Shown: piece after piece, positions 1-64,000 of the stretch | How positions within the stretch are numbered: the stretch's first letter is position 1 | How the letters are laid out: every line of letters begins with the position of its first letter | Assembly: GCF_002532075.1 (NCBI RefSeq) | Contig: NZ_LYXE01000110.1 | Coordinates: 1-64,000, forward strand | Length of the DNA stretch: 64,000 bases | DNA from: Candidatus Chloroploca asiatica | Lineage (GTDB): Bacteria; Chloroflexota; Chloroflexia; Chloroflexales; Chloroflexaceae | Direction: 5' to 3' | Notes under the pieces: generated by a model | What the model was told of the DNA's origin: nothing | Seen by the model: only the letters and a program-made list of their open reading frames with translations | Databases searched by the model: none | Translations under genes and position numbers: made by a program

Positions 1-107
1 GGCGGGTGCCCTGGCGGGTGCCCTGGCGGGTGCCCTGGCGGGTGCCCTGGCGGGTGCCCTGGCGGGTGCCCTGGCGGGGTGCATACACGGAAGATGCAAT
101 CGCCCTG
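1..107. repeat. GC-rich 12-bp tandem repeat and right end of a MITE-like element
   Basis: The window opens inside a tandem array of the 12-bp unit GGCGGGTGCCCT, about six and a half copies to about position 78. It is followed by GCATACACGGAAGATGCAATCGCCCTG. The last 15 bases (93-107, GATGCAATCGCCCTG) are the reverse complement of the left end of the element at 59796-60006, and the ACGGAAGATGCA stretch is also shared with it. I read this as the right part of a second copy of that element whose interior has expanded into the 12-bp array. The left end lies outside the window. Confidence 0.6.
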
Positions 108-319
108 TAGTCTACCTTAGGGCGATGATCCAGATGAGGATGGGTATCTTGATGAAGATAACTGGTATACTGCTGTCATGCATACTATTCGCGGTACGTT
201 GAATAGTATAGTTTAATGAGACGGCAAAAACGAGCCTTCTATAGCAAACATCATGAGTTGGTATAAGCCGTTGTGTGCGTGCTCGCTCCACAAAACACAG
301 CACCTTTCCCTCGAACTAT

Positions 320-2149
320 ATGGTGACGCAAACCACAACTTGTTGCCACTGTCGCGCCCCCCTCAGCTACACTCGCGAGGGGCGCTGTAAGAAGTGTCGG
401 CGGGTGGTACTCGTGAATCGCCAGTACCTGTTGAGCGGGACTATTTCCTCAGGCGGTTTTGGCACTGTCTTTTATGCACACGATCAGAAGTCACATCGAC
501 ATGTGGCCGTGAAACAGCTCGTGCCTGGGACGCTTTCGCAGGAAGAGTTGATCAAAAATGAGATCAAGACGATCAGTCAGCGCCTCGCAGGGCTGCGCTT
601 TGTGCCCAGGTTTTACGGGGCCTACCAGGAGGGCTCTGAAGTCTACCTGGTGATGGAGTATATCGAGGGCAAGACGCTCGATCAGGTGCGCGCACTCCCC
701 TGGAAACCCGAGAGTGTCGAGCGCTTTTTGAGCGTCATGCTAGATCAGCTCCAGAAATGCCACGAGCACCAGGTGGTTCATCGCGATCTGAAACCACGCA
801 ATATTATCCGTAACAACACAGGCGACTATATCCTGATTGATTTTGGCATTTCCAAACTGGATAATGTGACGCAGAAAATGGCCAAGGGCATTGGAACACC
901 TGATTATGCTTCACCAGAGCAAGCTCAGAGTCAAACGACCAGCTCCCAGAGCGATCTCTACAGTCTGGGCGTGATTGCCTACGAGTTGCTCGTTGGGCAA
1001 AGTCCACCCAACGTGTACGCACGCCTCGGTGGTGCTGCGCTTACACCTCCAAGCAGTCACCTCGCCAACGTCCCGCCTCGCCTAGAGAAGACGATCATGG
1101 CGTTGCTGCAACTCCGGGCCGCTGATCGCCCGGCCAGCGCCGCGCAAGCGCTGCTGATCCTGCGCGATCCCCCCCCGCTCATCAAGCGCTCGTCAGGGAA
1201 ACCGATGACGCCCGCCGACATGCTGGCGAGTCTGGTGGTTCTCGTTTTGATGTGCGTGATCATCTTTTTTGTCATTGGAAATGGCCCAGACACGCCTCAG
1301 CCGCCACCACTCATCCCCCTGGTCGAACTTCCCTCGGGCCGGCTGGTCTTTGCTTCGGATCGTGAGGGTGGCTACGACCTCTTTCTGGCGGATGCGGGAG
1401 GCGGGCCGCCGTGGAACTTGACCCGAAGCCCCCAGGATGAACTGGCCCCCGTCTTTGCGCCTGCTGCGAATTATCTCGTCTACCTCTTCAAGCACAGGGA
1501 TGCGTATGGCATTGCGCGCCTCGATCTCGCCACGATGGAGCGGCGGGAACTGATGCCGCCGAGTCCAGGCTGGAATTACGGCACGCCGATGCCTTCCCCT
1601 GATGGGCGACGCATCGCCTACAATGCCGGGCCACTGGAAAATCTTGATCTCTATGTGATGGATGCAAATGGAAGCAACGCCCGCGTCCTTGCGGCCAGTC
1701 CCGGCCAGGACTACCACCCGGCATGGCTTCCCGATGGCACAGCGCTGGTCTATGTGGTGCAGGAACAAACCAGTTCGGCGCTGATGCTTCTGCCGCTCGA
1801 CGCGAACAGAGCGCCGGTCGAGATCTACCGCACCGAGGGCCGACTCAACGCACCGGCGGTCTCACCCGACGGGCGCATGATCGCTTTTGCGGAGCGTCGC
1901 GGCAATGGCGAGAGCAGCATCTATCGCATGTCCGTGCAGGGCGGGCCGGCTGAGCGCGTGACAAACGGGCTCGGCAACGCAGCCACCCCCTCGTGGTCAA
2001 GCGACGGGCAACGCCTGATGTTCAGTGCCATGCGCGAAACATCCGACGAGCGCCTGAGCAAGATCTACCTCATCGACCGGGACGGCAGCAACCTCAAACA
2101 GATCTTTGCCGACACGGGCAATGACATCTACCCGTATTGGGTGCCTTAA
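320..2149 (+). CDS. Membrane Ser/Thr protein kinase with zinc ribbon and TolB-like propeller
   Basis: The protein has 609 residues, counted from the ATG at 320. An in-frame upstream ATG at 275 would add 15 residues with no similarity to a kinase. Order of parts: a small zinc ribbon (C8, C11, C23, C26); a Hanks-type kinase domain with glycine-rich loop SSGGFGTVF, VAVK lysine, HRDLKPRN (H154-D156), DFG (D174) and GTPDYASPEQ; one membrane helix near 300-320; then five or six WD40/TolB-type blades with repeated PDGRRIAY-like and SPDGRMIAF-like motifs. All catalytic residues are present, so it should be an active cytoplasmic kinase tethered to a periplasmic or external sensor propeller. Its ligand is unknown. 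It is monocistronic, and the next gene is convergent. Confidence 0.9.
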   Translation: MVTQTTTCCHCRAPLSYTREGRCKKCRRVVLVNRQYLLSGTISSGGFGTVFYAHDQKSHRHVAVKQLVPGTLSQEELIKNEIKTISQRLAGLRFVPRFYGAYQEGSEVYLVMEYIEGKTLDQVRALPWKPESVERFLSVMLDQLQKCHEHQVVHRDLKPRNIIRNNTGDYILIDFGISKLDNVTQKMAKGIGTPDYASPEQAQSQTTSSQSDLYSLGVIAYELLVGQSPPNVYARLGGAALTPPSSHLANVPPRLEKTIMALLQLRAADRPASAAQALLILRDPPPLIKRSSGKPMTPADMLASLVVLVLMCVIIFFVIGNGPDTPQPPPLIPLVELPSGRLVFASDREGGYDLFLADAGGGPPWNLTRSPQDELAPVFAPAANYLVYLFKHRDAYGIARLDLATMERRELMPPSPGWNYGTPMPSPDGRRIAYNAGPLENLDLYVMDANGSNARVLAASPGQDYHPAWLPDGTALVYVVQEQTSSALMLLPLDANRAPVEIYRTEGRLNAPAVSPDGRMIAFAERRGNGESSIYRMSVQGGPAERVTNGLGNAATPSWSSDGQRLMFSAMRETSDERLSKIYLIDRDGSNLKQIFADTGNDIYPYWVP

Positions 2150-2242
2150 ATGCTTGCAAGCTGCGCTTGCTGCATTGCCGAGGAGATAAGAACAGGGAGG
2201 GCTTGCCCTCCCTGAGACCCTCCCGACCGTTTTGGTTATGGT

Positions 2243-2671
2243 CTACTCGTACGGGAAACCGGCAGCAATCCAGGCGCGCATGCCGCCGGCCATGCTGTAG
2301 AGTTCAACGTCGAAGCCGTTGGCCGCCAGCATGTTGCACGCGGTCAGGCTCCGGTTGCCAGAACGACAGACGCAGGCAATGGGCTGATCGCTGGGCACTT
2401 CGGCCATCCGCGAGGCCAGTTCTTCGACGGGGATTAGCACTGATCCGGGGATGTGTCCGTCGCCCGCGAATTCGGCGGGTGTTCGTACGTCAAGCAGAAA
2501 GATTGGGTTGCCGGCGTCAAGCGAGGTCTTGAGTTGCTGAACGCTGATTTCGGCCACCTGCGGAACCTGAGCAGCAGGCGGTGGGGCCGCAGCAGGGGTC
2601 GTGGTTGCGCCGCATCCCGCCAACCCAAAGGCGGCCAAGAGCGCAAAGAAGAGAAGCATTGTTCGTCGCAT
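2243..2671 (-). CDS. Rhodanese-domain lipoprotein
   Basis: The protein has 142 residues. The start at 2671 is chosen because AAGGAT lies just upstream and because it begins a classical lipoprotein signal: MRRTMLLFFALL, then lipobox LAGC. A proline/alanine-rich linker leads to one rhodanese domain with DVRTPAEF, HIPGSVLIP and an active-site loop CRSGNRS that keeps the catalytic cysteine. Such single-domain exported rhodaneses move sulfane sulfur or act as thiol carriers outside the membrane; the substrate is not known here. A longer reading frame upstream runs into the repeat element at 2686-3074 and is probably not used. The element ends only 15 bp before the start codon, so it may carry the promoter. 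Confidence 0.9.
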   Translation of the reverse strand: MRRTMLLFFALLAAFGLAGCGATTTPAAAPPPAAQVPQVAEISVQQLKTSLDAGNPIFLLDVRTPAEFAGDGHIPGSVLIPVEELASRMAEVPSDQPIACVCRSGNRSLTACNMLAANGFDVELYSMAGGMRAWIAAGFPYE

Positions 2672-2685
2672 CGATTCATCCTTAT

Positions 2686-3074
2686 CTAGTAGTCTGGGAA
2701 GTACATTTTCTGACATGCTCGCAGCCTTGTCATGCTGAGCGCAGCGAAGCATCTCTGCGGGGGCTTCGACAGGCTCAGCCTCCGTCCATTCGCAACGCCC
2801 ATCGTCCGCCGTTGGCTGAGCTTGTCGAAGCCAAGCCCTATCGCAACGCCCATCGTCCGCCGTTGGCTGAGCTTGTCGAAGCCAAGCCCTATCGCAACGC
2901 CCATCGTCCGCCGTTGGCTGAGCTTGTCGAAGCCAAGCCCTATCGCAACGCCCATCGTCCGCCGTTGGCTGAGCTTGTCGAAGCCAAGCCCTATCGCAAC
3001 GCCCATCGTCCGCCGTTGGCTGAGCTTGTCGAAGCCAAGCCCTAGAGCCGAAAACTTTTGTTACACACTACTAG
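2686..3074. mobile_element. MITE-like element, family B (TIR CTAGTAGT...TTTTC), 389 bp
   Basis: The left end CTAGTAGTCTGGGAAGTACA continues into TTTTCTG. It is an imperfect inverted repeat of the right end (GCCGAAAACTTTTGTTACAC then ACTACTAG), with 18 of 27 positions matching. The interior has a CATGCTGAGCGCAGCGAAG motif, GCTTCGACAGGCTCAGCC and the 51-bp tandem array listed separately. A second copy with better-preserved ends is at 30691-30934. No reading frame inside looks like a transposase, so it would be non-autonomous. Confidence 0.6.
2791..3045. repeat. 51-bp tandem repeat, five copies
   Basis: Five near-identical 51-bp units begin at 2791, 2842, 2893, 2944 and 2995. Each holds CGCAACGCCCATCGTCCGCC followed by GTTGGCTGAGCTTGTCGAAG. 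One unit is present, once only, in the related element at 30691-30934, so this array is a local expansion of the element's right half. The open frames across it are artefacts of a repeat length divisible by three. Confidence 0.9.
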
Positions 3075-3120
3075 GCTATTTGAAGGAGCTCATCGTTGTC
3101 TCCAGGAATAGTATACACCC

Positions 3121-4515
3121 CTACGCGCTCGCGCCGGAAGCACTCACTGGTAACCGCACGATGAAACGGGTCGCGCCGGGTTGCGATTGGACCTCGATGG
3201 TGCCGTTGTGCTGGGTGATAATCCGGTAGCTTATGTCAAGTCCCAGGCCAGTTCCGGCACCAACGCCTTTGGTGGTGAAAAAGGGCTCAAAAATACGCGG
3301 CAAGACGTCGGGGGGAATGCCGGGGCCGTCGTCGGCGATTTCGACCATCGCAAAGTTGTGCTCGCAGCGCGTGATGATCTTGATTGTGCCGCTCCCCTTT
3401 AGCGCGTCGGCGGCATTGACGATCAGATTGGTCCAGACTTGGTTCAATTCGCCACCGCGCCCCATGAGCATCGGTAGATCCTGGCTATACTCGTTGATCA
3501 CCGTGATCCCTTTGAGGCGATGGCGCAGGACGACGAGGGTGTGGGCGAGGTCGCGATTTAGATCAACTTCTTGAATAGGAGCCTGATCCATATACGAGTA
3601 GGCTTTCACCGCTGCGACCAGTTCCGCGACACGGCGCGTGCTCAACTCAAGCTCGGCCAGCAGCCCATCAACGGTGGCAGCCTCGGCAATCCAGCCGAGC
3701 GTTTCGGTGGACGTGGCTGCATCGAGCCCGCTGATCAGCCCGGCAAGTTCATCAACTGTGACGCCTGCCGCAACAAGCGGGGCCGCCAACGCATACGCCT
3801 CGGCAACCCCGTGGTCGTCAAGCCAATCACCCAACTGATCTTCGTAATCGGAGCGTTCGAGGCTCGACAGGGGCGGCAGGTTCTCTTGACGTTCGATCAA
3901 GAGAGCCTGAAAGTCCGTCAAGCGCTCAAGCGGTAGGTGGTGATGGTGTACGCCAAGACGCAACGCACGTGCCTGCAGCGAGGGCAACATTTCACGGAGC
4001 GAGACCGCAGCGCGGCGCGCGGCCGAAGCCGGGTTGTTCAACTCGTGCGCGAGGCCTGCCGAGAGTTGGCCCAGTGCCGCGAGTTTCTCTTGCTGCTGAC
4101 GCATCGAGGCAAAGCCGTACATCCGCTGCGACGCGATCTGCAGCACCTTCGACCCAAGCGTTGGAGCCGCCGCAAACATCTGGCGAAAGGCCTGCACCCC
4201 CATCACCAGTGCGCGTGATGGCACAATCGCCTGGATCGTCACCATTGACGGCACTGCATTCAAGAGCGAAATCTCGCCGCCAATAATGCCCCGCGGGGTG
4301 GTGCCGATGACCTTGCGGGTACCATCGAGCATCCGCGCAATTTGCAGTTCACCCTCAAGCACCACATAAAAACGATCTGCCAGATCGCCTTCATGCATAA
4401 AGACCTCACCAACCACAAGCGCCTGCTCGTAGCTATTGGCCAAGACCCACGCAAGCTCATCATCGGTCAGATCCTCGAAGAGGGGCAAACCGGCCAATTC
4501 ACTGCTCGTAAGCAT
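3121..4515 (-). CDS. Sensor histidine kinase with cyclic-nucleotide-binding domain
   Basis: The protein has 464 residues. The N-terminus (about 10-125) is a Crp-type cNMP-binding fold (FMHEGDLADRFYVVLEGEL, GIIGGEISLL). A DHp helix follows with AGLAHELNNP, where H157 is the likely phospho-accepting histidine. The C-terminus is a HATPase_c domain with N-box NLIVNAADAL, G1 DDGPGIPP, F-box EPFFTTKG and G2 GTGLGL. No membrane segment is seen, so it is cytoplasmic. It lies 122 bp downstream of, and on the same strand as, the receiver/thioredoxin-reductase fusion at 4638-6299, which is its probable partner. The spacer contains a hairpin that could lower read-through. Whether it binds cAMP, cGMP or another ligand cannot be told. 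Confidence 0.92.
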   Translation of the reverse strand: MLTSSELAGLPLFEDLTDDELAWVLANSYEQALVVGEVFMHEGDLADRFYVVLEGELQIARMLDGTRKVIGTTPRGIIGGEISLLNAVPSMVTIQAIVPSRALVMGVQAFRQMFAAAPTLGSKVLQIASQRMYGFASMRQQQEKLAALGQLSAGLAHELNNPASAARRAAVSLREMLPSLQARALRLGVHHHHLPLERLTDFQALLIERQENLPPLSSLERSDYEDQLGDWLDDHGVAEAYALAAPLVAAGVTVDELAGLISGLDAATSTETLGWIAEAATVDGLLAELELSTRRVAELVAAVKAYSYMDQAPIQEVDLNRDLAHTLVVLRHRLKGITVINEYSQDLPMLMGRGGELNQVWTNLIVNAADALKGSGTIKIITRCEHNFAMVEIADDGPGIPPDVLPRIFEPFFTTKGVGAGTGLGLDISYRIITQHNGTIEVQSQPGATRFIVRLPVSASGASA

Positions 4516-4539
4516 TGCTGAACCTCATACCGCTAAGTA

Positions 4540-4596
4540 TCCGCAGATTACGCAGATTATGACTTCCCCATCTGCGTAATCTGCGTAATCTGCGGA
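4540..4596. repeat. Interspersed hairpin repeat (CCGCAGATTACGCAGAT)
   Basis: TCCGCAGATTACGCAGAT (4540-4557) and ATCTGCGTAATCTGCGGA (4579-4596) are perfect 18-bp inverted arms. The following bases, CAGGAAGACTTTGCATCAGC, recur with small changes at 9957-9976 next to a CCGCAGATGACGCAGAT motif, so this is a dispersed family. It lies between the two genes of the redox/two-component unit and may act as an attenuator or RNA stabiliser. Confidence 0.75.
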
Positions 4597-4637
4597 CAAT
4601 CAGGAAGACTTTGCATCAGCCCTGACCTTCCCCCGAC

Positions 4638-6299
4638 CTAACGCAGACGCGCCAGGTGCTGGTGGACAAACTGCACCGCAATCGAGCCCTCGCCAACCGC
4701 CGAGGCTACTCGTTTGACCGAGCCGGCGCGGGCATCGCCGACGACAAAGACGCCAGGCACGCTGCTTTCGAGCAAGAAGGGTTCACGGTCAACATCCCAC
4801 CCCTTTGGCCGCCGACCATCCTCGAACACCTGTGGCCCGGTTGGAATAAAACCTTGTCGGTCGAGATGAACGATATCGGTCAACCACTCGGTACACGGCA
4901 TGGCACCGGTAAAGATAAAGAGGGCCGCCGCCGGGCACCGCTCTTCGCTCCCATCCGGGGCACGCACCGTCACCGCCTCGACGTGGTCGCTGCCATGCAC
5001 CGCATGCACTGTGCTATTGAGGCGAACTTCGATATGAGGGCTCGCCTCAATGCGATCGACGAGGTACTGCGACATCTTGGCCCCCAGCGAGTCGCCGCGC
5101 ACCAGCATGATCACCCGTTCGGCATACTCAGCCAGATAGATCGCCGCCTGACCCGCCGAGTTCCCAGCCCCCACAATGAAGACCGGCTGCGCCTGGCACG
5201 AGAGCGCTTCGGTCAACGAAGCGCCATAGTAGACCCCGGCCCCGGTCAGTTGCTCGACCCCGGGGGCATCGAGTTTGCGGTACGAAAGCCCGACCGCAAC
5301 CACAACGGCAAAGGTACTGATTTCCGATCCGTCATTCAGCTGAAGAAAGCGGTATGGTCCATCAATGCGCATCCCAATCACCTCGACGGGCGAGAGGATC
5401 TCGACGCCAAAACGGCGCGCCTGCGCAACGGCCCGCCGGGCCAGATCGCCCCCGCTGAGACCTGAAGGGAAGCCGAGATAATTCTCGATCCGCGAACTCG
5501 TCCCGGCCTGCCCGCCCGGAGCCTCGCGCTCGATCAAGACGGTGCGCAGGCCTTCCGAGGCACCATAGACAGCGGCGGCCAGACCGGCTGGCCCACCGCC
5601 GACGATCGCCAGATCATAGTGTGTCTGCGCGGCCTGGCGCAACAGACCGGCCTGATCGGCGAGTTCGGCGACCGTCGGTGCCACCAACCAGCGCCCATCA
5701 ACGAGGCGCACCAGGGGCAGTGTCGGCGCGGGTTGCCCATACTGTTCGAGCAACTCGTGGGCCTGCGGATCAGTTTCGAGATCAAAATAGAGATAGGGCA
5801 CATGGTTGCGTGCCAGGAAATCCTTGAGCGCGTGCGCCTCGGGCGACCAGCGATGCCCGAGAAGGCGAATGCCCTCGAAGATCGGGCTATGACTCGCCTG
5901 CCACTCTTCCAGCAGATCGTCCAGTACCGGATAGAGTTGCTCTTCGGGGGGATCCCAGGGCTTCAAGAGATAGTAATGCACAGCGGCGCTATTGATCGCC
6001 TGGATCGCCGCCTCGGTATCGGCATAGGCCGTCAAGAGCGCCCGACGCGCCTGGGGAAAGAGCGGCAACGCCTGCGCCAGAAACTCAACGCCGCTCATCC
6101 CCGGCATACGCTGATCAGCCAGAAAGAGCGCCACCGCCTCACCGCGCTGACGCAACTCACGGGTCGCCTCGAGCGCAGCCGCCCCCGAATCAGCGCGCAC
6201 AATGCGATACTGTTCCGCATACCGACGCCGTAAATCGCGAGCCACCGCACTGAGCACATTCGGGTCATCATCAACCGTCAAGATAACAGGCTTGGCCAT
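4638..6299 (-). CDS. Fused response regulator / thioredoxin-reductase-like FAD protein
   Basis: The protein has 553 residues. Residues 1-125 form a receiver domain (acidic TVDDD, phospho-acceptor D62 in ADQRMPG, K113 in LLKPWDP). Residues about 140-225 resemble a glutaredoxin/thioredoxin-like fold (ALKDFLARNHVPYLYFD, PTLPLVRLVDG) with no CxxC. From about 228 a thioredoxin-reductase-like flavoprotein follows: FAD motif GGGPAG (234-239), PGGQAG, SRIENYLGFP, NADPH motif GAGNSAGQAA and the C-terminal VFVVGDARAGSVKRVASAVGEG. The redox CATC expected before the NADPH motif is replaced by GVYYGASLTEALSC, so classical dithiol chemistry is not possible. The gene leads the unit with the cNMP-binding kinase. 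This architecture is known as fused response regulator/thioredoxin-disulfide reductase; its activity is not established. Confidence 0.9.
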   Translation of the reverse strand: MAKPVILTVDDDPNVLSAVARDLRRRYAEQYRIVRADSGAAALEATRELRQRGEAVALFLADQRMPGMSGVEFLAQALPLFPQARRALLTAYADTEAAIQAINSAAVHYYLLKPWDPPEEQLYPVLDDLLEEWQASHSPIFEGIRLLGHRWSPEAHALKDFLARNHVPYLYFDLETDPQAHELLEQYGQPAPTLPLVRLVDGRWLVAPTVAELADQAGLLRQAAQTHYDLAIVGGGPAGLAAAVYGASEGLRTVLIEREAPGGQAGTSSRIENYLGFPSGLSGGDLARRAVAQARRFGVEILSPVEVIGMRIDGPYRFLQLNDGSEISTFAVVVAVGLSYRKLDAPGVEQLTGAGVYYGASLTEALSCQAQPVFIVGAGNSAGQAAIYLAEYAERVIMLVRGDSLGAKMSQYLVDRIEASPHIEVRLNSTVHAVHGSDHVEAVTVRAPDGSEERCPAAALFIFTGAMPCTEWLTDIVHLDRQGFIPTGPQVFEDGRRPKGWDVDREPFLLESSVPGVFVVGDARAGSVKRVASAVGEGSIAVQFVHQHLARLR

Positions 6300-6394
6300 A
6301 CTTGGTCTTCTCTTTAATCAAGGTGTGGAAACTGCGGTAACTATACCCTCTTTTGCCAGTGCATGGCAAGGGAGGGTGGGTTGGACGGCTTTTT

Positions 6395-6458
6395 TTGACG
6401 CAAAGGCGCAAAGGTTTATTTGCATATTATTCTTTGTGTCTTTGTGTCTTTGCGTCAA
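6395..6458. repeat. TTGACGCAAAGG hairpin repeat, copy 1
   Basis: TTGACGCAAAGGCGCAAAGG at the left pairs with the CTTTGTGTCTTTGCGTCAA right arm. It is one of four related hairpins in the window (also 7992-8063, 10034-10118, 11824-11891). The remaining bases from 6300 to 6702 hold a methylase remnant and the O-methyltransferase leader. Confidence 0.8.
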
Positions 6459-6610
6459 TCCTCCCCGCCGTCGCTCGCTTCTCGCCCCATGCGGTATTTG
6501 ATGTCGTAGTTGATGATGAAGTCGAGTTCTTCGTCTGCGTGGTCAGCTCTGTGCAGAAGTCGAGATAGTCATCTGTTACCAATCCGCCTTGGCGTGCCGC
6601 GCCCACGTTG
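6455..6610 (-). pseudogene. Frameshifted C-terminal remnant, possibly a DNA methylase/restriction protein
   Basis: Read on the minus strand, one frame gives ARQGGLVTDDYLDFCTEL. Near 6541 the sense continues in another frame as HADEELDFIINYDIKYRMG, ending GGED-stop. The EELDFIINYDIKYRMG string is, from memory, typical of the extreme C-terminus of large DNA methylases of restriction or BREX-type systems. The stop codon TGA is provided by the hairpin repeat at 6395-6458. No other part of such a gene is visible nearby. I infer a decayed tail left after deletion. Confidence 0.4.
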
Positions 6611-6702
6611 GCGTGGTAGAATAAGCTAGCATATGGGCTCGGGAACAATGAACGCTTGGCGCAATCGTTCCTGCGCTCTCTTGATGAACAAGGATCATAC
6701 GA

Positions 6703-7386
6703 ATGACCAACGAGCAGTGGAGTACCGTCGATCAATACTTCAGCGACATGCTGATGCCACCGGATGCTGCGCTCGAGGCCGCGCTAGCGGCGAGTGACGC
6801 TGCGGGCATGCCGACGATCAGTGTTTCGCCGTCCCAAGGCGCATTGCTGTACCTCCTGGCCCGCACGCTGCAGGCGCAGCGCATTCTCGAACTCGGCACA
6901 CTCGGTGCCTACAGCTCGATCTGGCTGGGGCGAGCATTGCCTCCCGGCGGACAGATGATCACGCTTGAGGCTGATCCAGGCCATGCTGAGGTAGCGCGTA
7001 CCAACTTGGAGCGTGCCGGGCTGTCCGCCGTCGTCGAGGTGCGCGTCGGTCCGGCGCTGACAACGCTGCCCACGCTGGCGGGGATGCCGCTGTTCGATCT
7101 GGTCTTTATCGACGCCGATAAGGCCAACATGCCGGCCTACTTCCGCTGGGCGCGGGCGCTGACCAGGCAAGGCGGCTTGATCATTGCCGACAACGTCGTG
7201 CGCCGTGGGGCCGTGGTCGACGCGAACAGCACCGATCCAAATGTGCAAGGCGTACGCACCTTGATCGCCGCGCTGGCTGATGACCCTGGGGTACGTGCGA
7301 CCGCGCTTCAGACCGTAGGCAGCAAGGGGTACGATGGCCTGGCGCTCGTGCTGGTTACCGGCAAGCCGCTGCCGCCGCCGCGCTGA
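6703..7386 (+). CDS. SAM-dependent O-methyltransferase (CCoAOMT-like)
   Basis: The protein has 227 residues. It shows the class I fold of the caffeoyl-CoA/catechol O-methyltransferase family: SPSQGALLYLLARTL, SAM-binding motif ILELGTLGAYSSIWLGRAL, LEADPGHAEVARTNLERAG, the metal/SAM region FDLVFIDADKANMPAYF and IIADNVVRRGAV, with a C-terminal KGYDGLALVLV strand. Length and motifs are complete. An AAGGATC Shine-Dalgarno lies 8 bases before the ATG. The acceptor molecule is unknown. The DinB-like gene follows after 27 bp on the same strand and may be co-transcribed. The hairpin after that gene would end the transcript. Confidence 0.92.
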   Translation: MTNEQWSTVDQYFSDMLMPPDAALEAALAASDAAGMPTISVSPSQGALLYLLARTLQAQRILELGTLGAYSSIWLGRALPPGGQMITLEADPGHAEVARTNLERAGLSAVVEVRVGPALTTLPTLAGMPLFDLVFIDADKANMPAYFRWARALTRQGGLIIADNVVRRGAVVDANSTDPNVQGVRTLIAALADDPGVRATALQTVGSKGYDGLALVLVTGKPLPPPR

Positions 7387-7413
7387 TCAAGGGAGACAAT
7401 GAAGTGAGGGCGT

Positions 7414-7995
7414 ATGTCAATCACGATTGAGACCGCTGAATTGCCCGCCCTGATCGCCGAAGCAACCGCCGTAAGCGCCGAGTTCGTGCGGCGCTTTGGC
7501 CATCTGAATGAAGCGCAGTTGAATTGGCAGCCTAATCCCGAGGAATGGAGCATCGGCTATTGCGTTGAGCATGTGATGACCGTGAATAGATGCTACTTTG
7601 CGCCGATTGAGCAGATCCTCGCGGGAACCAGGAAGCCTACCTTCTGGGAGCAGGTGCCGCTGCTGCCGGGGCTGTTTGGCCCGTTGCTCATTCGCGCCTT
7701 GGTACCCGGAGCCAAAGGGCGGGTTGAGGCACCGAAGGTCTTCCTTCCGAGCACGACCACTATTTCTGGTGATGTGATGGTGCGTTTTGCCGCCGAGCAG
7801 CGTGAACTGATCAGCCTGATGGAGCGCTGCCGCGATCTGGATCTGCGCTCGATCATCATCACGTCGCCTGCGGCATGGTTTGTCACGTACAGTCTCCTTG
7901 ACACCTTCCGCATCATTGTTGTCCATTTACAGCACCACCTTCATCAGACGTCGCAAATCCTCGCGTTGTCTGAGTTTCCCGGTGCCGGTTTTTGA
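7414..7995 (+). CDS. DinB/YfiT-like four-helix protein
   Basis: The protein has 193 residues. The pattern fits the DinB-like superfamily of metal-binding four-helix bundles: NWQPNPEEWSIGYCVEHVMTVN at the first metal-ligand histidine and IIVVHLQHHLHQ near the C-terminus supplying the other histidines. Members include thiol-dependent transferases and stress proteins. The reaction here cannot be assigned. The stop codon TGA (7993-7995) lies inside the left arm of the TTGACGC hairpin repeat. The original C-terminus may therefore have been cut or altered by insertion of the repeat. Confidence 0.8.
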   Translation: MSITIETAELPALIAEATAVSAEFVRRFGHLNEAQLNWQPNPEEWSIGYCVEHVMTVNRCYFAPIEQILAGTRKPTFWEQVPLLPGLFGPLLIRALVPGAKGRVEAPKVFLPSTTTISGDVMVRFAAEQRELISLMERCRDLDLRSIIITSPAAWFVTYSLLDTFRIIVVHLQHHLHQTSQILALSEFPGAGF

Positions 7996-8063
7996 CGCCA
8001 AGGCGCAAGGGCGCAGAGGGCTCTTTGCATATGATACTTTGCGCCTCTGCGTCTTTGCGTCAA
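7992..8063. terminator. TTGACGCAAAGG hairpin repeat, copy 2, between convergent genes
   Basis: TTGACGCCAAGGCGCAAGGG pairs with the distal GCGCCTCTGCGTCTTTGCGT-CAA arm. It fills the whole gap between the convergent DinB and GNAT genes (stop at 7995, stop at 8074), so it probably acts as a bidirectional terminator although a T-run is lacking. Confidence 0.65.
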
Positions 8064-8073
8064 GACGGGTCAG

Positions 8074-8964
8074 CTACCCTGTTGCATCAACATACCAGCG
8101 GATGCGGTGACGCACTCGGAAGCCGCAGTGCTCAAACACCCTGCGGGCGCTGGGGTTGCTGTCACTGACGCTGAGCAACACGTGACTCAGACCCTCGGCA
8201 CGCATAGCTTCCAACATCGCCAGGGTCAAGGCCCGTCCAAGGCCGCGCCCGTGCCAGGGCTCGGCCACGCCGATCAGTTCGAGCCAGCCAGGGGGCGTCG
8301 GATGGTGCTGCGCCGCGCCTGGGCCGTGCATGCCCAGACAGTAGCCAACCAGTTCGCCCTGCGGGCTGACCGCGATAAGGTCGAGCTGGGGATGGTAGCC
8401 CGGCGCGGCCATAAGCTGCTGGCGCTCGCTGATCTGCTTGCGATCGCCAGCAAAGATCGTGCTGTGCAGAGCAGTAGCCGCCGCAAGGTCTTGAGGAGGG
8501 GTGAGAGGCCTGATCGTGCAGCCTGACGGCGGACTGGGCGGCGCCAGTGGATCGAGCACCATGCGAACCATGCGCAGCATCTGCCACGGCTCCTCCTCGA
8601 AGCCGCTACGCTCAAGCAGATGCACCAATCGCAGGTCGTCGTCGCGCACTGGCACAAAGAGTCCCCCGCCATGGGCCTGCCTCCGCCCCCAGTCGATCAG
8701 TGCCGCCTCGATGGCCTCGTCATCGGCACCCGGACGGATCGCCCAGACAAGGACGCTCCCTTCGAGCAGGAGTGACGCCGCTACGAGTTCGTCGTGCTGA
8801 TCAAACCAGAGCTGCGCACCGCTTGGCTGTGTGAGGGCCGCTGCCAGCATGTGCAAACCAGGCCAGGGATCACCCTGGCCAATAGCCCTAGCCGCCAGCC
8901 ACAGATCCAGGGTGGCAGCGCGGTCGGCATCACCACGGTAGTTGCGTTGGCTATGGTAAGGCAT
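8074..8964 (-). CDS. Tandem GNAT acetyltransferase
   Basis: The protein has 296 residues in two GNAT halves, like the mycothiol-synthase type of layout. The N-terminal half (about 1-140) is degenerate (GAQLWFDQHDELVAAS, LLERSGFEEEPWQML). The C-terminal half (about 150-296) carries the acetyl-CoA signature: LELIGVAEPWHGRGLGRAL for motif A and SDSNPSARRVFEHCGF for motif B. GGAGCATCTCT precedes the ATG. Only the second domain looks catalytic. The acceptor (amine on a small molecule, protein or antibiotic) is unknown. It is convergent with the DinB gene, and the next gene upstream (8983-9636) reads the same way with an 18-bp gap. Confidence 0.88.
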   Translation of the reverse strand: MPYHSQRNYRGDADRAATLDLWLAARAIGQGDPWPGLHMLAAALTQPSGAQLWFDQHDELVAASLLLEGSVLVWAIRPGADDEAIEAALIDWGRRQAHGGGLFVPVRDDDLRLVHLLERSGFEEEPWQMLRMVRMVLDPLAPPSPPSGCTIRPLTPPQDLAAATALHSTIFAGDRKQISERQQLMAAPGYHPQLDLIAVSPQGELVGYCLGMHGPGAAQHHPTPPGWLELIGVAEPWHGRGLGRALTLAMLEAMRAEGLSHVLLSVSDSNPSARRVFEHCGFRVRHRIRWYVDATG

Positions 8965-8982
8965 AGAGATGCTCCAAGCGTA

Positions 8983-9636
8983 TCATGTCTCGAACAGACT
9001 CGCTAACTGGCTGAGTTCGACCACTTTCACGTGAATCTCTTCCGGCGACGGGTTGACCACCTGGTATTCAAACAGCAAGAAACTGGTAGAGCCCGCCATG
9101 ACCTCTGGGGCATTGAACACATCGGTGGAAGCTCCTGCGCGGTCACCCAGCCAAATCGTCGCGCTGGGGTATGTCTGGGCAAAGCCGAGCAGGGCTGCTT
9201 GCTGGCTACTGGTGAGTTTGCTGCCATTGTCGGCTGCGAAGGCGGTCGCAAAACTGTCCAGCGGGGCTCTCTTCTGGCTCCAGTTCTCATGACGGAAGAC
9301 ATTGACATGCAAAGGCTGTTCCCGTTTGACCTCTAGCACCAGCCGCGCCGCCGAGACGTAGCTACCGCGCCGCTGTCCCTCATAGTTGTAAGAGGTACGC
9401 TTGAAGATGATAGGGACATAGGCGCACAACCGACCATTGGGTAACCGCCCCTCATACCACTGCATCTGCTTGGCCCTGGCCGTTGGCTGCAAGCCCAACC
9501 CCTGAGCAATCGCTGCGCTCGCCGCACGTCGCTGCGTGTTGCGGTACACCACAAAACCAACTGATCCGCCAATGACCAGCACCGGCAAACAACACAAAAA
9601 GCCCATCCAAAACATCATTGCAAACACATCGTCCAT
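8983..9636 (-). CDS. Uncharacterised single-pass membrane protein
   Basis: The protein has 217 residues and I do not recognise the family. An N-terminal hydrophobic helix (about 8-30, MGFLCCLPVLVIGGSVGFVVY) is followed by a soluble domain of mixed charge with LPNGRLCAYVPIIFK, VKREQPLHVNVFRHE and a C-terminal FLLFEYQVVNPSPEEIHVKV segment, consistent with an alpha/beta fold. The start is supported by GAGGTG upstream of the ATG. It precedes the GNAT gene on the same strand, so the two may form an operon. Confidence 0.7.
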   Translation of the reverse strand: MDDVFAMMFWMGFLCCLPVLVIGGSVGFVVYRNTQRRAASAAIAQGLGLQPTARAKQMQWYEGRLPNGRLCAYVPIIFKRTSYNYEGQRRGSYVSAARLVLEVKREQPLHVNVFRHENWSQKRAPLDSFATAFAADNGSKLTSSQQAALLGFAQTYPSATIWLGDRAGASTDVFNAPEVMAGSTSFLLFEYQVVNPSPEEIHVKVVELSQLASLFET

Positions 9637-9719
9637 ACCAGTTACACCTCACCATCCTGGCTTGCAACGGCTTCCAGCACCGCAGCGAAGGGAACGAGAT
9701 TGCCGTGGAGACGGAACAT

Positions 9720-9833
9720 CTAGTAACTGATGACCTCCTCGGCCTCGGGTGCTGCGACCCAGATCGCTGCCTGCAGCACCTGGAGCCGCGTTTGCATAGC
9801 GGCCGGGAAGATCGGTTCGGTATGGCGCTCCAT
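9720..9833 (-). CDS. Possible 37-residue small protein
   Basis: A short frame starts at an ATG (9831-9833 on the minus strand) preceded by GGTGGAAATACAAG and ends at TAG. It begins MERHTEPIFP and ends EAEEVISY, with a plausible amphipathic helix between. No family is recognised. The spacing and composition are coding-like, but it could equally be a fragment. The rest of 9637-10253 contains only repeats. Confidence 0.2.
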   Translation of the reverse strand: MERHTEPIFPAAMQTRLQVLQAAIWVAAPEAEEVISY

Positions 9834-9931
9834 CTTGTATTTCCACCTCTAGTCTACCACGCTCCTGCCGAAACAGCGGGCCACCCCATGCCGTGCAGCA
9901 GAGCTGATGCAAAGTCCCGGTAGGGTTCGAT

Positions 9932-10027
9932 AGTGTCCGCAGATGACGCAGATGATCAGGAGGACGTTGCATCAGCCAGGGGCCGGGCGATCCTCGTCCG
10001 ACCTGTCAGGTGGGACGAGGATTGCCC
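9932..10027. repeat. Interspersed repeat pair: CCGCAGATGACGCAGAT plus hairpin
   Basis: TCCGCAGATGACGCAGATGA and the following CAGGAGGACGTTGCATCAGC match the repeat at 4540-4610 with a few changes. Directly after it, GGGCGATCCTCGTCC (9985-9999) pairs with GGACGAGGATTGCCC (10013-10027), with an inner ACCT/AGGT stem. No gene is seen here. Confidence 0.65.
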
Positions 10028-10033
10028 GCTCGG

Positions 10034-10118
10034 TTTAACGCAGAGGCGCAAAGGCGCAGAAGCGCAGAGAGGTGGTGCGCCAACCTCTACGTCTCCCCGC
10101 CTCGGCGGCTCTGCGTTA
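10034..10118. repeat. TTGACGCAAAGG hairpin repeat family, copy 3 (diverged)
   Basis: TTAACGCAGAGGCGCAAAGG starts the left arm and the right arm ends GGCGGCTCTGCGTTA. It is longer and more diverged than the other three copies but has the same TTRACGCARAGGCGC core and the same palindromic layout. Confidence 0.6.
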
Positions 10119-10253
10119 CCATAAGCAAGCCAGGGCGCACAGACACGGCGCTGCTTGCGTCGCCGCGAGGCCCCGCCCTCAGCGAGGAATCGTTGGCATC
10201 GGTGCTTGGAAGATTAGTTATGCAATCGCCTTCGCAGAGGACTTCATTCTCAC

Positions 10254-10282
10254 TTGACAAAAGTATCTCTACGTCGTATATA
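10254..10282 (+). promoter_or_regulatory. Strong sigma-70-type promoter for the HNH-like gene
   Basis: TTGACA (10254-10259), a 17-bp spacer, then TATATA (10277-10282). This is a near-consensus housekeeping promoter about 100 bp before the HNH-like start at 10386. It stands out in a GC-rich region. Confidence 0.65.
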
Positions 10283-10385
10283 CTTGTCCTACCGCCACTG
10301 TGGTCGCATCTGTCATGTCTTTCTCGATGGCTACCAGATGACGCCTCTTCATTTTTAACCAGCGCAGCCAACGAAAAAAACGCCC

Positions 10386-11060
10386 ATGCGCAACATCTCA
10401 GAGCTTATCTCTTTCATAAAAAGCACAATGTCGATGACTGACGTGTATCAGCCCGCAGTCATCCTGCATTTGCTTGAGCGAGGTGGCACATCGACGAGGG
10501 CTGAATTAGCCAAAACGTTAAGTGGCTATGATGAGGGCGTGCAGGCGTATTACGACAAAATTTTGATGCGTTGGCCAAAAATAACGCTGACGAAACATAA
10601 TATCGTCCCCAAAAGCCAGGCTGACAAGCACGGTTATGTGGCAAAAGACAATATCATGATGCCCGTCGATGACGAAAGAAATCTTCAGGCGCTTTGCTAC
10701 CGCTGCAACAGGGCGAAACGCGATCAAGACGCAACTGATTTTAGGCAGCCGCGCAGCGGAATTATTCGGGACCAATCCGTTGCATATGTTGCAGGCGTGG
10801 CACATACGGCCCGGAAACTCGAAGGGATTGAGTTGAGAGACAAACTCCTCGAAAAACTCGTTGGCGATCATGCCCGCCTGATCGATCAAGACAGCGAAGA
10901 GCAGCTTGATATTCGCATTACCGACATGATTGAGACATTGCTCGCGATAGCCCAAGGTGAAGGCAAGACCGAGAGCGAATTGCTGGAATTGATCAAGCAG
11001 CGCCGGGAAGAACTGGGGAGATTGGATACCGGTTTGTATTTGGATGACAATGTGGCATGA
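10386..11060 (+). CDS. HNH-nuclease-like protein with internal deletion, fused to MazG-like tail
   Basis: The frame has 224 residues; a start at 10428 or 10434 (MSMTDVYQP) is also possible. The N-terminus (VYQPAVILHLLERGGTSTRAE... KITLTKHN) is the usual helix-turn-helix-like lead of an HNH protein family. The middle (VPKSQADKHGY, NLQALCYRCNRAKRDQ) is the second half of the HNH motif. The segment that should carry the first CxxC and the DHI catalytic histidine is missing: LTKHNIV runs directly into VPKS. The C-terminus (LRDKLLEKLVGDHARLI, ESELLELIKQRREELG) resembles the phosphoribosyl-ATP-pyrophosphatase/MazG-like superfamily. It is probably inactive as a nuclease because of the in-frame deletion. 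The frame and promoter are intact, so a product may still be made. Confidence 0.65.
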   Translation: MRNISELISFIKSTMSMTDVYQPAVILHLLERGGTSTRAELAKTLSGYDEGVQAYYDKILMRWPKITLTKHNIVPKSQADKHGYVAKDNIMMPVDDERNLQALCYRCNRAKRDQDATDFRQPRSGIIRDQSVAYVAGVAHTARKLEGIELRDKLLEKLVGDHARLIDQDSEEQLDIRITDMIETLLAIAQGEGKTESELLELIKQRREELGRLDTGLYLDDNVA

Positions 11061-11098
11061 AAAGCCGGCTCGATCTTTGTTTCAGGAGTATCGTTTTG

Positions 11099-11132
11099 AA
11101 GAATGAAATCAGGGAATGCCGACTTCAGTGGG
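11099..11132. repeat. Dispersed repeat AAGAATGAAAYCAGG...GCCGACTTCAGT
   Basis: This 34-bp stretch matches 30763-30796, inside the second family B element, at all but about four positions. Here it sits exactly where the dehydratase-like remnant begins, so it marks a rearrangement junction. Confidence 0.6.
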
Positions 11133-11260
11133 CGGGGGCAGCGCCGCTGGCGGCGGCTCTCCACCTGCGCGAGCGCCTCGCAGGGCGGAAGGTCGGCCTG
11201 GTTTGCTCAGGCGGGAACAGCTCGCTCGTCCACCTGCGCCAGGCCCTCAAGGAGGGATGA
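11129..11260 (+). pseudogene. C-terminal remnant of a threonine/serine dehydratase-like PLP enzyme
   Basis: The frame reads GAAPLAAALHLRERLAGRKV, then GLVCSGGNSSLVHLRQALKEG and stop. This matches the last strand-helix region of fold-type II PLP enzymes, where a GxxGAxxLA segment precedes a GKRVxxVxSGGNxD motif. The intact paralogue in this window (47840-48793) ends the same way (GAVGLAAV, GVIISGGNVDPALL). Everything upstream is missing and is replaced by the dispersed repeat at 11099-11132. Its stop codon overlaps the ATG of the next gene as ATGA. Confidence 0.6.
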
Positions 11261-11793
11261 AGATGGTTACTGAGCGGCCCGATCCCGAGCCAGACGCTCT
11301 GCTGATCACGACCTTCGCACCCGGATTGACCCAGTATCTGCCAAACACGGCCGCGCTGCTCGACACGGCCAACCTTGTGCTCCACCCGGCAGTCGAGCGC
11401 CTGGTTCTCTCTGGGTCCCGCGGGATCGGCGGGAGACCACGCCCTGAGTCAGACCTTGATGTGAGTCTGATCATTGCCGCTACGGCGCTACCTGCCGCTG
11501 AGCCTGCACGCGAGCAATTGCTGCGCAGCGTCTTGGAGGTCACCCTGTCGAGGTGGCAAGGCGCCGTGGAGTGCGACCTGGCAGCGATCTTCCCTGTGCA
11601 TACCTGTGGACTGCGCTGCTTCACCGGTTTGCAGCACGCGCCGCCGCTGTGCGCCCACCCGCTAGGCTGTCGCTTCGGCATCTTCAAACTCCAGAAGGGC
11701 TTTGATGGCTACGTGCCCTGGGAGGGCGTCGATCTGAAGCGCCTGTACCCAATCCTAGAAATCTGGCAGCGCGCGGGCGGCCCGCCGGCCTAG
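11257..11793 (+). CDS. Nucleotidyltransferase-fold protein (Pol-beta/MNT-like)
   Basis: The protein has 178 residues. The start ATG at 11257 overlaps the stop of the dehydratase remnant (ATGA) and has AAGGAGGG just upstream, so the two were once translationally coupled. The core LVLSGSRGIGGRPRPESDLDVSLI holds the GS...R..SDLDVS pattern of minimal nucleotidyltransferases, with two of the metal-binding aspartates. A later ECDLAAIFP segment could give the third. A substrate-binding partner domain is not seen. It may transfer a nucleotide to a small molecule or protein, or be a stand-alone antitoxin-like MNT. With its upstream partner lost, expression is uncertain. Confidence 0.7.
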   Translation: MKMVTERPDPEPDALLITTFAPGLTQYLPNTAALLDTANLVLHPAVERLVLSGSRGIGGRPRPESDLDVSLIIAATALPAAEPAREQLLRSVLEVTLSRWQGAVECDLAAIFPVHTCGLRCFTGLQHAPPLCAHPLGCRFGIFKLQKGFDGYVPWEGVDLKRLYPILEIWQRAGGPPA

Positions 11794-11823
11794 GTGCAAT
11801 ACCTTGCAAATAAGGTGGTTATT

Positions 11824-11891
11824 TTGACGCAAAGGCGCAAAGTTTTTAGCGTAGGTGAGCAACCCTGCGCAACTTCGCGCCTTTGCGTCAA
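11824..11891. repeat. TTGACGCAAAGG hairpin repeat, copy 4
   Basis: TTGACGCAAAGGCGCAAAG and CGCGCCTTTGCGTCAA form the arms; this is the cleanest copy in the window. It lies where the N-terminal coding part of the following DUF433 gene should be. Confidence 0.85.
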
Positions 11892-12067
11892 AAAGCCGGT
11901 CTGGGTTGAGTAGCCTGATCGCCTATGATGTGCTTTCTTACCTCGCGGCGGGCATGACGCCCCAGGATATTTTGCATGACTTTCCCTACCTCACCGCAGA
12001 GGATATTCAGGCGTGTCTCAGCTATGCCGCTGACCGGGAGCGTCATCTGCTTGTGGCCCACGCATGA
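11892..12067 (+). pseudogene. DUF433-type antitoxin, N-terminally truncated
   Basis: The sequence from IAYDVLSYLAAGMTPQDILH through FPYLTAEDIQACLSYAADRE is the second half of a DUF433 protein (helix-turn-helix-like antitoxin). The first half, with the usual HGKPCIRGTRI-like motif, is absent and the hairpin repeat at 11824-11891 stands in its place. A frame runs through the repeat from 11855, so a hybrid product is possible. The stop overlaps the next start as ATGA, as usual for these operons. Confidence 0.75.
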
Positions 12068-12210
12068 AACTGCTCTTTGATCATAATCTCTCGCCTTCAG
12101 CGATATGAGCGTGCTGTGCGAGTTTCCGCCTAGAGTAATCTGGCTGCGGCTTTCGTCAACCAACTCTTCCTCGTCCACCAAGGCCTCGCCCAACCCCACA
12201 AGTTCACCTG
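12064..12210 (+). pseudogene. DUF5615 PIN-like toxin, internally deleted
   Basis: The ATG overlaps the DUF433 stop. The frame reads MKLLFDHNLSPSAI and then stop: the exact N-terminus of DUF5615 PIN-like toxins. In another frame, from about 12117, the downstream bases read CEFPPRVIWLRLSSTN, which matches the family's C-terminal PPKVIWLRLGN region. The middle of the toxin, with most catalytic acids, is deleted. The module is dead. Confidence 0.7.
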
Positions 12211-12311
12211 ATAGTCTGGGAACTACATTTCCCGGTAGCGCCGCCGACCACGACGAACCCTCACGAAGAGACGAAGACAGGCGTGGTGACGCACGTCTTC
12301 GTTGCTTCGTG
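12211..12311. repeat. Fragment of family B element end plus ACGAAGACG hairpin
   Basis: ATAGTCTGGGAACTACATTT at 12211-12230 resembles the left end of the element at 2686 (TAGTCTGGGAAGTACATTTT). It is followed by an inverted repeat CACGAAGAGACGAAGAC (12262-12278) and GTCTTCGTTGCTTCGTG (12295-12311), 15 of 17 pairs. From 12312 to 12455 I see nothing recognisable. Confidence 0.45.
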
Positions 12312-12455
12312 GCCCCCATTCGTGGACGGCTGAGGACGCCAGAAAGCTTCATTCACAAACCAGTAAACTTGCCGGCACGGGCCGCGCCAAAGCCGGCCAA
12401 ACAAGCCTCGTTTGCGACCATGCAACCCCAAATTGAGAGGAAATTACGAGGAAGC

Positions 12456-12482
12456 AGCGTAGCAGATCTGCTATGCTACGCT
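12456..12482. promoter_or_regulatory. Nested palindrome upstream of the giant GAF kinase
   Basis: AGCGTAGC (12456-12463) pairs with GCTACGCT (12475-12482) and encloses the perfect palindrome AGCAGATCTGCT (12461-12472). It ends 32 bp before the start at 12515, so it could be an operator or a 5'-leader hairpin. Confidence 0.4.
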
Positions 12483-12514
12483 AGATGTTTTCATCCGCAG
12501 GGAATGGGGTGCCT

Positions 12515-15500
12515 ATGAAGCGGTCAGAGCATGTGCTTATTAGTATCGAAGCCGCAGCATCAGAAATTAATAAAACTACGAATCTTGATCAGGTCTTGTT
12601 GCAGATCTGTCAGGGTGCTGTGCAACTCTTCGATGTTGATCATAGCGGGCTCGTGCTTTTTGATAACGATGGTGATAGTGGCAAGGTCGTGGCTGAATTC
12701 CCTGATCTGGGGACGCTCGGAACGCGGATCCCAGTACGCGGCATTCCTGCCGAAGAGCGGCTCATCTATCAGCAAGAACCGATCTTGCTCAATGCCGTGC
12801 CCGAGACACCCCCGGCAGAACTTGGTTCTGTGGCCCAGACCTTTGCGAGCTTTGCGATTCGTGCGATCCTCGTGGTACCCGTGGTCAGCCAGGACCGCGT
12901 CATTGGCTCGTTTAGTCTCGATGCGATCGAACGTGCGTATACCTTTACCGATGAGGATATTGATTTGTGCCGCGTCTTTGCCGCACATATTGCGAATGCC
13001 CTCGATAAGGCCAGGCTTGTACGTGAAGTTCAACAGCACGCGGAACAGGCCGCAATGCTGCGGACGATGACCACTGCCCTTACCTCTGAGTACGATCAGC
13101 GGCTCTTGCTTGAGTTGATTGTGATGCAGGCGGCACAACAGTTGCATGCCCACGGTGGCGGAATCTATGTCTATGATGCGCACCAGCAGACGTTTGCTCT
13201 CGGTGGGGTCTATGGGCATGCCGATTCCCCGCTGGCGGCTACTGTACATCAACACGAAGGCATCGTTGGCATGCTGGTCACCGAAGATCTCCCCTTCCTG
13301 ATTGTCTCTGATTATGCCAACTGGACCGAACGGGTCAGCACCTATCACGATGTGAGCCCCTTCGAGGCGGTGATTGCGGTGCCAATTCGCTGGCAGATGC
13401 AGCCCGTTGGGGTACTCTTTGTTGATGCCGAACGTGGGCGCGTCTTTACGACCCAGGATGCCAGTCTGTTGCGCTTGTTTGCTGATTATGCCGCCCTTGC
13501 CCTTGGCAATGCGCTTTTGCATCATACCCGCGAGGTCACGGCGGCGCAGCTCGAACACGTGCTCACCGGTCTCGAAACGCTTGTGCAGACGATGCGTGGC
13601 CCGGGCCTTGACGAACAGGTGCCGTCCATCGCCAATCAGCTTGCGACACCGCCGCCGCTGCCCGAACCGCCCCTTCCCTTGCCCAAACAACGCGACGAGG
13701 ATCCCCAACTCACGCAGCGGATCAACCAACTCTTTGCCAATGTCCGCACGACGCTCATCCGCCCGACCGCCGCCCCGCCCCAAGCCACACCCGACACTGG
13801 TTGGCCGGCGCTCGTCGCTCAGGCTCCCGGGGCCATGCTGCTGACCAATCACGCCGGTAAACTGATTGCCGCATCACCCTGTGCCGCCCTTTTGCTGGGC
13901 TACACCGAGGCAACCCTCGCTGAACAGACCCTCGCCGACCTTATGGTTGATTCTCAAGCCATGCCGCGTCTAATGCGCTCACTCGCTAGCAAGCCTGATA
14001 CGTGCCACGTTGAAGAGATCGGGTTCTACAACGCTCGCCACGAAGCACTGCCGGTCAAGCTGCGTGCGCGCCAGTGTCGCCTCCCGGGGGAAGCGCAAAA
14101 CGGGATCATCATCACGTTCGAAGAATTGCGCCCCCTGCAAACAGCGCAGACCCACCACGCGTTGCTCGTGCAGGCTAGCAAATTGCTCACGATGGCCGAT
14201 GGCCTGCCTGAGGCCTTGCGGAGCCTCGGCGATGGACTGGTGAAGAGCCTGAATCTGGCCTGCTGCCGGATCTATCTTGCCGACACCGCTGAACAACTGA
14301 TCCTCCAGGCAAGTCAGGCCGTGCCCGGCCTATCCTGGCATCCCGGTCTCGGGACAACGATGGTAATCAACGCATGGCCCGAATTAGCCAGTGCCGTTCA
14401 GCAGACGGGGCTTACCGTGATCAATCAGCCTCAGACATGGGGCCGCCAAACCGGGCTTCCCTCTAGTGTGCGCAGCGTCGTGCTGATGCCCCTGCGCCAT
14501 CGTGATGGTCTGGTGGGTCTGCTTGAACTAGGACGAGGCGTGGCTACGCCCACGTCAGATTTTGCCGAAGCCGATCGTGCCTTGATCGAGGATCTTGCCA
14601 CCCATACGGCCCCGCTAATCGACCGCATCCGCCAGCAAGAACTGAACGAATACCATCAGAACCGGCTCGATCAGATGGAACGCGCTGTCCGCACGTTGCG
14701 GGCCGATCATGATGCGAGTCAACTGCGCAATGAAATCCTCCGGCTGGCCGTCGATATGTTGCGCCAGACGATGGGCGTCTTTTATCTGGTACGGCCCCAC
14801 CTCGGTGAAATCGAAATCGCCCACGTCTGTGGCTTACCCGAAGCCCTGCTCGGCTATGTGCAGCAGGCCAACATCGGGCTGGCTGGGCGTGTGGTCCAAA
14901 GCGGTGCGCCCCTAGTCAGCGCTTCCTTTGCCGATGACCCGGCTGATCCACTGGCCCTCTATCGCTGGCACAACGCGTATGCCGCACCCATCGAGTGCGG
15001 GGGTGAACTGGTCGGCGTCGTGCTGGTCGGGGGCGTACGCCGCGATAACGCCCGGCAAACGATCGACCTGACGGTGCTGAAGCGCTTTGTCTGGCAAGCC
15101 GCCTCGGTCTTGCAAACCGCCCAGTTGTCAGGTCGTGAACAGCGCGTTGTCTGGCGCATGGCCCTGCTCGGCCAGTTGAGTCGCTTTTGCCAGGAAACCA
15201 CCCAGAAAGACCTGATGTTGCATGCCTTTCTGACCGCGATTACCGCTGGCTACGGGCTACGCTTCAATCGTGGCATGGTCTTTCTGGTCAATGAACGCCA
15301 GGATTATCTGATCGGACACATGGGCATCGGCCATGTCAGCCTTGAAGAGGCCAACGAGGATTGGGCAACCCTTGAACAGGATGGGATGACGACCTTCCAG
15401 ACCTATCTGGAGCACCTGAGCACGCAGGAATTGCCGCCCACACCGCTCTTTGCGCGCATCAATGCGCTGCGCATCCCGCTCACACGTGATGAGCCCGACC

Positions 15501-18500
15501 TGCTACGCACGATTCTGCTTGAACCACGTACGATCACGCTGGCTGGCAGCGAACTCGATCATTTCTTGCCGCCACACCTGCTCGATGTGCTGACACCTCG
15601 CGGGCCAACGGCGATCGCGCCGCTGATGGTCGGTGACAAGATCCAAGGCATGGTCATCGTTGACAATGCCTTTACCCAGGCCACCATCACCAAAGATGAT
15701 AGTGAAGCGTTGCTGACCTTTGCCCACACCATCGCCGTAGCCCTCAAAAACCAGAATCTGGTCAGCCAGTATCAAGCAACCCAACAGAGCCTCCATACCC
15801 TGCTCGAAGGGAGCCATAAAGCGGTCTCGGGGGGAGCAGAAACCCCAGAACAAGTACTGAAAGCTGCGGTCCACCAGGTCTGTGCGGTCGTTGAGGCAAT
15901 GTGGGTCAGCATCATCCTGATCAATGATCTCGGTGAAGTGACCCGCGCCATCTCGAGCCGCGACGGCATCTTTGAAGCACAGTCCATCGTGCGTGAAGAT
16001 GGAGTTTCGATGGAGGTGCTGCGGAGTGGTGAGCCCCAGATTTTTGATCAGACGATGCAGTACCAGGATCGCTTGCAACCGGTCATTTTCAAGCGTGGCG
16101 TTGGTGCCGCAGCCTGTTTGCCCTTGATGATAGGCGAACGGCGTTTTGGGGTGCTCTGGATCCATTGGCACGAAGCCCACCCGAGTCTACCCGCCGAGCT
16201 TGAAGCGGTGCGCCTCTATCTGAATCAGGTGGCGCTGGCCTATCAACACGCCGCCCAGATCAGGCTGCTCGAGCAGATCCGGCATGCCGCCGAAGGCATC
16301 GGTGGGGCCGAGACCTGGCATGATGTGCTTGAGCAGGTCGCCCGCCACGGGTGCATCCTGCTTGGCGGCACCGCAGCCGTCGTCTGGTCATACGATGCAG
16401 CCAGTGGGCAGATCGAGCCAGCCCGCTCGGCTGGCTACCAACTGGCGCGCGATGTCTGGCATCAACTCAAGTTGCAGCCCCCTCGTACCGATCGCCTGCT
16501 CAATCAGGCCCTGAGTGGAGGATGGTACGCCGAGTCGGATCTCCGCGGCCCGGTGGGAGCCACAGCCCCCGATCAACCAATGGCGCTCTTGCTTGAACAG
16601 ACCAGTGCCCGTGCCCTGCAAATCGTAGCGTTGCAACATCGTGGGATCCTGCTCGGTCTCCTGACCGTCGTCTATAAACGACCGCAACGCTTCGCCGCCG
16701 AAGACCGGAACAAGGCCCGGCTCTTTGCCAACTCGGCAGCGATGGTGCTCAGCAAAGCTGCGCTCTTCGATCGGCTGCGGCTCTCGCAGGGTCGCCTCGA
16801 TGCCGCCCAAGAAACCATGCGCCTCGTGACCAGTGCCAGTATGCTTGAACATCCCGAAGAGGCGCTGCGTTCGATTGTCGAAGGAGTCAGAACCCTCCTC
16901 AATGCCGATACGGCGGTCATCTATGTCTGTGACGCCAAACAACGCCAACTGACCTATCCCCCGGTGGCAAGCGGGGTGCTCGATCCGCGCAGTGTGGCCC
17001 AGAAAGTGCGGGTGCTCCGCGAATCCCTGGTTGCCCAGGTGATCCATCACGACGGGGTCTTGATCATCGATGATGTGAGTACCGATCCGCGCTTTGGGAT
17101 TTCCCATTTTGTGCGCCGCGAAGAGATTGTCGCGACGATTGCAACCCCGCTGATCTGTGGCACCATGCGCGTCGGGGCGCTCTTTGTGAGTTACCGCAAG
17201 CCACACCCGTTTAGCGCCGAAGAGCTTGAGCATCTGACCCTGCTCGCCAACCAGGCAGCTATTGCGATCCGAAGTGATCAGTGTTATCGTGAACGTGAGC
17301 GCCAACGCTCAACCTTTGAAGCCCTGCGCCAGGCCGGCCATGCCGTCGCTGCTTCGCTTGTCCACACCACACCCAACCCGGCCTCGCTGCAACTGACCCT
17401 CGACTGCATCGCCGAGCAATCGCTCTTGCTGATCTCGCCCGAAGTGCGCGACCGGAGTTTCAGCCACTTGGCGATGGTCGAAGGCAATTATCTGCGGTTC
17501 ACCGCGGCCCATCCGGGAAGCTATCTGGAGCAACTGCACCATCAGGTTGGCAAGATTGATCTGGACGGACCTCAGATTGGGATCACGGGGCGCACCGTGC
17601 AACGCAAAGAGGTCATTCGCATTGATCATGTTCAGTATGATGCCGATTATCTTAGCTACGATCCCGCCGTGACCTCCGAATTAGCTGTGCCAATCAAACT
17701 GGGCAACCAGGTCTTCGGTGTCATCAACCTGGAACATCCCAGTGAGGCCGCCTTCGATGAGGAAGATGAGCACGCGTTGCAGTTGCTGGCCGATTATGCC
17801 GCAACTGCCTTGCAACACAACCGCCTCTATGCGTGTCTCGAACTGGTCCAAGAGATGGGCCGTCGGGTCGCGATGAACCAGCCGATTGACCTCTTCCTCC
17901 ACCAGCTCTGCCATCGCCTCGCAACCGAAATCTTCCGCGGGTGCCTGGTTTCCGTTCGCCTGGCCGCTCACCACCATGATGAACGCCCGGTGCTTACCTT
18001 CAAGCCAACCTGGAGTTCACCGCAGAGCCACGGGGGGACGATCACACAAGCCTTTGGCGAAGGCATCTGTGGGTATGTGGCCGTACAGCGCCGTGTGGTC
18101 AATTGCCCCAACGTCCATCAACTTGAAGGTGAACCAGACTATCTTGACCTCGTGCCCGACAAGCCCTTCCGCACGGTCTCGGAACTCTGTGTCCCTATCA
18201 CCTGGGGCAATGAGCAAGAAGACCTGCTCGGGGTCATTGATGTGCAAAGCCCGCGGCAGGCCGCCTTTGCTCACGATGATGAACAATTGCTTGGCATTAT
18301 CGCCGGGCAAATTGCGTCAGCACTGCACAACGCCGACCATATCGAGGCCCTCTCTTCGATGCGAGGCATCGTCGGCGGGCGCACCAGCCTCGAATGGATG
18401 CGGACAATGGTGAATGTCTGGCGCCACGAAATCGAAGATTATGCCCAGAATATCCGCAACCAGGTGCAGGGGGCCGCAATGCGGCCTCCCGCAGGCCAGT

Positions 18501-19066
18501 CGTTCGAGGCCTGGATCAAGGTGCGTCTCGGTGAAATTGATGTCAATGCCCGACGAATCCTTGATCGCTCGCTAACCCCGGCCCTCAAAGCCGACGAAGG
18601 CGTGCAAACAACCCCGCTTGATGATTTTGTCCGTCGCTGTGTCAACAAACTCTGGATTCTCGAACGATATACCGCGACGATTGCCTCACCACAACTTGAT
18701 CTGCATGCCCAGGCGAGTGTGCAAGTGAATCAAGAACTTTTACGCATTGCGATCGAAATGCTGATCCGTAATGCAATTGACGCGATGCGTGAGGCACCGA
18801 CGCGCCATCTGCGCCTTGCCACCCGGCGCAGCGATCGGCATGTCCAGTTGACAGTCGAAGACAGTGGCCCCGGCATCCCACCAGCCATCAAGCCGCTCAT
18901 CTTCAAAGAGCAGGTCTTACGTCCCGAGGGGGGCCGCGTCGGGGGCACCGGGTTGATGATGGTACGCGCCATTATTGAGGCGTATGGGGGACGGGTTGAT
19001 CTGGTCAAGACCGGGCCCGAGGGTACGACGATGATGCTTGAGTTGCCCATCGAGGAGTCAACATAA
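12515..19066 (+). CDS. Giant multi-GAF hybrid sensor histidine kinase
   Basis: The protein has about 2183 residues with no membrane helix. The ATG at 12515 (MKRSEHVLISIE) is preferred to the in-frame ATG at 12485 because GGGAATGGGG precedes it. About ten consecutive GAF domains are visible by their recurring pattern (ALxxV..Q....L.A..A.I...D, ...PL...G..xGVL.V, then FTxEDxxLLxxFAxxAAIAL). One PAS-like domain lies near 430-545 (APGAMLLTNHAGKLIAASP). The C-terminus has a DHp-like helix (VNVWRHEIEDYAQN, near 1970) and a HATPase_c domain (LIRNAIDAM, DSGPGIPPA, GTGLMMVRAI). It is followed after 30 bp by a receiver/winged-helix protein, its likely output partner. Such repeat-GAF kinases integrate several small-molecule or redox/light signals; which GAFs bind ligands is unknown. 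Confidence 0.92.
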   Translation: MKRSEHVLISIEAAASEINKTTNLDQVLLQICQGAVQLFDVDHSGLVLFDNDGDSGKVVAEFPDLGTLGTRIPVRGIPAEERLIYQQEPILLNAVPETPPAELGSVAQTFASFAIRAILVVPVVSQDRVIGSFSLDAIERAYTFTDEDIDLCRVFAAHIANALDKARLVREVQQHAEQAAMLRTMTTALTSEYDQRLLLELIVMQAAQQLHAHGGGIYVYDAHQQTFALGGVYGHADSPLAATVHQHEGIVGMLVTEDLPFLIVSDYANWTERVSTYHDVSPFEAVIAVPIRWQMQPVGVLFVDAERGRVFTTQDASLLRLFADYAALALGNALLHHTREVTAAQLEHVLTGLETLVQTMRGPGLDEQVPSIANQLATPPPLPEPPLPLPKQRDEDPQLTQRINQLFANVRTTLIRPTAAPPQATPDTGWPALVAQAPGAMLLTNHAGKLIAASPCAALLLGYTEATLAEQTLADLMVDSQAMPRLMRSLASKPDTCHVEEIGFYNARHEALPVKLRARQCRLPGEAQNGIIITFEELRPLQTAQTHHALLVQASKLLTMADGLPEALRSLGDGLVKSLNLACCRIYLADTAEQLILQASQAVPGLSWHPGLGTTMVINAWPELASAVQQTGLTVINQPQTWGRQTGLPSSVRSVVLMPLRHRDGLVGLLELGRGVATPTSDFAEADRALIEDLATHTAPLIDRIRQQELNEYHQNRLDQMERAVRTLRADHDASQLRNEILRLAVDMLRQTMGVFYLVRPHLGEIEIAHVCGLPEALLGYVQQANIGLAGRVVQSGAPLVSASFADDPADPLALYRWHNAYAAPIECGGELVGVVLVGGVRRDNARQTIDLTVLKRFVWQAASVLQTAQLSGREQRVVWRMALLGQLSRFCQETTQKDLMLHAFLTAITAGYGLRFNRGMVFLVNERQDYLIGHMGIGHVSLEEANEDWATLEQDGMTTFQTYLEHLSTQELPPTPLFARINALRIPLTRDEPDLLRTILLEPRTITLAGSELDHFLPPHLLDVLTPRGPTAIAPLMVGDKIQGMVIVDNAFTQATITKDDSEALLTFAHTIAVALKNQNLVSQYQATQQSLHTLLEGSHKAVSGGAETPEQVLKAAVHQVCAVVEAMWVSIILINDLGEVTRAISSRDGIFEAQSIVREDGVSMEVLRSGEPQIFDQTMQYQDRLQPVIFKRGVGAAACLPLMIGERRFGVLWIHWHEAHPSLPAELEAVRLYLNQVALAYQHAAQIRLLEQIRHAAEGIGGAETWHDVLEQVARHGCILLGGTAAVVWSYDAASGQIEPARSAGYQLARDVWHQLKLQPPRTDRLLNQALSGGWYAESDLRGPVGATAPDQPMALLLEQTSARALQIVALQHRGILLGLLTVVYKRPQRFAAEDRNKARLFANSAAMVLSKAALFDRLRLSQGRLDAAQETMRLVTSASMLEHPEEALRSIVEGVRTLLNADTAVIYVCDAKQRQLTYPPVASGVLDPRSVAQKVRVLRESLVAQVIHHDGVLIIDDVSTDPRFGISHFVRREEIVATIATPLICGTMRVGALFVSYRKPHPFSAEELEHLTLLANQAAIAIRSDQCYRERERQRSTFEALRQAGHAVAASLVHTTPNPASLQLTLDCIAEQSLLLISPEVRDRSFSHLAMVEGNYLRFTAAHPGSYLEQLHHQVGKIDLDGPQIGITGRTVQRKEVIRIDHVQYDADYLSYDPAVTSELAVPIKLGNQVFGVINLEHPSEAAFDEEDEHALQLLADYAATALQHNRLYACLELVQEMGRRVAMNQPIDLFLHQLCHRLATEIFRGCLVSVRLAAHHHDERPVLTFKPTWSSPQSHGGTITQAFGEGICGYVAVQRRVVNCPNVHQLEGEPDYLDLVPDKPFRTVSELCVPITWGNEQEDLLGVIDVQSPRQAAFAHDDEQLLGIIAGQIASALHNADHIEALSSMRGIVGGRTSLEWMRTMVNVWRHEIEDYAQNIRNQVQGAAMRPPAGQSFEAWIKVRLGEIDVNARRILDRSLTPALKADEGVQTTPLDDFVRRCVNKLWILERYTATIASPQLDLHAQASVQVNQELLRIAIEMLIRNAIDAMREAPTRHLRLATRRSDRHVQLTVEDSGPGIPPAIKPLIFKEQVLRPEGGRVGGTGLMMVRAIIEAYGGRVDLVKTGPEGTTMMLELPIEEST

Positions 19067-19096
19067 GCGAAGCGACCGCAGGAGGGGTTGAGACCT

Positions 19097-21058
19097 ATGT
19101 CAAACTATAGCCTTCTGATTGTGGATGATGTACCAGAAACGGTCAAGACCATCGGTGAGTTGCTTGCGCTGCACGGCTTTCACGTCTATACCGCAACCAA
19201 CCCGGATGAGGCTCGGCAGATTGTTGAGACAAGACACATTCATCTTGTCCTGCTTGATCTCTGCCTGACTGGGGATGGCGACCCCTCAGACGGTGGGCTC
19301 GATCTGGCGAAAACACTTGATGCCGCCATCCCTAAAATCATTATTACCAAGTTCCCCTCCTTTGATACCCTCTACAGTACGCTCCCTGCTGCCGGCGAGA
19401 ATGGGTTCATTGTTGATTATGTGCTCAAGCTGGATGGGTTCGAGCATCTGCTCAGGCGCATCCAGGATGCCCTGACGAAACATGCACCGATTAACTGGCA
19501 ATTGAAGATCCGCTTTAGTGAACGCTTCCCCGTCTGGCAACGCCTGTCGCTCGCCCGCCTGACCGAGTTGATTGTCCCGACGTCAGAAGATCCCATGGTC
19601 GAAGCGCAAAAGATTGACGAGTTATTACGCCTGCTCTTCCGCAAGCACGAAGAGATTACCATCGAACGGGTCATCAGTGCGACGCACGGGCGCGTCGCCC
19701 TTGAAGTGCGCGGCAATCACCCCGAACGTGGCCATGAACACTACCTGGTGGTCTATGGAAGCGAAGCGGATGTTACGGTCTATGAACAACATCGCCAGCA
19801 CTATGCCCCCAAAGATGGCGATGCCCGCGTTTTGCATCGTGAGTTCACCGCCCGCATCCCCGGATACACCGCCTATGCCTATCTGCTCCACGGGGTGCGC
19901 CTCGCGTCGAGCGTGTCGCTCCGTGAGTTCTACCACACCGCCGACGCCGCAAGTATGACCGAGATGCTCGACGACCTGCTGCGCCATGTCGTCCAGCCCT
20001 GGTCTGCACGTGCACCCATTGTGACCAATCCCAAAGAAGCCGCCGCCTTCTTTCGCACGTGGCTGCACACAGACAGCCCAACTTCGGCAGAACGCCAGTT
20101 GCAACAGTGCATGGCAACCCTCGCCCAGGCAACCCTGCGCCTGGGGGCCTTTCGGATCAATCTGGTCGGTCAGGCGATCGAGTTCCACCTGCCCGATGCC
20201 GAACCCGCCGTGCGCCGCCTGGCCCTGCCAACCAATGCCCTGCGCGTCGAGTATCTGATCTCGGGGAGCGAGCATCTGGTCGGCACGGTGAATGGGGCCG
20301 TTGACCTCGAAACGGTGCTGGTTGACCCCGAACGCAAAGGGTGTACCCTCATTGAATTTGCGCACGCGACGCGCGGCCCCCTCTGCGCCGATTACGCCCT
20401 GCTCGAGCATAGTCTGCGCCTCCAACTCTCGTCCGCCATCAATCTCAGCACCCGGCTCAAATGCGAAACCGCCCTGCTCGCGATGCCCAATCTCACGACA
20501 CCTCCCGATATGACCGGACTCGACCCCGAGGTGCAGAAATTGATGCGTGCGATCACCCGGGTGCGCTACCTCGCCGGTACCCTCAGCCCCATCCGTGACC
20601 TCAAAGCCTATCACGCCGGCGTGCTCTTCGCGGCACTGCGCCATCTCCTTGCCACGCCCGTCGAAAATCAAGAAGATCCCGGCATCCTAATCAAACTGGT
20701 GCATAGTCTGCTCTGTGCCGCCCTCATCTATGACGATCTGACCCGTGAACAAGAGCATGTCACCGTTGATCAGCATCAGCGCATCGTGACCATCCATGGC
20801 CGCGAAGTTCCGCTTACGCCCCAACTCTTGCGCCTCTTTGTCTATCTCTACGAGCGCCGCGGCAAGGTCTGCACCAAAAAAGAGTTGCTGCGTGAAGCCC
20901 TCGAAATGCCAGATATTGAAACCTCGGCTGATGTGCAGCGCAATGAAAGCACCCTGCAGAATCTCATCTCGCGCCTGCGTCAACTGATCGAACCCGATTT
21001 TCAGCACCCCATCTACCTCGAAACCGTCCGCTCGAGCGGCTATCGCCTCAAACTCTAG
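19097..21058 (+). CDS. Response regulator: receiver, large unknown domain, OmpR-type winged helix
   Basis: The protein has 653 residues. GGAGGGG lies upstream of the ATG at 19097. Residues 1-130 form a receiver (LLIVDDVPE, LVLLDLCLTGDGD with the acceptor aspartate, IIITKF, VLKLDG). Residues about 555-653 form an OmpR/PhoB-type DNA-binding winged helix (HGREVPLTPQLLRLFVYLYE, KKELLREAL, LISRLRQLIEP, VRSSGYRL). The middle of about 420 residues is not a standard domain. Its segment GYTAYAYLLHG...SLREFY...LDDLLRHVVQPW recalls the ternary-complex-associated (TCAD9-like, kinase-fold) domains, but I hold this only tentatively. Transcription output is expected, under control of the adjacent GAF kinase. 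Confidence 0.85.
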   Translation: MSNYSLLIVDDVPETVKTIGELLALHGFHVYTATNPDEARQIVETRHIHLVLLDLCLTGDGDPSDGGLDLAKTLDAAIPKIIITKFPSFDTLYSTLPAAGENGFIVDYVLKLDGFEHLLRRIQDALTKHAPINWQLKIRFSERFPVWQRLSLARLTELIVPTSEDPMVEAQKIDELLRLLFRKHEEITIERVISATHGRVALEVRGNHPERGHEHYLVVYGSEADVTVYEQHRQHYAPKDGDARVLHREFTARIPGYTAYAYLLHGVRLASSVSLREFYHTADAASMTEMLDDLLRHVVQPWSARAPIVTNPKEAAAFFRTWLHTDSPTSAERQLQQCMATLAQATLRLGAFRINLVGQAIEFHLPDAEPAVRRLALPTNALRVEYLISGSEHLVGTVNGAVDLETVLVDPERKGCTLIEFAHATRGPLCADYALLEHSLRLQLSSAINLSTRLKCETALLAMPNLTTPPDMTGLDPEVQKLMRAITRVRYLAGTLSPIRDLKAYHAGVLFAALRHLLATPVENQEDPGILIKLVHSLLCAALIYDDLTREQEHVTVDQHQRIVTIHGREVPLTPQLLRLFVYLYERRGKVCTKKELLREALEMPDIETSADVQRNESTLQNLISRLRQLIEPDFQHPIYLETVRSSGYRLKL

Positions 21059-21059
21059 G

Positions 21060-21375
21060 CCAGCACCCCGCCAGGGCACCCGCCAGGGGTGCCCCTACAC
21101 CGGCCCCCGCCACCGGCCCTGTACGGGCACCCCTGGCGGCGGCCCCTACACCGCCCCCGCCCCCGGCCCTGTACGGGCACCCCTGGCGGCGGCCCTCCCC
21201 TGGCGGCGGCCACCGGCCCTGTACGGGCACCCCTGGCGGCGGCCCCTACACCGGCCCCGGCCCCCGGCCCTGTACGGGCACCCCTGGCGGCGGCCCTCCC
21301 CTGGCGGGTGCCCTCCCCTGGCGGCGGCCCTCCCCTCTGCGTGCCACCACGCCAGCGGAGCTGGCCTGGTGGCAC
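21060..21375. repeat. GC-rich tandem repeat (about 50 bp, four copies) and hairpin
   Basis: Units containing CCCTGTACGGGCACCCCTGG then CGGCGG recur with GTACGGGCAC at 21121, 21171, 21221 and 21272. GGCACCC/GGGTGCC motifs link it to the elements at 1-107 and 59796-60006. At 21341-21375 GTGCCACCACGCCAG pairs with CTGGCCTGGTGGCAC (14 of 15), a possible terminator for the regulator gene. From 21376 to 21589 I see no gene. The frames on both strands are low-complexity artefacts. Confidence 0.8.
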
Positions 21376-21589
21376 ACACACCACCTGAGAGCGTCTTGTG
21401 AGTTTTTGCATAGGAAAATCCCTGCCCTTGTGAGCATTACGATGGTAAATCGTAGCAGCTTACGAGGGTATCTTTATCCCTGTACGGTATGCTTAGACTG
21501 AGCCACAGATAGCCTTAGAAAGCGTCGTGGCAACGAGGGTCAGGTTCGCATGGCAGTTAAGTATCGGGAAGAAGAGAAAGGGGTACGCG

Positions 21590-22066
21590 ATGCCAAGTCA
21601 CAACCGTCACACAAGTGCCACGTACGTGTTTCGTCGCTACATGCCCTGGGTTGCCCTCAGGATGATGGCCTATTTCTGGTGTGCCGTCATCATCGTGAGC
21701 GTGGCCGCCGTGGTCGAACAGGTCGTCTTCGCAACGGTAGCCCTGATCCCGCTGGCCCTGGCGCTGCTCGTCTTCCTTCGCTATCGCACCGAAGCGGTCT
21801 GCATCCAGGGTGACCTGCTGATCTTCCGCTATGGGGTGCTGGCAGTGCGCACCTATAGCCTGCCGCTCTGGACATGTACGCCCGACTATCACCAACCGTT
21901 CATAGCGCGGATGCTCGATTATGGCACGATCCACGTCGGGGCAGGCGCAAGCCCGCTGACAATGCATGAACTCGGAGACTTTACGCTGCTTCGGACGATG
22001 ATTATGTCACGCCAGGCCGAGATGATGTCGACGCAAAGACAACGACGGGTCCTGATGATTACGTGA
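21590..22066 (+). CDS. Small membrane protein with PH-like domain
   Basis: The protein has 158 residues. The ATG at 21590 is chosen for the GAAAGGGG just upstream. Two adjoining hydrophobic helices (about 20-62, MMAYFWCAVIIVSVAAVVEQ then a second span) are followed by a short soluble part (EAVCIQGDLLIFRYGVLAVR, TYSLPLWTCTPDYHQP, YGTIHVGAG) that resembles the bacterial PH-like (YdbS/bPH_2) fold. Its stop overlaps a GTG of the next frame (GTGA), so it is translationally close to the downstream kinase and the two probably work together at the membrane. Confidence 0.75.
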   Translation: MPSHNRHTSATYVFRRYMPWVALRMMAYFWCAVIIVSVAAVVEQVVFATVALIPLALALLVFLRYRTEAVCIQGDLLIFRYGVLAVRTYSLPLWTCTPDYHQPFIARMLDYGTIHVGAGASPLTMHELGDFTLLRTMIMSRQAEMMSTQRQRRVLMIT

Positions 22067-22095
22067 CCTCAAGACAACAGAAAGGGGGTAGAGCT

Positions 22096-23025
22096 GTGGA
22101 ACAAGAACACAAAACCGGCTTCTATACCAACGAACGCCCCCTTGATCTGATGATTGGCGGACGCTTTATCCTTCAGGCGCAACTCGCCCGCACGGCAATG
22201 AGTCACGTCTTTCGCGCCTACGATTGTCACACGGGTACCGTCTGTGTCGTGAAAAGCCTCGCGCCCACCGCGCGAGGCTTGCCCCCCGATGATGCGTTGC
22301 TCGCTTTCCTCCGCGAGGCGGCAACGCTCGCCCAGCTTGACGGGCCGTTTCCCAGGCTCGTCACCATCAACCGTGAGCAGGCTCACTGGTATATGGTGCA
22401 AACCTATATCGAAGGCCAGACGCTTGATGCAATCCTTGAGGCCAAATCGCTCACCGAAGCCAGAGCCCTCACCATCGCCGCGTCGCTGATCCAGGCGCTC
22501 AGCCTCGTCCATCAGGCCAATCTGATCTACGGCGACCTGCATCCCGGCAATGTGATGGTTCAGGCTGATGGCAGCGTGATCTTGCTCGATATGGGCCTCG
22601 CCCGCCCATGTGCCAGCGACCCGCCCGAGTTGCGCGGTATCGGTACACCCGGCTATGCTGCCCCTGAACAGTATGCCGGGTTGCCGCTCGACCAATCGAG
22701 CGACATCTATGCCTTGAGCCTGGTGCTGACCGATCTCTTTGCCGACCTGAATGTGCCCGAGGTCGTGCATGTCGTCCTGGCTCAGGCCCAGGAACCACTG
22801 CAAGCCAGACGCCGGGTAGGGCTTGCCGATATCCGCCGGGTTGTCGACATCGCCCAACGCAACCGTCGCCGCCGTGCGCAACCAGTGCCAACCCTGCCAG
22901 CCGTCGACCTGCGCACTGCACGGCGGCAACGCGCTCAACAAGCCCGTATCATCGGTCTCTGCATCATCACGATGCTTGCCATCCTGGTGCTAGCAGGACT
23001 GGCCTTGGGAGGAGTGCTGGCGTAG
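22096..23025 (+). CDS. Membrane-anchored protein kinase with atypical motifs
   Basis: The protein has 309 residues. AAAGGGGG precedes the GTG at 22096. A GTG at 22063 overlapping the previous stop would add 11 residues. Kinase motifs: CVVKSL (VAIK lysine), LIYGDLHPGNVM in place of HRDLKPxN, LLDMGLARP in place of DFG, and GTPGYAAPEQY for the activation segment and APE. The YGDLHxxN form recalls aminoglycoside-phosphotransferase-like and RIO-like kinases, yet the APE motif is of the Ser/Thr type. The lysine and both aspartates are kept, so activity is likely. A C-terminal helix (IIGLCIITMLAILVLAGLAL) anchors it. It is the downstream member of the pair with the PH-like protein. Confidence 0.85.
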   Translation: MEQEHKTGFYTNERPLDLMIGGRFILQAQLARTAMSHVFRAYDCHTGTVCVVKSLAPTARGLPPDDALLAFLREAATLAQLDGPFPRLVTINREQAHWYMVQTYIEGQTLDAILEAKSLTEARALTIAASLIQALSLVHQANLIYGDLHPGNVMVQADGSVILLDMGLARPCASDPPELRGIGTPGYAAPEQYAGLPLDQSSDIYALSLVLTDLFADLNVPEVVHVVLAQAQEPLQARRRVGLADIRRVVDIAQRNRRRRAQPVPTLPAVDLRTARRQRAQQARIIGLCIITMLAILVLAGLALGGVLA

Positions 23026-23030
23026 TAACG

Positions 23031-23093
23031 CGTAGGGCGGCCGCCCTACGCCAAGGTTCGGCTGGCGAACGATGGCACCATCGTTCGCCAGCC
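23031..23093. terminator. Two stacked perfect palindromes after the kinase gene
   Basis: CGTAGGGCGGCCGCCCTACG (23031-23050) is a perfect 20-bp palindrome. GGCTGGCGAACGATGG (23060-23075) and CCATCGTTCGCCAGCC (23078-23093) form a second, perfect 16-bp stem. They lie six bases after the kinase stop and before the importer operon, so they most likely end transcription or protect a 3' end. Confidence 0.75.
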
Positions 23094-23157
23094 AAAGGTT
23101 AATCAAGACTTAATCGAAAAACCATGCCTCCTTAACACATCTGATCTACAAGATCAC

Positions 23158-23187
23158 TACAATTGCAAGGTGAGAAACCTCACTTGC
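23158..23187 (+). promoter_or_regulatory. Possible -10 element and operator-like inverted repeat before the importer
   Basis: A TACAAT at 23158-23163 has no good -35 (only TTAACA at 20 bp). It is followed at once by GCAAGGTGAG / CTCACTTGC, an inverted repeat with one bulged base (23165-23174 and 23179-23187) that would lie at the transcript start. It could bind a regulator of the importer operon. Confidence 0.35.
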
Positions 23188-23207
23188 ATCCAAGTTAAGG
23201 AGAGCGT

Positions 23208-24383
23208 ATGAAAGTCGCCCGTTTCGCCCATGGCCTGGCCCTTCTGCTGGTAGCTACGATCCTCCTCGTAGCCTGTGGTTCACAAACTCCTGCCGCCCCG
23301 GTTGCCTCAACAAACGCCCCTGCTGCGATTGACTGGAGCACCATGACCTCTGCCACGGAAGGTGGTGGGATGGAGGCTCTGATTGCGGCCGCACAGGCAG
23401 AAGGCGAATTGAATGTCATTGCCTTGCCTGATGATTGGTGCAACTATGGCACGATGATGGCAACGTTTAGCGAAAAGTATGGCATCAAGGTCAATTCAAT
23501 CAACCCCGAAGCCGGTTCCGCTGATGAATTGCAGGCTGTCCGCGATAATCGCGAAAACAAAGGCCCCCAGGCCCCCGATGTGCTTGACGTTGGCCCGGCT
23601 TTCGGCCCGCTCGCCAAGGATGAAGGTCTCCTCTCACCATATAAGGTCATGACCTGGGATACGATTGATGGGCTCAAAGACCCCGATGGCTACTATTACA
23701 CCGATTACAACGGCGTCATGGTCTTCGAGGTCAACCTGGATGTGATTCAAGATGTGCCCCAGGATTGGCCCGATTTGCTCGATCCGAAATATAAGGGCCA
23801 GGTAGCCCTCGCTGGCGATCCTCGCGCCTCCAACCAGGCCGCCCAGAGTGTCTATGCCGCGGCGCTTGCGAATGGCGGTTCGCTCGATAATATCGAGCCT
23901 GGTCTGGAGTTTTTCAAAACATTGAATGCCAATGGCAACTTGCTGCCTCTGATAGCGAATACTGGTTCGATCGCCAAGGGCGAAACACCAATCACGTTCC
24001 AGTGGAATTACCTGGCCCTCGCCAATGCCGAGTCCTTTAACGGCAATCCGCCGCTCGAAATTATCTATCCTGCGTCGGTCAACTGGGGCGGTTTCTATCT
24101 CCAGGCGATCAGCGCGTATGCGCCCCACCCCGCTGCGGCCCGCCTCTGGCAAGAGTTTCTCTACTCAGACGAAGGTCATACGATCTGGATGCAGGGCTAC
24201 TGCGCCCCCGCACGCCTTGCCGATATGCTCGAACGTGGGGTCGTACCCGATGACCTCAAAGCCAAACTGCCCGACCCCGCGATCATTAGTAGCGCTGTGG
24301 TGCCCAATGCCGACCAGTTGAACGCGGCCCGTGAGTTGATCAAGACCCAGTGGGATAGCGTTGTTGGTCTCGATATCAAGTAG
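23208..24383 (+). CDS. ABC transporter substrate-binding lipoprotein
   Basis: The protein has 391 residues. AAGGAG precedes the ATG. A lipoprotein signal (MKVARFAHGLALLLVAT, lipobox LVAC) is followed by a linker and a family 1-type extracellular solute-binding protein: AQAEGELNVIALPDDWCNYG, FSEKYGIKVNSI, DVLDVGPAFGPLA, DYNGVMVFEVN, WPDLLDPKYKGQVAL and PHPAAARLWQEFLYSDEG. These match the cluster that binds iron, polyamines, thiamine or 2-aminoethylphosphonate. The actual substrate is not decidable from sequence. It heads a complete four-gene importer operon. Confidence 0.92.
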   Translation: MKVARFAHGLALLLVATILLVACGSQTPAAPVASTNAPAAIDWSTMTSATEGGGMEALIAAAQAEGELNVIALPDDWCNYGTMMATFSEKYGIKVNSINPEAGSADELQAVRDNRENKGPQAPDVLDVGPAFGPLAKDEGLLSPYKVMTWDTIDGLKDPDGYYYTDYNGVMVFEVNLDVIQDVPQDWPDLLDPKYKGQVALAGDPRASNQAAQSVYAAALANGGSLDNIEPGLEFFKTLNANGNLLPLIANTGSIAKGETPITFQWNYLALANAESFNGNPPLEIIYPASVNWGGFYLQAISAYAPHPAAARLWQEFLYSDEGHTIWMQGYCAPARLADMLERGVVPDDLKAKLPDPAIISSAVVPNADQLNAARELIKTQWDSVVGLDIK

Positions 24384-24400
24384 ATCGTGTTGGTGACAAT

Positions 24401-24450
24401 CCACGGATGACACGGATGGGGCGGTTTTCGTCCATCCGTGTCCTTCTGTG
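24401..24450. repeat. CACGGATGACACGGATGG hairpin repeat inside the operon
   Basis: ACACGGATGG (24410-24419) pairs with CCATCCGTGT (24432-24441), within flanking CCACGGATG/CTTCTGTG. It sits between the binding-protein gene and the first permease. Such placement commonly lets the first gene be expressed at a higher level. Confidence 0.6.
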
Positions 24451-24490
24451 TTTTGCTGTGCCTCCACGTTGCAAAGGGACAAACGTTGCT

Positions 24491-25414
24491 ATGAGCACTT
24501 CCCCCCCACCGCGCTATCGTAACAATGCCTGGCGCGAGCATCCGCTCTGGAATTGGGTCGGCCTCGTGCCGTTTTTTCTTTTCATTTTCTTGTTTCTGAT
24601 CATTCCTTCGCTGAATCTCTTTACTGGTGCTTTTGTCACCAATAAAGGTCTCTTTACCCTCGAAAATCTCAGCGTTTTCCGCAATCCTCTTGTGCTCAAA
24701 GCCTATATGACGAGCCTCCAGGTGAGTTTGCTCACCGCCGTGATCGGCGGCCTCTTTGGGTTTTTCGTAGCGGCAGCCGTGGCCCTTGGTCATCCCCCAC
24801 GCTGGATGCGTAGTCTGATTATGACCTTTTCCGGGTTGGCAGCCAATTTTGGTGGCGTGCCACTGGCCTTTGCGTTTATTGCCACCCTCGGACGCACTGG
24901 TTTTGTGACGGCGCTGCTCAAAGAGGTCTGCTTTGCTGGCCCGGATGGCACGCAAATCTGCCCCTTTAATCCCTATGACCACGGCTTCAGTCTCTATAGT
25001 CTGACCGGCCTCGTCTTGGCCTATACCTATTTCCAGTTCCCGTTGATGGTGCTGACCATCACGCCCGCGCTCGAAGGGATGCGCAAAGAATGGCGCGAAG
25101 CGGCGGCGAATCTGGGGGCTTCTACCTGGCAGTACTGGCGCGATATTGCGCTGCCGGTGCTCACCCCTTCGATCCTCGGGGCAAGTATTCTGCTCTTTGG
25201 CAATGCTTTTGGCGCCTACGCGACCGCTCAGGCGTTGACGGGCGGTAGCATTCCGCTGGTCACAATCTTTGTCGGTCAACAGATCCGTGGGGATGTACTC
25301 GGCAATCCTCACGAAGGGTATGCGATGGCGATAGGCATGGTGGTCGTTATGGCCATCACCATCGTGGCCTACAGTATGTTGCAGCGTCAGGCGTCACGGT
25401 GGATGAAAGTATGA
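24491..25414 (+). CDS. ABC transporter permease 1
   Basis: The protein has 307 residues, starting at the ATG at 24491 (MSTSPPPRYR) after AAAGGGA. An upstream in-frame ATG at 24407 lies in the intergenic repeat. It has six hydrophobic helices and the permease EAA loop EWREAAANLGASTWQYWRDI-ALPVL that docks the ATPase. The sequence is of the spermidine/putrescine-Fe3+ type (binding-protein-dependent transport system inner membrane component). A loop containing CFAGPDGTQICPFNP sits in the middle of the protein. Its stop overlaps the next start (ATGA at 25411-25414). Confidence 0.93.
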   Translation: MSTSPPPRYRNNAWREHPLWNWVGLVPFFLFIFLFLIIPSLNLFTGAFVTNKGLFTLENLSVFRNPLVLKAYMTSLQVSLLTAVIGGLFGFFVAAAVALGHPPRWMRSLIMTFSGLAANFGGVPLAFAFIATLGRTGFVTALLKEVCFAGPDGTQICPFNPYDHGFSLYSLTGLVLAYTYFQFPLMVLTITPALEGMRKEWREAAANLGASTWQYWRDIALPVLTPSILGASILLFGNAFGAYATAQALTGGSIPLVTIFVGQQIRGDVLGNPHEGYAMAIGMVVVMAITIVAYSMLQRQASRWMKV

Positions 25415-26205
25415 AAGCACAACCGATCAACTGGTGGGCAATCTTCTGGATCGTGCTGGCGGCACTCTATTTTTTCTTGCCGATGTATGGAACGCTCGAT
25501 TTCTCGTTGCGCATGGAACGCAATACCATTAGTCTGAAGGCCTATGAAATCGTTTTTGCCGATCCTCGCTTCTGGCAGGGGTTTCGGTACTCGACCCTTA
25601 TGGCCCTGATCACGATTATTGTCAGCATTATCCTGTTTGTGCCAACCGTCTATTGGATGTATCTGAAGGTGCCCCAGGCCCGTCCCATCATGGAGATTAT
25701 CACGATTTTGCCCTTTGTCATTCCGACCATCGTCTATGTCTTCGGGTTGATTCGGACGTTTTCACGCCCTCCCTTCCAATTGACGCTCCATGCCTTGACG
25801 ACTGATATGCTGATTGTGGCTGGGTATGTGGTGATTTCGATGCCTTTTATGTTCCGGGCGATTGATGTCGGCATGCGCGCTCTTGATGTGCGAACCCTCA
25901 CCGAAGCCGCCCAAAGCCTTGGCTCAAATTGGTTCCAGGTGCTGGTCTATGTGATTGTGCCGAATCTCCGCGTTGCGATCCTCAGTGGGGCCCTCATCTC
26001 GTTTGCGACGGTGATGGGTGAACTTATTCTCGCCAGTTTCCTGGTACGCCCCGCCCTCGCTCCTTATATGGCGCTCTTGGGGTTGACCAAAGCCTATGAG
26101 CCGGCTGCATTGGCCATTATTAGTTACGCCCTTACCTGGGTTAGCCTCGGGTTGCTCCAGCTCGTTAGTCGGGGCGGCACAACCCGACAGTTGACTGGAA
26201 GATAA
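25411..26205 (+). CDS. ABC transporter permease 2
   Basis: The protein has 264 residues. The ATG at 25411 overlaps the stop of permease 1, indicating translational coupling. A start 12 bases upstream is also open. It has six membrane helices and the EAA loop RTLTEAAQSLGSNWFQVLVY. It forms a heterodimer with permease 1 in the same importer. The ATPase gene begins 15 bp after its stop. Confidence 0.93.
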   Translation: MKAQPINWWAIFWIVLAALYFFLPMYGTLDFSLRMERNTISLKAYEIVFADPRFWQGFRYSTLMALITIIVSIILFVPTVYWMYLKVPQARPIMEIITILPFVIPTIVYVFGLIRTFSRPPFQLTLHALTTDMLIVAGYVVISMPFMFRAIDVGMRALDVRTLTEAAQSLGSNWFQVLVYVIVPNLRVAILSGALISFATVMGELILASFLVRPALAPYMALLGLTKAYEPAALAIISYALTWVSLGLLQLVSRGGTTRQLTGR

Positions 26206-26220
26206 GGTGCGGGAGAAGAC

Positions 26221-27279
26221 ATGACTCATCTTGAACTCAGCCATATCCGCAAGGCGTTTGGCCCAGCTGTTGTCGTCGAGGATTTTAATCTGGCGGTGAC
26301 CCAGGGGGAATTTATCTCCTTCCTCGGGCCAAGCGGCTGTGGCAAAACAACCACCTTGCGTATGATTGCCGGCTTTGAATTACCCACAGCAGGCACCATT
26401 ACGATTGATAGCACCGATCTTACCAATACGCCTCCCAATAAACGCAATGTGGGGATGGTCTTTCAGTCCTACGCGCTCTTTCCAAATATGACGGTCGCGC
26501 ACAATGTAGGCTATGGCCTGAAAATCACGAGCAAAAGCAAAACCGAAATGATGCAGCGCGTCCACGAGATGCTCGCGCTGATCCAGATGGAGGAGTTTGC
26601 CCAGCGCTATCCGTTCCAACTTTCAGGCGGTCAGCAGCAACGCGTGGCCCTCGCCCGCGCCCTCGCCATTCGCCCAAAGTTGCTCTTGCTCGATGAGCCG
26701 CTCTCGGCGCTTGATGCCAAGATTCGCCTCGAGTTGCGTCACGAGATCCGCCGTATTCAACGCCAGTTGGGCCTTACGACAATCTATGTGACCCACGATC
26801 AAGAAGAGGCCCTCTCGCTCTCCGATCGCATTGTGGTGATGAGCAAGGGCAAGATTGAACAGGTCGGTACCCCAACTGAAATCTATAATGCACCAGCGAC
26901 CGAGTTCGTCGCTCGCTTCGTTGGGCATATCAATTTGCTGCCGGTCACCGTGCTCAATCCCGCCAATGGGGTCGTAAGCCTCGGTCGCCAGACCCTGCGC
27001 GCCGGGCGCTTTGGTCAGCTCAATGGGCGACCAGTGCAACTCGCTGTCCGCCCCGAAGAGATCAATCTTGGGGCAAAGCCCGACGCTAATACCCTCAACG
27101 GCGAGGTGGAATCGGTCACCTACCTGGGGTCAATTGTTCGTATCGGTCTACGCATCGAGCATCATCCGCTCTCGCTCGATGTTTTCAACGAACATACGCT
27201 CAAGCTGCCGCGCATCAGTGAGACGCTCGCGATCCATTTTCCCGTAGATGCCTGCTGGCTGATGGAGAAGTCTGATTAG
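26221..27279 (+). CDS. ABC transporter ATP-binding protein (PotA/FbpC type)
   Basis: The protein has 352 residues. It has the full set of nucleotide-binding motifs: Walker A GPSGCGKTT, Q-loop VFQSYALFPNMTV, signature LSGGQQQR, Walker B LLLLDEPLSALD and H-loop VTHDQEEA. A C-terminal TOBE/OB-like regulatory domain (about 240-352, VRPEEINLG, VTYLGSIVRIGLRI) follows, as in MalK/PotA/FbpC. It powers import by the two permeases and closes the operon; a strong terminator follows. Confidence 0.95.
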   Translation: MTHLELSHIRKAFGPAVVVEDFNLAVTQGEFISFLGPSGCGKTTTLRMIAGFELPTAGTITIDSTDLTNTPPNKRNVGMVFQSYALFPNMTVAHNVGYGLKITSKSKTEMMQRVHEMLALIQMEEFAQRYPFQLSGGQQQRVALARALAIRPKLLLLDEPLSALDAKIRLELRHEIRRIQRQLGLTTIYVTHDQEEALSLSDRIVVMSKGKIEQVGTPTEIYNAPATEFVARFVGHINLLPVTVLNPANGVVSLGRQTLRAGRFGQLNGRPVQLAVRPEEINLGAKPDANTLNGEVESVTYLGSIVRIGLRIEHHPLSLDVFNEHTLKLPRISETLAIHFPVDACWLMEKSD

Positions 27280-27288
27280 AATTTATAT

Positions 27289-27343
27289 GCAAAAACGCGA
27301 TGATAAAAGCCGGCGAAGCTGGCCTTTATCATCGCGTTTTTGC
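27289..27343. terminator. Bidirectional terminator
   Basis: GCAAAAACGCGATGATAAA (27289-27307) and TTTATCATCGCGTTTTTGC (27325-27343) are perfect 19-bp arms, extended inward by a CCGGC/GCTGG stem and GAA loop. A-run and T-run flanks make it work in both directions between the importer operon and the convergent FG-GAP gene. Confidence 0.9.
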
Positions 27344-27359
27344 AAGTATGACAACGTCT

Positions 27360-30300
27360 CTAGCGCCGCACAAACGGGAGATAAGCCTGTGGCACCAGGG
27401 GGCCTTGTCCACTACTGCCAACGCTAATGAACCCGTAGGCCGCATCATTGTCGTCACGAACCTGCACAAGTTGCCCTGCGGTAGGTTCAATCACGGCGTA
27501 TATCGTATACAGCCCCCGCTCTGCCGGGGTGATCCAGTTCACCTCTGCGTTCACCGAACTTCGCGCCGGGATGCCGTCAACAACGGTGCGCCCAATCAGG
27601 CGATCCGGGCCAGGCGGGTTCTGTGGGTTCGTCGAACCACTGTCGGCAAGATAGAAGGCTACGCTGAAGCTCTGATTCTGATCTTGTAGGCCATAGTTGT
27701 GGATCGGTACCTGCACACGTACCTGTTCTCTCGGTTCAGGCAAGGCCGGTAGCACTCGGATCTCGCGGGTGTAGCGCCGCAGCGCATCGCCCTGATCGCC
27801 TCGCCTCCACGGGAGGTTGAAGGCCGGATCAGGCTGGTTGTAATACTGATCCCAGCCATTGCCCGGCTCAACAATGGGCTCGGCAGCGTAGTCAATCACA
27901 AAGGCGTTGAAGCCAGGTGACCAGTAGACAAATGGTTCGACCCGATACGGGAAGCGCACCGCCTCGCCGGTCAATGCACCAATCCTGATCCGCACGACGG
28001 TATCTTCCTGAAGGCGGAATTCGTGGTTCGAGATCCGCTCCGACCCGTATTCATCACTGTAGCGCTCGACAAAGTAGGGCCGCTTGTAATCTGACGAGGC
28101 CGAGCCGCCGATCTGAAAGAACCCAAAATCTAAACCGGCACTCACTTCGACTGAGCCTTCGGCACCGCCTGTCTGGACCTCGCGCCCGTTGACGATGTTC
28201 TGCGAACGACTGTTGCTGCCCCGGTCTTCGCGGATTTTACTCAATGTCAACTCAAATTCGGTGACTTGTTCGCCCACGCTGACCCGCCGAAACTGCGCAA
28301 TCCGGTTGTACAGGCGATAGTTCGGTGGCGCCTCACGAGGGTACGACAAGAGATTCAGTGGCTCATGGCTAGGGATGTAGCCCGACGCAAGCCGTTTGCC
28401 CGGCACAATCGTCTCGGCGCTGACGTTGCACTGGTTGTTGTCACAGACCGGCCAAACGACCAGCAAATGCCCGCCTACGGTGTTGCTTTCATCAGTGTAG
28501 ATCGGGTATTCCCAGGTGTCATAGTCGCTCTCGGTACGAATGATGACGTCGTCACGCCCCGCCAGAATCGATTGCCGCAGGCGTACCGTCTCGATGCTCG
28601 TGGTGGCTTTCTCAAAGTTGGTGCCATAGCTGCGCTCGATGCTCGTGGCAACATGCGAGCCAAGCACGTTGTTGCCGCTGTTGAGCAGATCAATCATCCG
28701 CGTCACAATTTCAGGCCCGTTCAGATTGATCACATTTTGCTCAATATAACGAATCAGATCTTCAGCCGAAGGATCAGTTGGTGGGACGAGGGCCGCATTG
28801 ATCCGCTTGATCTCGTTGATGACTTCGTCAATCACCGACGGTCCCTGCACATCTTCTGTACTGTTCCTCCCCAGGGTCCAACTCCGTTGAATGTCAACCG
28901 CAATCTCGCTGGTCGCGGTGCTTGTCTCGTAATAGACACTGGTCGCACACTCACTGGGGATGTTCGGGTTCTGGCAGACGTTGACGCTGATTTCGGTGCC
29001 GTCAGGCAGAATGTCAAAATGACTCGGCGGCGCGTTGATGATCGCCAGTACCTGGCCCACGTTCGTCTCACGCCGATAGACCGGCGGGCCGAGCCGCACG
29101 CGGTCGCCATCAAAATCGCCAAGCGCCAATGCATATTCCGTTGAACAACAAGGTTGATTGACCGTCGCATGCGTAAGTTGCGTACGCTCGACAACCCTGC
29201 TGATGTTGCCTCCCACGTCAAGGTCGGCCCCATAGACGATAACCTGGGTCTCTTGACGCTGGTTGCCAGTGCTGTAGCGATAGTTCACCGCGACAATTTC
29301 AGCCCGCAGATCGCGGTTCAGATCGGCCATTGCCACCGGGCGACGACTGCTCCCCCGATTTCCAAGCGACGTCAGACTATCAACCAGGGCAAGCTTGCCT
29401 TGATCATCGATCCGATAGAGCCGAAGGTTGTTTTCAATATAAAAAACAAGTTCATCCTTGCCATCGAGATTCATATCACCAACGGCGATCGTGCGAAAGG
29501 AGGCTCCATTCTGATCAACCCGTTGACGATCACGTTCCGTGACCGCCCCAAGATCGGCGCGTACATCGAAAATGCCGGCGAAACTCTCACGCTTGTCACT
29601 GCTATTGATCCCATAGCCAAAAGCAAGCTCCAGCGCGACGTCGTCGTCGAAATTGCCGGCAGCCACCGCCAGATTGCCAGGCGAAGCATTCGACACCAGC
29701 GTCTCGACCACCTCTGGTCCAACCAGATACGTTTTCAGGCGCGGCTCCAGCGTATCGTTCACCAGGGTGAAGAATTGAACATAAATACCCCAGTAGCCAC
29801 TCTCGTTCACATTCTCTTCGACCGCAATAAGCGCAAGTTCGCTCTGCCCGTTGCCGTTGAAATCGCCAACCGCCAGATCAAAATTGAGCATATTAGAGGA
29901 AGTGGAGGCGGGAGCCTGCACCGCTATCGCCGCACGCCGACGAAGTTCGAGGCCCCCGTTGCCATCAAAGATCTCGAGATGCAACTGCCCGTCTTCCCCC
30001 TGATACGCCAGCGCAATTTCGTCAGAACGATCAGCATCAAGATCGCCCGCAGCCAGCCGCATCTCGTCGCTCCACCGCGTCAGTGTAATGCCTGACGTAG
30101 CAGTGTACGCCCGCTCCCAGGTAAAAGCCTGCTCGCCCCCCTGCAACTCGGGCACAAACAGGATCACCCGGCGCTCACGATCAGGCCACGCACCAACCAC
30201 ATTGCTGCGCAGGTTGCCATCAAGGTTGAAGGTGACCACATCCATCGGGCTACGCTGGAAACGACCAACATCCGGGCCAACGTTACGGCTCAGGGCCTCG

Positions 30301-30671
30301 GTTGGTGTGATCGCCCATCCAGCGTCGATCGTATTCGTTAAGGGACTTGTCACCGGCAAGACCGGGCCTGCCGCATCGTAAAAGGTGTGGTAGGCAACAT
30401 CATCCGGCGTCGTGCTTGTTGGCGTCGGTCCATTCCAAAACAACACAATGTCGGCCGCATCAAGGAGCGTTGCGCTGCCAGCAAGCGGATCAAGCCCAGG
30501 GTTCTGGGCCAGTACCTCTTCAAGATTCGTCAACTTCGAAGGCTGCCCAGGACGATGCAACGGAATCGAGCCACCCTGTTGCGCTGAAGCCGAAGGTGGT
30601 GCCAGTGGCACGCTGCCCACCAGCGTGAAAAAGAACAGACTCGCCAGGGTCAACCTCATAATCAAGCGCAT
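27360..30671 (-). CDS. Large exported FG-GAP/VCBS repeat protein
   Basis: The protein has 1103 residues. AGAAGGA lies before the ATG. A Sec signal peptide (MRLIMRLTLASLFFFTLVGS...SASA) leads to a repeat region of six or more FG-GAP-like blades with Ca-binding style loops (GDLDADRSDEIAL, VGDFNGNGQSELAL, VGDMNLDGKDELVF, MADLNRDLRAEIVA, LGDFDGDRVRL), which would form a beta-propeller. The middle and C-terminal parts (about 560-980) are not recognised. Near the end a CARDB-like segment (REQVRVQVPIHNYGLQDQNQ) precedes a tail finishing YLPFVRR. I infer a cell-surface or secreted adhesion or binding protein. It is monocistronic. A family B element abuts its Shine-Dalgarno and probably contains its promoter. 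Confidence 0.85.
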   Translation of the reverse strand: MRLIMRLTLASLFFFTLVGSVPLAPPSASAQQGGSIPLHRPGQPSKLTNLEEVLAQNPGLDPLAGSATLLDAADIVLFWNGPTPTSTTPDDVAYHTFYDAAGPVLPVTSPLTNTIDAGWAITPTEALSRNVGPDVGRFQRSPMDVVTFNLDGNLRSNVVGAWPDRERRVILFVPELQGGEQAFTWERAYTATSGITLTRWSDEMRLAAGDLDADRSDEIALAYQGEDGQLHLEIFDGNGGLELRRRAAIAVQAPASTSSNMLNFDLAVGDFNGNGQSELALIAVEENVNESGYWGIYVQFFTLVNDTLEPRLKTYLVGPEVVETLVSNASPGNLAVAAGNFDDDVALELAFGYGINSSDKRESFAGIFDVRADLGAVTERDRQRVDQNGASFRTIAVGDMNLDGKDELVFYIENNLRLYRIDDQGKLALVDSLTSLGNRGSSRRPVAMADLNRDLRAEIVAVNYRYSTGNQRQETQVIVYGADLDVGGNISRVVERTQLTHATVNQPCCSTEYALALGDFDGDRVRLGPPVYRRETNVGQVLAIINAPPSHFDILPDGTEISVNVCQNPNIPSECATSVYYETSTATSEIAVDIQRSWTLGRNSTEDVQGPSVIDEVINEIKRINAALVPPTDPSAEDLIRYIEQNVINLNGPEIVTRMIDLLNSGNNVLGSHVATSIERSYGTNFEKATTSIETVRLRQSILAGRDDVIIRTESDYDTWEYPIYTDESNTVGGHLLVVWPVCDNNQCNVSAETIVPGKRLASGYIPSHEPLNLLSYPREAPPNYRLYNRIAQFRRVSVGEQVTEFELTLSKIREDRGSNSRSQNIVNGREVQTGGAEGSVEVSAGLDFGFFQIGGSASSDYKRPYFVERYSDEYGSERISNHEFRLQEDTVVRIRIGALTGEAVRFPYRVEPFVYWSPGFNAFVIDYAAEPIVEPGNGWDQYYNQPDPAFNLPWRRGDQGDALRRYTREIRVLPALPEPREQVRVQVPIHNYGLQDQNQSFSVAFYLADSGSTNPQNPPGPDRLIGRTVVDGIPARSSVNAEVNWITPAERGLYTIYAVIEPTAGQLVQVRDDNDAAYGFISVGSSGQGPLVPQAYLPFVRR

Positions 30672-30690
30672 AGGTTATGTTCCTTCTGAT

Positions 30691-30934
30691 TAGTAGTCTG
30701 TAACGTACGTTTTCTGCTCTGCTGCCGAAGGGAGTGCCGGCTTCAGCCGGCTCATGGCTTTTAAGAATGAAACCAGGTAGTGCCGACTTCAGTCGGCTTC
30801 CGGCTCAGCCAACTGAAGTCGGCACTAGGCTTCGACAAGCTCAGCCTCCGTCCGTTCGCAACGCCCATCGTCCGCCGTTGGCTGAGTTTGTCGAAGCCAA
30901 TACCGAGAGCAGAAAACTTACTTCACACACTACT
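30691..30934. mobile_element. MITE-like element, family B, 244 bp with 27-bp TIRs
   Basis: TAGTAGTCTGTAACGTACGT then TTTCTGCT at the left, and AGCAGAAAACTTACTTCACA then CACTACT at the right, are inverted repeats with 23 of 27 matches. Inside are nested palindromes: AGTGCCGACTTCAGT (30779-30793) with ACTGAAGTCGGCACT (30812-30826), and GGCTTCGACAAGCTCAGCC (30829-30847) with GGCTGAGTTTGTCGAAGCC (30881-30899). It encodes no protein. It starts 20 bp upstream of the FG-GAP start codon. Confidence 0.7.
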
Positions 30935-31042
30935 CATGCCTTGCATGAAGCGTCACGCCGAGAAAAGGTGGATGCTTTCTATCTTACGGAGGTTCCGTCA
31001 ACGCAACGTCAATACAAGCAAGACTCATGCTAAAATGCTGTT

Positions 31043-33067
31043 ATGCTCTTTCTGCTGGGTGCCATGCAACTTGTGGTGGATGGACACAAAGCAGCCCTCT
31101 TTACCCCCGAAAAATCCCTTGCACTCCTGGGGTATCTGGCCGCTCATCGTGGTATGCACTCGCGCCGTGCCCTCGCCGGGCTCTTCTGGGGCGACATGGC
31201 CGAAGAACGTGCTCAGGCTAATCTGCGCATGGCGCTCTATAATCTCCAAAAAACGCTCCCCGCCGGGTATGTCCAGTCCGATCGCAAGAGTGTGGCCTTC
31301 GATCCCAAGGGTCTGGTCAAACTTGATAGCGAGCAGTTTGAAGAACTCCTCAGCACTGTTCATGATCTCGACAACCCAACTAGTCTTGACACGCTCGATC
31401 AGGCCATCCAGCTCTATCGTGGCGAGTTTATGGCCGGAGTTGCGATCGAGCACGAGCTCGCCTTTGCTGAATGGCTCTACGAACGGCGCACCTGGTACCA
31501 CGGGCGGGTGCTCGGTGCCCTCGATGCTCTGATCACCACGGCAACCCGCCACAGTGCCTGGCCCAGGGCTATTACGGCCACCCGCAAGCTCCTTGCCCTT
31601 GATCCATGCCGCGAACAGGCACATCGCCAACTGATGCACTTGCTCGCCCAGCAAGGCGCGTATACGGCGGCCCTCGAACAGTACGCGACCTGCCAGACGA
31701 TCTTGCATGCACGGATGGGGCTGACCCCTATGCCCGAGACTGATGCGCTCTATGCACGCATCAGCATAGCGCGCCTGCGTGGCCCGCCGCCCCTCCCTGC
31801 CTCAACCCTTCCCCTTGTCGGACGCGAACATGAGCTTGGTCTGCTCTACCAATATCTGGTTGTTGCCCCCCTTCGCCTGGTCACGCTGCTTGGGCCAGGA
31901 GGCGTTGGCAAGACACGCATCGCCCTGGCAACGGCCGCCCACCAGCACTACGCCTGGCGCGATGGAGTCTGCTTTGTGCCCCTCGCGAATCTCACCAGTG
32001 GGGCCGATCTGGGGCAGGCGATCGCCGAGGTGCTCCAACTTCCGCTCTCTGGCCAACGCAACCCGCACGAGGATCTCCTCAATTTCCTGACCAACCGCGA
32101 GATGCTGATGGTGCTCGACAATTTCGAGCACGTCCGGGATGAGGGCCTTGCGCTCGTCGAGGCGCTTCTTGCGGCTGCCCCAGGCGTGCAACTCCTCGTT
32201 ACGTCACGTGAACGCCTGAGCTTGAGCAACGAGGTATGCCTCAAGGTTGAAGGGCTCGCTTATCCCCTCGCACAGGTCGATCCAGCCGTCACCATCACAA
32301 CCTATAGCGCGATCCAACTCTTCCTCCGTCTCGCTCACCTTGAATATGCCGACCCACCTCCTTCCTCAGAACTGCTCGCGATAAGCCAGATTTGCTACAT
32401 CCTCGAAGGGTTGCCACTTGGCATCGAGTTGGCGGCCGGCCTCACCCCACACCTCAATTGCACAACGATTGCCGCCCTCCTTGAACATGATCGTGATCGC
32501 TTGCAATCCACCCTCCACGATGCCCCGCTCCGTCACCAGAGCCTCCGCACGGTGTTTGAACGCTCGTGGGAACGGCTCGATCCCTTTGAGCAACGTAGCT
32601 ACCGTCGTCTGGCGATCTTCTCTGGATCATTCACCGCCGAAGCGGCGCGGAGCGTTGCCGGTACGTCAAGCTATGCGCTCGATCTGTTCCTCGGCAAATC
32701 GCTGTTGCGTACCAGCGATCAGGGCTACTACGAGTTGCACGAGATGCTGCGCTACTACGCCAACGAACAACTCGCCAATGACCCAGAACAGGGCGCTGTA
32801 CGTATGGCGCATAGTAGCTATTACCTCAAGTTGCTCATTGCAAGCCTGGACGCCCTTGCTGGACCCGCGCCTCGTGATGCCGTTCAGCAACTGGGCCGCC
32901 AGTTCGCGAATATCCGGGCGGCCTGGCATCACGCCGCCAGGGGCGACACCGTGACCCACCTCGAGCTAGCGATCGAAGCCTTGTTACGTTACTATGTGGC
33001 AACCAGTCGCTTCCATGAAGGCGATCAGCCGAGGCCGCCAGCGACCAGCGCGTCACAGCCGTCTTGA
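31043..33067 (+). pseudogene. SARP/BTAD-NB-ARC transcriptional regulator, frameshifted and truncated
   Basis: The frame has 674 residues. The N-terminus (1-75) is a short winged-helix DNA-binding domain. A bacterial transcriptional activator domain runs from about 80 to 245 (YRGEFMAGVAIEHELAFAEW, DPCREQAHRQLMHLLAQQG). An NB-ARC-type ATPase follows: Walker A GPGGVGKTRIALATA, Walker B LMVLDNFEHV, sensor LLVTSRERL, and GLPLGIELAA. The usual long C-terminal TPR array is missing. The frame breaks near 33027: the sense continues one base back as AEAASDQRVTAVLKIAQA and is then lost at about 33094. It was once a STAND-type regulator of about 1000 residues, and now probably lacks its sensor. A partial product could still bind DNA. 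Confidence 0.8.
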
Positions 33068-33132
33068 AGATCGCCCAGGCACCCCCGGCCCATCCCACGC
33101 CAACCATCAGCGACCCCGTGGCTTAACCAGAC

Positions 33133-34326
33133 CTATCCCACGGACGTTTCCACGGGGCGCTCACCACCCCCGCTCCGCATCATCACTCCAAAAACGACCA
33201 GATAGATGAGCGCCGCGCCTACGATCAATGGGCCGATCAGAGCGACACCATAACGCCCTGCGGCTAAACCAATCCCCCACGGCAGCAACGCCGCCCCCAG
33301 ATTGGCTGCCGCAATCTGAAAGCCGATCGTATTCGCACTATGCACGCTCCCCACACGTTGCGCCGTCGTCGCGATCAACGCAGGAAAGATCGGCGCGAGC
33401 GCAAAACCCATCAAGAGCATGCCCATCAAGCCCGCCCACGGCACCGCGAGCAAGCCAATCAAACCAGCCCCCACCGTGGCCCCCAAACTCCCCGCCCAGA
33501 GCAGGGTCGTCTGGCTGAAACGCCCCGCCACGATGCCCGCGACTACCCGTCCTAACGTCAACCCAGCCCAGTAAAAACCAACCCACTGCCCTGAACTGGC
33601 CGGGTCAAACCCGCGCCCGACACTAAACAGGGTGTAAGTCCATTGCCCAACACTCACCTCAAGCCCTGTGTAGAGCGCAAAAACCAGGATGCTCAACCAG
33701 ACTGTCGGTAACTTGGCAGTGGTACGTAACGCGACGGGACTACGCACAGCGTGTGCGTGTGTGACCGGCCCATCAGCAACCCAGCGCTGCCGACTCAAGA
33801 AAAAGGCGAGCGCCAGCACCAGTTGCCCACCTCCCACCAGCAGATACCCGATCTGCCAGGGTTGGTCACGCACCAGCAGGCCCGTCATCAAGAATGGCCC
33901 CGCCGCTGCCCCCAAGCCATAACAGGCATGCAACCAGGCCAGTACCCGCGGGCTGGTCGCGGCGGCGGCATAGGTATTCAACCCGGCATCAATCGCGCCG
34001 CCCCCCGCCCCCAGCAACATCGCCATCGGCAAGAGCATCCAGAACGCCGGGGCCAGCGCCAGGCCAAGCAGACTCAGCGCTGTCACCAGGCAACTCACGG
34101 CCAATAAGACCCCAACCCCCAGCCGAGCCAGGATGCGGCCACTCAACATACTCACCGTCAAAAAGCCAACTGAAGCCGCAGCAAGCAGATACCCCAGCGC
34201 ACCAAGCCCAACCTCCTGGGTGGCGGCAATCGAAGGCCACGCGACCCCCAACAGACCATCAGGTAGGCCCAGACTGATAAAACCGACAAACATCAAGCCA
34301 ATGAGGACCAATTGTCGTGAGCGCAA
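33133..34326 (-). CDS. MFS transporter
   Basis: The protein has 397 residues with twelve hydrophobic helices and the compact layout of MFS efflux/sugar permeases (GFISLGLPDGLLGVAWPSI in helix 1, GRILARLGVG in the helix 2-3 loop, GAGGGAIDAGLNTYAA in helix 4, HACYGLGAAAGPFL in helix 5). The predicted start is TTG at 34326 preceded by GAAGG. An ATG 36 bases further in (MFVGFISLG) is an alternative. The substrate is unknown. The gene is convergent with the broken regulator, so the two are not an operon. Confidence 0.88.
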   Translation of the reverse strand: MRSRQLVLIGLMFVGFISLGLPDGLLGVAWPSIAATQEVGLGALGYLLAAASVGFLTVSMLSGRILARLGVGVLLAVSCLVTALSLLGLALAPAFWMLLPMAMLLGAGGGAIDAGLNTYAAAATSPRVLAWLHACYGLGAAAGPFLMTGLLVRDQPWQIGYLLVGGGQLVLALAFFLSRQRWVADGPVTHAHAVRSPVALRTTAKLPTVWLSILVFALYTGLEVSVGQWTYTLFSVGRGFDPASSGQWVGFYWAGLTLGRVVAGIVAGRFSQTTLLWAGSLGATVGAGLIGLLAVPWAGLMGMLLMGFALAPIFPALIATTAQRVGSVHSANTIGFQIAAANLGAALLPWGIGLAAGRYGVALIGPLIVGAALIYLVVFGVMMRSGGGERPVETSVG

Positions 34327-34467
34327 ATGTTTGAACCTTCTTTGTATCTCGCCCCTCTACAATGAGAAACAGCGGCGCACCATATAATCACAGCCTGCAT
34401 CATAGCCCGACCCGTCTTCACTTTTACCAGGCGCCGTCCCATATTCTCTACCATGGAGGTAGCTCTC

Positions 34468-34689
34468 ATGACAACGGAAGAACTCGCCCGCAACGTGCAG
34501 TTTACTGTTGACTCCCGCAACAACATCACCTCGGTTGTGTTGAGCCCTGATCTGTGGCGCGAAGTGTTGCACTCCCTCCGCGAGGCCGAAGATCTCAACC
34601 TGGTGCATATGCTCCAGGAACGGGCAACGGCAGGTACAGTTGGCATCGGTGCGTTGCGCTGGCGTGAGTTTGAAGAAGAGTATGCGTAG
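34468..34689 (+). CDS. Small antitoxin-like protein
   Basis: The protein has 73 residues. GGAGGT precedes the ATG at 34468; an ATG 15 bases upstream overlaps that Shine-Dalgarno and is unlikely. A beta-strand lead (NVQFTVDSRNNITSVVLSP) is followed by helices (LWREVLHSLREAEDLNLVHM) and a C-terminal WREFEEEYA. The overall shape recalls Phd/YefM-type antitoxins, but no toxin gene is adjacent. The family assignment is therefore weak; it could also be a stand-alone regulator. Confidence 0.6.
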   Translation: MTTEELARNVQFTVDSRNNITSVVLSPDLWREVLHSLREAEDLNLVHMLQERATAGTVGIGALRWREFEEEYA

Positions 34690-34726
34690 CTCCTGATCGC
34701 TGTATAATTCCCCATCGTCCGCACAC

Positions 34727-34760
34727 AATGCGGGGCAAGCATGGCTTGCCTCGCATTTTT
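34727..34760 (+). terminator. Intrinsic terminator
   Basis: AATGCGGGGCAAGC (34727-34740) and GCTTGCCTCGCATT (34744-34757) form a stem with ATG loop followed by a run of T. It ends the small antitoxin-like transcript before the malic enzyme gene. Confidence 0.85.
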
Positions 34761-34824
34761 GTGTCACCAAGGCGTGGTACACTACCACACGTACGTGCCA
34801 ATGATCAGGATCAGGAGCCATCTT

Positions 34825-37068
34825 ATGGATATTTCGCGTGATTCAGTGCTGCGTTATCACTCCGAAGGACGGAAGGGCAAGATCGCTGTCGTCCCAACCA
34901 AACCAAGTTTAACCCAGTACGATTTGAGCCTAGCCTATACGCCAGGGGTTGCCATTCCTGTCCTCGAGATTGCCAACGATCCGCAACTCGCCTACGAGTA
35001 TACCGCGAAAGGTAATCTCGTCGCCGTGATCACCAATGGCACCGCTGTGCTCGGTCTGGGCAACCGGGGTGCCCTGGCGAGCAAGCCTGTGATGGAAGGC
35101 AAGGCACTGCTCTTCAAACGCTTTGCCGATATTGATGTCTTTGATCTTGAGCTGGACTTGACCGATCCTGACCAGATCATTCAGGTTGTCCAGGCCCTGG
35201 CCCCCACCTTCGGCGGCATCAACCTTGAAGATATCAAGGCTCCCGAGTGTTTTTATATCGAACAACGCCTCAGCGAACTCCTCGATATTCCGGTCTTCCA
35301 CGATGATCAGCATGGTACCGCAATTATCGCCACCGCAGGCCTGATCAATGCCCTCGAGTTGACTGGCCGCACCATGGCCGCAACCCGTCTCGTCATTGCC
35401 GGGGCCGGCGCCGCTGGCATTGCCTGCGCCGAACTGCTGGTGCTCGCTGGGTTGCCCCGTGGCAATATTACCCTCTGTGATACCAAAGGCGTGATCTACG
35501 CCGGTCGCCCCGGCACCATCGATCCCTTCAAAGCACGCTTTGTGCAAGAAACAACAGCCCGGACGCTCGCCGATGCGCTCGTCGGGGCCGATGTCTTTCT
35601 TGGCCTCTCGGCTGCCAATACCGTCACCAGTGAAATGATCCAGGGCATGGCCCCAAAACCGATCATTTTTGCCCTCGCTAATCCCGACCCCGAGATCCCC
35701 TATCCCGAGGCCAGGGCCGCCCGACCTGATGCGATTGTCGCTACCGGACGCAGCGATTATCCCAATCAGGTCAATAATGTCCTCGGTTTTCCCTTCATCT
35801 TCCGCGGCGCACTCGATGTCGGGGCCCGCCGCATTACCGATAAGATGAAACTCGCTGCCGCCCACGCCCTCGCCGCCCTCGCCCACGAGGATGTCCCCGA
35901 CTCGGTGCTCAAGTCGTATCACCTCGATAGTCTGCGGTTTGGTCCAGAGTATATCCTCCCCAAACCTGTTGACCCCCGTGTCTTGCTCTGGGTTCCCCCG
36001 GCGATTGCCGAGGCGGCGATGGAAGAAGGCGTGGCGCGCCGTCACGTTGATCTTGTGAGCTACCGCGATACTCTCGAAAGCCGTCTCGGCAAGGGCTGGA
36101 CGTTGATGCGGTCGATCTTTAATAAGGCGCGCAGCAATCCAAAACGCCTGGTCTTTGCCGAAGGTGAGGAGGATCGCATTATTCGCGCCGCCGCTGCGAT
36201 TCAGTCCCAGGGCCTTGGTCGGCCCATCTTGCTGGGTCGGCCCGAGGTCATTGCCAATCATATCCAGCGCCTTGGCCTTGATTATCAGCCCGAAGTCTAT
36301 AACCCCCGTGAGTCACCCCGCCTCGAACACTATGCCGAGGTGCTCTTCGAGCGACGGAAACGCCGGGGGCTAACCCATATCGAGGCCCGTCAATTGGCGA
36401 TGCGGGCCAACTATCACGGCCTGCTGATGCTTGCATGCGGTGAAGCCGATGCCTTCCTCTCTGGCCTTACCTCGAACTATATTGAAGCTTTGCGCCCCGC
36501 CCTCCAGGTCATTGGAACCCGCCCCGGTGTCCGCCGCGCCGCAGGCTGCGAGATGATGATCGTTCACGACCGCGTCGTCTTCTTCGCCGATACCGCGATC
36601 AATGTCACGCCCTCATCCGAAGAACTTGCCAATATTGCCGAACTTGCCGCCGGAGTCGCCACCCGCTTTGGCATCACGCCACGCATCGCGATGCTCTCGT
36701 TTGCTAATTTTGGCAGCGCTCCCCACGAAGAAGGTCCGCAGCGCATGGCCGAGGCTGCCCGCATTCTGCAAGAACGCCACCCCGATCTCGCCGTCGATGG
36801 CGAAATGCAGGTCAATTCGGCCCTCGTCCCTGAGATTACCGAGCAACTCTATCCTTTCAGTCGCGTCAAAAAGGCCAATGTGCTGATCTTCCCCAATCTC
36901 GATGCCGCCAATACCGCCTATCAGTTGACCCAGCGCCTCGGTGAGGCCGAGGCGATTGGGCCGATTTTGATGGGCATGCATCGCTCGGTGCATATTTTGC
37001 TCCCCGACGATGAGGTGCGCAATATCGTCAACCTCGCCGCCTTTGCCGCGGTCGATGCCCAGGGGTAA
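34825..37068 (+). CDS. maeB: NADP-dependent malic enzyme with phosphotransacetylase-like domain
   Basis: The protein has 747 residues, the usual MaeB size. The start at 34825 has AGGAG upstream and begins [20 protein letters not shown]. The malic-enzyme half shows [11 protein letters not shown], catalytic [23 protein letters not shown], metal site [20 protein letters not shown] and the NAD(P) fold [13 protein letters not shown]. From about 430 a phosphotransacetylase-like domain follows ([50 protein letters not shown]), which is regulatory, responding to acetyl-CoA in known members. It decarboxylates malate to pyruvate for NADPH and C3 supply. It is monocistronic with terminators on both sides. 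Confidence 0.95.
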
Positions 37069-37071
37069 AGA

Positions 37072-37114
37072 GCGCTGATCCGCCCGCCAGCGTTGCTGGT
37101 GGGCGGATCAGCGC
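37072..37114. terminator. Hairpin terminator between maeB and the CvpA-like gene
   Basis: GCGCTGATCCGCCCGCCAGC (37072-37091) pairs with GCTGGTGGGCGGATCAGCGC (37095-37114) with a single G-U pair. It fills the gap between convergent genes; there is no T-run. Confidence 0.75.
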
Positions 37115-37125
37115 CTCAGCAAGCT

Positions 37126-37677
37126 TCACCTGACAATGAACAGTAAATTCGCCGCCTCAGGCAAAATGGGGTCAATATAGCTGTACGTCAATGGCAATAA
37201 CACGGTCGCAAAATAGCGCAAGACAAATGAGTTCGCAATGCTGTTGCCAAGCATGCTAAAGATGGGCAGTCCGATATCTTGCCCACCCCGCGCAATCATC
37301 AGATTCCACATCAGAGTCGATAAAATCCCGATCAGGATGATGCCAAAGAGCATGCCAAGCAGTGTGCCAACCATGCGATCAACGTATTCCAGGCTCCCCG
37401 GTAACTGGGCGTACCGAAAGGTGTAGATCCCGGCCGCCGTGAGAAACATAAAGGCAAGCATCAAGACGATCGTGAAACCAATGTACTGACCAACAAAACG
37501 CTCAGTCCCAAAGCTGCGCACAAAAAATTCTCCCAGCGGAGCATAATAGAGACTGGCAAGCACAATGGCAAGATAGAGCGAGACAATGACGATGAGGAGA
37601 CGGATCATGCCTTGAAAAAAACCAGCCGCAATCGCTCCGATGAAGAGAAGAATCAGTACCAGATCGATAAAATTCAT
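37126..37677 (-). CDS. CvpA family membrane protein
   Basis: The protein has 183 residues. AGAGGAG precedes the ATG. Four hydrophobic helices are arranged as in CvpA/colicin V production proteins: MNFIDLVLILLFIGAIAAGF with the conserved short GF-xG-R turn (FFQGMIRLL), a middle pair of spans, and DRMVGTLLGMLFGIILIGIL containing the family's D-xxxG-x-xG motif. The role in this family is poorly defined (membrane stress, secretion or biofilm effects have been reported). It is not in an operon. Confidence 0.85.
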   Translation of the reverse strand: MNFIDLVLILLFIGAIAAGFFQGMIRLLIVIVSLYLAIVLASLYYAPLGEFFVRSFGTERFVGQYIGFTIVLMLAFMFLTAAGIYTFRYAQLPGSLEYVDRMVGTLLGMLFGIILIGILSTLMWNLMIARGGQDIGLPIFSMLGNSIANSFVLRYFATVLLPLTYSYIDPILPEAANLLFIVR

Positions 37678-37898
37678 GCCGCGCTCCTCTTCCCTAATCG
37701 GGTAGGTATGTGCGCAAGGATTATAACATAGCGCCTCCTCAGCCCGATCTCAGTCTTTAGACAGTTGACACCGCTCGCCCAGGTATTACCATAGAAGAGA
37801 TGGTTTCATGCCATGTGCCGTTGAGCGCCCGTCAGACCTCATGCGGGTTTTGTTTCTCACACATGGTTCCAGGGTTTTGATTTCGGGGATATGTACCT

Positions 37899-39428
37899 AT
37901 GAGCGCCCTTGCCACGGGATCTTGTTCCGCTCCGCTTCCCTCTGATGCCCTCAATGTCGAGCCAGCACTTCAGGCCAATCTCCTCACCGACGAGCCTCCG
38001 ATCGATCCTTCGGTTGCCGTGCCCCCGTTGATTGATGCGCCAACCGAACTGCCACCGCTGCATCGGGTAGATCACGCAGCGATGCCGCACGACAACCTCG
38101 CTGCGGCCCCTTCCGAGCCTGAACAGGCTACTATGAGCGTTGCATCAGTTCCCTCTTCAAGCCTCTCTCAGGCCGAAGTGCGGGAGGCCCTGCGCCTTTC
38201 AACCATTGAAGGCGCGGTCGCTAATGTCCACCTTGCCATCACCGGGGCCATCGGTGGCAGTGTCTTTTTGACCGGGTTTGCCGTGTTGCTCGGCGCCAAT
38301 AGCTTGCACATCGGGATCCTCGGTGCGCTACCGTTCATTGGGCAGTTGACCCAGTTTGTCGCGGCCTATCTCGAAGATCGTTTTGGGCATCGCCGCCGCC
38401 TAGTGCTGGCCGGCACCCTCGTCGGTCGTTTGATCTGGGCCGCACTCCTGACCTTGCCCTTCCTCGCGCTGACCGAAGATACGCGCTTGTTGACCTTTTT
38501 CGCCTTGCTAGCCTGTTCGTATGCCGCCAATGGCATCGCCGGCAATGCCTGGCTGAGCTGGATGACCGATCTTGTGCCCCCTCGTCGCCGTGGGAGTTAC
38601 TTTGGGATCCGCAATACCGTTGCGACGCTGTCGGCCATGATTACCACGTTCCTCGCTGGCCTGACGATTGACCATTTTCGCCTTCAAGGCCGTGAGGCAA
38701 CAGGCTATGCCCTGATTTTTGCGGTTGCTGTGCTCGCGGCCATCGGTGCCGCACTGCTGATCCATCGCCAGGCTGAACCACCTGTGCAACCCAAACCTCG
38801 TATGCGCCTCACCAAGATGTTCAGTGCGCCCTTTCAGGAACGTCCGTTTCGTTCGTTTGTGATGGCGAATGTCGGCTGGGCACTCGTGACTGGCATTGCC
38901 TCGCCCTTTTTCTTTGCCTATGGCTTGACCGTCCTTGGCATCAGTTTTGCTACCCTTAGCCTCACGGTGATTGTCACCAGCGCGGTTTCGCTCGTCTTTA
39001 ATCCGCTGATTGGACGGCTGCAGGATACCCTCGGCTCGCGGTTGGTGCTCGTTGGATGTATGATCGGGACGGTGCCGCTGCCCCTGGCATGGGTCGTCGC
39101 CACCCCCACGAATCTCTTGCCAATCTGGCTCGCCGCGATCTTTACAGGCGTCTTCTGGCCCGGCCTGACCCAAGGACTCGCCAATGTCTTGATGGAATGC
39201 GCTCCCGCCGCCCATCGCGGTTCCGCTATCGCTGGCTATGGGGCCGTGACTGGCTTCGGAACCTTGATCGCTGGCCTCCTCGGTGGAAGCCTCGCGCTCT
39301 GGTTTGCCCAGATCCATCTCAGTCTCGGGCTGGTTACAGTGACCGGTCTCGCGTTCCTCTTTGTGCTCACGTCCCTCGGTCGTATCTTCATGGCCGCTGT
39401 CTTTTGGCGTACGCTCGCTTCCCCTTGA
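37899..39428 (+). CDS. MFS transporter with proline-rich N-terminal extension
   Basis: The protein has 509 residues. GGGGAT is upstream of the ATG. The first about 90 residues are disordered and rich in P, A and D (EPPIDPSVAVPPLIDAPTEL), followed by twelve helices of an MFS permease (GGSVFLTGFAVLLGANSLHI, EDRFGHRRRLVLAG in the helix 2-3 loop, LSWMTDLVPPRRRGSYFGIR in the helix 4-5 loop, ECAPAAHRGSAIAGYGAVTG). That loop signature is common in sugar- or uncharacterised-substrate MFS proteins. The extension is unusual and would be cytoplasmic. Its stop codon overlaps the promoter of the next gene. Confidence 0.88.
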   Translation: MSALATGSCSAPLPSDALNVEPALQANLLTDEPPIDPSVAVPPLIDAPTELPPLHRVDHAAMPHDNLAAAPSEPEQATMSVASVPSSSLSQAEVREALRLSTIEGAVANVHLAITGAIGGSVFLTGFAVLLGANSLHIGILGALPFIGQLTQFVAAYLEDRFGHRRRLVLAGTLVGRLIWAALLTLPFLALTEDTRLLTFFALLACSYAANGIAGNAWLSWMTDLVPPRRRGSYFGIRNTVATLSAMITTFLAGLTIDHFRLQGREATGYALIFAVAVLAAIGAALLIHRQAEPPVQPKPRMRLTKMFSAPFQERPFRSFVMANVGWALVTGIASPFFFAYGLTVLGISFATLSLTVIVTSAVSLVFNPLIGRLQDTLGSRLVLVGCMIGTVPLPLAWVVATPTNLLPIWLAAIFTGVFWPGLTQGLANVLMECAPAAHRGSAIAGYGAVTGFGTLIAGLLGGSLALWFAQIHLSLGLVTVTGLAFLFVLTSLGRIFMAAVFWRTLASP

Positions 39429-39454
39429 CATCAGCCTTGTATTCAGCATATACT
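39425..39454 (+). promoter_or_regulatory. Consensus-like promoter for the TPR/PFSL scaffold gene
   Basis: TTGACA (39425-39430), an 18-bp spacer and TATACT (39449-39454). The -35 box contains the stop codon of the MFS gene. Transcription would begin near 39461, about 100 bp before the start at 39564. Confidence 0.7.
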
Positions 39455-39563
39455 TTAACGCATGAAAGGCGGGGTAGTATGCTGATAGCTGGTGTTGTAC
39501 CCTGCTCACCTTCAGGATGTTTCCTCCCCCACCGCTCTGCAAAGTATAGCAGGAGGCGTTCGC

Positions 39564-42500
39564 ATGGCTACGATGAGCCTGCAAGCCGCATATGATCAGG
39601 CCCGCAACTATCTTGAGGCCAATCAGGTCGATCAGGCGATTGGTGTGGCTCAGCAGATCCTTGACCACTTTCCTGAAAATCTTGAAGCTCACCGGGTTCT
39701 TGGTGAGGCCTATCTCGCTGGACGTCAGTTCGATCAGGCCGAGGCTGCCTTTAGCCGCGTGCTCTTTGTTGATCCCGAGAGCATTCCCGCTCACGTTGGC
39801 CTCGGGATTACGTTTGAACGCCAGGGGAAGCTTGAACACGCGATCGCTGAGTTTGAACAGGCCCTCGAGATTCGGCCCGATATGCCCGAATTGCGCGGGC
39901 AGTTGCTTCGCCTCTATACCGATCTCTGGGGGGCCGAGGGCGCAACCCTCCGCTTGAGCCGCCCCGGGCTCGCACGCCTCTATGCCAAGGGCCATATGCT
40001 CCCTCAGGCTATTCAAGAGTTCCGTGGCGTGATTGAGGAGCATCCCGATCGCTTCGATGCCCGCGTTGGCCTCGCTGAGGCTCTCTGGCGCGATGGGCAG
40101 GAAGATGCCGTGGTCGAGTTGTGTGAGGCGATCCTTGCCCAGCGTCCCGAGGTGCTCAAGGCAAATCTGCTCCTTGGTTATATCCTCCTCGCTGGCGGCG
40201 ATCCCGCCGGTGAAGCCTACTGGCAGCGCGCTCAGGCCCTCGACCCCTATGAACTGGTCGCCCATGCGCTCTTTGATCCGATGCCTGGGATCGTTGGCCC
40301 AGAACTTGTTGTGCCCGCATGGGACGAGGCTGCTTGGCTCGCTCGACGTGATCAGGCCGAAGCAATGCCCGAGACGATGCTCGGCGAAGAACCCGATGCC
40401 ATCTTCGCGCAAGCCGCTCCCCCAGTAGAGCCGGTCGAGACCGCTGAGGAGGTGCTGCCGGAACTGCCCCCATCCCCTGCTGTCAGCGATTTTGATGATG
40501 AAGATGATTTCCTCGCTAGTCTGCTGGCGATGGAGGCTGGCTTTGAAGAAGAGACCGCTTTCGCTGAAGCGAGTGGGGTGACGCCGTTCAGTTTTGATGA
40601 GCAGCCTCCTCTGGCTGAGTCTGTTGCACCTTCTGATGTTGAGCCGTCAACATCAGCCTTTGCGTTTACGGAAGATGTTGCTCCTGTAGAGCATGCCGCC
40701 CCCACCACCGAAGACGACGTCGACCTCGAGCCCTTCTCGCTCGATGACCTTGGTCTCAGCGCCGACGAAATCGCCCAACTCGAAGCCGCCGTCCCTGCCG
40801 AAGACGCCGCCCCCGCCACCGACGAGGACGTCGACCTGACCCCCTTCTCGCTCGATGACCTTGGTCTCAGCGCCGACGAAATCGCCCAACTCGAAGCCGC
40901 CGTTCCTGCCGAAGAGGTCGCACCCACCACCGAAGACGACGTCGACCTCGAGCCCTTCTCGCTCGATGACCTTGGTCTCAGCGCCGACGAAATCGCCCAA
41001 CTCGAAGCCGCCGTCCCTGCCGAAGACGCCGCCCCCGCCACCGACGAGGACGTCGACCTCACCCCCTTCTCGCTCGATGACCTTGGTCTCAGCGCCGACG
41101 AAATCGCCCAACTCGAAGCCGCCATTCCTGCCGAAGAGGTCGCACCCACCACCGACGAGGACGACGTCAACCTGACCCCCTTCTCGCTCGATGACCTCGG
41201 CTTCAGTGCCGACGAAATCGCGCAACTCGAAGCCGCCGTCCCTGCCGAAGAAGTCGCCCCCGCCACCGACGAGGACGTCGACCTCACCCCCTTCTCGCTC
41301 GATGACCTTGGTCTCAGCCCAGAAGAAATCGCGCAACTCGAAGCCGCCGTCCCTGCCGAAGAAGTCGCCCCCGCCACCGACGAGGACGTCGACCTCACCC
41401 CCTTCTCGCTCGATGACCTTGGCCTCAGCGCCGACGAAATCGCGCAACTCGAAGCCGCCGTCCCTGCCGAAGAGGTCGCCCCCGCCACCGACGACGACGT
41501 CAACCTGACCCCCTTCTCGCTCGATGACCTTGGCCTCAGTGCCGACGAAATCGCGCAACTCGAAGCCGCCGTCCCTGCCGAAGACGCCGCCCCCGCCACC
41601 GAGGACGACGTCAACCTGACCCCCTTCTCGCTCGATGACCTCGGCTTCAGCGAAGGTGACCTCGCTAACTTTGAAGCTGCCATCGCCGCGGAAGAGGCAA
41701 GCAAAGGGCAGGAAATGCGCCAGACCCAAGGTTCTCAGGAAGAGGGAACGGCAGCATTCAGTGAGATGACCGATCTTGATCTTAACTTCGATGATCTGCA
41801 GCCATTCTCGCTTGATGATCTCGACCTCAGCAACTTCGAAGAGAACCCTGAGGGACTACCATCCTTCCTACAGCCCTTCTCGTTAGACGAGGCAACGGCC
41901 ACGCCAGGCGACAAAGAGGCTCCAGAGCGTGACGAGCCAGAAATCTTCAGTTGGCAAGAACCTGCAGCCCGTGAACGGACGAGCTTTGGTCAACAAGAAG
42001 AACCAGAGCCATCAGGCGTCAGCATCTTTGGCAAATTGGCCCAGCAAGCCGCCGAGCGGCCCCCTCATGAACCGCCACCACTGGCTCCGGTTGATGATGA
42101 AGAGGCCGAAGCAGCTGGGTATTTCTCGGATGATGATGTCGCCCTGCGTGAAGAGACGTCGGGCAAGCCAGAGCGTTTCGTTTCAGGTTTTCGTTTGCCT
42201 CGTGAAGGTGAAGAACGCGCCGCTGAAGCACATGCCGAGGTCGAGCCTGCCGCATTCACCCTTTCACCCCCACCTGAGCAAGACGTGGATCTAACGCCCT
42301 TCTCGCTCGCCGATCTGGGCCTCTCACCCGAAGAGATTGCCGCCCTGGAAGCCGAAGCTGCAGAAGGGGCAGCCATGACTGCCAGTGGTGAAATGGGCTT
42401 GCTCGGGGAGGACGTGGATCTAACGCCCTTCTCACTCGCCGATCTGGGCCTCTCACCCGAAGAGATTGCCGCGCTTGAGGGCGTTGAACTGCCTGAAGCG

Positions 42501-44498
42501 ACGCTCGGGGAGGACGTGGATCTAACGCCCTTCTCGCTCGCCGATCTGGGCCTCTCACCCGAAGAGATTGCCGCGCTCGAAGCAGCAAATCAGGAACAGT
42601 TCAATCTGCCAGTCACTGGTGAGACGATCGTGCCCGGGTGGTCACGCGGTGAAGAACCAGAATTAATCCCGTTTAGCCCCCAGGTTGAACCGCCGATAGC
42701 ACCAGCAGAGGCAACGCCAGACATGCTTGAGACAGATCAAGCAGCAGCTGAACTACCCACCGAGAGCGACACTGATTTCACCAACATATTTGAAAGCGAC
42801 GTCCAACCCTTCTCATTTGATGAATTTGACCTTGAGACAGGTGAGCCACGCACGCTCGAGCACGACGACGAAGGCATCAGTGGCGATGTACAGCCCTTCT
42901 CGCTGGATGATCTTGATCTCGGTGATCTTGATGCGTTTGCCCCCGATGCCGAAGAACGGAAACTGGGCGTAACCAGCGAAGAACTGGCTGGTCTTGACCT
43001 TGGCAACCTCGAGTCAATGACAGGCGAAAGACCGTCGCTCAAGATCGCCGACGATCCAGAGGCTGCCCTGGGGCATCTGACAACCCTGGGTCAGCAGCAA
43101 GGCTATGTGGATCTGACCGATATTATCAGCATGGTCTCTGATCCTGAAGCCGAAGCCGACCAGATCGAACAGATGGCGTGGTCACTCCATCATGCTGGCA
43201 TCCAGATTCGTGATGGCGATGAGGTCATTGACCTCGAAGGTGAAGCCGAAAGCGAAGCACTTGAAGCCATCGGTGATGTCTTTGACGCCGAAGCTGGGCT
43301 AGCCGCAAGCCAACCCTCTTCCACCGAGCTTGAACCCTTCTCGCTCAACGAACTCGGCTTGAGCGATGACGAACTTGCCGCCCTCGGGCTCGATAGTCTC
43401 GGTCAACCAGAAGCCGCTGCACCTGGCGCACCAGCGGGCGAAGAGGCCGATCTGACCCCCTTCTCACTCGCTGACCTGGGCCTCACCCCCGATGAGATCG
43501 CACTCTTCGAGGCCGATATCATTGAGGAAACCGAGGAACCAGGGTCGGTTATGGCACCAACAGGCGAGCCTGAAGCCGAACTGGAACCCTTCTCGCTCAG
43601 CGATCTTGGCCTCACCCCCGATGAGATCGCTATGCTCGAAGCGAGTGTCGAGGAGGCTAGCCTCCTGGGCGTATCTAGTGATGAGGAGGCAGTAGCCCCG
43701 ACGGTTGACGCGACAGGCGAAGACGGGCCAGGCGCAACCGAGGCTGTTGACGACGACGAATTCGACTTCGATCTGGCCGAAGCAACCCCAGTTGAAAGAG
43801 TCACCGCACGCACCGAGCCGCGGGTTGAAGAGCCAGTGACCGAGGCAGATCCAGCTGATACTGACTTTGAGCCCGAGCCACTCGATAACCTGGATGATAT
43901 CTGGGACGCGTCGACAGAGGAAGCCGAACTTCTCACACCGGCGCGCGTCATCTTGCCACCAATGAGCGAACGCTTTGCCGAACCACCCCCGCCGCCACGT
44001 CCGGCAAGTATCACGCCTACCGTGCCACCTGCATCGCCTCAACTGAGTCGTGATGAAGAGCGGTATGCCCGACGAGAAGGAGCGCCACGGCGCTACCGTG
44101 AGGAAGAGCGGCAACCTCGGCGCTTCCGGCAAGCCGAAGCAACGGCAGCCCTGGCTACCACCGCCGAATTTGCTGGCTTTGTGCCAACTGGTGATCCCTT
44201 GCTCGATGATTATCTTGGACAACTCGACGAAGAACCAGACAACTACGGCCTGGCAATGGCAATCGGTCATCTCTGCGCACAAACGAACCGGCCAGAAATT
44301 ATGACCCGGGCCTTCAAGCGCGTTGTTCGCGCCGGGCAAGGCCTTGAACAGATGGTATCCGAACTCGAAACCTTGATGGGAAGCATCGAAGAACCGGCGA
44401 TCAAACAACCATTGACCCGCTTGCTAGGCGATGCCTATTCCAAACAAGGTCGGTATACCGACGCCATGCAAGCGTATGGCGCCACGTTCACCCAATGA
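39564..44498 (+). CDS. TPR scaffold protein with about 19 PFSLxDLGL motifs
   Basis: The protein has 1644 residues, very acidic. AGGAGG precedes the ATG at 39564; an upstream ATG at 39492 lacks one. Residues 1-215 are tandem TPRs (ANQVDQAIGVAQQILDHFPE, GRQFDQAEAAFSRVLFVDPE). From about 384 a 37-residue unit repeats nine times (DVDLTPFSLDDLGLSADEIA with an acidic/alanine linker). A shorter, more varied set of PFSL motifs continues to about 1370. The C-terminus (about 1540-1644) is again TPR-like (GDPLLDDYLGQLDEEPDNYG, LGDAYSKQGRYTDAMQAYGA). The motif looks like a short helix-forming peptide ligand in a flexible chain, so I infer a multivalent docking scaffold. The adjacent roadblock protein (44574-44921) is the obvious candidate partner. 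Confidence 0.85.
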   Translation: MATMSLQAAYDQARNYLEANQVDQAIGVAQQILDHFPENLEAHRVLGEAYLAGRQFDQAEAAFSRVLFVDPESIPAHVGLGITFERQGKLEHAIAEFEQALEIRPDMPELRGQLLRLYTDLWGAEGATLRLSRPGLARLYAKGHMLPQAIQEFRGVIEEHPDRFDARVGLAEALWRDGQEDAVVELCEAILAQRPEVLKANLLLGYILLAGGDPAGEAYWQRAQALDPYELVAHALFDPMPGIVGPELVVPAWDEAAWLARRDQAEAMPETMLGEEPDAIFAQAAPPVEPVETAEEVLPELPPSPAVSDFDDEDDFLASLLAMEAGFEEETAFAEASGVTPFSFDEQPPLAESVAPSDVEPSTSAFAFTEDVAPVEHAAPTTEDDVDLEPFSLDDLGLSADEIAQLEAAVPAEDAAPATDEDVDLTPFSLDDLGLSADEIAQLEAAVPAEEVAPTTEDDVDLEPFSLDDLGLSADEIAQLEAAVPAEDAAPATDEDVDLTPFSLDDLGLSADEIAQLEAAIPAEEVAPTTDEDDVNLTPFSLDDLGFSADEIAQLEAAVPAEEVAPATDEDVDLTPFSLDDLGLSPEEIAQLEAAVPAEEVAPATDEDVDLTPFSLDDLGLSADEIAQLEAAVPAEEVAPATDDDVNLTPFSLDDLGLSADEIAQLEAAVPAEDAAPATEDDVNLTPFSLDDLGFSEGDLANFEAAIAAEEASKGQEMRQTQGSQEEGTAAFSEMTDLDLNFDDLQPFSLDDLDLSNFEENPEGLPSFLQPFSLDEATATPGDKEAPERDEPEIFSWQEPAARERTSFGQQEEPEPSGVSIFGKLAQQAAERPPHEPPPLAPVDDEEAEAAGYFSDDDVALREETSGKPERFVSGFRLPREGEERAAEAHAEVEPAAFTLSPPPEQDVDLTPFSLADLGLSPEEIAALEAEAAEGAAMTASGEMGLLGEDVDLTPFSLADLGLSPEEIAALEGVELPEATLGEDVDLTPFSLADLGLSPEEIAALEAANQEQFNLPVTGETIVPGWSRGEEPELIPFSPQVEPPIAPAEATPDMLETDQAAAELPTESDTDFTNIFESDVQPFSFDEFDLETGEPRTLEHDDEGISGDVQPFSLDDLDLGDLDAFAPDAEERKLGVTSEELAGLDLGNLESMTGERPSLKIADDPEAALGHLTTLGQQQGYVDLTDIISMVSDPEAEADQIEQMAWSLHHAGIQIRDGDEVIDLEGEAESEALEAIGDVFDAEAGLAASQPSSTELEPFSLNELGLSDDELAALGLDSLGQPEAAAPGAPAGEEADLTPFSLADLGLTPDEIALFEADIIEETEEPGSVMAPTGEPEAELEPFSLSDLGLTPDEIAMLEASVEEASLLGVSSDEEAVAPTVDATGEDGPGATEAVDDDEFDFDLAEATPVERVTARTEPRVEEPVTEADPADTDFEPEPLDNLDDIWDASTEEAELLTPARVILPPMSERFAEPPPPPRPASITPTVPPASPQLSRDEERYARREGAPRRYREEERQPRRFRQAEATAALATTAEFAGFVPTGDPLLDDYLGQLDEEPDNYGLAMAIGHLCAQTNRPEIMTRAFKRVVRAGQGLEQMVSELETLMGSIEEPAIKQPLTRLLGDAYSKQGRYTDAMQAYGATFTQ
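40716..41735 (+). repeat. Nine tandem 111-bp coding repeats
   Basis: The CCCTTCTCGCTCGATGACC core begins at 40731, 40842, 40953, 41064, 41178, 41289, 41400, 41511 and 41622: 111-bp spacing with one 114-bp unit (an extra aspartate codon). Units are nearly identical at DNA level, including synonymous sites, indicating recent expansion. The long antisense frames opposite are by-products. Confidence 0.95.
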
Positions 44499-44573
44499 AC
44501 AGGATCCACTATCAGGCCGCCTGTCTAGAGCACAGACATGTTTGGTCAACATAAGTTTACGAGAGGTCAAGGT

Positions 44574-44921
44574 ATGCGCCGCATCGTTGAAGACCTGCTA
44601 CGCGTTGAAGGGGTCATTGGAAGCCTCCTGGTTGGTAAAGATGGGCTTGTCGTCTCGAGCACCCTGCTCGACGAAGAGGATGCCGAAATTCTTGGTGCCA
44701 TGTCGGCCGCCGTCTTTGGTGAGATTGACAAAGCAACGAAACGCATTGGCATCGGCACGCTGGTCGACTCGATCATTGACGCCAAAGATGGCTCGATACT
44801 GCTCCTTGAAGCCAAGGAATTGATCCTGGTCGTCATTACCCAGCGTACCGTCAATCTCGGCCTCGTGAAAATGGAGATGCGCCGGGCAGCCAAGCGCATC
44901 AGCGAAGCGGTGCCGATCTAA
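44574..44921 (+). CDS. Roadblock/LC7 domain protein (MglB-like)
   Basis: The protein has 115 residues. The ATG at 44574 has AGAGGT upstream and gives the usual family start MRRIVEDLLRVEGVIGSLLV; an ATG 36 bases earlier has no Shine-Dalgarno. The remainder, KDGLVVSSTLLDEEDAEIL, TLVDSIIDAKDGSILLLEAK and LVVITQRTVNLGLVKMEMRR, covers the full alpha/beta roadblock fold. Family members act as dimeric regulators of small Ras-like GTPases such as MglA. No GTPase gene is in this window. It follows the scaffold gene by 75 bp on the same strand and ends in a perfect hairpin, so the two are probably co-transcribed. Confidence 0.92.
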   Translation: MRRIVEDLLRVEGVIGSLLVGKDGLVVSSTLLDEEDAEILGAMSAAVFGEIDKATKRIGIGTLVDSIIDAKDGSILLLEAKELILVVITQRTVNLGLVKMEMRRAAKRISEAVPI

Positions 44922-44947
44922 AAGTTAGCGCCCTCCAATGCAATCCT

Positions 44948-44992
44948 GCGGTGCGCCCAAAAGCCAGCAATGCTGGCTTTTGGGCGCACCGC
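44948..44992. terminator. Perfect 22-bp hairpin after the roadblock gene
   Basis: GCGGTGCGCCCAAAAGCCAG-CA (44948-44969) and TGCTGGCTTTTGGGCGCACC-GC (44971-44992) are perfect arms around one base. The stem includes an AAAA/TTTT block. It probably terminates the scaffold-roadblock transcript. Confidence 0.85.
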
Positions 44993-45005
44993 GACATGAT
45001 ATTAT

Positions 45006-45056
45006 ACCCAGAACAGGCAGGGAGATTTACCCCGTGTGTTCTGGGTGTGGTATACT
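45006..45056 (+). promoter_or_regulatory. Extended -10 promoter and operator-like repeat for ndk
   Basis: TGGTATACT gives an extended -10 (TATACT at 45051-45056), with only a weak -35. ACCCAGAACA (45006-45015) and TGTTCTGGGT (45037-45046) are perfect inverted 10-mers flanking the -35 region, as for a dimeric regulator or a looped operator. The ndk start is at 45094. Confidence 0.5.
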
Positions 45057-45093
45057 GGTCTCGATTATTCTTGCTACACAGAATGAGGAACTT

Positions 45094-45549
45094 ATGGAAC
45101 GTGCATTGATTATTCTCAAACCTGATGCAGTCCAACGTGGGTTGATCGGGCCAATCCTTTCACGCCTCGAGCAACGTGGGCTGCGCTTTCAGGGGCTCAA
45201 GCTGATTCAGATGACGAAAGATATGGCTTGCCAGCACTATGCCGAGCACGAAGGCAAAAGCTTTTTTAGCGGCCTCATCACCTATATCACCTCAGCACCA
45301 GTCCTGGTGCTCGTCGTCACAGGCAAAGCCGGTACCGTCGAACTGGTGCGGGCCATGGTTGGCGCAACCAATCCGGCCAAAGCGGCACCAGGCACCATCC
45401 GCGGTGATTTTGGCCTCGAAATCGGGCGTAACCTTATCCACGCCTCTGACTCGCCCGAAAACGGTGAGCGCGAAACGGAGATCTTCTTCAAATCTGAAGA
45501 ACTCATAGGTCAATGGGAGCGCGCCATCCATATCTGGATTCACGAATAA
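45094..45549 (+). CDS. ndk: Nucleoside diphosphate kinase
   Basis: The protein has 151 residues. GAGGA precedes the ATG. All hallmarks are present: ERALIILKPDAVQRGLIGPI, the substrate loop, GATNPAKAAPGTIRGDFG and the active-site histidine in NLIHASDSPENGEREIxF form (here NLIHASDSPENGERETEIFF). It exchanges the terminal phosphate between nucleoside triphosphates and diphosphates through a phospho-histidine. It is monocistronic, with a hairpin terminator after it. Confidence 0.97.
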   Translation: MERALIILKPDAVQRGLIGPILSRLEQRGLRFQGLKLIQMTKDMACQHYAEHEGKSFFSGLITYITSAPVLVLVVTGKAGTVELVRAMVGATNPAKAAPGTIRGDFGLEIGRNLIHASDSPENGERETEIFFKSEELIGQWERAIHIWIHE

Positions 45550-45554
45550 GCTTG

Positions 45555-45632
45555 GACGGGCCAAAAAGCGAACTGCCCTGGCTTTTTTGCCCGTCAAGAA
45601 GCGTGGTTTGCGGAGGTAGTTCTCGCGCAAAC
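45555..45632 (+). terminator. Terminator of ndk and second inverted repeat before the DAHP synthase gene
   Basis: GACGGGCCAAAAAGC (45555-45569) pairs with GCTTTTTTGCCCGTC (45581-45595) with a T-run in the stem. A second repeat, GCGTGGTTTGCG and CGCAAACCGCGC (about 45601-45636), lies just before the DAHP synthase start and could be a leader structure. Confidence 0.65.
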
Positions 45633-45657
45633 CGCGCTGCTGCAAAAGAGAAATTGT

Positions 45658-46680
45658 ATGCTCGTGGTTATGGAAGCCCATGCCGATGCGGCCAAGATCG
45701 AGGCGGTCTGTGCTGAAATTCGGGCCATGGGCTATGTCCCCCATCCAATGCCCGGTCCAACCCGTACCGCCATCGGCATCACCGGCAATCGTGGCCCGGT
45801 TGAACAGGCAACCCGACTCCAGCGTATGCCCGGGGTCGCCCAGCTTATTCGCGTAACATCACCCTATAAACTGGTCAGTCGTGAGTTTCACGAAGGCGAT
45901 ACCCTTGTCCAGGTCGGCCCGGTTGTTTTTGGCGGCCCCGCTGTGACCATCATCGCTGGCCCCTGTACCGTCGAGACCCGTGAACAGACGCTGACGATTG
46001 CCCACGCTGTCCGTGAGGCCGGCGCAACAATGCTCCGCGGCGGTGCGTTCAAGCCGCGTACGTCACCCTATGCCTTCCACGGGCTCGGCGAAGAGGGGTT
46101 GCGTATTCTCGCTGAGGCACGTGAGGCGACCGGCATGCCCGTCATCACCGAGGTGATGGATGTCGAAACGCTCCCTATGGTCTGTGAGTATGCCGATATG
46201 CTGCAGATCGGGGCCCGCAATATGCAGAATTATCCGCTGCTCCGCGCCGTCGGACGCTCGGGTTACCCGGTGTTGCTCAAACGAGGCTTTGCCGCAACCG
46301 TGAAAGATCTGTTGCTCGCCGCCGAGTATGTGCTCAATGAAGGCAATGCCGATGTCGTGCTCTGTGAGCGCGGGATCCGTACCTTTGATGATACGCTCCG
46401 CTTTACCCTCGACCTCGGTGCAGTGCCGATGATCAAGCAACTCTCGCATTTGCCCGTCATTGTTGATCCTTCCCACGCGAGTGGACGCTGGGATCAGGTA
46501 TTGCCAATGGCACGGGCGGCCATTGCCGCCGGCGCCGATGGGTTGATTGTTGAAGTGCATCATAATCCAGCCTTTGCCCTCTGTGATGGGCAACAGTCGC
46601 TGGTACCTGATCGTTTTGTCGCCATGATGGAACAGGTCGCCCGCATCGCTACCGCGATGGAGCGCCCAATGGCATCCTGA
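45658..46680 (+). CDS. aroF: 3-deoxy-7-phosphoheptulonate synthase (DAHP synthase)
   Basis: The protein has 340 residues. An N-terminal ferredoxin-like regulatory domain (MLVVMEAHADAAKIEAVCAE, 1-70) precedes the KDO8P-synthase-type barrel: TIIAGPCTVETREQTL, MLRGGAFKPRTSPYAFHGLG, QIGARNMQNYPLLRAVG, VLLKRG, LCERGIRTFD, IVDPSHASGRWDQV and VEVHHNP. This is the Thermotoga-type class I-beta enzyme that joins PEP and erythrose-4-phosphate at the first step of aromatic amino acid synthesis. The N-terminal domain suggests feedback control by an aromatic amino acid. Confidence 0.95.
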   Translation: MLVVMEAHADAAKIEAVCAEIRAMGYVPHPMPGPTRTAIGITGNRGPVEQATRLQRMPGVAQLIRVTSPYKLVSREFHEGDTLVQVGPVVFGGPAVTIIAGPCTVETREQTLTIAHAVREAGATMLRGGAFKPRTSPYAFHGLGEEGLRILAEAREATGMPVITEVMDVETLPMVCEYADMLQIGARNMQNYPLLRAVGRSGYPVLLKRGFAATVKDLLLAAEYVLNEGNADVVLCERGIRTFDDTLRFTLDLGAVPMIKQLSHLPVIVDPSHASGRWDQVLPMARAAIAAGADGLIVEVHHNPAFALCDGQQSLVPDRFVAMMEQVARIATAMERPMAS

Positions 46681-46709
46681 GATGGCTTGCATCGTTACGT
46701 TGTGAGTGT

Positions 46710-47840
46710 ATGGAAATACGTCGTTGGCGTCAGTATAACTGGCCGTTGCTGGTCTGTGTGATTGTCTTGCTGGTGCTCGGCGCACTGGCAGTCTATAGCG
46801 CCACCCTCACGGCGGTTACCGGCACAGGGGTGCCGTTGCATATCATCTATCCCGATCATTTGATCAATATGGGCCTTGGGCTCACTTTGATGGTCGCGTT
46901 TACGTTCTTTGATTATCAGTTGCTCTCGAGTTTGGCGCGCCCGATCTATCTGATCGGAGTCTTCTTGCTGATCCTGGTACTCTTTATTGGGCGTACCAGT
47001 GAAGGTGCACGCAGTTGGATTGAGATTGGTGCCCGTACGTTTCAGCCAACTGAGCTCGCCAAACTCGCACTGATCATTGTGCTTGCCGCCTATTGGCAGC
47101 GCTTTGAACAGATCAACGACCGCTGGTTGGTGCAACTCGGGGGGTTGGTGATTGCAGGGCTGCTCGGGTTGTTGGTACTCGTACAACCCGATCTCGGCGG
47201 GGCAATTGTGATCGCGTCGATCTGGGTCATGATGGCCTGGGGATCAGGTATCCGCTGGCAACAGATCCTGACGCTCACCGTTATTATGCTGCCCCTTGTC
47301 TACATCGGCTGGCAATCTGATTCGTTCCTTGATGACTATCAGAAACGTCGCCTGCTCACCTTTTATTATCTGCTGAACGATCCGTCACTCGTTGATTTCA
47401 ATGATAGCTATAATGTTGTGCAGGCAATGAACGCGCTCACGCAGGGCGGCTTGTTTGGGGCCGGTTTGACCAATGGGCTCTTCAGTCAAGGTAATTATGT
47501 TCCCGTACAACATACCGATTTCATCTTTGCAGTCATTGGGGAAGAGATGGGCTTTTTCGGTGGCGTCGTGCTGATTACCTTCCAGGCCTTCCTGCTCTGG
47601 CAGGCACTCTCGATTGCCAACCAGGCCCGTGATACCTTCGGTCGCCTGATGGCCCTTGGGATCTTTGGCATGCTCTTTTGCCATCTGGTGATCAATCTTG
47701 GCATGAATATGAGTCTTTTGCCCGTCACCGGTCTGCCCTTGCCCCTCGTCTCGCACGGCGGTAGTTTTATGATCATTACGCTTATCTCGATTGGTCTGCT
47801 CCAGAGCATTGCCCTCCGTAGTAAGCGGCTGGTTTTTTGA
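46710..47840 (+). CDS. rodA: RodA/FtsW-type peptidoglycan polymerase (SEDS)
   Basis: The protein has 376 residues and about ten hydrophobic helices. SEDS motifs are clear: GARSWIEIGARTFQPTELAK, VLVQPDLGGAIVIASIWVMM, DSYNVVQAMNALTQGGLFGAG, PVQHTDFIFAVIGEEMGF and TGLPLPLVSHGGS. It polymerises glycan strands together with a class B penicillin-binding protein, which is not in this window. The sequence fits RodA slightly better than FtsW. Its stop overlaps the next start as TGATG, so the dehydratase-like gene is co-translated. Confidence 0.93.
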   Translation: MEIRRWRQYNWPLLVCVIVLLVLGALAVYSATLTAVTGTGVPLHIIYPDHLINMGLGLTLMVAFTFFDYQLLSSLARPIYLIGVFLLILVLFIGRTSEGARSWIEIGARTFQPTELAKLALIIVLAAYWQRFEQINDRWLVQLGGLVIAGLLGLLVLVQPDLGGAIVIASIWVMMAWGSGIRWQQILTLTVIMLPLVYIGWQSDSFLDDYQKRRLLTFYYLLNDPSLVDFNDSYNVVQAMNALTQGGLFGAGLTNGLFSQGNYVPVQHTDFIFAVIGEEMGFFGGVVLITFQAFLLWQALSIANQARDTFGRLMALGIFGMLFCHLVINLGMNMSLLPVTGLPLPLVSHGGSFMIITLISIGLLQSIALRSKRLVF

Positions 47841-48793
47841 TGTTTGCCGTTACCTTCGCTGATGTCGAACAGGCCGCCGCGCAGTTGCACGGGGTGGCCC
47901 ATGTGACCCCCGTGATGACGAGTCGTACGCTGGATGCAGTGACCGGGCGGGCGATCTTTCTCAAGTGTGAGCAATTTCAACGCGGTGGGGCCTTCAAGTT
48001 CCGCGGGGCCTACAATGCGATCAGCCGGTTGAGTGCGCACGAACGGCAACGTGGCGTGATCGCGTTTAGCAGTGGCAATCATGCCCAGGGTGTCGCCCTT
48101 GCGGCCCAACTCGCCGGGGTGCCCGCCGTGATCTGTATGCCCGACGATGCTCCACCCGTCAAATTGGCCGCAACCCGTGACTATGGGGCCGAGGTGGTGA
48201 TCTATCAACGGGCAACTACCGACCGTGAGGCCTTTGCCCGTACCCTTGCCGAACAGCGTGGCCTCACCCTGATCCCACCCTATGACCATCCGCAGATTAT
48301 GGCCGGGCAAGGCACCGCTGCCCACGAACTGCTGGCCCAGGTTCCCGAGCTTGATACCCTGGTCATGCCGGTTGGGGGCGGGGGGCTGATCAGTGGCTGC
48401 ACGATCGCCGCCAAAGCCCATCACCCGACGCTCCGTATCTTTGGCGTCGAGACCGAAGGGGCCGACGATGTGCGGCGTTCGCTCGCCTGCGGTGAACGGG
48501 TGACGATCGATCCGCCTACCACCATTGCTGATGGCATCCGCACCACCGCCCCTGGGTATCTCACTTTTCCAATCATTCAGCAGTATGTCGAGCAAATCCT
48601 GGTTGTACCCGATACCGCCGTCCTGGAAACCATGCGCTTTTTGCTGATGCGGATGAAGCTGGTCGTTGAACCAACCGGTGCTGTCGGCCTCGCCGCCGTG
48701 ATGACGGGCGTGGTTCCCCCGACTTGTCAGCGCATCGGTGTCATCATCAGCGGCGGCAACGTCGATCCTGCGCTGCTGGCTTGCCTCGGCTAG
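47840..48793 (+). CDS. Threonine dehydratase / serine racemase-like PLP enzyme
   Basis: The protein has 317 residues. The ATG at 47840 overlaps the rodA stop (TGATG). Fold-type II PLP motifs: EQFQRGGAFKFRGAYNA with the Schiff-base lysine, FSSGNHAQGVALAAQ, PVGGGGLISG binding the phosphate, and the C-terminal EPTGAVGLAAV and GVIISGGN. There is no C-terminal ACT-like regulatory domain, so it is the short, catabolic or serine-racemase form. A racemase role would suit its coupling to a cell-wall gene, but that is inference. Compare the remnant tail at 11129-11260. Confidence 0.9.
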   Translation: MFAVTFADVEQAAAQLHGVAHVTPVMTSRTLDAVTGRAIFLKCEQFQRGGAFKFRGAYNAISRLSAHERQRGVIAFSSGNHAQGVALAAQLAGVPAVICMPDDAPPVKLAATRDYGAEVVIYQRATTDREAFARTLAEQRGLTLIPPYDHPQIMAGQGTAAHELLAQVPELDTLVMPVGGGGLISGCTIAAKAHHPTLRIFGVETEGADDVRRSLACGERVTIDPPTTIADGIRTTAPGYLTFPIIQQYVEQILVVPDTAVLETMRFLLMRMKLVVEPTGAVGLAAVMTGVVPPTCQRIGVIISGGNVDPALLACLG

Positions 48794-48807
48794 CCCTCGC
48801 TAGCGTG

Positions 48808-48835
48808 CTGGGTTCTCGCGCACGTGAGAACCCAG
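48808..48835 (+). terminator. Hairpin after the dehydratase-like gene
   Basis: CTGGGTTCTC (48808-48817) and GAGAACCCAG (48826-48835) form a perfect 10-bp stem 15 bases after the stop. The T-run is missing, so function as a terminator is inferred. The rest of 48794-49121 holds only the palindrome at 49001. Confidence 0.6.
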
Positions 48836-49000
48836 GGCCACTGGGCCAGCCTGCGCCCAACACAGTATGGCCCGCACCACTCAAGGCTTTCACCCCCACG
48901 TCCACCCATGGAACGGCCTGGATACCCGCGACCGCGACCGCCATCCCCTCCCTGCCCTGGTGCTGCGGCGCCGCTCGATGGCGTCACCGGCCCCTCGTAA

Positions 49001-49059
49001 GGCCGAAGCACCGCGCTCATGGCCGTGCATGGCACGGCCATGAGCGCGGTGCTTCGGCC
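49001..49059. repeat. Perfect 28-bp inverted repeat
   Basis: GGCCGAAGCACCGCGCTCAT-GGCCGTGC (49001-49028) and its exact complement (49032-49059) enclose ATG. It lies between the convergent dehydratase-like and uvrC genes. It may be a bidirectional terminator or a genomic hairpin. Confidence 0.85.
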
Positions 49060-49121
49060 CTCCGGTCGTCGTGGGCGTAACACGCCCCGCTGAGGCGGGG
49101 CAGCCGCAGAATCCCCAAAGG

Positions 49122-51149
49122 CTACAACATCCCCTTCAACTCTTCGGCAGCTTTGCGGTTCATCCCCGGCACAGCCGCCAGCTCTTCGACACTGGCCTTA
49201 CGGATGCCATCAAGCGAGCCAAACGCTTTGATCAGGGCTTTTTTACGTTTGGGGCCAATGCCAGGGATCGTATCGAGCGATGAACTGAGGCTTGCTTTGC
49301 TGCGCACTTTGCGATGGTAGGTGATCGCAAACCGGTGCGCCTCTTCATCAATGCGCTGCACCAGGCCAAGCACAGGGCTATTGCGCTCAAGCACAATCAC
49401 CTCGGGCTGATGAGGAAGCACCAGATCAAACCGATTGCGGTCAGGGCCTTTGGCGACACCGGCAAGCGGGATGCGGTCAAAGCCGAGCCCCTTGAGCGCA
49501 TCAAGGGCCGCATTGACCTGGCCGCGCCCTCCATCAACCAGCAGCAGGTCGGGAAGATCCGCCCATTTCGCCAAGGCTTCGTCGCGCTCGGCATCGCTGG
49601 CCCCGGGTGAGGCTACACTGTCTGCAGCATCATCGGGGTCGCCTGCGCCGGTGCGCGCTCCCCCAAAAAGATCAGCCTGAACAAGCTGAACTTCGTCGGT
49701 GGTCGCAGACTCTTCGCTGGAGAGCGCTTCGGCGGCACGCTTGAAGCGACGCACCAGCACCTCGTGCAACGAGGCAACATCATTGGCCCCGACCACCGTC
49801 TTGATCTTGAAACGCCGATAGGCCGACGGGCGCGGCTCGCCGCGTTCAAAGACGACCATGCTCGCAACCGAGTGCTGGCCCTGCGTGTTCGAGATATCGT
49901 AGCACTCGATGCGCTGGGGCAGTGCCGCAAGATCGAGCAGATCACGTAACGCACTGAGGCCAGCCACCGCCCGCTGTTCGCTATTAAGCCACTGCTGGCG
50001 CACCTCTTCGAGCTTCTGGTGGGCATTTGTGGCCGCCAGTTCGATCAACTGCTTCTTTTCACCGCGACGCGGCACACTCAACTCGACCCGATGACCCGCC
50101 TTCTGCTCGAGCCACGACGCAATGATCATCGGCTCTTCGATATGATCGGCGAGCAGCAGGGTCGGCGGCACGTTGGGCGCGTGATCATAAAACTGCGTAA
50201 TAAACGACGCAAGCAAATCGGCATCAGTCTCGTCGTCGGTACCCTGCAGCGTGAAGGGCTCGGCATTGACCAGTTTGCCGCCACGAATAAAGAGCACCTG
50301 CACAACGGCGCTGCCATCTTCACGGGCAAAAGCAATGACATCCTGGTCTTCATCCACCGTACGCAGCACCTGCTGGCGCTCCGAAATCTTCTCAATCGCC
50401 TGCAACCGATCACGCACATAGGCCGCCCGCTCAAACTCCAGCGCATCGCTGGCTTGCTCCATCTGGCGACGTAGATCGCGCACAACCTGATCAGTCTTGC
50501 CTTCAAGAAAACGGCAGACCGCCTCGATCGTAGCGCGATATTCGGCCTCAGTGACGAGACCAGGCACACACGGGCCAAGACAGCGTTTCATCTGGTGGTA
50601 GAGACAGGGGCGGCCCAGCTTGCGATAGTGCTTGAACTTATCATCCTTGCACTCGAAGGAAGGGCGAAAAGCAAAGAGCCGATTGAGCAGATCGAGCGTC
50701 TTGCGCACCGAGCCAGCGCTTGCATAGGGGCCAAAATAGCGCGCCCCATCATCAGCCACCCGCCGCGTCGAAAAGACCCGCGGCCAGGTATCTTGCAGCG
50801 TCACCTTGATATAGGGATAGGACTTATCGTCCTTTAGCAGAATATTGTAACGCGGGCGATGCTGCTTGATCAGATTCATTTCAAGGAGCAACGCCTCAAG
50901 CTCACTCTGCGTCACAATGATCTCGAAATCGGCGATATGGCTGACCATCCGCCGTGTTTTGGCACTCAACCCACGGGGTGCCCCAAAATAAGATCGCATC
51001 CGATCACGGAGCCGTTTGCTTTTGCCGACATAGATCAACTGGCCCTGGGCATCCTTCCAGAGATAGACCCCGGGGGTGTCGGGCACCAGGCGCAGGCGCT
51101 CATCAAAGGCGACTGGATCAGCAATGGCAGTAGATGAAAAGTCTGGCAT
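49122..51149 (-). CDS. uvrC: Excinuclease ABC subunit C
   Basis: The protein has 675 residues from the ATG at 51149; a GTG at 51176 would add nine. Order of domains: GIY-YIG nuclease (GVYLWKDAQGQLIYVGKSKR, near 25-50), cysteine cluster region (RPCLYHQMKRCLGPC), UVR motif near 205-240, the RNase H-like endonuclease domain (ECYDISNTQGQHSVASMVVF, LLVDGGRGQVNAALDALK) and a C-terminal helix-hairpin-helix pair (LDTIPGIGPKRKKALIKAF, LAAVPGMNRKAAEEL). It makes the dual incision in nucleotide excision repair with UvrA and UvrB. Between the two nuclease halves lies an acidic insertion (about 468-500). Confidence 0.97.
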   Translation of the reverse strand: MPDFSSTAIADPVAFDERLRLVPDTPGVYLWKDAQGQLIYVGKSKRLRDRMRSYFGAPRGLSAKTRRMVSHIADFEIIVTQSELEALLLEMNLIKQHRPRYNILLKDDKSYPYIKVTLQDTWPRVFSTRRVADDGARYFGPYASAGSVRKTLDLLNRLFAFRPSFECKDDKFKHYRKLGRPCLYHQMKRCLGPCVPGLVTEAEYRATIEAVCRFLEGKTDQVVRDLRRQMEQASDALEFERAAYVRDRLQAIEKISERQQVLRTVDEDQDVIAFAREDGSAVVQVLFIRGGKLVNAEPFTLQGTDDETDADLLASFITQFYDHAPNVPPTLLLADHIEEPMIIASWLEQKAGHRVELSVPRRGEKKQLIELAATNAHQKLEEVRQQWLNSEQRAVAGLSALRDLLDLAALPQRIECYDISNTQGQHSVASMVVFERGEPRPSAYRRFKIKTVVGANDVASLHEVLVRRFKRAAEALSSEESATTDEVQLVQADLFGGARTGAGDPDDAADSVASPGASDAERDEALAKWADLPDLLLVDGGRGQVNAALDALKGLGFDRIPLAGVAKGPDRNRFDLVLPHQPEVIVLERNSPVLGLVQRIDEEAHRFAITYHRKVRSKASLSSSLDTIPGIGPKRKKALIKAFGSLDGIRKASVEELAAVPGMNRKAAEELKGML

Positions 51150-51263
51150 ATGATCTATTGTACCGCAGCTTTTCACCGAGTTGTCATCTATTTCGAGTAT
51201 ACTTACAACAGAGCCTTTTATGGGGATTGGGGCTACAGACCCCAGGAATCTCGTTTGTCCTGA

Positions 51264-51294
51264 CGAAAACGGCCAGCGAAGCAGGCCGTTTTCG
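51264..51294 (+). promoter_or_regulatory. Hairpin in the leader of the phosphoesterase gene
   Basis: CGAAAACGGCC (51264-51274) and GGCCGTTTTCG (51284-51294) form a perfect stem. A TATACT-containing sequence (GAGTATACTTACA, near 51195) lies upstream and could be the promoter of the 51368 operon, or face uvrC. GGGGCTACAG-CCCAGG and GGGGCCGCATGCCCC repeats lie on either side. Confidence 0.45.
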
Positions 51295-51367
51295 CCAGCA
51301 CAAACATAGGTTGTAGAGCCTCAGCCCTGAATATACAGCACATGGGGCCGCATGCCCCAGGAAAACG

Positions 51368-52315
51368 ATGACACATACTGCACAAAAACCCCGCCATAAG
51401 GGGCGTCGCTTTGACCCGAGCCCGGGCAAGATCCGCTATTCACGTCGCTGGATCGGCGCAACAGTCGCGGGGGGCGTGCTCACCACCGCCGCGCTAGCAA
51501 CCGGTCACCTGAAAACCACCGCCTTGCTGGGAAGCATCGGCGCAACAAGTCTGGCGTATGCTACCTTGTACGAGCCGCGCAGCCCGCAGCTTGAACGCAT
51601 CACCCTGAACCTACCCAGACTTCCCTTGGCGCTTGACGGCCTCCGGATCGGTCAGATCAGCGACATGCACCTGGGCCTACGGTATACGACCGAAAATAGC
51701 CGCTGGGCCGTCCACCAGATGGCCGCCGAAGAGCCTGATCTGCTCGTCTTTACCGGTGATTTCGTGAGCTACGAACACGCCATTGCCGAACTCCCGTTTG
51801 TGCTCGAGGGCTTGCCCAGGGCACCCCTGGGCCGTTTCGCGGTGCCTGGCAACCATGACTACTGGGAAGGCGTGCCCGAGATCAAACAGACCCTGACCAA
51901 TCTCGACATCGAAATATTGATCAACGAGCATCGTCCGGTTACAATCGGGAAAGAGACCCTGGTTGTGGCCGGGCTTGATGATATGTGGGACGGCGTGCCC
52001 GATATCGAGGCTACCCTGCAACACGCCCCTGGCGCAAGCGTACGGCTCCTCCTGGCGCACTGTCCCGACGCGCTTGATTACATCAGTGGGCACGGGATCG
52101 ATGTCCAGCTTTCGGGACACACGCATGGGGGGCATATGTGTCTGCCAGGCTTAGGCTCATTCTGCCTACCCCGCTTTGGTTGGCACTATGCAAGCGGCCA
52201 TTTTCACGTCAACGAGACGCAACTCTATGTCAGTCGCGGGCTAGGCGGGCTCCCTTTACGGCTCGGTTGCCCGCCCGAGGCCACGATCTTCACGCTCCAA
52301 CGAGGGAGCGGATAA
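51368..52315 (+). CDS. Metallophosphoesterase, membrane-anchored (YaeI-like)
   Basis: The protein has 315 residues. After a basic N-terminus comes a hydrophobic stretch (about 28-64), then the phosphoesterase domain: GQISDMHLG (metal ligands D and H), FTGDF, VPGNHDYWEG, LLAHCPDALD and LSGHTHGGHMC. The full set of dinuclear-metal ligands is present. The family includes enzymes that remove phosphate from lipid-anchored or nucleotide substrates; substrate unknown. The RsbR-like gene starts 25 bp after its stop and PurB follows, so the three genes may share a transcript. Confidence 0.9.
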   Translation: MTHTAQKPRHKGRRFDPSPGKIRYSRRWIGATVAGGVLTTAALATGHLKTTALLGSIGATSLAYATLYEPRSPQLERITLNLPRLPLALDGLRIGQISDMHLGLRYTTENSRWAVHQMAAEEPDLLVFTGDFVSYEHAIAELPFVLEGLPRAPLGRFAVPGNHDYWEGVPEIKQTLTNLDIEILINEHRPVTIGKETLVVAGLDDMWDGVPDIEATLQHAPGASVRLLLAHCPDALDYISGHGIDVQLSGHTHGGHMCLPGLGSFCLPRFGWHYASGHFHVNETQLYVSRGLGGLPLRLGCPPEATIFTLQRGSG

Positions 52316-52339
52316 ACACGTCATTCGAGGAACCAAGCT

Positions 52340-53323
52340 ATGTCACTATCTCCAGACGAACTTCAGAATGAACTGACACGCCTCCAGCATCTTGTCGACC
52401 GACGAGACGCCGTTCTCTCGGCGATGGCCGAAGTATCACGCCTGCTCTCACTTCACCTTGATCCGCTTGAAGAGGCCCCTCGGATGCTAGAATTGATTGG
52501 GCGCGCCCTCGAAGTGAGCCGTGCCTATATCTTTGTCAACGGTGAAAACGAGGCTGGCGAACGCACCATAAGCCAGTGCGCCGAGTGGTCAGCCCCAGGT
52601 TTCCCCCCGCAGATTGACAACCCCGATCTGCAAGACATGCCTTACGAAGCTGCTGGGTATAGCCGATGGGAAACCCTGTTGAGCCAGAATCAACTCTTGT
52701 ACGGCATTGTGGCCGATTTTCCCGTTGATGAACATGAACTCCTGGTCAAGCAAGATATCCAATCCTTGATCGTGGCCCCGATCTTTGTCCACGACACCTG
52801 GTGGGGCTTTATGGGCTTCGATGATTGCACAACCAGCCATATCTGGGAACCAGTCGAAGCCGAAACCTTGCGGAGCCTCGCGGTCATGTTTGGCGTCGCG
52901 CTGCACAACCAGCAGATCCAGCAACAGATCCTCAACAGCCAGCACGAGATGCTGCGTGAACTCTCAACCCCGTTGCTCCCGATTGCCGACGAAATTATGG
53001 TTCTGCCACTGATCGGCACCATTGACCGTCAGCGGGCCGCCCAGGTCATGGAGACCCTGCTCGAAGGGGTAGCGCGCTACCAGGCGACCCTGGTCATTGT
53101 TGACATCACCGGGGTCGCCATGGTCGACACCCAAGTCGCACAGACCCTGATCCAGGCAGCGCGGGCCGTGAAACTGCTCGGGGCGCGCGTCATGCTCACC
53201 GGTATTAAACCACAGATTGCCCAAACCCTGGTGCATCTTGATGTTGATCTCAGTGACATCGATATGCAGGGCAGCTTGAAGAGCGGCATTGCCGCCGCGC
53301 TGCAAACCATGCAAAAGGGCTAA
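52340..53323 (+). CDS. RsbR-like GAF-STAS sensor protein
   Basis: The protein has 327 residues. GAGGAA precedes the ATG. An N-terminal coiled-coil/GAF sensor (about 30-195, LIGRALEVSRAYIFVNGENE, APIFVHDTWWGFMGFDDC) is joined by the usual ELSTPLLPIADEIMVLPLIG linker to a STAS domain (LVIVDITGVAMVDTQVAQTL, ARVMLTGIKPQIAQTLV). The threonines in DITG and LTGI match positions that are phosphorylated in stressosome RsbR proteins. No RsbS, RsbT or sigma-B-type genes are adjacent, so it may act in a distant stressosome. The GAF ligand is unknown. Confidence 0.88.
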   Translation: MSLSPDELQNELTRLQHLVDRRDAVLSAMAEVSRLLSLHLDPLEEAPRMLELIGRALEVSRAYIFVNGENEAGERTISQCAEWSAPGFPPQIDNPDLQDMPYEAAGYSRWETLLSQNQLLYGIVADFPVDEHELLVKQDIQSLIVAPIFVHDTWWGFMGFDDCTTSHIWEPVEAETLRSLAVMFGVALHNQQIQQQILNSQHEMLRELSTPLLPIADEIMVLPLIGTIDRQRAAQVMETLLEGVARYQATLVIVDITGVAMVDTQVAQTLIQAARAVKLLGARVMLTGIKPQIAQTLVHLDVDLSDIDMQGSLKSGIAAALQTMQKG

Positions 53324-53345
53324 TGTCGCAAGAAAGCCAGCAAGA

Positions 53346-54740
53346 ATGACTACAACTTTTGCTCCTATGGCCGCTCTTTCGCCCCTCGATGGGCGTTATC
53401 GTCGTGATCTGGCCGAATTGGCTGGGTATTTCAGTGAGGCGGCCCTCTTTCGCTATCGGGTACGCGTTGAAGTTGAGTATCTGATCTTTCTTTCCCGGGC
53501 CCAGGGGATCGCCTTTGTCCCCGCCCTCGACTCGCACCAACAGGCACGCTTACGTGCCCTCTATCGCGAGTTCACCGACGAGTCTGCCGAAGCCATTGCC
53601 GCATGGGATCGCAAGGTCAACCACGATGTCAAAGCCGTCGAGTACTGGCTGCGTGAACAACTTGAAAGCTTCGGGTTGACGCATGTGCAGGAGGCTGTCC
53701 ACTTTGCGCTGACGTCTGAGGATGTCAATAATCTGGCCTATAGCCTGTTGGTGCGGGATGCCCGTGATATGGTGATGGGGCCAGCGGTGGGGCGGATCAT
53801 CGAGCGCCTGCGCCATCTGGCTGATACCGAGGCAACGACCGCGATGCTCGCCCGCACTCACGGGCAGGCCGCAACGCCAACGACGTTCGGGAAAGAGATT
53901 AATGTCTTTTTTATGCGTCTGCGGCGTGCGAGCAATGCATGCAAAGAGATCAAACTGACCGGCAAGCTCAATGGTGCGACCGGTACCTTTGCGGCCCAGG
54001 TTGCCGCCTTGCCTGAGGTCGATTGGCTCAAGTTTTCCAAAGCCTTCGTACGTTCGCTCGACCTTGAACCGGTGCTCCTGACCACCCAAATCGAACCGCA
54101 CGATACGCTCGCGATGCTCTGCGATGCACTCAAACACACCAATATCATCATGCTCGATCTGTGTCAGGATATGTGGCGCTATATCAGTGATGGCTACCTC
54201 GCCCAGGCCCTGCAAGCCGGTGAGGTCGGGTCATCAACCATGCCGCATAAGGTCAATCCCATCGATTTTGAAAATGCCGAAGGCAACTTTGGCATTGCGA
54301 ATGCCCTCCTCGAACACTTTAGCCGGAAACTGCCCATCTCGCGCCTGCAACGTGATCTTTCCGACAGTACGGTGCTGCGCAACCTCGGAGTCGCGTTTGG
54401 CTATAGCCTCCTCGGCTATCAGCGCACTCTGCGTGGCCTGCATAAGATTGCCGTGCGCCACGAGACCATGCAGGCTGACTTGATGGCTCACCCCGAGGTG
54501 CTCGCCGAGGCTGTCCAGACAATCCTTCGCCGTGAGAACTATCCTGAACCGTACGAAGCCCTCAAAGCTCTGACCCGCGGGCGGCCCCTCAGCCTGGAAC
54601 TGCTCCGCGAGTTTGTGGCCAGCCTGACGGTGCGCGAAGAGGTCAAGGCCGAACTACTGGCCCTTAGCCCCGAGCGCTATACCGGCCTTGCCAATCGCCT
54701 CGCGCTGCTCCGCGATGAACAGGCTTTCGGTGGGTGGTGA
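53346..54740 (+). CDS. purB: Adenylosuccinate lyase
   Basis: The protein has 464 residues from the ATG at 53346 (MTTTFAPMAALSPLDGRYRR). It shows SPLDGRY, the ENDVNNL-like EDVNNLAYSLL, ARTHGQAATPTTFGKE with the catalytic histidine, and the signature loop GSSTMPHKVNPIDFENAEGN. It is the longer, E. coli-type PurB. It splits SAICAR and adenylosuccinate in purine synthesis. It lies 22 bp after the RsbR-like gene and may be the last gene of that transcript. A hairpin (GGGTGCGG/CCGCACTC) follows the stop at about 54742-54786. Confidence 0.97.
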   Translation: MTTTFAPMAALSPLDGRYRRDLAELAGYFSEAALFRYRVRVEVEYLIFLSRAQGIAFVPALDSHQQARLRALYREFTDESAEAIAAWDRKVNHDVKAVEYWLREQLESFGLTHVQEAVHFALTSEDVNNLAYSLLVRDARDMVMGPAVGRIIERLRHLADTEATTAMLARTHGQAATPTTFGKEINVFFMRLRRASNACKEIKLTGKLNGATGTFAAQVAALPEVDWLKFSKAFVRSLDLEPVLLTTQIEPHDTLAMLCDALKHTNIIMLDLCQDMWRYISDGYLAQALQAGEVGSSTMPHKVNPIDFENAEGNFGIANALLEHFSRKLPISRLQRDLSDSTVLRNLGVAFGYSLLGYQRTLRGLHKIAVRHETMQADLMAHPEVLAEAVQTILRRENYPEPYEALKALTRGRPLSLELLREFVASLTVREEVKAELLALSPERYTGLANRLALLRDEQAFGGW

Positions 54741-54819
54741 GGGGTGCGGAGTCCCAATAGCCCGATTGCGCTAGTCGCCCGCACTCCTGGTACTAAGCCA
54801 TTCCCCTCCTTGTGGGCTA

Positions 54820-54849
54820 TTCACAGCATGGCCTGCCGTAGCGTACAAT
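54820..54849 (+). promoter_or_regulatory. Promoter of the putative small RNA
   Basis: TTCACA (54820-54825), an 18-bp spacer and TACAAT (54844-54849): five of six matches to each sigma-70 box. No open frame follows. The next gene begins at 55207, beyond a terminator. Confidence 0.55.
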
Positions 54850-54856
54850 AGCAATG

Positions 54857-54990
54857 CGGTACAGAGATAGGTCTGGGAATGGGGAAGGTGCCGCACCAGG
54901 CGTCAGGGGCCGCCTTTCATTCCCTAGCCAATAAGATTGACACCGCAAGCGCAGTCTGTCGTATTAGAATACGATGGGCTGTGCTTTTAT
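54857..54990 (+). ncRNA. Putative small RNA with closing stem, bubble, long hairpin and terminator
   Basis: The promoter at 54820-54849 predicts a start near 54857. The transcript would fold into a closing stem TGCGGT/ACCGCA (54855-54860 with 54942-54947), an open bubble, and a long hairpin nucleated by GGGAATG (54875-54881) with CATTCCC (54918-54924) and AAGG with CCTT. It ends in the terminator listed below. The stem-bubble-stem plan recalls 6S RNA, but it is shorter and I see no conserved motif. It is not an SRP RNA (the GGAAGGAAGCAGC motif is absent) and not a tRNA. Confidence 0.45.
54947..54990 (+). terminator. Intrinsic terminator of the putative small RNA
   Basis: AAGCGCAG (54947-54954) pairs with CTGTGCTT (54979-54986), with an inner TCGTATT/AATACGA stem, followed by TTTTAT. 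From 54991 to 55206 lies the HU leader, with a TATACT at 55123-55128 as the likely -10. Confidence 0.75.
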
Positions 54991-55206
54991 GTTAAAGCTT
55001 TCCTTCTGATTACACCATTGTCAGGTAGCTTTTTCAGCATTAGAAAGCCCTAGAACAGGCATGGTATAGTCAAAAAAGGGGTTCAAGGCATTACAATGCG
55101 ACATGGGGCTTGACAAGTGCGGTATACTGCGTCCCGAAGGGCAAAAATCGTACGTCCGTAGAATACGTGGAAACTATCATTGCTAGACCTAAGGAGGACT
55201 GCACCG

Positions 55207-55491
55207 ATGCAGAAGACTGATTTTATCAAGGCCGTCGCCGAAAAAGCCGGGGTGTCGCAGAAGGAGACGAAGCTGGTCATTGACTCGGCGCTCGATGTGA
55301 TCACCGAGCAACTCGCCAAAGGCGAAAAGGTGACGTTGACAGGGTTCGGAACCTTTGAAGTTCGTCACCGTCAGCAGCGTGAAGGCGTCAATCCACAGAC
55401 ACGTGAGAAGATCACGATCCCTGAAACCAAAACGCCCGGCTTTAGCGCCAGCAGTACGCTGAAAGAGGCCGTCAAGGGCGAATCAGCATAG
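55207..55491 (+). CDS. hup: HU-type DNA-binding protein
   Basis: The protein has 94 residues, from the ATG at 55207 with AAGGAGG upstream. It is a canonical HU/IHF fold: MQKTDFIKAVAEKAGVSQKE, LTGFGTFEVRHRQQREGVNP for the DNA-binding arm (here ending in the NPQTREKITIPETKTPGF segment) and a C-terminal helix. It is a nucleoid protein that bends DNA and is normally abundant. Its leader carries an extended -10 (GCGGTATACT at 55119-55128) without a clear -35. Confidence 0.96.
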   Translation: MQKTDFIKAVAEKAGVSQKETKLVIDSALDVITEQLAKGEKVTLTGFGTFEVRHRQQREGVNPQTREKITIPETKTPGFSASSTLKEAVKGESA

Positions 55492-55531
55492 GGCGGTACG
55501 CCTCTTCCAGGCAGCGCAGTGAGGTCGCGTT

Positions 55532-58500
55532 GTGGCTCCAGTAGCTCCGGCACTTGTCGCCATCGAGGGGTTGCCAATGCTGGCAGCCCCCCTCCAGCAT
55601 GAGCTACAGCGACACAAAGAGGCCCTCAAGACAACGCTCGCCCATACCCACGAGCGGGGCAGGCTACGCGCACGGCTTGAACAGTATCTCGATGGTTCGC
55701 CAGGTGGCCTGATCCTCGTGGAAGGACCACCTGGCAGCGGTGTCAGTACCCTGCTGGCCCAACTCGCGGTACGTCGCCCCCTACCTCTCTGGCGGGCCGA
55801 TGTGGCGGGTGCGCATAGTCTGCATCTGCTCTATGCGCAGTTGGTGGCGTGCTATCGCCCAAGCTTGCCGCTCGTTGATCCAAGCGTCACGACCGATCCC
55901 GCTGCGTTCGAACGCCTGCTCGCCGATCTCGTGCGGTGCAACCCTCACCACCCGGTGGTTCTGGCCTTCGATGAGCTTACACCGCCCGGCCAACCTCGCT
56001 ATCCTGGCCCGTTACCCTTGCTCATCGATCTTCCCCCGGGCGTGACCATCCTGCTTGGTTGTAGCCCGGGGACTGTCCCGCCCTGGCGCCCGATTGCACG
56101 CTTGTGCCTACCTGGTGATGATCCTGACTCGACCCTGGTGCAGGCCCAGACCCTGCGGGCCACAGGCTGCCCTTCAAGCTGGATCGGCCCCTTGCTGCTC
56201 GCCGCCCAGGGCAATTTCCTCTATCTTCGGCTGGCCGTTGCCATGTTGCAAACAAAAGAGCTCGCCCTTCAGACCTTGCCGCAGGGCCTGGAGGCCCTGT
56301 TGCGGCACTGGTGGGCGGGGCTCGCGCCAGCCGAGCGTCAGTTGGCGCTGTTGCTGGCCGCCGCCGATGCACCGGTGCCACCGAGCCTCGCCGCACTCGT
56401 GCTCAAGCATAATCCCATCCCGCTGCTTGCCAGGTGGCAACAAAGCAAGCTACTTACGCTTTCATGCGAGGCGCGGGTCGGGCTTGATGTCAATGGCCCC
56501 CCCCTGCCACCGGTGCGCACTGTCCGTTTTGTTCATCGGGCGATCCCTACCCTGATTGCCCACATCGCCCCGACCGAAGTCGCCCACATGCATCAGAGCC
56601 TGGCTGAGTTTGCGGTACAACGCAACGTCACCGTTCCCCGCCACCATCAGTCAGGGCACCAGTCCGTCCGTCACGATGAACCAACCGGGCCATATCTGCG
56701 CCAGGCGTATGCACGACATGCCGCCCTGGCATCAGCAACCATTCCCTCTGGGCAACGACAAGTGCCCACCGTGAGATCTAGACCAGCCAGTGCCCCTCCA
56801 CCAGCGGCAAGCCAGCATGAGTTCAGGCTTGAGCCAGACCAGGCCTGGGTAAGCACCCACGAACGTAACGGCACCCTCTGGTATGCGTATGATGAAGTGC
56901 GCTGGTGGTTGCGGATGCTGGTCGAAACGAATACCCACCAGACAGACGAGTTGGGATCGCTAGGCGACCTGATCAGCACGGCATTGCGTACGGGAACCTT
57001 AGCCAGCCGCGTACGCACACTGGATCCGGCCATGACCGCTGAAGCGTTTGTGCAAGCGATCGGGCACAGCGGGCGGGAGGTAGCCCTCAAACAGGTCATG
57101 GAACACGTCGAACGGCTTCCCGATGGGTTCCAAAAAGCTGTCATCTTGCGGCGTCTCGGCGAGATCTGTTACACCAACCGGATGCGTCCAACCGCGATGC
57201 GCTTGCTCTCGCGGGCTCTCGATCTCGAAGCCAATCCCTTTTCACGCACCTGGCACGAGAGCCGCGCAACGCTGCATATGGCCCTTGCCCAGGCAGCCCT
57301 ACGGCTCGGTGACGTGGAAGCGACGCTGGCAATTACCGAACGGATTGAACACCTCGAGCGGCGGGCCATGGTCGAGACCGAGGTCGTGCGCCATCTGGTA
57401 ACCCTCGGAGCCTGGGACGAGGCACGCCTTCTGGCCTGTGGCATGATGCACGAAACAATGGGCGCCTGGGCGCGCGCCGAAGTCGGGGTCGCCCTGGTAC
57501 GGGCTGGTCACCCCGATGGAAAACGTTTGATCGACACAAGCACCCTCGCAACGGTTGTTGCCTGGGCCGAAATCGAACTCGCATGCAGCGAAGCCGAGCA
57601 CAATGAAGCCGCCGCCCGTCAACGGATCGCCCGCCTCACCACGCAAAGCCAACGCGACCGCGGGCTCGCCGCGCTCGCACGCACCCTGGCCGCGCTTGGC
57701 AATGATGGGGCTGCGCTCAGTGCCGCCGAAAGCATCGTTGGCGTCGAGACACGGATTGCGGCCCTCATCGAACTGCGCCTCACCCTGAACGGTCTGGTCG
57801 CCATGCTCGCCCTGGAACAGGCAACCCGCGCAATCGATGCGGTGAATGAGGCCGAACGCGCCCCACTGCTCGTAGCGCTCGCCGCCGCCCTCGCCACCTT
57901 GGGGCGTACCGAACGCGCGCTCGCGCTCGCTGACACCTTGCCCCCAGGCGAAGAACGCCATCGGGCCATGGCAAAAGTCGCCGTTGCACTGGTTCAGACC
58001 GGCGCATATGAAGCCGCCTATCGCCTCATGGAAAAGGTCGAGGACGTAGATGAGCAGGCCTGGGTCTACACTGAATGGGCCCGTCATCTGGGGCTTGCCG
58101 GGCACTGGGACGAAGCCATGGCCCTGTGCCAACGCATCCCCGACCCAGCCCAACAGGCCCATGCCCTTGCCAACCTGAGCATCGAACAGGCCCGGAATGA
58201 CGATCCACGCCTGGCCATGCAAAAAGCGCTGACCATCACCTCGTCCGTCGAGCGTACCCGTGCCCTGATCGTGATGGCACCGCACCTGATCGCCGCTGGA
58301 GCCAACGACGAGGCGCTTGCCCTTGCCAACGAGCCATCGGTGCTGTCACCTGGCGAAGATCGCGCCCGCTACCTGGCCGCCATTGGGATAGCCCAGGCCG
58401 AACAGGGCCACACGATCAACGCTGCCACGGTCATCGCCTCAATCCGGCGACCAGCCGAGCGCGCCCGTGCGTCTGCCGCGCTGATCTATGCCCTCGCCGA

Positions 58501-58675
58501 CGAACATCCCAGGCTGGCCCGATCCATCCTCGCCAGTATTCTGCGCACATCAGCCTATGGGCGCGAGGCCATCCTGCGCACCCTCGAAGTAACGGCCCCC
58601 GCCCTGGCGCGCCTGGGGGGGGCCGCATTACTCATCGCAACGGCCGCTGCCGCCGATGAATGTGATCAGTGGTAA
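55532..58675 (+). CDS. Large degenerate P-loop NTPase-like protein with TPR-type repeats
   Basis: The protein has 1047 residues from the GTG at 55532. An ATG at 55577 with GAGGGG upstream is an equally good start. An AAA/STAND-like module (about 50-330) has the P-loop LVEGPPGSGVSTLLAQLA, in which the Walker lysine is replaced by valine, then a Walker B-like HPVVLAFDELTP and a winged-helix-like segment. A variable middle (380-470) precedes some 550 residues of degenerate TPR-like helical pairs with recurring A..LA..G....A pattern (ALAALGRTERALALADTLPP, AGHWDEAMALCQRIPDPAQQ). The lost lysine suggests it binds but does not hydrolyse ATP, or has become a scaffold. Function is unknown. It follows HU by 40 bp and could share its promoter. 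Confidence 0.75.
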   Translation: MAPVAPALVAIEGLPMLAAPLQHELQRHKEALKTTLAHTHERGRLRARLEQYLDGSPGGLILVEGPPGSGVSTLLAQLAVRRPLPLWRADVAGAHSLHLLYAQLVACYRPSLPLVDPSVTTDPAAFERLLADLVRCNPHHPVVLAFDELTPPGQPRYPGPLPLLIDLPPGVTILLGCSPGTVPPWRPIARLCLPGDDPDSTLVQAQTLRATGCPSSWIGPLLLAAQGNFLYLRLAVAMLQTKELALQTLPQGLEALLRHWWAGLAPAERQLALLLAAADAPVPPSLAALVLKHNPIPLLARWQQSKLLTLSCEARVGLDVNGPPLPPVRTVRFVHRAIPTLIAHIAPTEVAHMHQSLAEFAVQRNVTVPRHHQSGHQSVRHDEPTGPYLRQAYARHAALASATIPSGQRQVPTVRSRPASAPPPAASQHEFRLEPDQAWVSTHERNGTLWYAYDEVRWWLRMLVETNTHQTDELGSLGDLISTALRTGTLASRVRTLDPAMTAEAFVQAIGHSGREVALKQVMEHVERLPDGFQKAVILRRLGEICYTNRMRPTAMRLLSRALDLEANPFSRTWHESRATLHMALAQAALRLGDVEATLAITERIEHLERRAMVETEVVRHLVTLGAWDEARLLACGMMHETMGAWARAEVGVALVRAGHPDGKRLIDTSTLATVVAWAEIELACSEAEHNEAAARQRIARLTTQSQRDRGLAALARTLAALGNDGAALSAAESIVGVETRIAALIELRLTLNGLVAMLALEQATRAIDAVNEAERAPLLVALAAALATLGRTERALALADTLPPGEERHRAMAKVAVALVQTGAYEAAYRLMEKVEDVDEQAWVYTEWARHLGLAGHWDEAMALCQRIPDPAQQAHALANLSIEQARNDDPRLAMQKALTITSSVERTRALIVMAPHLIAAGANDEALALANEPSVLSPGEDRARYLAAIGIAQAEQGHTINAATVIASIRRPAERARASAALIYALADEHPRLARSILASILRTSAYGREAILRTLEVTAPALARLGGAALLIATAAAADECDQW

Positions 58676-58708
58676 AGAGCTCGCTCACGGCGAGACAACC
58701 GCACCACT

Positions 58709-59731
58709 TCAGGTAGAGCCCGCTGCGGCGGTACAACCATAGCAGTGTGCCCCGGTACGGATCACCCGTCCGGCAAGATCCTCAGGCGTAAGCGCCAAAA
58801 TCGTCTGCGGCAGGGCCATGTCCAGCATCTGATTGAAGTCACAATCGTAGAGGCGCCCATCCCACCCGACTGACAGGATCGTCTTGCACATCAGCCCTTC
58901 AACTGTGCTCGGATTAAAGTTATTGACCAACAATTCCATGTACGTGTGCAACTCACCTGTGGCGAGCAGATGCTCAAGATAGCGGCTGATGGGCATATTG
59001 GTGAGCGTATAGAGCCGGGTAAACTGGATGTCATAGCGTTGCAACAACTCACGCCGCCACTCATCCTCAATCGACGCCTGGGGAAGCGGCAACTCGGGGC
59101 CAAGCGGATTGACAATCAAATTGAGTTGCAAGGCAGGATCACGGCCATAGCCACGCGCATTGAACTCTTGCAAGGCTGCGATGGACTGCGCAAAGACCCC
59201 ATCGCCACGCTGCGCATCGGTGCCCTCGATCGCATAGTGGGGCAACGACGCAATCACCTCTACCTGGTGTTCAGCGAGAAAGGCCGGCAGATAGGCATAA
59301 TTCGGCAAGCGTGTGATCGTCAAATTGCACCGATCAATCACATGCCTCCCCATCGCCCGCGCTCGCCGCACCATCTGATCAAAAGCCGGATGCAATTCAG
59401 GAGCCCCACCGGTAATATCAAGCGTCGGGATCGCGGCCCGCTCCAAAAACGCAAGACATGCCTCAACAACCTCAGGAGGCATCACCTCGGTGCGATCAGG
59501 GCCGGCATCAACGTGGCAATGGTGACAGGTCTGGTTGCAGCGGCGTCCAACATTGATCTGCAGAACCTCGACCTGCGGTGCTGCACGCAAGGTTGGCAGA
59601 TCCGCCTCGGCGAGCCTCATACTAAAGCGTGGAACGGGGACTTGGGCCAGTACCCGGCGCTGCGCCTCAGGTGATGCGAGCGTATGCTTGCGTCGCTGCA
59701 AAGTTGGGATCAGGCTGATTTTCTCAAGCAT
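58709..59731 (-). CDS. arsS: Arsenosugar-type radical SAM protein (ArsS-like)
   Basis: The protein has 340 residues. GAGGAGG precedes the ATG. The radical SAM cluster motif is CNQTCHHCHVDAGPDR in INVGRRCNQTCHHC context, followed by TLDITGGAPELHPAF (SAM-binding GGAPE form), ASLPHY and LNLIVNPLGPELP, the marks of the ArsS/DUF3641 family. The C-terminal domain holds MCKTILSVGWDGRLYDCDFN and a final HCYGCTAAAGST-stop. Related proteins usually end with a further cysteine in an SSC motif, which is absent here. Family members are linked to arsenosugar biosynthesis. No arsenic genes are adjacent, so the role is inferred from family alone. Confidence 0.85.
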   Translation of the reverse strand: MLEKISLIPTLQRRKHTLASPEAQRRVLAQVPVPRFSMRLAEADLPTLRAAPQVEVLQINVGRRCNQTCHHCHVDAGPDRTEVMPPEVVEACLAFLERAAIPTLDITGGAPELHPAFDQMVRRARAMGRHVIDRCNLTITRLPNYAYLPAFLAEHQVEVIASLPHYAIEGTDAQRGDGVFAQSIAALQEFNARGYGRDPALQLNLIVNPLGPELPLPQASIEDEWRRELLQRYDIQFTRLYTLTNMPISRYLEHLLATGELHTYMELLVNNFNPSTVEGLMCKTILSVGWDGRLYDCDFNQMLDMALPQTILALTPEDLAGRVIRTGAHCYGCTAAAGST

Positions 59732-59795
59732 AGGCGGTGCCTCCTCATTGTTTGATTGATGAGTCTATTGTACTACGTTCCCACCCAGGACCCTG

Positions 59796-60006
59796 CAGGG
59801 CGATTGCATCTTCCGTGCATGCACGCACCCCACCGGGGCACCCGCAAGGGGTGCCCCTACAGGGACGGGAGCCGGGCCCTGTAGGGGCACCCCTTGCGGG
59901 TGCCTCGTTGTTGCCGGGTGCCGCCGTTTGCGCCGCTGGTTGCATGCACATGCTGCCACAGAGAGTGTATTTTTTATCCGGTTTCGTATGATGCAATCGC
60001 CCCTGA
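59796..60006. mobile_element. MITE-like element, family A, with 9-bp target duplication
   Basis: The left end CAGGGCGATTGCATC (59796-59810) and the right end GATGCAATCGCCCCTG (59990-60005) are inverted repeats. AGGACCCTG flanks it on both sides (59787-59795 and 60007-60015), a 9-bp direct repeat as made by transposition. The interior has a perfect 28-bp inverted repeat (59837-59864 with 59877-59904) and no gene. Position 1-107 shows part of another copy. Outside it, up to 60205, only the leader of the next gene is seen. Confidence 0.75.
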
Positions 60007-60151
60007 AGGACCCTGCAGCAAGGCTAGCAAAATCAACGAAAAAAGGGTATACTCGTACTGAAATGTACCATCAGCCTTGATCGGGGCGATCAGGGGCTAC
60101 AGCCTCCAAGCATCTCGTGCGTGCTGGCAGCGACGAACAGCAAAACGGGGC

Positions 60152-60197
60152 GTTGCTACCAACACGCGCATAGATTTTAGGGTAGCAACCCTAAAAT
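60152..60197 (+). promoter_or_regulatory. Two mutually exclusive hairpins before the acetyltransferase start
   Basis: GTTGCTACC (60152-60160) can pair with GGTAGCAAC (60181-60189). Alternatively ATTTTAGGGT (60174-60183) pairs with ACCCTAAAAT (60188-60197). The two stems share bases and cannot both form. They end 8 bases before the ATG at 60206, where no clear Shine-Dalgarno is visible. This looks like a translation or attenuation switch. A TATACT at 60048-60053 may be the promoter. Confidence 0.45.
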
Positions 60198-60205
60198 AGA
60201 GCACT

Positions 60206-60763
60206 ATGACAACGATTCATCCAACCGCTGATGTATCATCAGCAGCGATCATCGGTGACAAAACACGGATCTGGGCCCATGTGCAGATCCGTGAAGGGGC
60301 ACGGATTGGCGCGAACTGTATCATTGGTCGCAACAGTTATGTCGACTCTCATGTTCACATCGGCGATAACGTCAAGATCCAGAATAATGCATCGCTCTAT
60401 CATGGGCTCACGGTCGAAGATGGTGTCTTCATCGGGCCGCATGTCGTCTTTACCAATGATAAATTGCCGCGAGCGATCAATGCTGATGGCAGCCTGAAGA
60501 GTGCCGCCGACTGGCAGGTTGGGCAGACGCGCCTCTGTTATGGGGCTGCGCTTGGGGCGCATAGTGTGGTTGTCACCGGCGTCACCATTGGGCGGTGGGC
60601 CATGATTGGCTCGGGCACCACCGTCACGAAGGATGTGCCTGATCACGCCCTGGTCGTAGGCAACCCTGGCCGTATAATTGGCTGGGTGAGTGCCAATGGC
60701 GTACGCTGCGCAACCCAGGCCGAGGCCCAGGCCCTGACGGAGCAAGAGATAACCGCAGGATAG
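60206..60763 (+). CDS. wbpD: Left-handed beta-helix N-acetyltransferase (WbpD/WlbB-like)
   Basis: The protein has 185 residues. Hexapeptide repeats run throughout: TADVSSAAIIGDKTRIWAHV, GARIGANCIIGRNSYVDSHV, VTGVTIGRWAMIGSGTTVTK, with the family's NNASLYHGLTVEDGVFIGPH and FTNDKLPRA. It matches the UDP-2-acetamido-3-amino-2,3-dideoxy-glucuronate N-acetyltransferase type. The next three genes supply the oxidoreductase, aminotransferase and an epimerase, consistent with making a diacetamido uronate sugar for surface polysaccharide. Its ATG lacks a clear ribosome site and lies just after the alternative hairpins. Confidence 0.9.
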   Translation: MTTIHPTADVSSAAIIGDKTRIWAHVQIREGARIGANCIIGRNSYVDSHVHIGDNVKIQNNASLYHGLTVEDGVFIGPHVVFTNDKLPRAINADGSLKSAADWQVGQTRLCYGAALGAHSVVVTGVTIGRWAMIGSGTTVTKDVPDHALVVGNPGRIIGWVSANGVRCATQAEAQALTEQEITAG

Positions 60764-61098
60764 CCCCAAAACCACCGCTTGATAACAAGGCACGGCCCTG
60801 CTTCAAACAATGTGGCAAGGCGCCTGCCCTATTGGGGTAACAGGCAAACCTGCGAGTGAGGGCGTCCCGCCCGCGCTCCTAGGGGAAGAGGGAAAACATA
60901 CCAAGTAGTTAACAATTGACAGATCAGAATGTCACCGATTTGTCATATTGATCTTTGTATGCACCTGATAGGATAGGTACAAAGACATAATTGGGACATG
61001 CTCATGCCCGCATCAGACTCCACTGGTCATAATCCTCGAAACAAGCTCATGCTCAATCCACTACGCTCACTCGCCACACACAGCCAAGGAGGTATGTT
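60764..61098. other. Intergenic region before the dehydrogenase gene
   Basis: No gene is seen in these 335 bp. TTGACA occurs at 60916-60921 without a good -10. A 32-bp imperfect palindrome beginning GATCAGAATGTCA and ending TTGATC (60922-60953) could be an operator. The last bases, AAGGAGGTATGTT, are the Shine-Dalgarno for the GTG at 61099. Confidence 0.5.
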
Positions 61099-62106
61099 GT
61101 GCTAGGTATCGGTGTCATCGGCTATGGTTACTGGGGACCAAATCTCGTACGGAATTTTTCACAAGCACAAGGGGCACGGGTCGTCGCGGTGTGCGATCAA
61201 CGGGCCGAACAACGCGCCAAAGTTGAACGCGTCTATCCAGCGATCAAGACCTATGCCGACGTGGACGAGATGTTGCGTGACCCTGCGGTTGATGCCGTCG
61301 CCGTCGCCACCCCCGTCCATACCCATTTCCCGCTCACCCTCAAAATTCTTCAGGCCGGCAAACATGCGTTTGTCGAGAAGCCACTCACGTCAACCGTGGC
61401 CGAGGCCGAGCAATTGTTGGAAGAGGCCGAACGACGTGGGTTGACGCTCATGGTCGACCATACGTTCATTTATACGAGCGCTGTGCGCAAGATCAAAGAG
61501 TTGCTTACGAATGGATCACTGGGCACACTCTACTATTATGACTCTGTGCGCGTGAATCTCGGCCTTTTCCAGAGCGATGTCAATGTGCTGTGGGATCTGG
61601 CCGTTCACGATCTTTCGATTATGGAATATCTGGTGGAACAGGAACCCGTGATGGTCGCCGCAACAGGCATGGCCCACGTGCCAGGGCGTCCCGAGAATAT
61701 GGCGTATCTGACCTGTTTCTTTGACGATAACTTGATCGCCCACTTCCACGTCAATTGGATGGCCCCGGTGAAGGTTCGTCAGACGCTGATCGGTGGCTCG
61801 GAAAAGATGATTGTGTTCGATGATATGGAGCTCAGTGAGAAGATCAAGGTCTATGACAAGGGCATCATCGTCAGCGAAGATGAGGCCGAGATCTATCAGC
61901 GCCATGTTGGCTATCGTACCGGCGATATGTGGGCTCCCCGCATTGATAATGTGGAGGCGCTGCAGATCGAGGCGAATCATTTTGTCGAGTGCATTGCCAC
62001 CAGGCAACGGCCGCTCTCGAGTGGCGAGTCTGGTCTTCGTGTGGTGCGTATCCTTGAGGCCGCTTCACGCTCGATGGCTCAGCACGGTCAGCCGATCAAG
62101 TTGTAG
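61099..62106 (+). CDS. Gfo/Idh/MocA-family sugar dehydrogenase (WbpB-like)
   Basis: The protein has 335 residues from the GTG at 61099, fixed by AAGGAGG five bases upstream; the nearby ATG at 61094 is out of frame and stops at once. The Rossmann motif IGVIGYGYWGPNLVRNF and the family signature EKPLTSTVAEAEQLL are present. VDHTFIYTSAVRKIKELL and NVLWDLAVHDLSIMEYL complete the catalytic domain. It likely oxidises the C3 position of a UDP-sugar uronate with NAD. The aminotransferase follows at 62151 and would aminate the keto product. The four genes 60206-64000 form one functional cluster. Confidence 0.9.
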   Translation: MLGIGVIGYGYWGPNLVRNFSQAQGARVVAVCDQRAEQRAKVERVYPAIKTYADVDEMLRDPAVDAVAVATPVHTHFPLTLKILQAGKHAFVEKPLTSTVAEAEQLLEEAERRGLTLMVDHTFIYTSAVRKIKELLTNGSLGTLYYYDSVRVNLGLFQSDVNVLWDLAVHDLSIMEYLVEQEPVMVAATGMAHVPGRPENMAYLTCFFDDNLIAHFHVNWMAPVKVRQTLIGGSEKMIVFDDMELSEKIKVYDKGIIVSEDEAEIYQRHVGYRTGDMWAPRIDNVEALQIEANHFVECIATRQRPLSSGESGLRVVRILEAASRSMAQHGQPIKL

Positions 62107-62150
62107 CAACAACCATGCGTTGTCCCTGAGGATCAGAAGGAGCTCGTTTT

Positions 62151-63254
62151 ATGATACCGTTTGTTGATCTGAAGGCTCAATATCTTTCAATAAAAGAAGA
62201 GGTTGATCAGGCTGTGCTGGGGGTGCTGGCAAGCACGCAGTTTGTGCTGGGCAAAGAGGTCGCCGCCTTCGAGGAGCTCTTCAGTGCCTATACGCAAACG
62301 AGCCATACGATTGGCGTGAATAGCGGCACGAGTGCGCTGCACCTCGCGCTGCTCGCCGGTGGCGTTGGCCCTGGCGATGAAGTCATTACGACACCACATA
62401 CGTTCATTGCGACCGTGTCGGCGATTGACTATGCCCGTGCGACGCCTGTCTTCGTTGATATCGATCCGGTCAGTTTTACGCTTGATCCCGCTTTGCTCGA
62501 GGCTGCCATTACGCCGCGGACGAAAGCCTTGCTGCCCGTCCACCTCTATGGGCAACCCGCCGATATGGATCCGATCATAGCGATCGCCCGTAAACACAAC
62601 TTGCTCGTGATCGAGGATGCCGCCCAGGCGCACGGGGCCGAGTATAAGGGGCAACGCGTTGGATCGATTGGCGATATGGGCTGCTTTAGCTTCTATCCTG
62701 GCAAAAACCTCGGGGCCTATGGCGAAGGTGGCGCAGTGACTACGAATAATCCTGAGTTTGCCCGTACCCTGCGTATGCTGCGCGATTGGGGGGCCGAACG
62801 CAAGTATTACCACGATCTCAAGGGCTTTAACTATCGCCTCGAAGGCGTGCAAGGGGCTGTGCTCAAGGTCAAGATGAAGTATATCGAGGCCTGGACGGAA
62901 GCGCGCCGGGCGGTGGCCGCACGCTATGATGCGCAGTTACCTCCACGCGGCATCGCTACCCCCGCTACGCTGCCGGATCGCCGCCATGTCTACCATGTCT
63001 ATGCGATCCGTGAGCCGAAACGCGATCAACTCCAGGCTTTTTTGCATGACCACGGTGTGAGCACCGGCATCCATTACCCTATTCCCGTCCATCGCCAACG
63101 CGCCTTCGCGGAACTGGGCTACCCCGAGGGGGCTTTCCCGCACGCCGAAGCAGCCGCCCGCGAGGTGCTCTCGCTGCCAATGTACCCCGAATTGACCCAC
63201 ATCCAGCAGGATGTCGTGGTGACAGGCTTGCATATGTGGGCCGATCAGGGATAA
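62151..63254 (+). CDS. DegT/DnrJ/EryC1-type sugar aminotransferase (WbpE-like)
   Basis: The protein has 367 residues. AGAAGGAG precedes the ATG. Family motifs: [65 protein letters not shown] and the PLP lysine in [21 protein letters not shown]-terminal [14 protein letters not shown] segment is typical of UDP-sugar 3-aminotransferases. It would transaminate the keto-sugar made by the preceding dehydrogenase, giving the amino sugar that the acetyltransferase at 60206 acetylates. Confidence 0.93.
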
Positions 63255-63281
63255 TTAGTGTGTAAGGAGACAAGATCACGT

Positions 63282-64000
63282 ATGAGTAACCCCCAACCAC
63301 AGCGCGTACTTGTGACCGGCGGCGCCGGTTTGATTGGTTCGCATATTGTTGACCAGTTGATGGATGGCCGCGACCAGGGCAAGTACGGCGAGATCATTGT
63401 CGTTGATAACTTTGTCCGTGGTCGCCTCGAGAATCTGGCCGAGGCCCGCGCCCGTGGCGAGGTCACGCTCGTTGAAGGCGATATTTGTGATCGTGATTTG
63501 ATGCACCAGGTGATGCAAGGCGTTGATCTCGTCTTTCACCTCGCCGCGATTCGCATTACCCAGTGTGCCGAAGATCCACGCTTGGCCCACGATGTGCTGG
63601 CAACCGGGACGTTCAATGTGCTCGAAGCCGCTGTCCAGGCGGGGGTCAAGAAGGTCGTTGCTTCCTCGTCAGCCTCGGTCTATGGTCTCGCTGAGATCTT
63701 TCCGACGACCGAACGCCACCATCCCTACAATAATCGCACAATCTATGGGGCGACCAAGGTCTATAATGAGGCGCTGCTGCGCAGTTTCAACGAGATGTAT
63801 GGCCTACAGTATGTTGCCCTGCGCTATTTCAATGTCTATGGGCCGCGGATGGATATCTATGGGGCCTATACCGAAGTGCTGATCCGCTGGATGGATCGCC
63901 TGATCGAGGGCAAGCCGCCTGTGATTTTTGGTGATGGTACCCAGACCATGGATTTTGTCTATGCGCCTGATATTGCCCGCGCCAATATCCTTGCCGCCGA
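63282..64000 (+). CDS. NAD-dependent sugar epimerase/dehydratase, incomplete at window end
   Basis: The visible part, 239 residues, begins MSNPQPQRVLVTGGAGLIGS after TAAGGAGA and runs past 64000. The extended-SDR motifs are GGAGLIG for NAD, VVDNFVRGRLENL, VEGDICD, FHLAAIR, SSSASVYG and the YGATK catalytic YxxxK. A GPRMDIYGAYTEV stretch and GDGTQTMDFVYAPDIARA place it among UDP-glucose 4-epimerase-like enzymes that act on nucleotide sugars. It starts 27 bp after the aminotransferase stop and so belongs to the same operon. Its exact sugar cannot be told. Confidence 0.9.
   Translation, partial: MSNPQPQRVLVTGGAGLIGSHIVDQLMDGRDQGKYGEIIVVDNFVRGRLENLAEARARGEVTLVEGDICDRDLMHQVMQGVDLVFHLAAIRITQCAEDPRLAHDVLATGTFNVLEAAVQAGVKKVVASSSASVYGLAEIFPTTERHHPYNNRTIYGATKVYNEALLRSFNEMYGLQYVALRYFNVYGPRMDIYGAYTEVLIRWMDRLIEGKPPVIFGDGTQTMDFVYAPDIARANILAA

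Follow-up and report, generated by a model that had tools for sequence, protein, structure and literature searches.

A tetratricopeptide scaffold with a repeated PFSL motif beside a roadblock gene in Chloroflexales: a candidate hub of a GTPase pathway

We analyzed a stretch of 64,000 nucleotides of Candidatus Chloroploca asiatica (contig NZ_LYXE01000110.1), hereafter the window. Three genes follow each other on one strand of this window: a long gene encoding a protein with tetratricopeptide repeats (TPR), which we call the scaffold, a gene encoding a roadblock/LC7 protein and a gene encoding a nucleoside diphosphate kinase (NDK). The features of the locus are the following:

39564..44498, + strand: scaffold, a single ORF of 1644 aa arranged as TPR / acidic disordered / TPR, with a pI of ~4.05
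39564..40274, + strand: N-terminal TPR domain, residues 1-237 (Pfam TPR, alignment, pLDDT ~95-98)
40494..40550, + strand: conserved single helix around DDFLASLLAMEAGF, residues 311-329 (consensus DDFLASLLA in the alignment; pLDDT ~55-63)
40725..41678, + strand: tandem array of nine units LxPFSLDDLGxSxxEIAxLE (TRF and unit listing)
41796..43643, + strand: nine more scattered PFS(L/F) units, residues 745-1360 (unit listing)
43059..43250, + strand: folded domain similar to sigma-70 region 1.1, residues 1166-1229 (Pfam Sigma70_r1_1; pLDDT 91-97)
44196..44480, + strand: C-terminal TPR-like helical repeats, residues 1545-1639, approximately (model pLDDT 85-90; C-terminus conserved in relatives)
44574..44921, + strand: roadblock/LC7 protein (Pfam Robl_LC7, PF03259; conserved start MRRIVEDL at 44574)
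45094..45549, + strand: NDK, third gene of the cassette (profile match, conserved linkage)

The start of the scaffold at the ATG in position 39564 is backed by its N-terminus MATxSLQ, which is conserved among relatives. The open frame of the roadblock gene allows a start at 44538, and the alignment of relatives favours 44574. The NDK gene is the only one in the genome. A previous description of this DNA, made from its letters alone (the sequence-only reading), placed the bounds of the locus at 39564-44921: these include the scaffold and roadblock genes but leave out the NDK gene, which is part of the conserved cassette.

The N-terminal TPR domain is the part of the scaffold that is conserved across the phylum, and its profile matches 189 of 400 genomes of the phylum. 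The sequence-only reading had placed TPRs at both ends of the protein, and this was confirmed by Pfam and pLDDT for the N-terminus and by modelled helical repeats for the C-terminus. The middle of the protein (1258 residues) is composed of 26% D/E and 3% K/R, with a net charge of -295. The domain resembling sigma-70 region 1.1 scores above the cut-off of the Sigma70_r1_1 profile (25.5 bits vs 22.5), and its top matches among PDB sequences are all RpoD/SigA (best E of 0.0015). This domain is kept inside the scaffold in most Chloroflexaceae and in Roseiflexus-type relatives. No receiver domain of the RomR type was found among the Pfam matches listed for the scaffold (E of 0.1; mostly TPR families), and no N-terminal membrane anchor was seen on the protein, whose chain begins directly with the TPR. 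Pfam matches to DUF1127, PHM7_ext, Terminase_6, chi-conotoxin and TAD2 over the repeats were discarded as repeat-inflated, as no stretch passes alone.

The strict motif PFS[LF]xx[LF][GD][LF] was identified 18 times in the scaffold, between residues 390 and 1342, along with a few degenerate copies, so that the count of about 19 motifs given by the sequence-only reading was correct. Composition shuffles of the scaffold (n = 2000) contained on average 0.0005 strict motifs, with a maximum of one. Scanning the whole genome for the pattern at the codon level yielded 18 matches in the scaffold gene and one outside, as against one for the reversed control, and the frame of this lone match is without the remainder of the motif. 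The other Chloroflexales genomes scanned present 0-2 copies outside the locus per genome, which is the same as the control. These shuffles and whole-genome scans rule out a chance origin of the motifs. The motif PFSLxDLGL described earlier is indeed present, but the repeated unit extends over ~20 residues rather than nine, through LSxxEIAxL. The consensus of 411 Chloroflexales units is LxPFSLx(D/E)LGLSx(E/D)EIAxL; the P/E and F positions were required by the search and are conserved by definition, and conservation reaches 0.96 for S, 0.88 and 0.90 for L and 0.82 for G. The unit is predicted by AlphaFold to form two short helices joined by a turn (pLDDT ~70-89), and the linkers present much lower values (38-46). 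Inside the arrays, the units are mostly spaced by 31-51 residues, and the scaffolds of Chloroflexales carry 5 to 30 copies.

The central units form a tandem array with a period of 111 bp (TRF; 8.6 copies, 91% matches), which bears out the proposal that these nine units are duplications at the DNA level. Units of the same gene present a mean best DNA identity of 0.77-0.94, compared with 0.67-0.77 for units of sister species (within Chloroflexus), indicating repeated local expansion or homogenisation. The PFSL units are homogenised at the DNA level, and selection on their copy number is plausible; among Chloroploca species, the repeat number is to be read with the limit that one assembly breaks in the array and another may collapse there. 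These 111-bp repeats, and the much higher likeness of units within a gene than between sister species, would also fit an acidic spacer that is prone to slippage and binds no particular ligand, in which case the likeness of the units would reflect recent duplication only. We consider this explanation quite improbable. Conservation of the motif extends across families with independently expanded arrays. The amino-acid changes of the nine-unit array are concentrated in the linker, where 208 of 247 codon differences change the amino acid, and they occur in the motif at half that frequency (90 of 182). Since it is confined to the scaffold in the genomes scanned, re-expanded lineage by lineage and predicted to be helical amid disorder, the PFSL unit fits well the multivalent module suggested initially.

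The neighbouring gene was also recognized correctly as encoding a roadblock protein: it matches PF03259 with 61.7 bits (cut-off of 23; E = 5.7e-17), which makes it a member of the Roadblock/LC7 superfamily. Searching for similar folds gave a list taken up by roadblock proteins, with Asgard roadblocks and MglB at Z of ~18-21 (for 9jue, Z of 21.0 over 119 residues, rmsd of 1.3). The model of the roadblock was compared to MglB folds (Z of 17.6-19.3) and to the roadblocks of Ragulator (Z of 16-18). The C-terminus of the scaffold and the roadblock were modelled together in a single read-through chain, in monomeric form. The confidence of the PFSL unit was much alike in models beside the N-terminal TPR domain and beside the roadblock, and therefore indicates no particular partner.

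We further analyzed the distribution of the cassette. All 41 order-level relatives possess the scaffold, and the roadblock gene adjoins it in 37 of the 40 readable order-level loci. Proteins with the motif are therefore not commonly found without a roadblock neighbour, and the pairing of the two genes is well supported. From the roadblock side, scaffold sequence is adjacent in 72 of 73 Chloroflexota loci—the exception, L178, begins at a contig end—and NDK is nearby in 70 of 73. The genera bearing the cassette include Chloroflexus, Roseiflexus, Oscillochloris, Viridilinea and Chloroploca, and, among named genomes, the window is closest to Candidatus Chloroploca, whose roadblock is 99% identical. 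Many of the genomes compared are short-read or metagenome assemblies. The scaffold-roadblock-NDK cassette is also found without PFSL in Ktedonobacter, Dictyobacter and Thermogemmatispora (Ktedonobacteria) and in other Chloroflexota. The scaffold of Ktedonosporobacter (L199:4219-7977) presents ~12 EEPDWMKQ(I/L/M) motifs in place of PFSL, and ~21 PDWL-type motifs were found in the scaffold of locus L244 (genome G255). PDWL repeats occur in family f13 and others, which are probably Anaerolineae. One genome (G009) possesses a roadblock copy, 49% identical, a few kb from the scaffold. A 1426-aa ATPase-TPR protein is encoded immediately upstream of the scaffold in this genome (L253:9732-14009), and an MglA-like gene lies ~12 kb off.

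The sequence-only reading stated that no MglA-type GTPase was present. This is true for the window, where no mglA gene lies beside the roadblock, but the genome encodes MglA elsewhere, beside its own MglB-like protein. An MglA-like GTPase gene is located on another contig (C40:65108-65698), with two roadblock genes before it and a DUF4388 gene after it. This gene was not among the PF00025 matches listed genome-wide; it was revealed through the neighbourhood of another roadblock, which overturned the absence of MglA from the genome. The contig of this MglA cluster (locus L224, G000:C40:60000-68000) also presents two T2SSE/Tad-type ATPase matches at 47.4-50.6 kb. Considering the match of the roadblock of the window to MglB folds and its co-occurrence with MglA (see below), this protein could be a true GAP of the MglB type that acts on the distant MglA, with the scaffold acting as a tether only. 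This appears very improbable: the roadblock scores 19.3 bits in the curated MglB model NF052242, below the cut-off of 200, although this model takes its name from a single lineage and the better MglB candidate of the genome itself reaches only 68.4 bits, and that better candidate sits directly beside MglA.

Across 400 genomes of the phylum, 78 carry this roadblock, and 76 of these also encode MglA; among the 322 roadblock-negative genomes, 25 do (Fisher test, phylogeny uncorrected), with roadblock absence defined at a chosen threshold below which diverged copies may fall. At the genus level, MglA was found in 34 of 36 roadblock-positive and 18 of 189 roadblock-negative genera. Several of the 25 roadblock-negative genomes with MglA represent threshold effects; the sampled MglA-positive members of families f5 and f17 harbor a diverged roadblock between the scaffold and NDK, below the first threshold. 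In another genome of this category (G384), the scaffold runs off the contig. In 13 scaffold loci from MglA-negative genomes (12 that were read and that of G027), no adjacent roadblock is present. This co-occurrence backs the link to GTPase regulation that had been proposed, although the proposal was wrong in assuming that an MglA-type GTPase was lacking.

The genus g21 (G027 and G393) is missing MglA, the roadblock, PFSL and the PilB/PilT/TadA-type ATPases altogether, and these ATPases are present in the other Chloroflexales tested. Since the g21 genome is reduced, these losses may be unspecific. The roadblock was lost in G027 and in G028, and NDK directly follows the scaffold in both. G028 nevertheless kept MglA and six PFS(L/F) units, which indicates that the motif can persist without the roadblock. 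Taken together with the PFSL-less pairs outside Chloroflexales, this makes the binding of PFSL to the roadblock putative. Alternatively, PFSL might dock another partner (MglA-GTP, MglB, the pilus machinery or the TPRs of the scaffold, in cis or in trans), and the roadblock would bind elsewhere, for instance at the C-terminal region. We regard this alternative as a serious possibility, if a somewhat unlikely one. Among the genomes examined, G028 and g21—which lost both MglA and PFSL—suggest that the presence of PFSL follows MglA no less closely than it follows the roadblock, and G028 is the main fact favouring another partner. The scaffold-roadblock pairs without PFSL outside Chloroflexales further suggest that the roadblock may be contacted by the conserved TPR regions, and TPR proteins are known to partner MglA (PMC3983030, PMC11580455). 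However, the loss of the roadblock in G028 could be recent, and it is precisely in the PFSL-bearing genomes that the roadblock is more conserved. Over 23 complete Chloroflexales loci, the mean identity is 89% for the roadblock, 73% for NDK and 62% for the N-terminal TPR domain (respectively, 65%, 62% and 62% in 24 Ktedonobacteria loci). The divergence of the roadblock relative to NDK is 0.38 in PFSL-bearing Chloroflexales and 0.87 in Ktedonobacteria without PFSL. Judging from these sequences, such constraint is what would be expected for the receptor of many near-identical ligands, and other causes are possible.

Anaerolineae-like and other families have the scaffold but neither the roadblock nor MglA, so that the core role of the scaffold does not depend on the GTPase link; a core function apart from MglA is perhaps linked to NDK. 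Indeed, the scaffold-NDK linkage persists in several lineages without roadblock or MglA, including Anaerolineae-like genomes. The cassette might serve nucleotide supply or some other MglA-independent process: the scaffold would organise NDK and perhaps, given its sigma-1.1-like domain, the transcription machinery, and the roadblock would be accessory. The persistence of this linkage, the single-copy status of NDK and the presence of the sigma-1.1-like domain in the scaffold would all be in line with such a role. We nonetheless find it improbable, as the proximity of a housekeeping gene may reflect nothing more than gene order and as the co-occurrence of roadblock and MglA and the PFSL array would be left unexplained.

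With its many-copy motif, its roadblock neighbour and the co-occurrence with MglA, the scaffold looks like a candidate hub of a bacterial GTPase pathway. We tentatively favour, somewhat short of considering it probable, that scaffold and roadblock form one complex in which the PFSL array docks roadblock dimers and acts with MglA-MglB, plausibly in pilus-based motility. The scaffold would be a cytoplasmic hub that recruits other proteins through its two terminal TPR domains and presents, along its acidic disordered middle, 5-30 copies of the 20-residue two-helix motif. These units would dock roadblock dimers and concentrate many of them per chain, and the array, together with the MglA-MglB system encoded elsewhere, would position or tune an MglA-type switch. 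The output would plausibly be pilus-based surface motility in Chloroflexales, whose members glide and bear pili anchored near the septa, and for which Tad genes have been reported (PMC7332563). Thermogemmatispora (G101) possesses the cassette and MglA with no strong pilus-ATPase match, so that Ktedonobacteria weaken a strict link to pili. Overall, the pairing, the multivalency and the tie to a GTPase advanced by the sequence-only reading are supported, but the absence of MglA is not. It seems to us unlikely that the locus encodes a Ragulator-like hub of Chloroflexota in which up to ~30 near-identical docking sites on one disordered chain cluster roadblock dimers and control MglA, fed by NDK, with the number of motifs as an evolvable gain setting.

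By analogy, the cassette is perhaps best read as functionally similar to RomR-MglC-MglB or to Ragulator, as a member of neither. The roadblock also presents a fold match to light chain roadblock, whose homodimer is bound by a linear segment of the dynein intermediate chain (PDB 3l9k, 3l7h); this segment has one binding site and an unrelated sequence, in contrast to the array found here. In Myxococcus, the acidic C-terminus of RomR binds the roadblock MglC, which in turn binds MglB (PMC10329633). Both systems combine a roadblock without a neighbouring GTPase, a larger acidic helical protein (whose binding is here predicted), MglA-MglB encoded in the genome and a link to motility. Unlike RomR, the scaffold presents TPR ends, an order-specific multi-copy motif and no RomR receiver domain, NDK is included in the cassette, and the system is known from genes alone. 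The TPR proteins SgmX of Myxococcus (PMC11580455) and Bd2492 of Bdellovibrio (PMC3983030) are bound to MglA and act in polar pilus or invasion functions. The scaffold is likewise a TPR protein tied—here by co-occurrence—to an MglA-type GTPase, but its TPRs lie on either side of ~1300 disordered residues that contain a repeated motif, its gene has a roadblock gene next to it and the scaffold also occurs without MglA. In Ragulator, LAMTOR1/p18 wraps two roadblock heterodimers and scaffolds small GTPases (PMC5680233). The likeness lies in the pairing of a largely extended protein with a roadblock and in the fold match given above. Ragulator is, however, eukaryotic, heterodimeric and membrane-anchored, with one wrapping chain, whereas the present cassette has a single roadblock gene and its scaffold displays as many as 30 near-identical motifs. 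Finally, the conservons of Streptomyces (CvnA-D) include a roadblock gene in a multi-gene cassette (PMC4316618). The cassette described here is conserved in the same manner, but with no histidine kinase and no adjacent GTPase.

If the favoured explanation is true, an array of a single motif docking roadblock dimers would constitute a new scaffold architecture for small GTPases, and would also be relevant to how roadblock-scaffold complexes such as Ragulator arose. We found no description of the scaffold-roadblock pair in the literature searched, which excluded most subscription journals. What is known of MglA pathways comes chiefly from Myxococcus and a few of its relatives. For the control of gliding in filamentous Chloroflexales, the cassette, which is conserved over the phylum, constitutes a concrete candidate, and its natural losses serve as experiments.

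Other repeats were observed in the window. A 51-bp repeat with GGCTGAGCTTGTCGAAGCC is found in five perfect copies at 2790-3044, and GC-rich tandem repeats with a period of ~50 bp are located at 21091-21336. The edge of the window (1-78) consists of 6.5 copies of the perfect 12-bp repeat GGCGGGTGCCCT.
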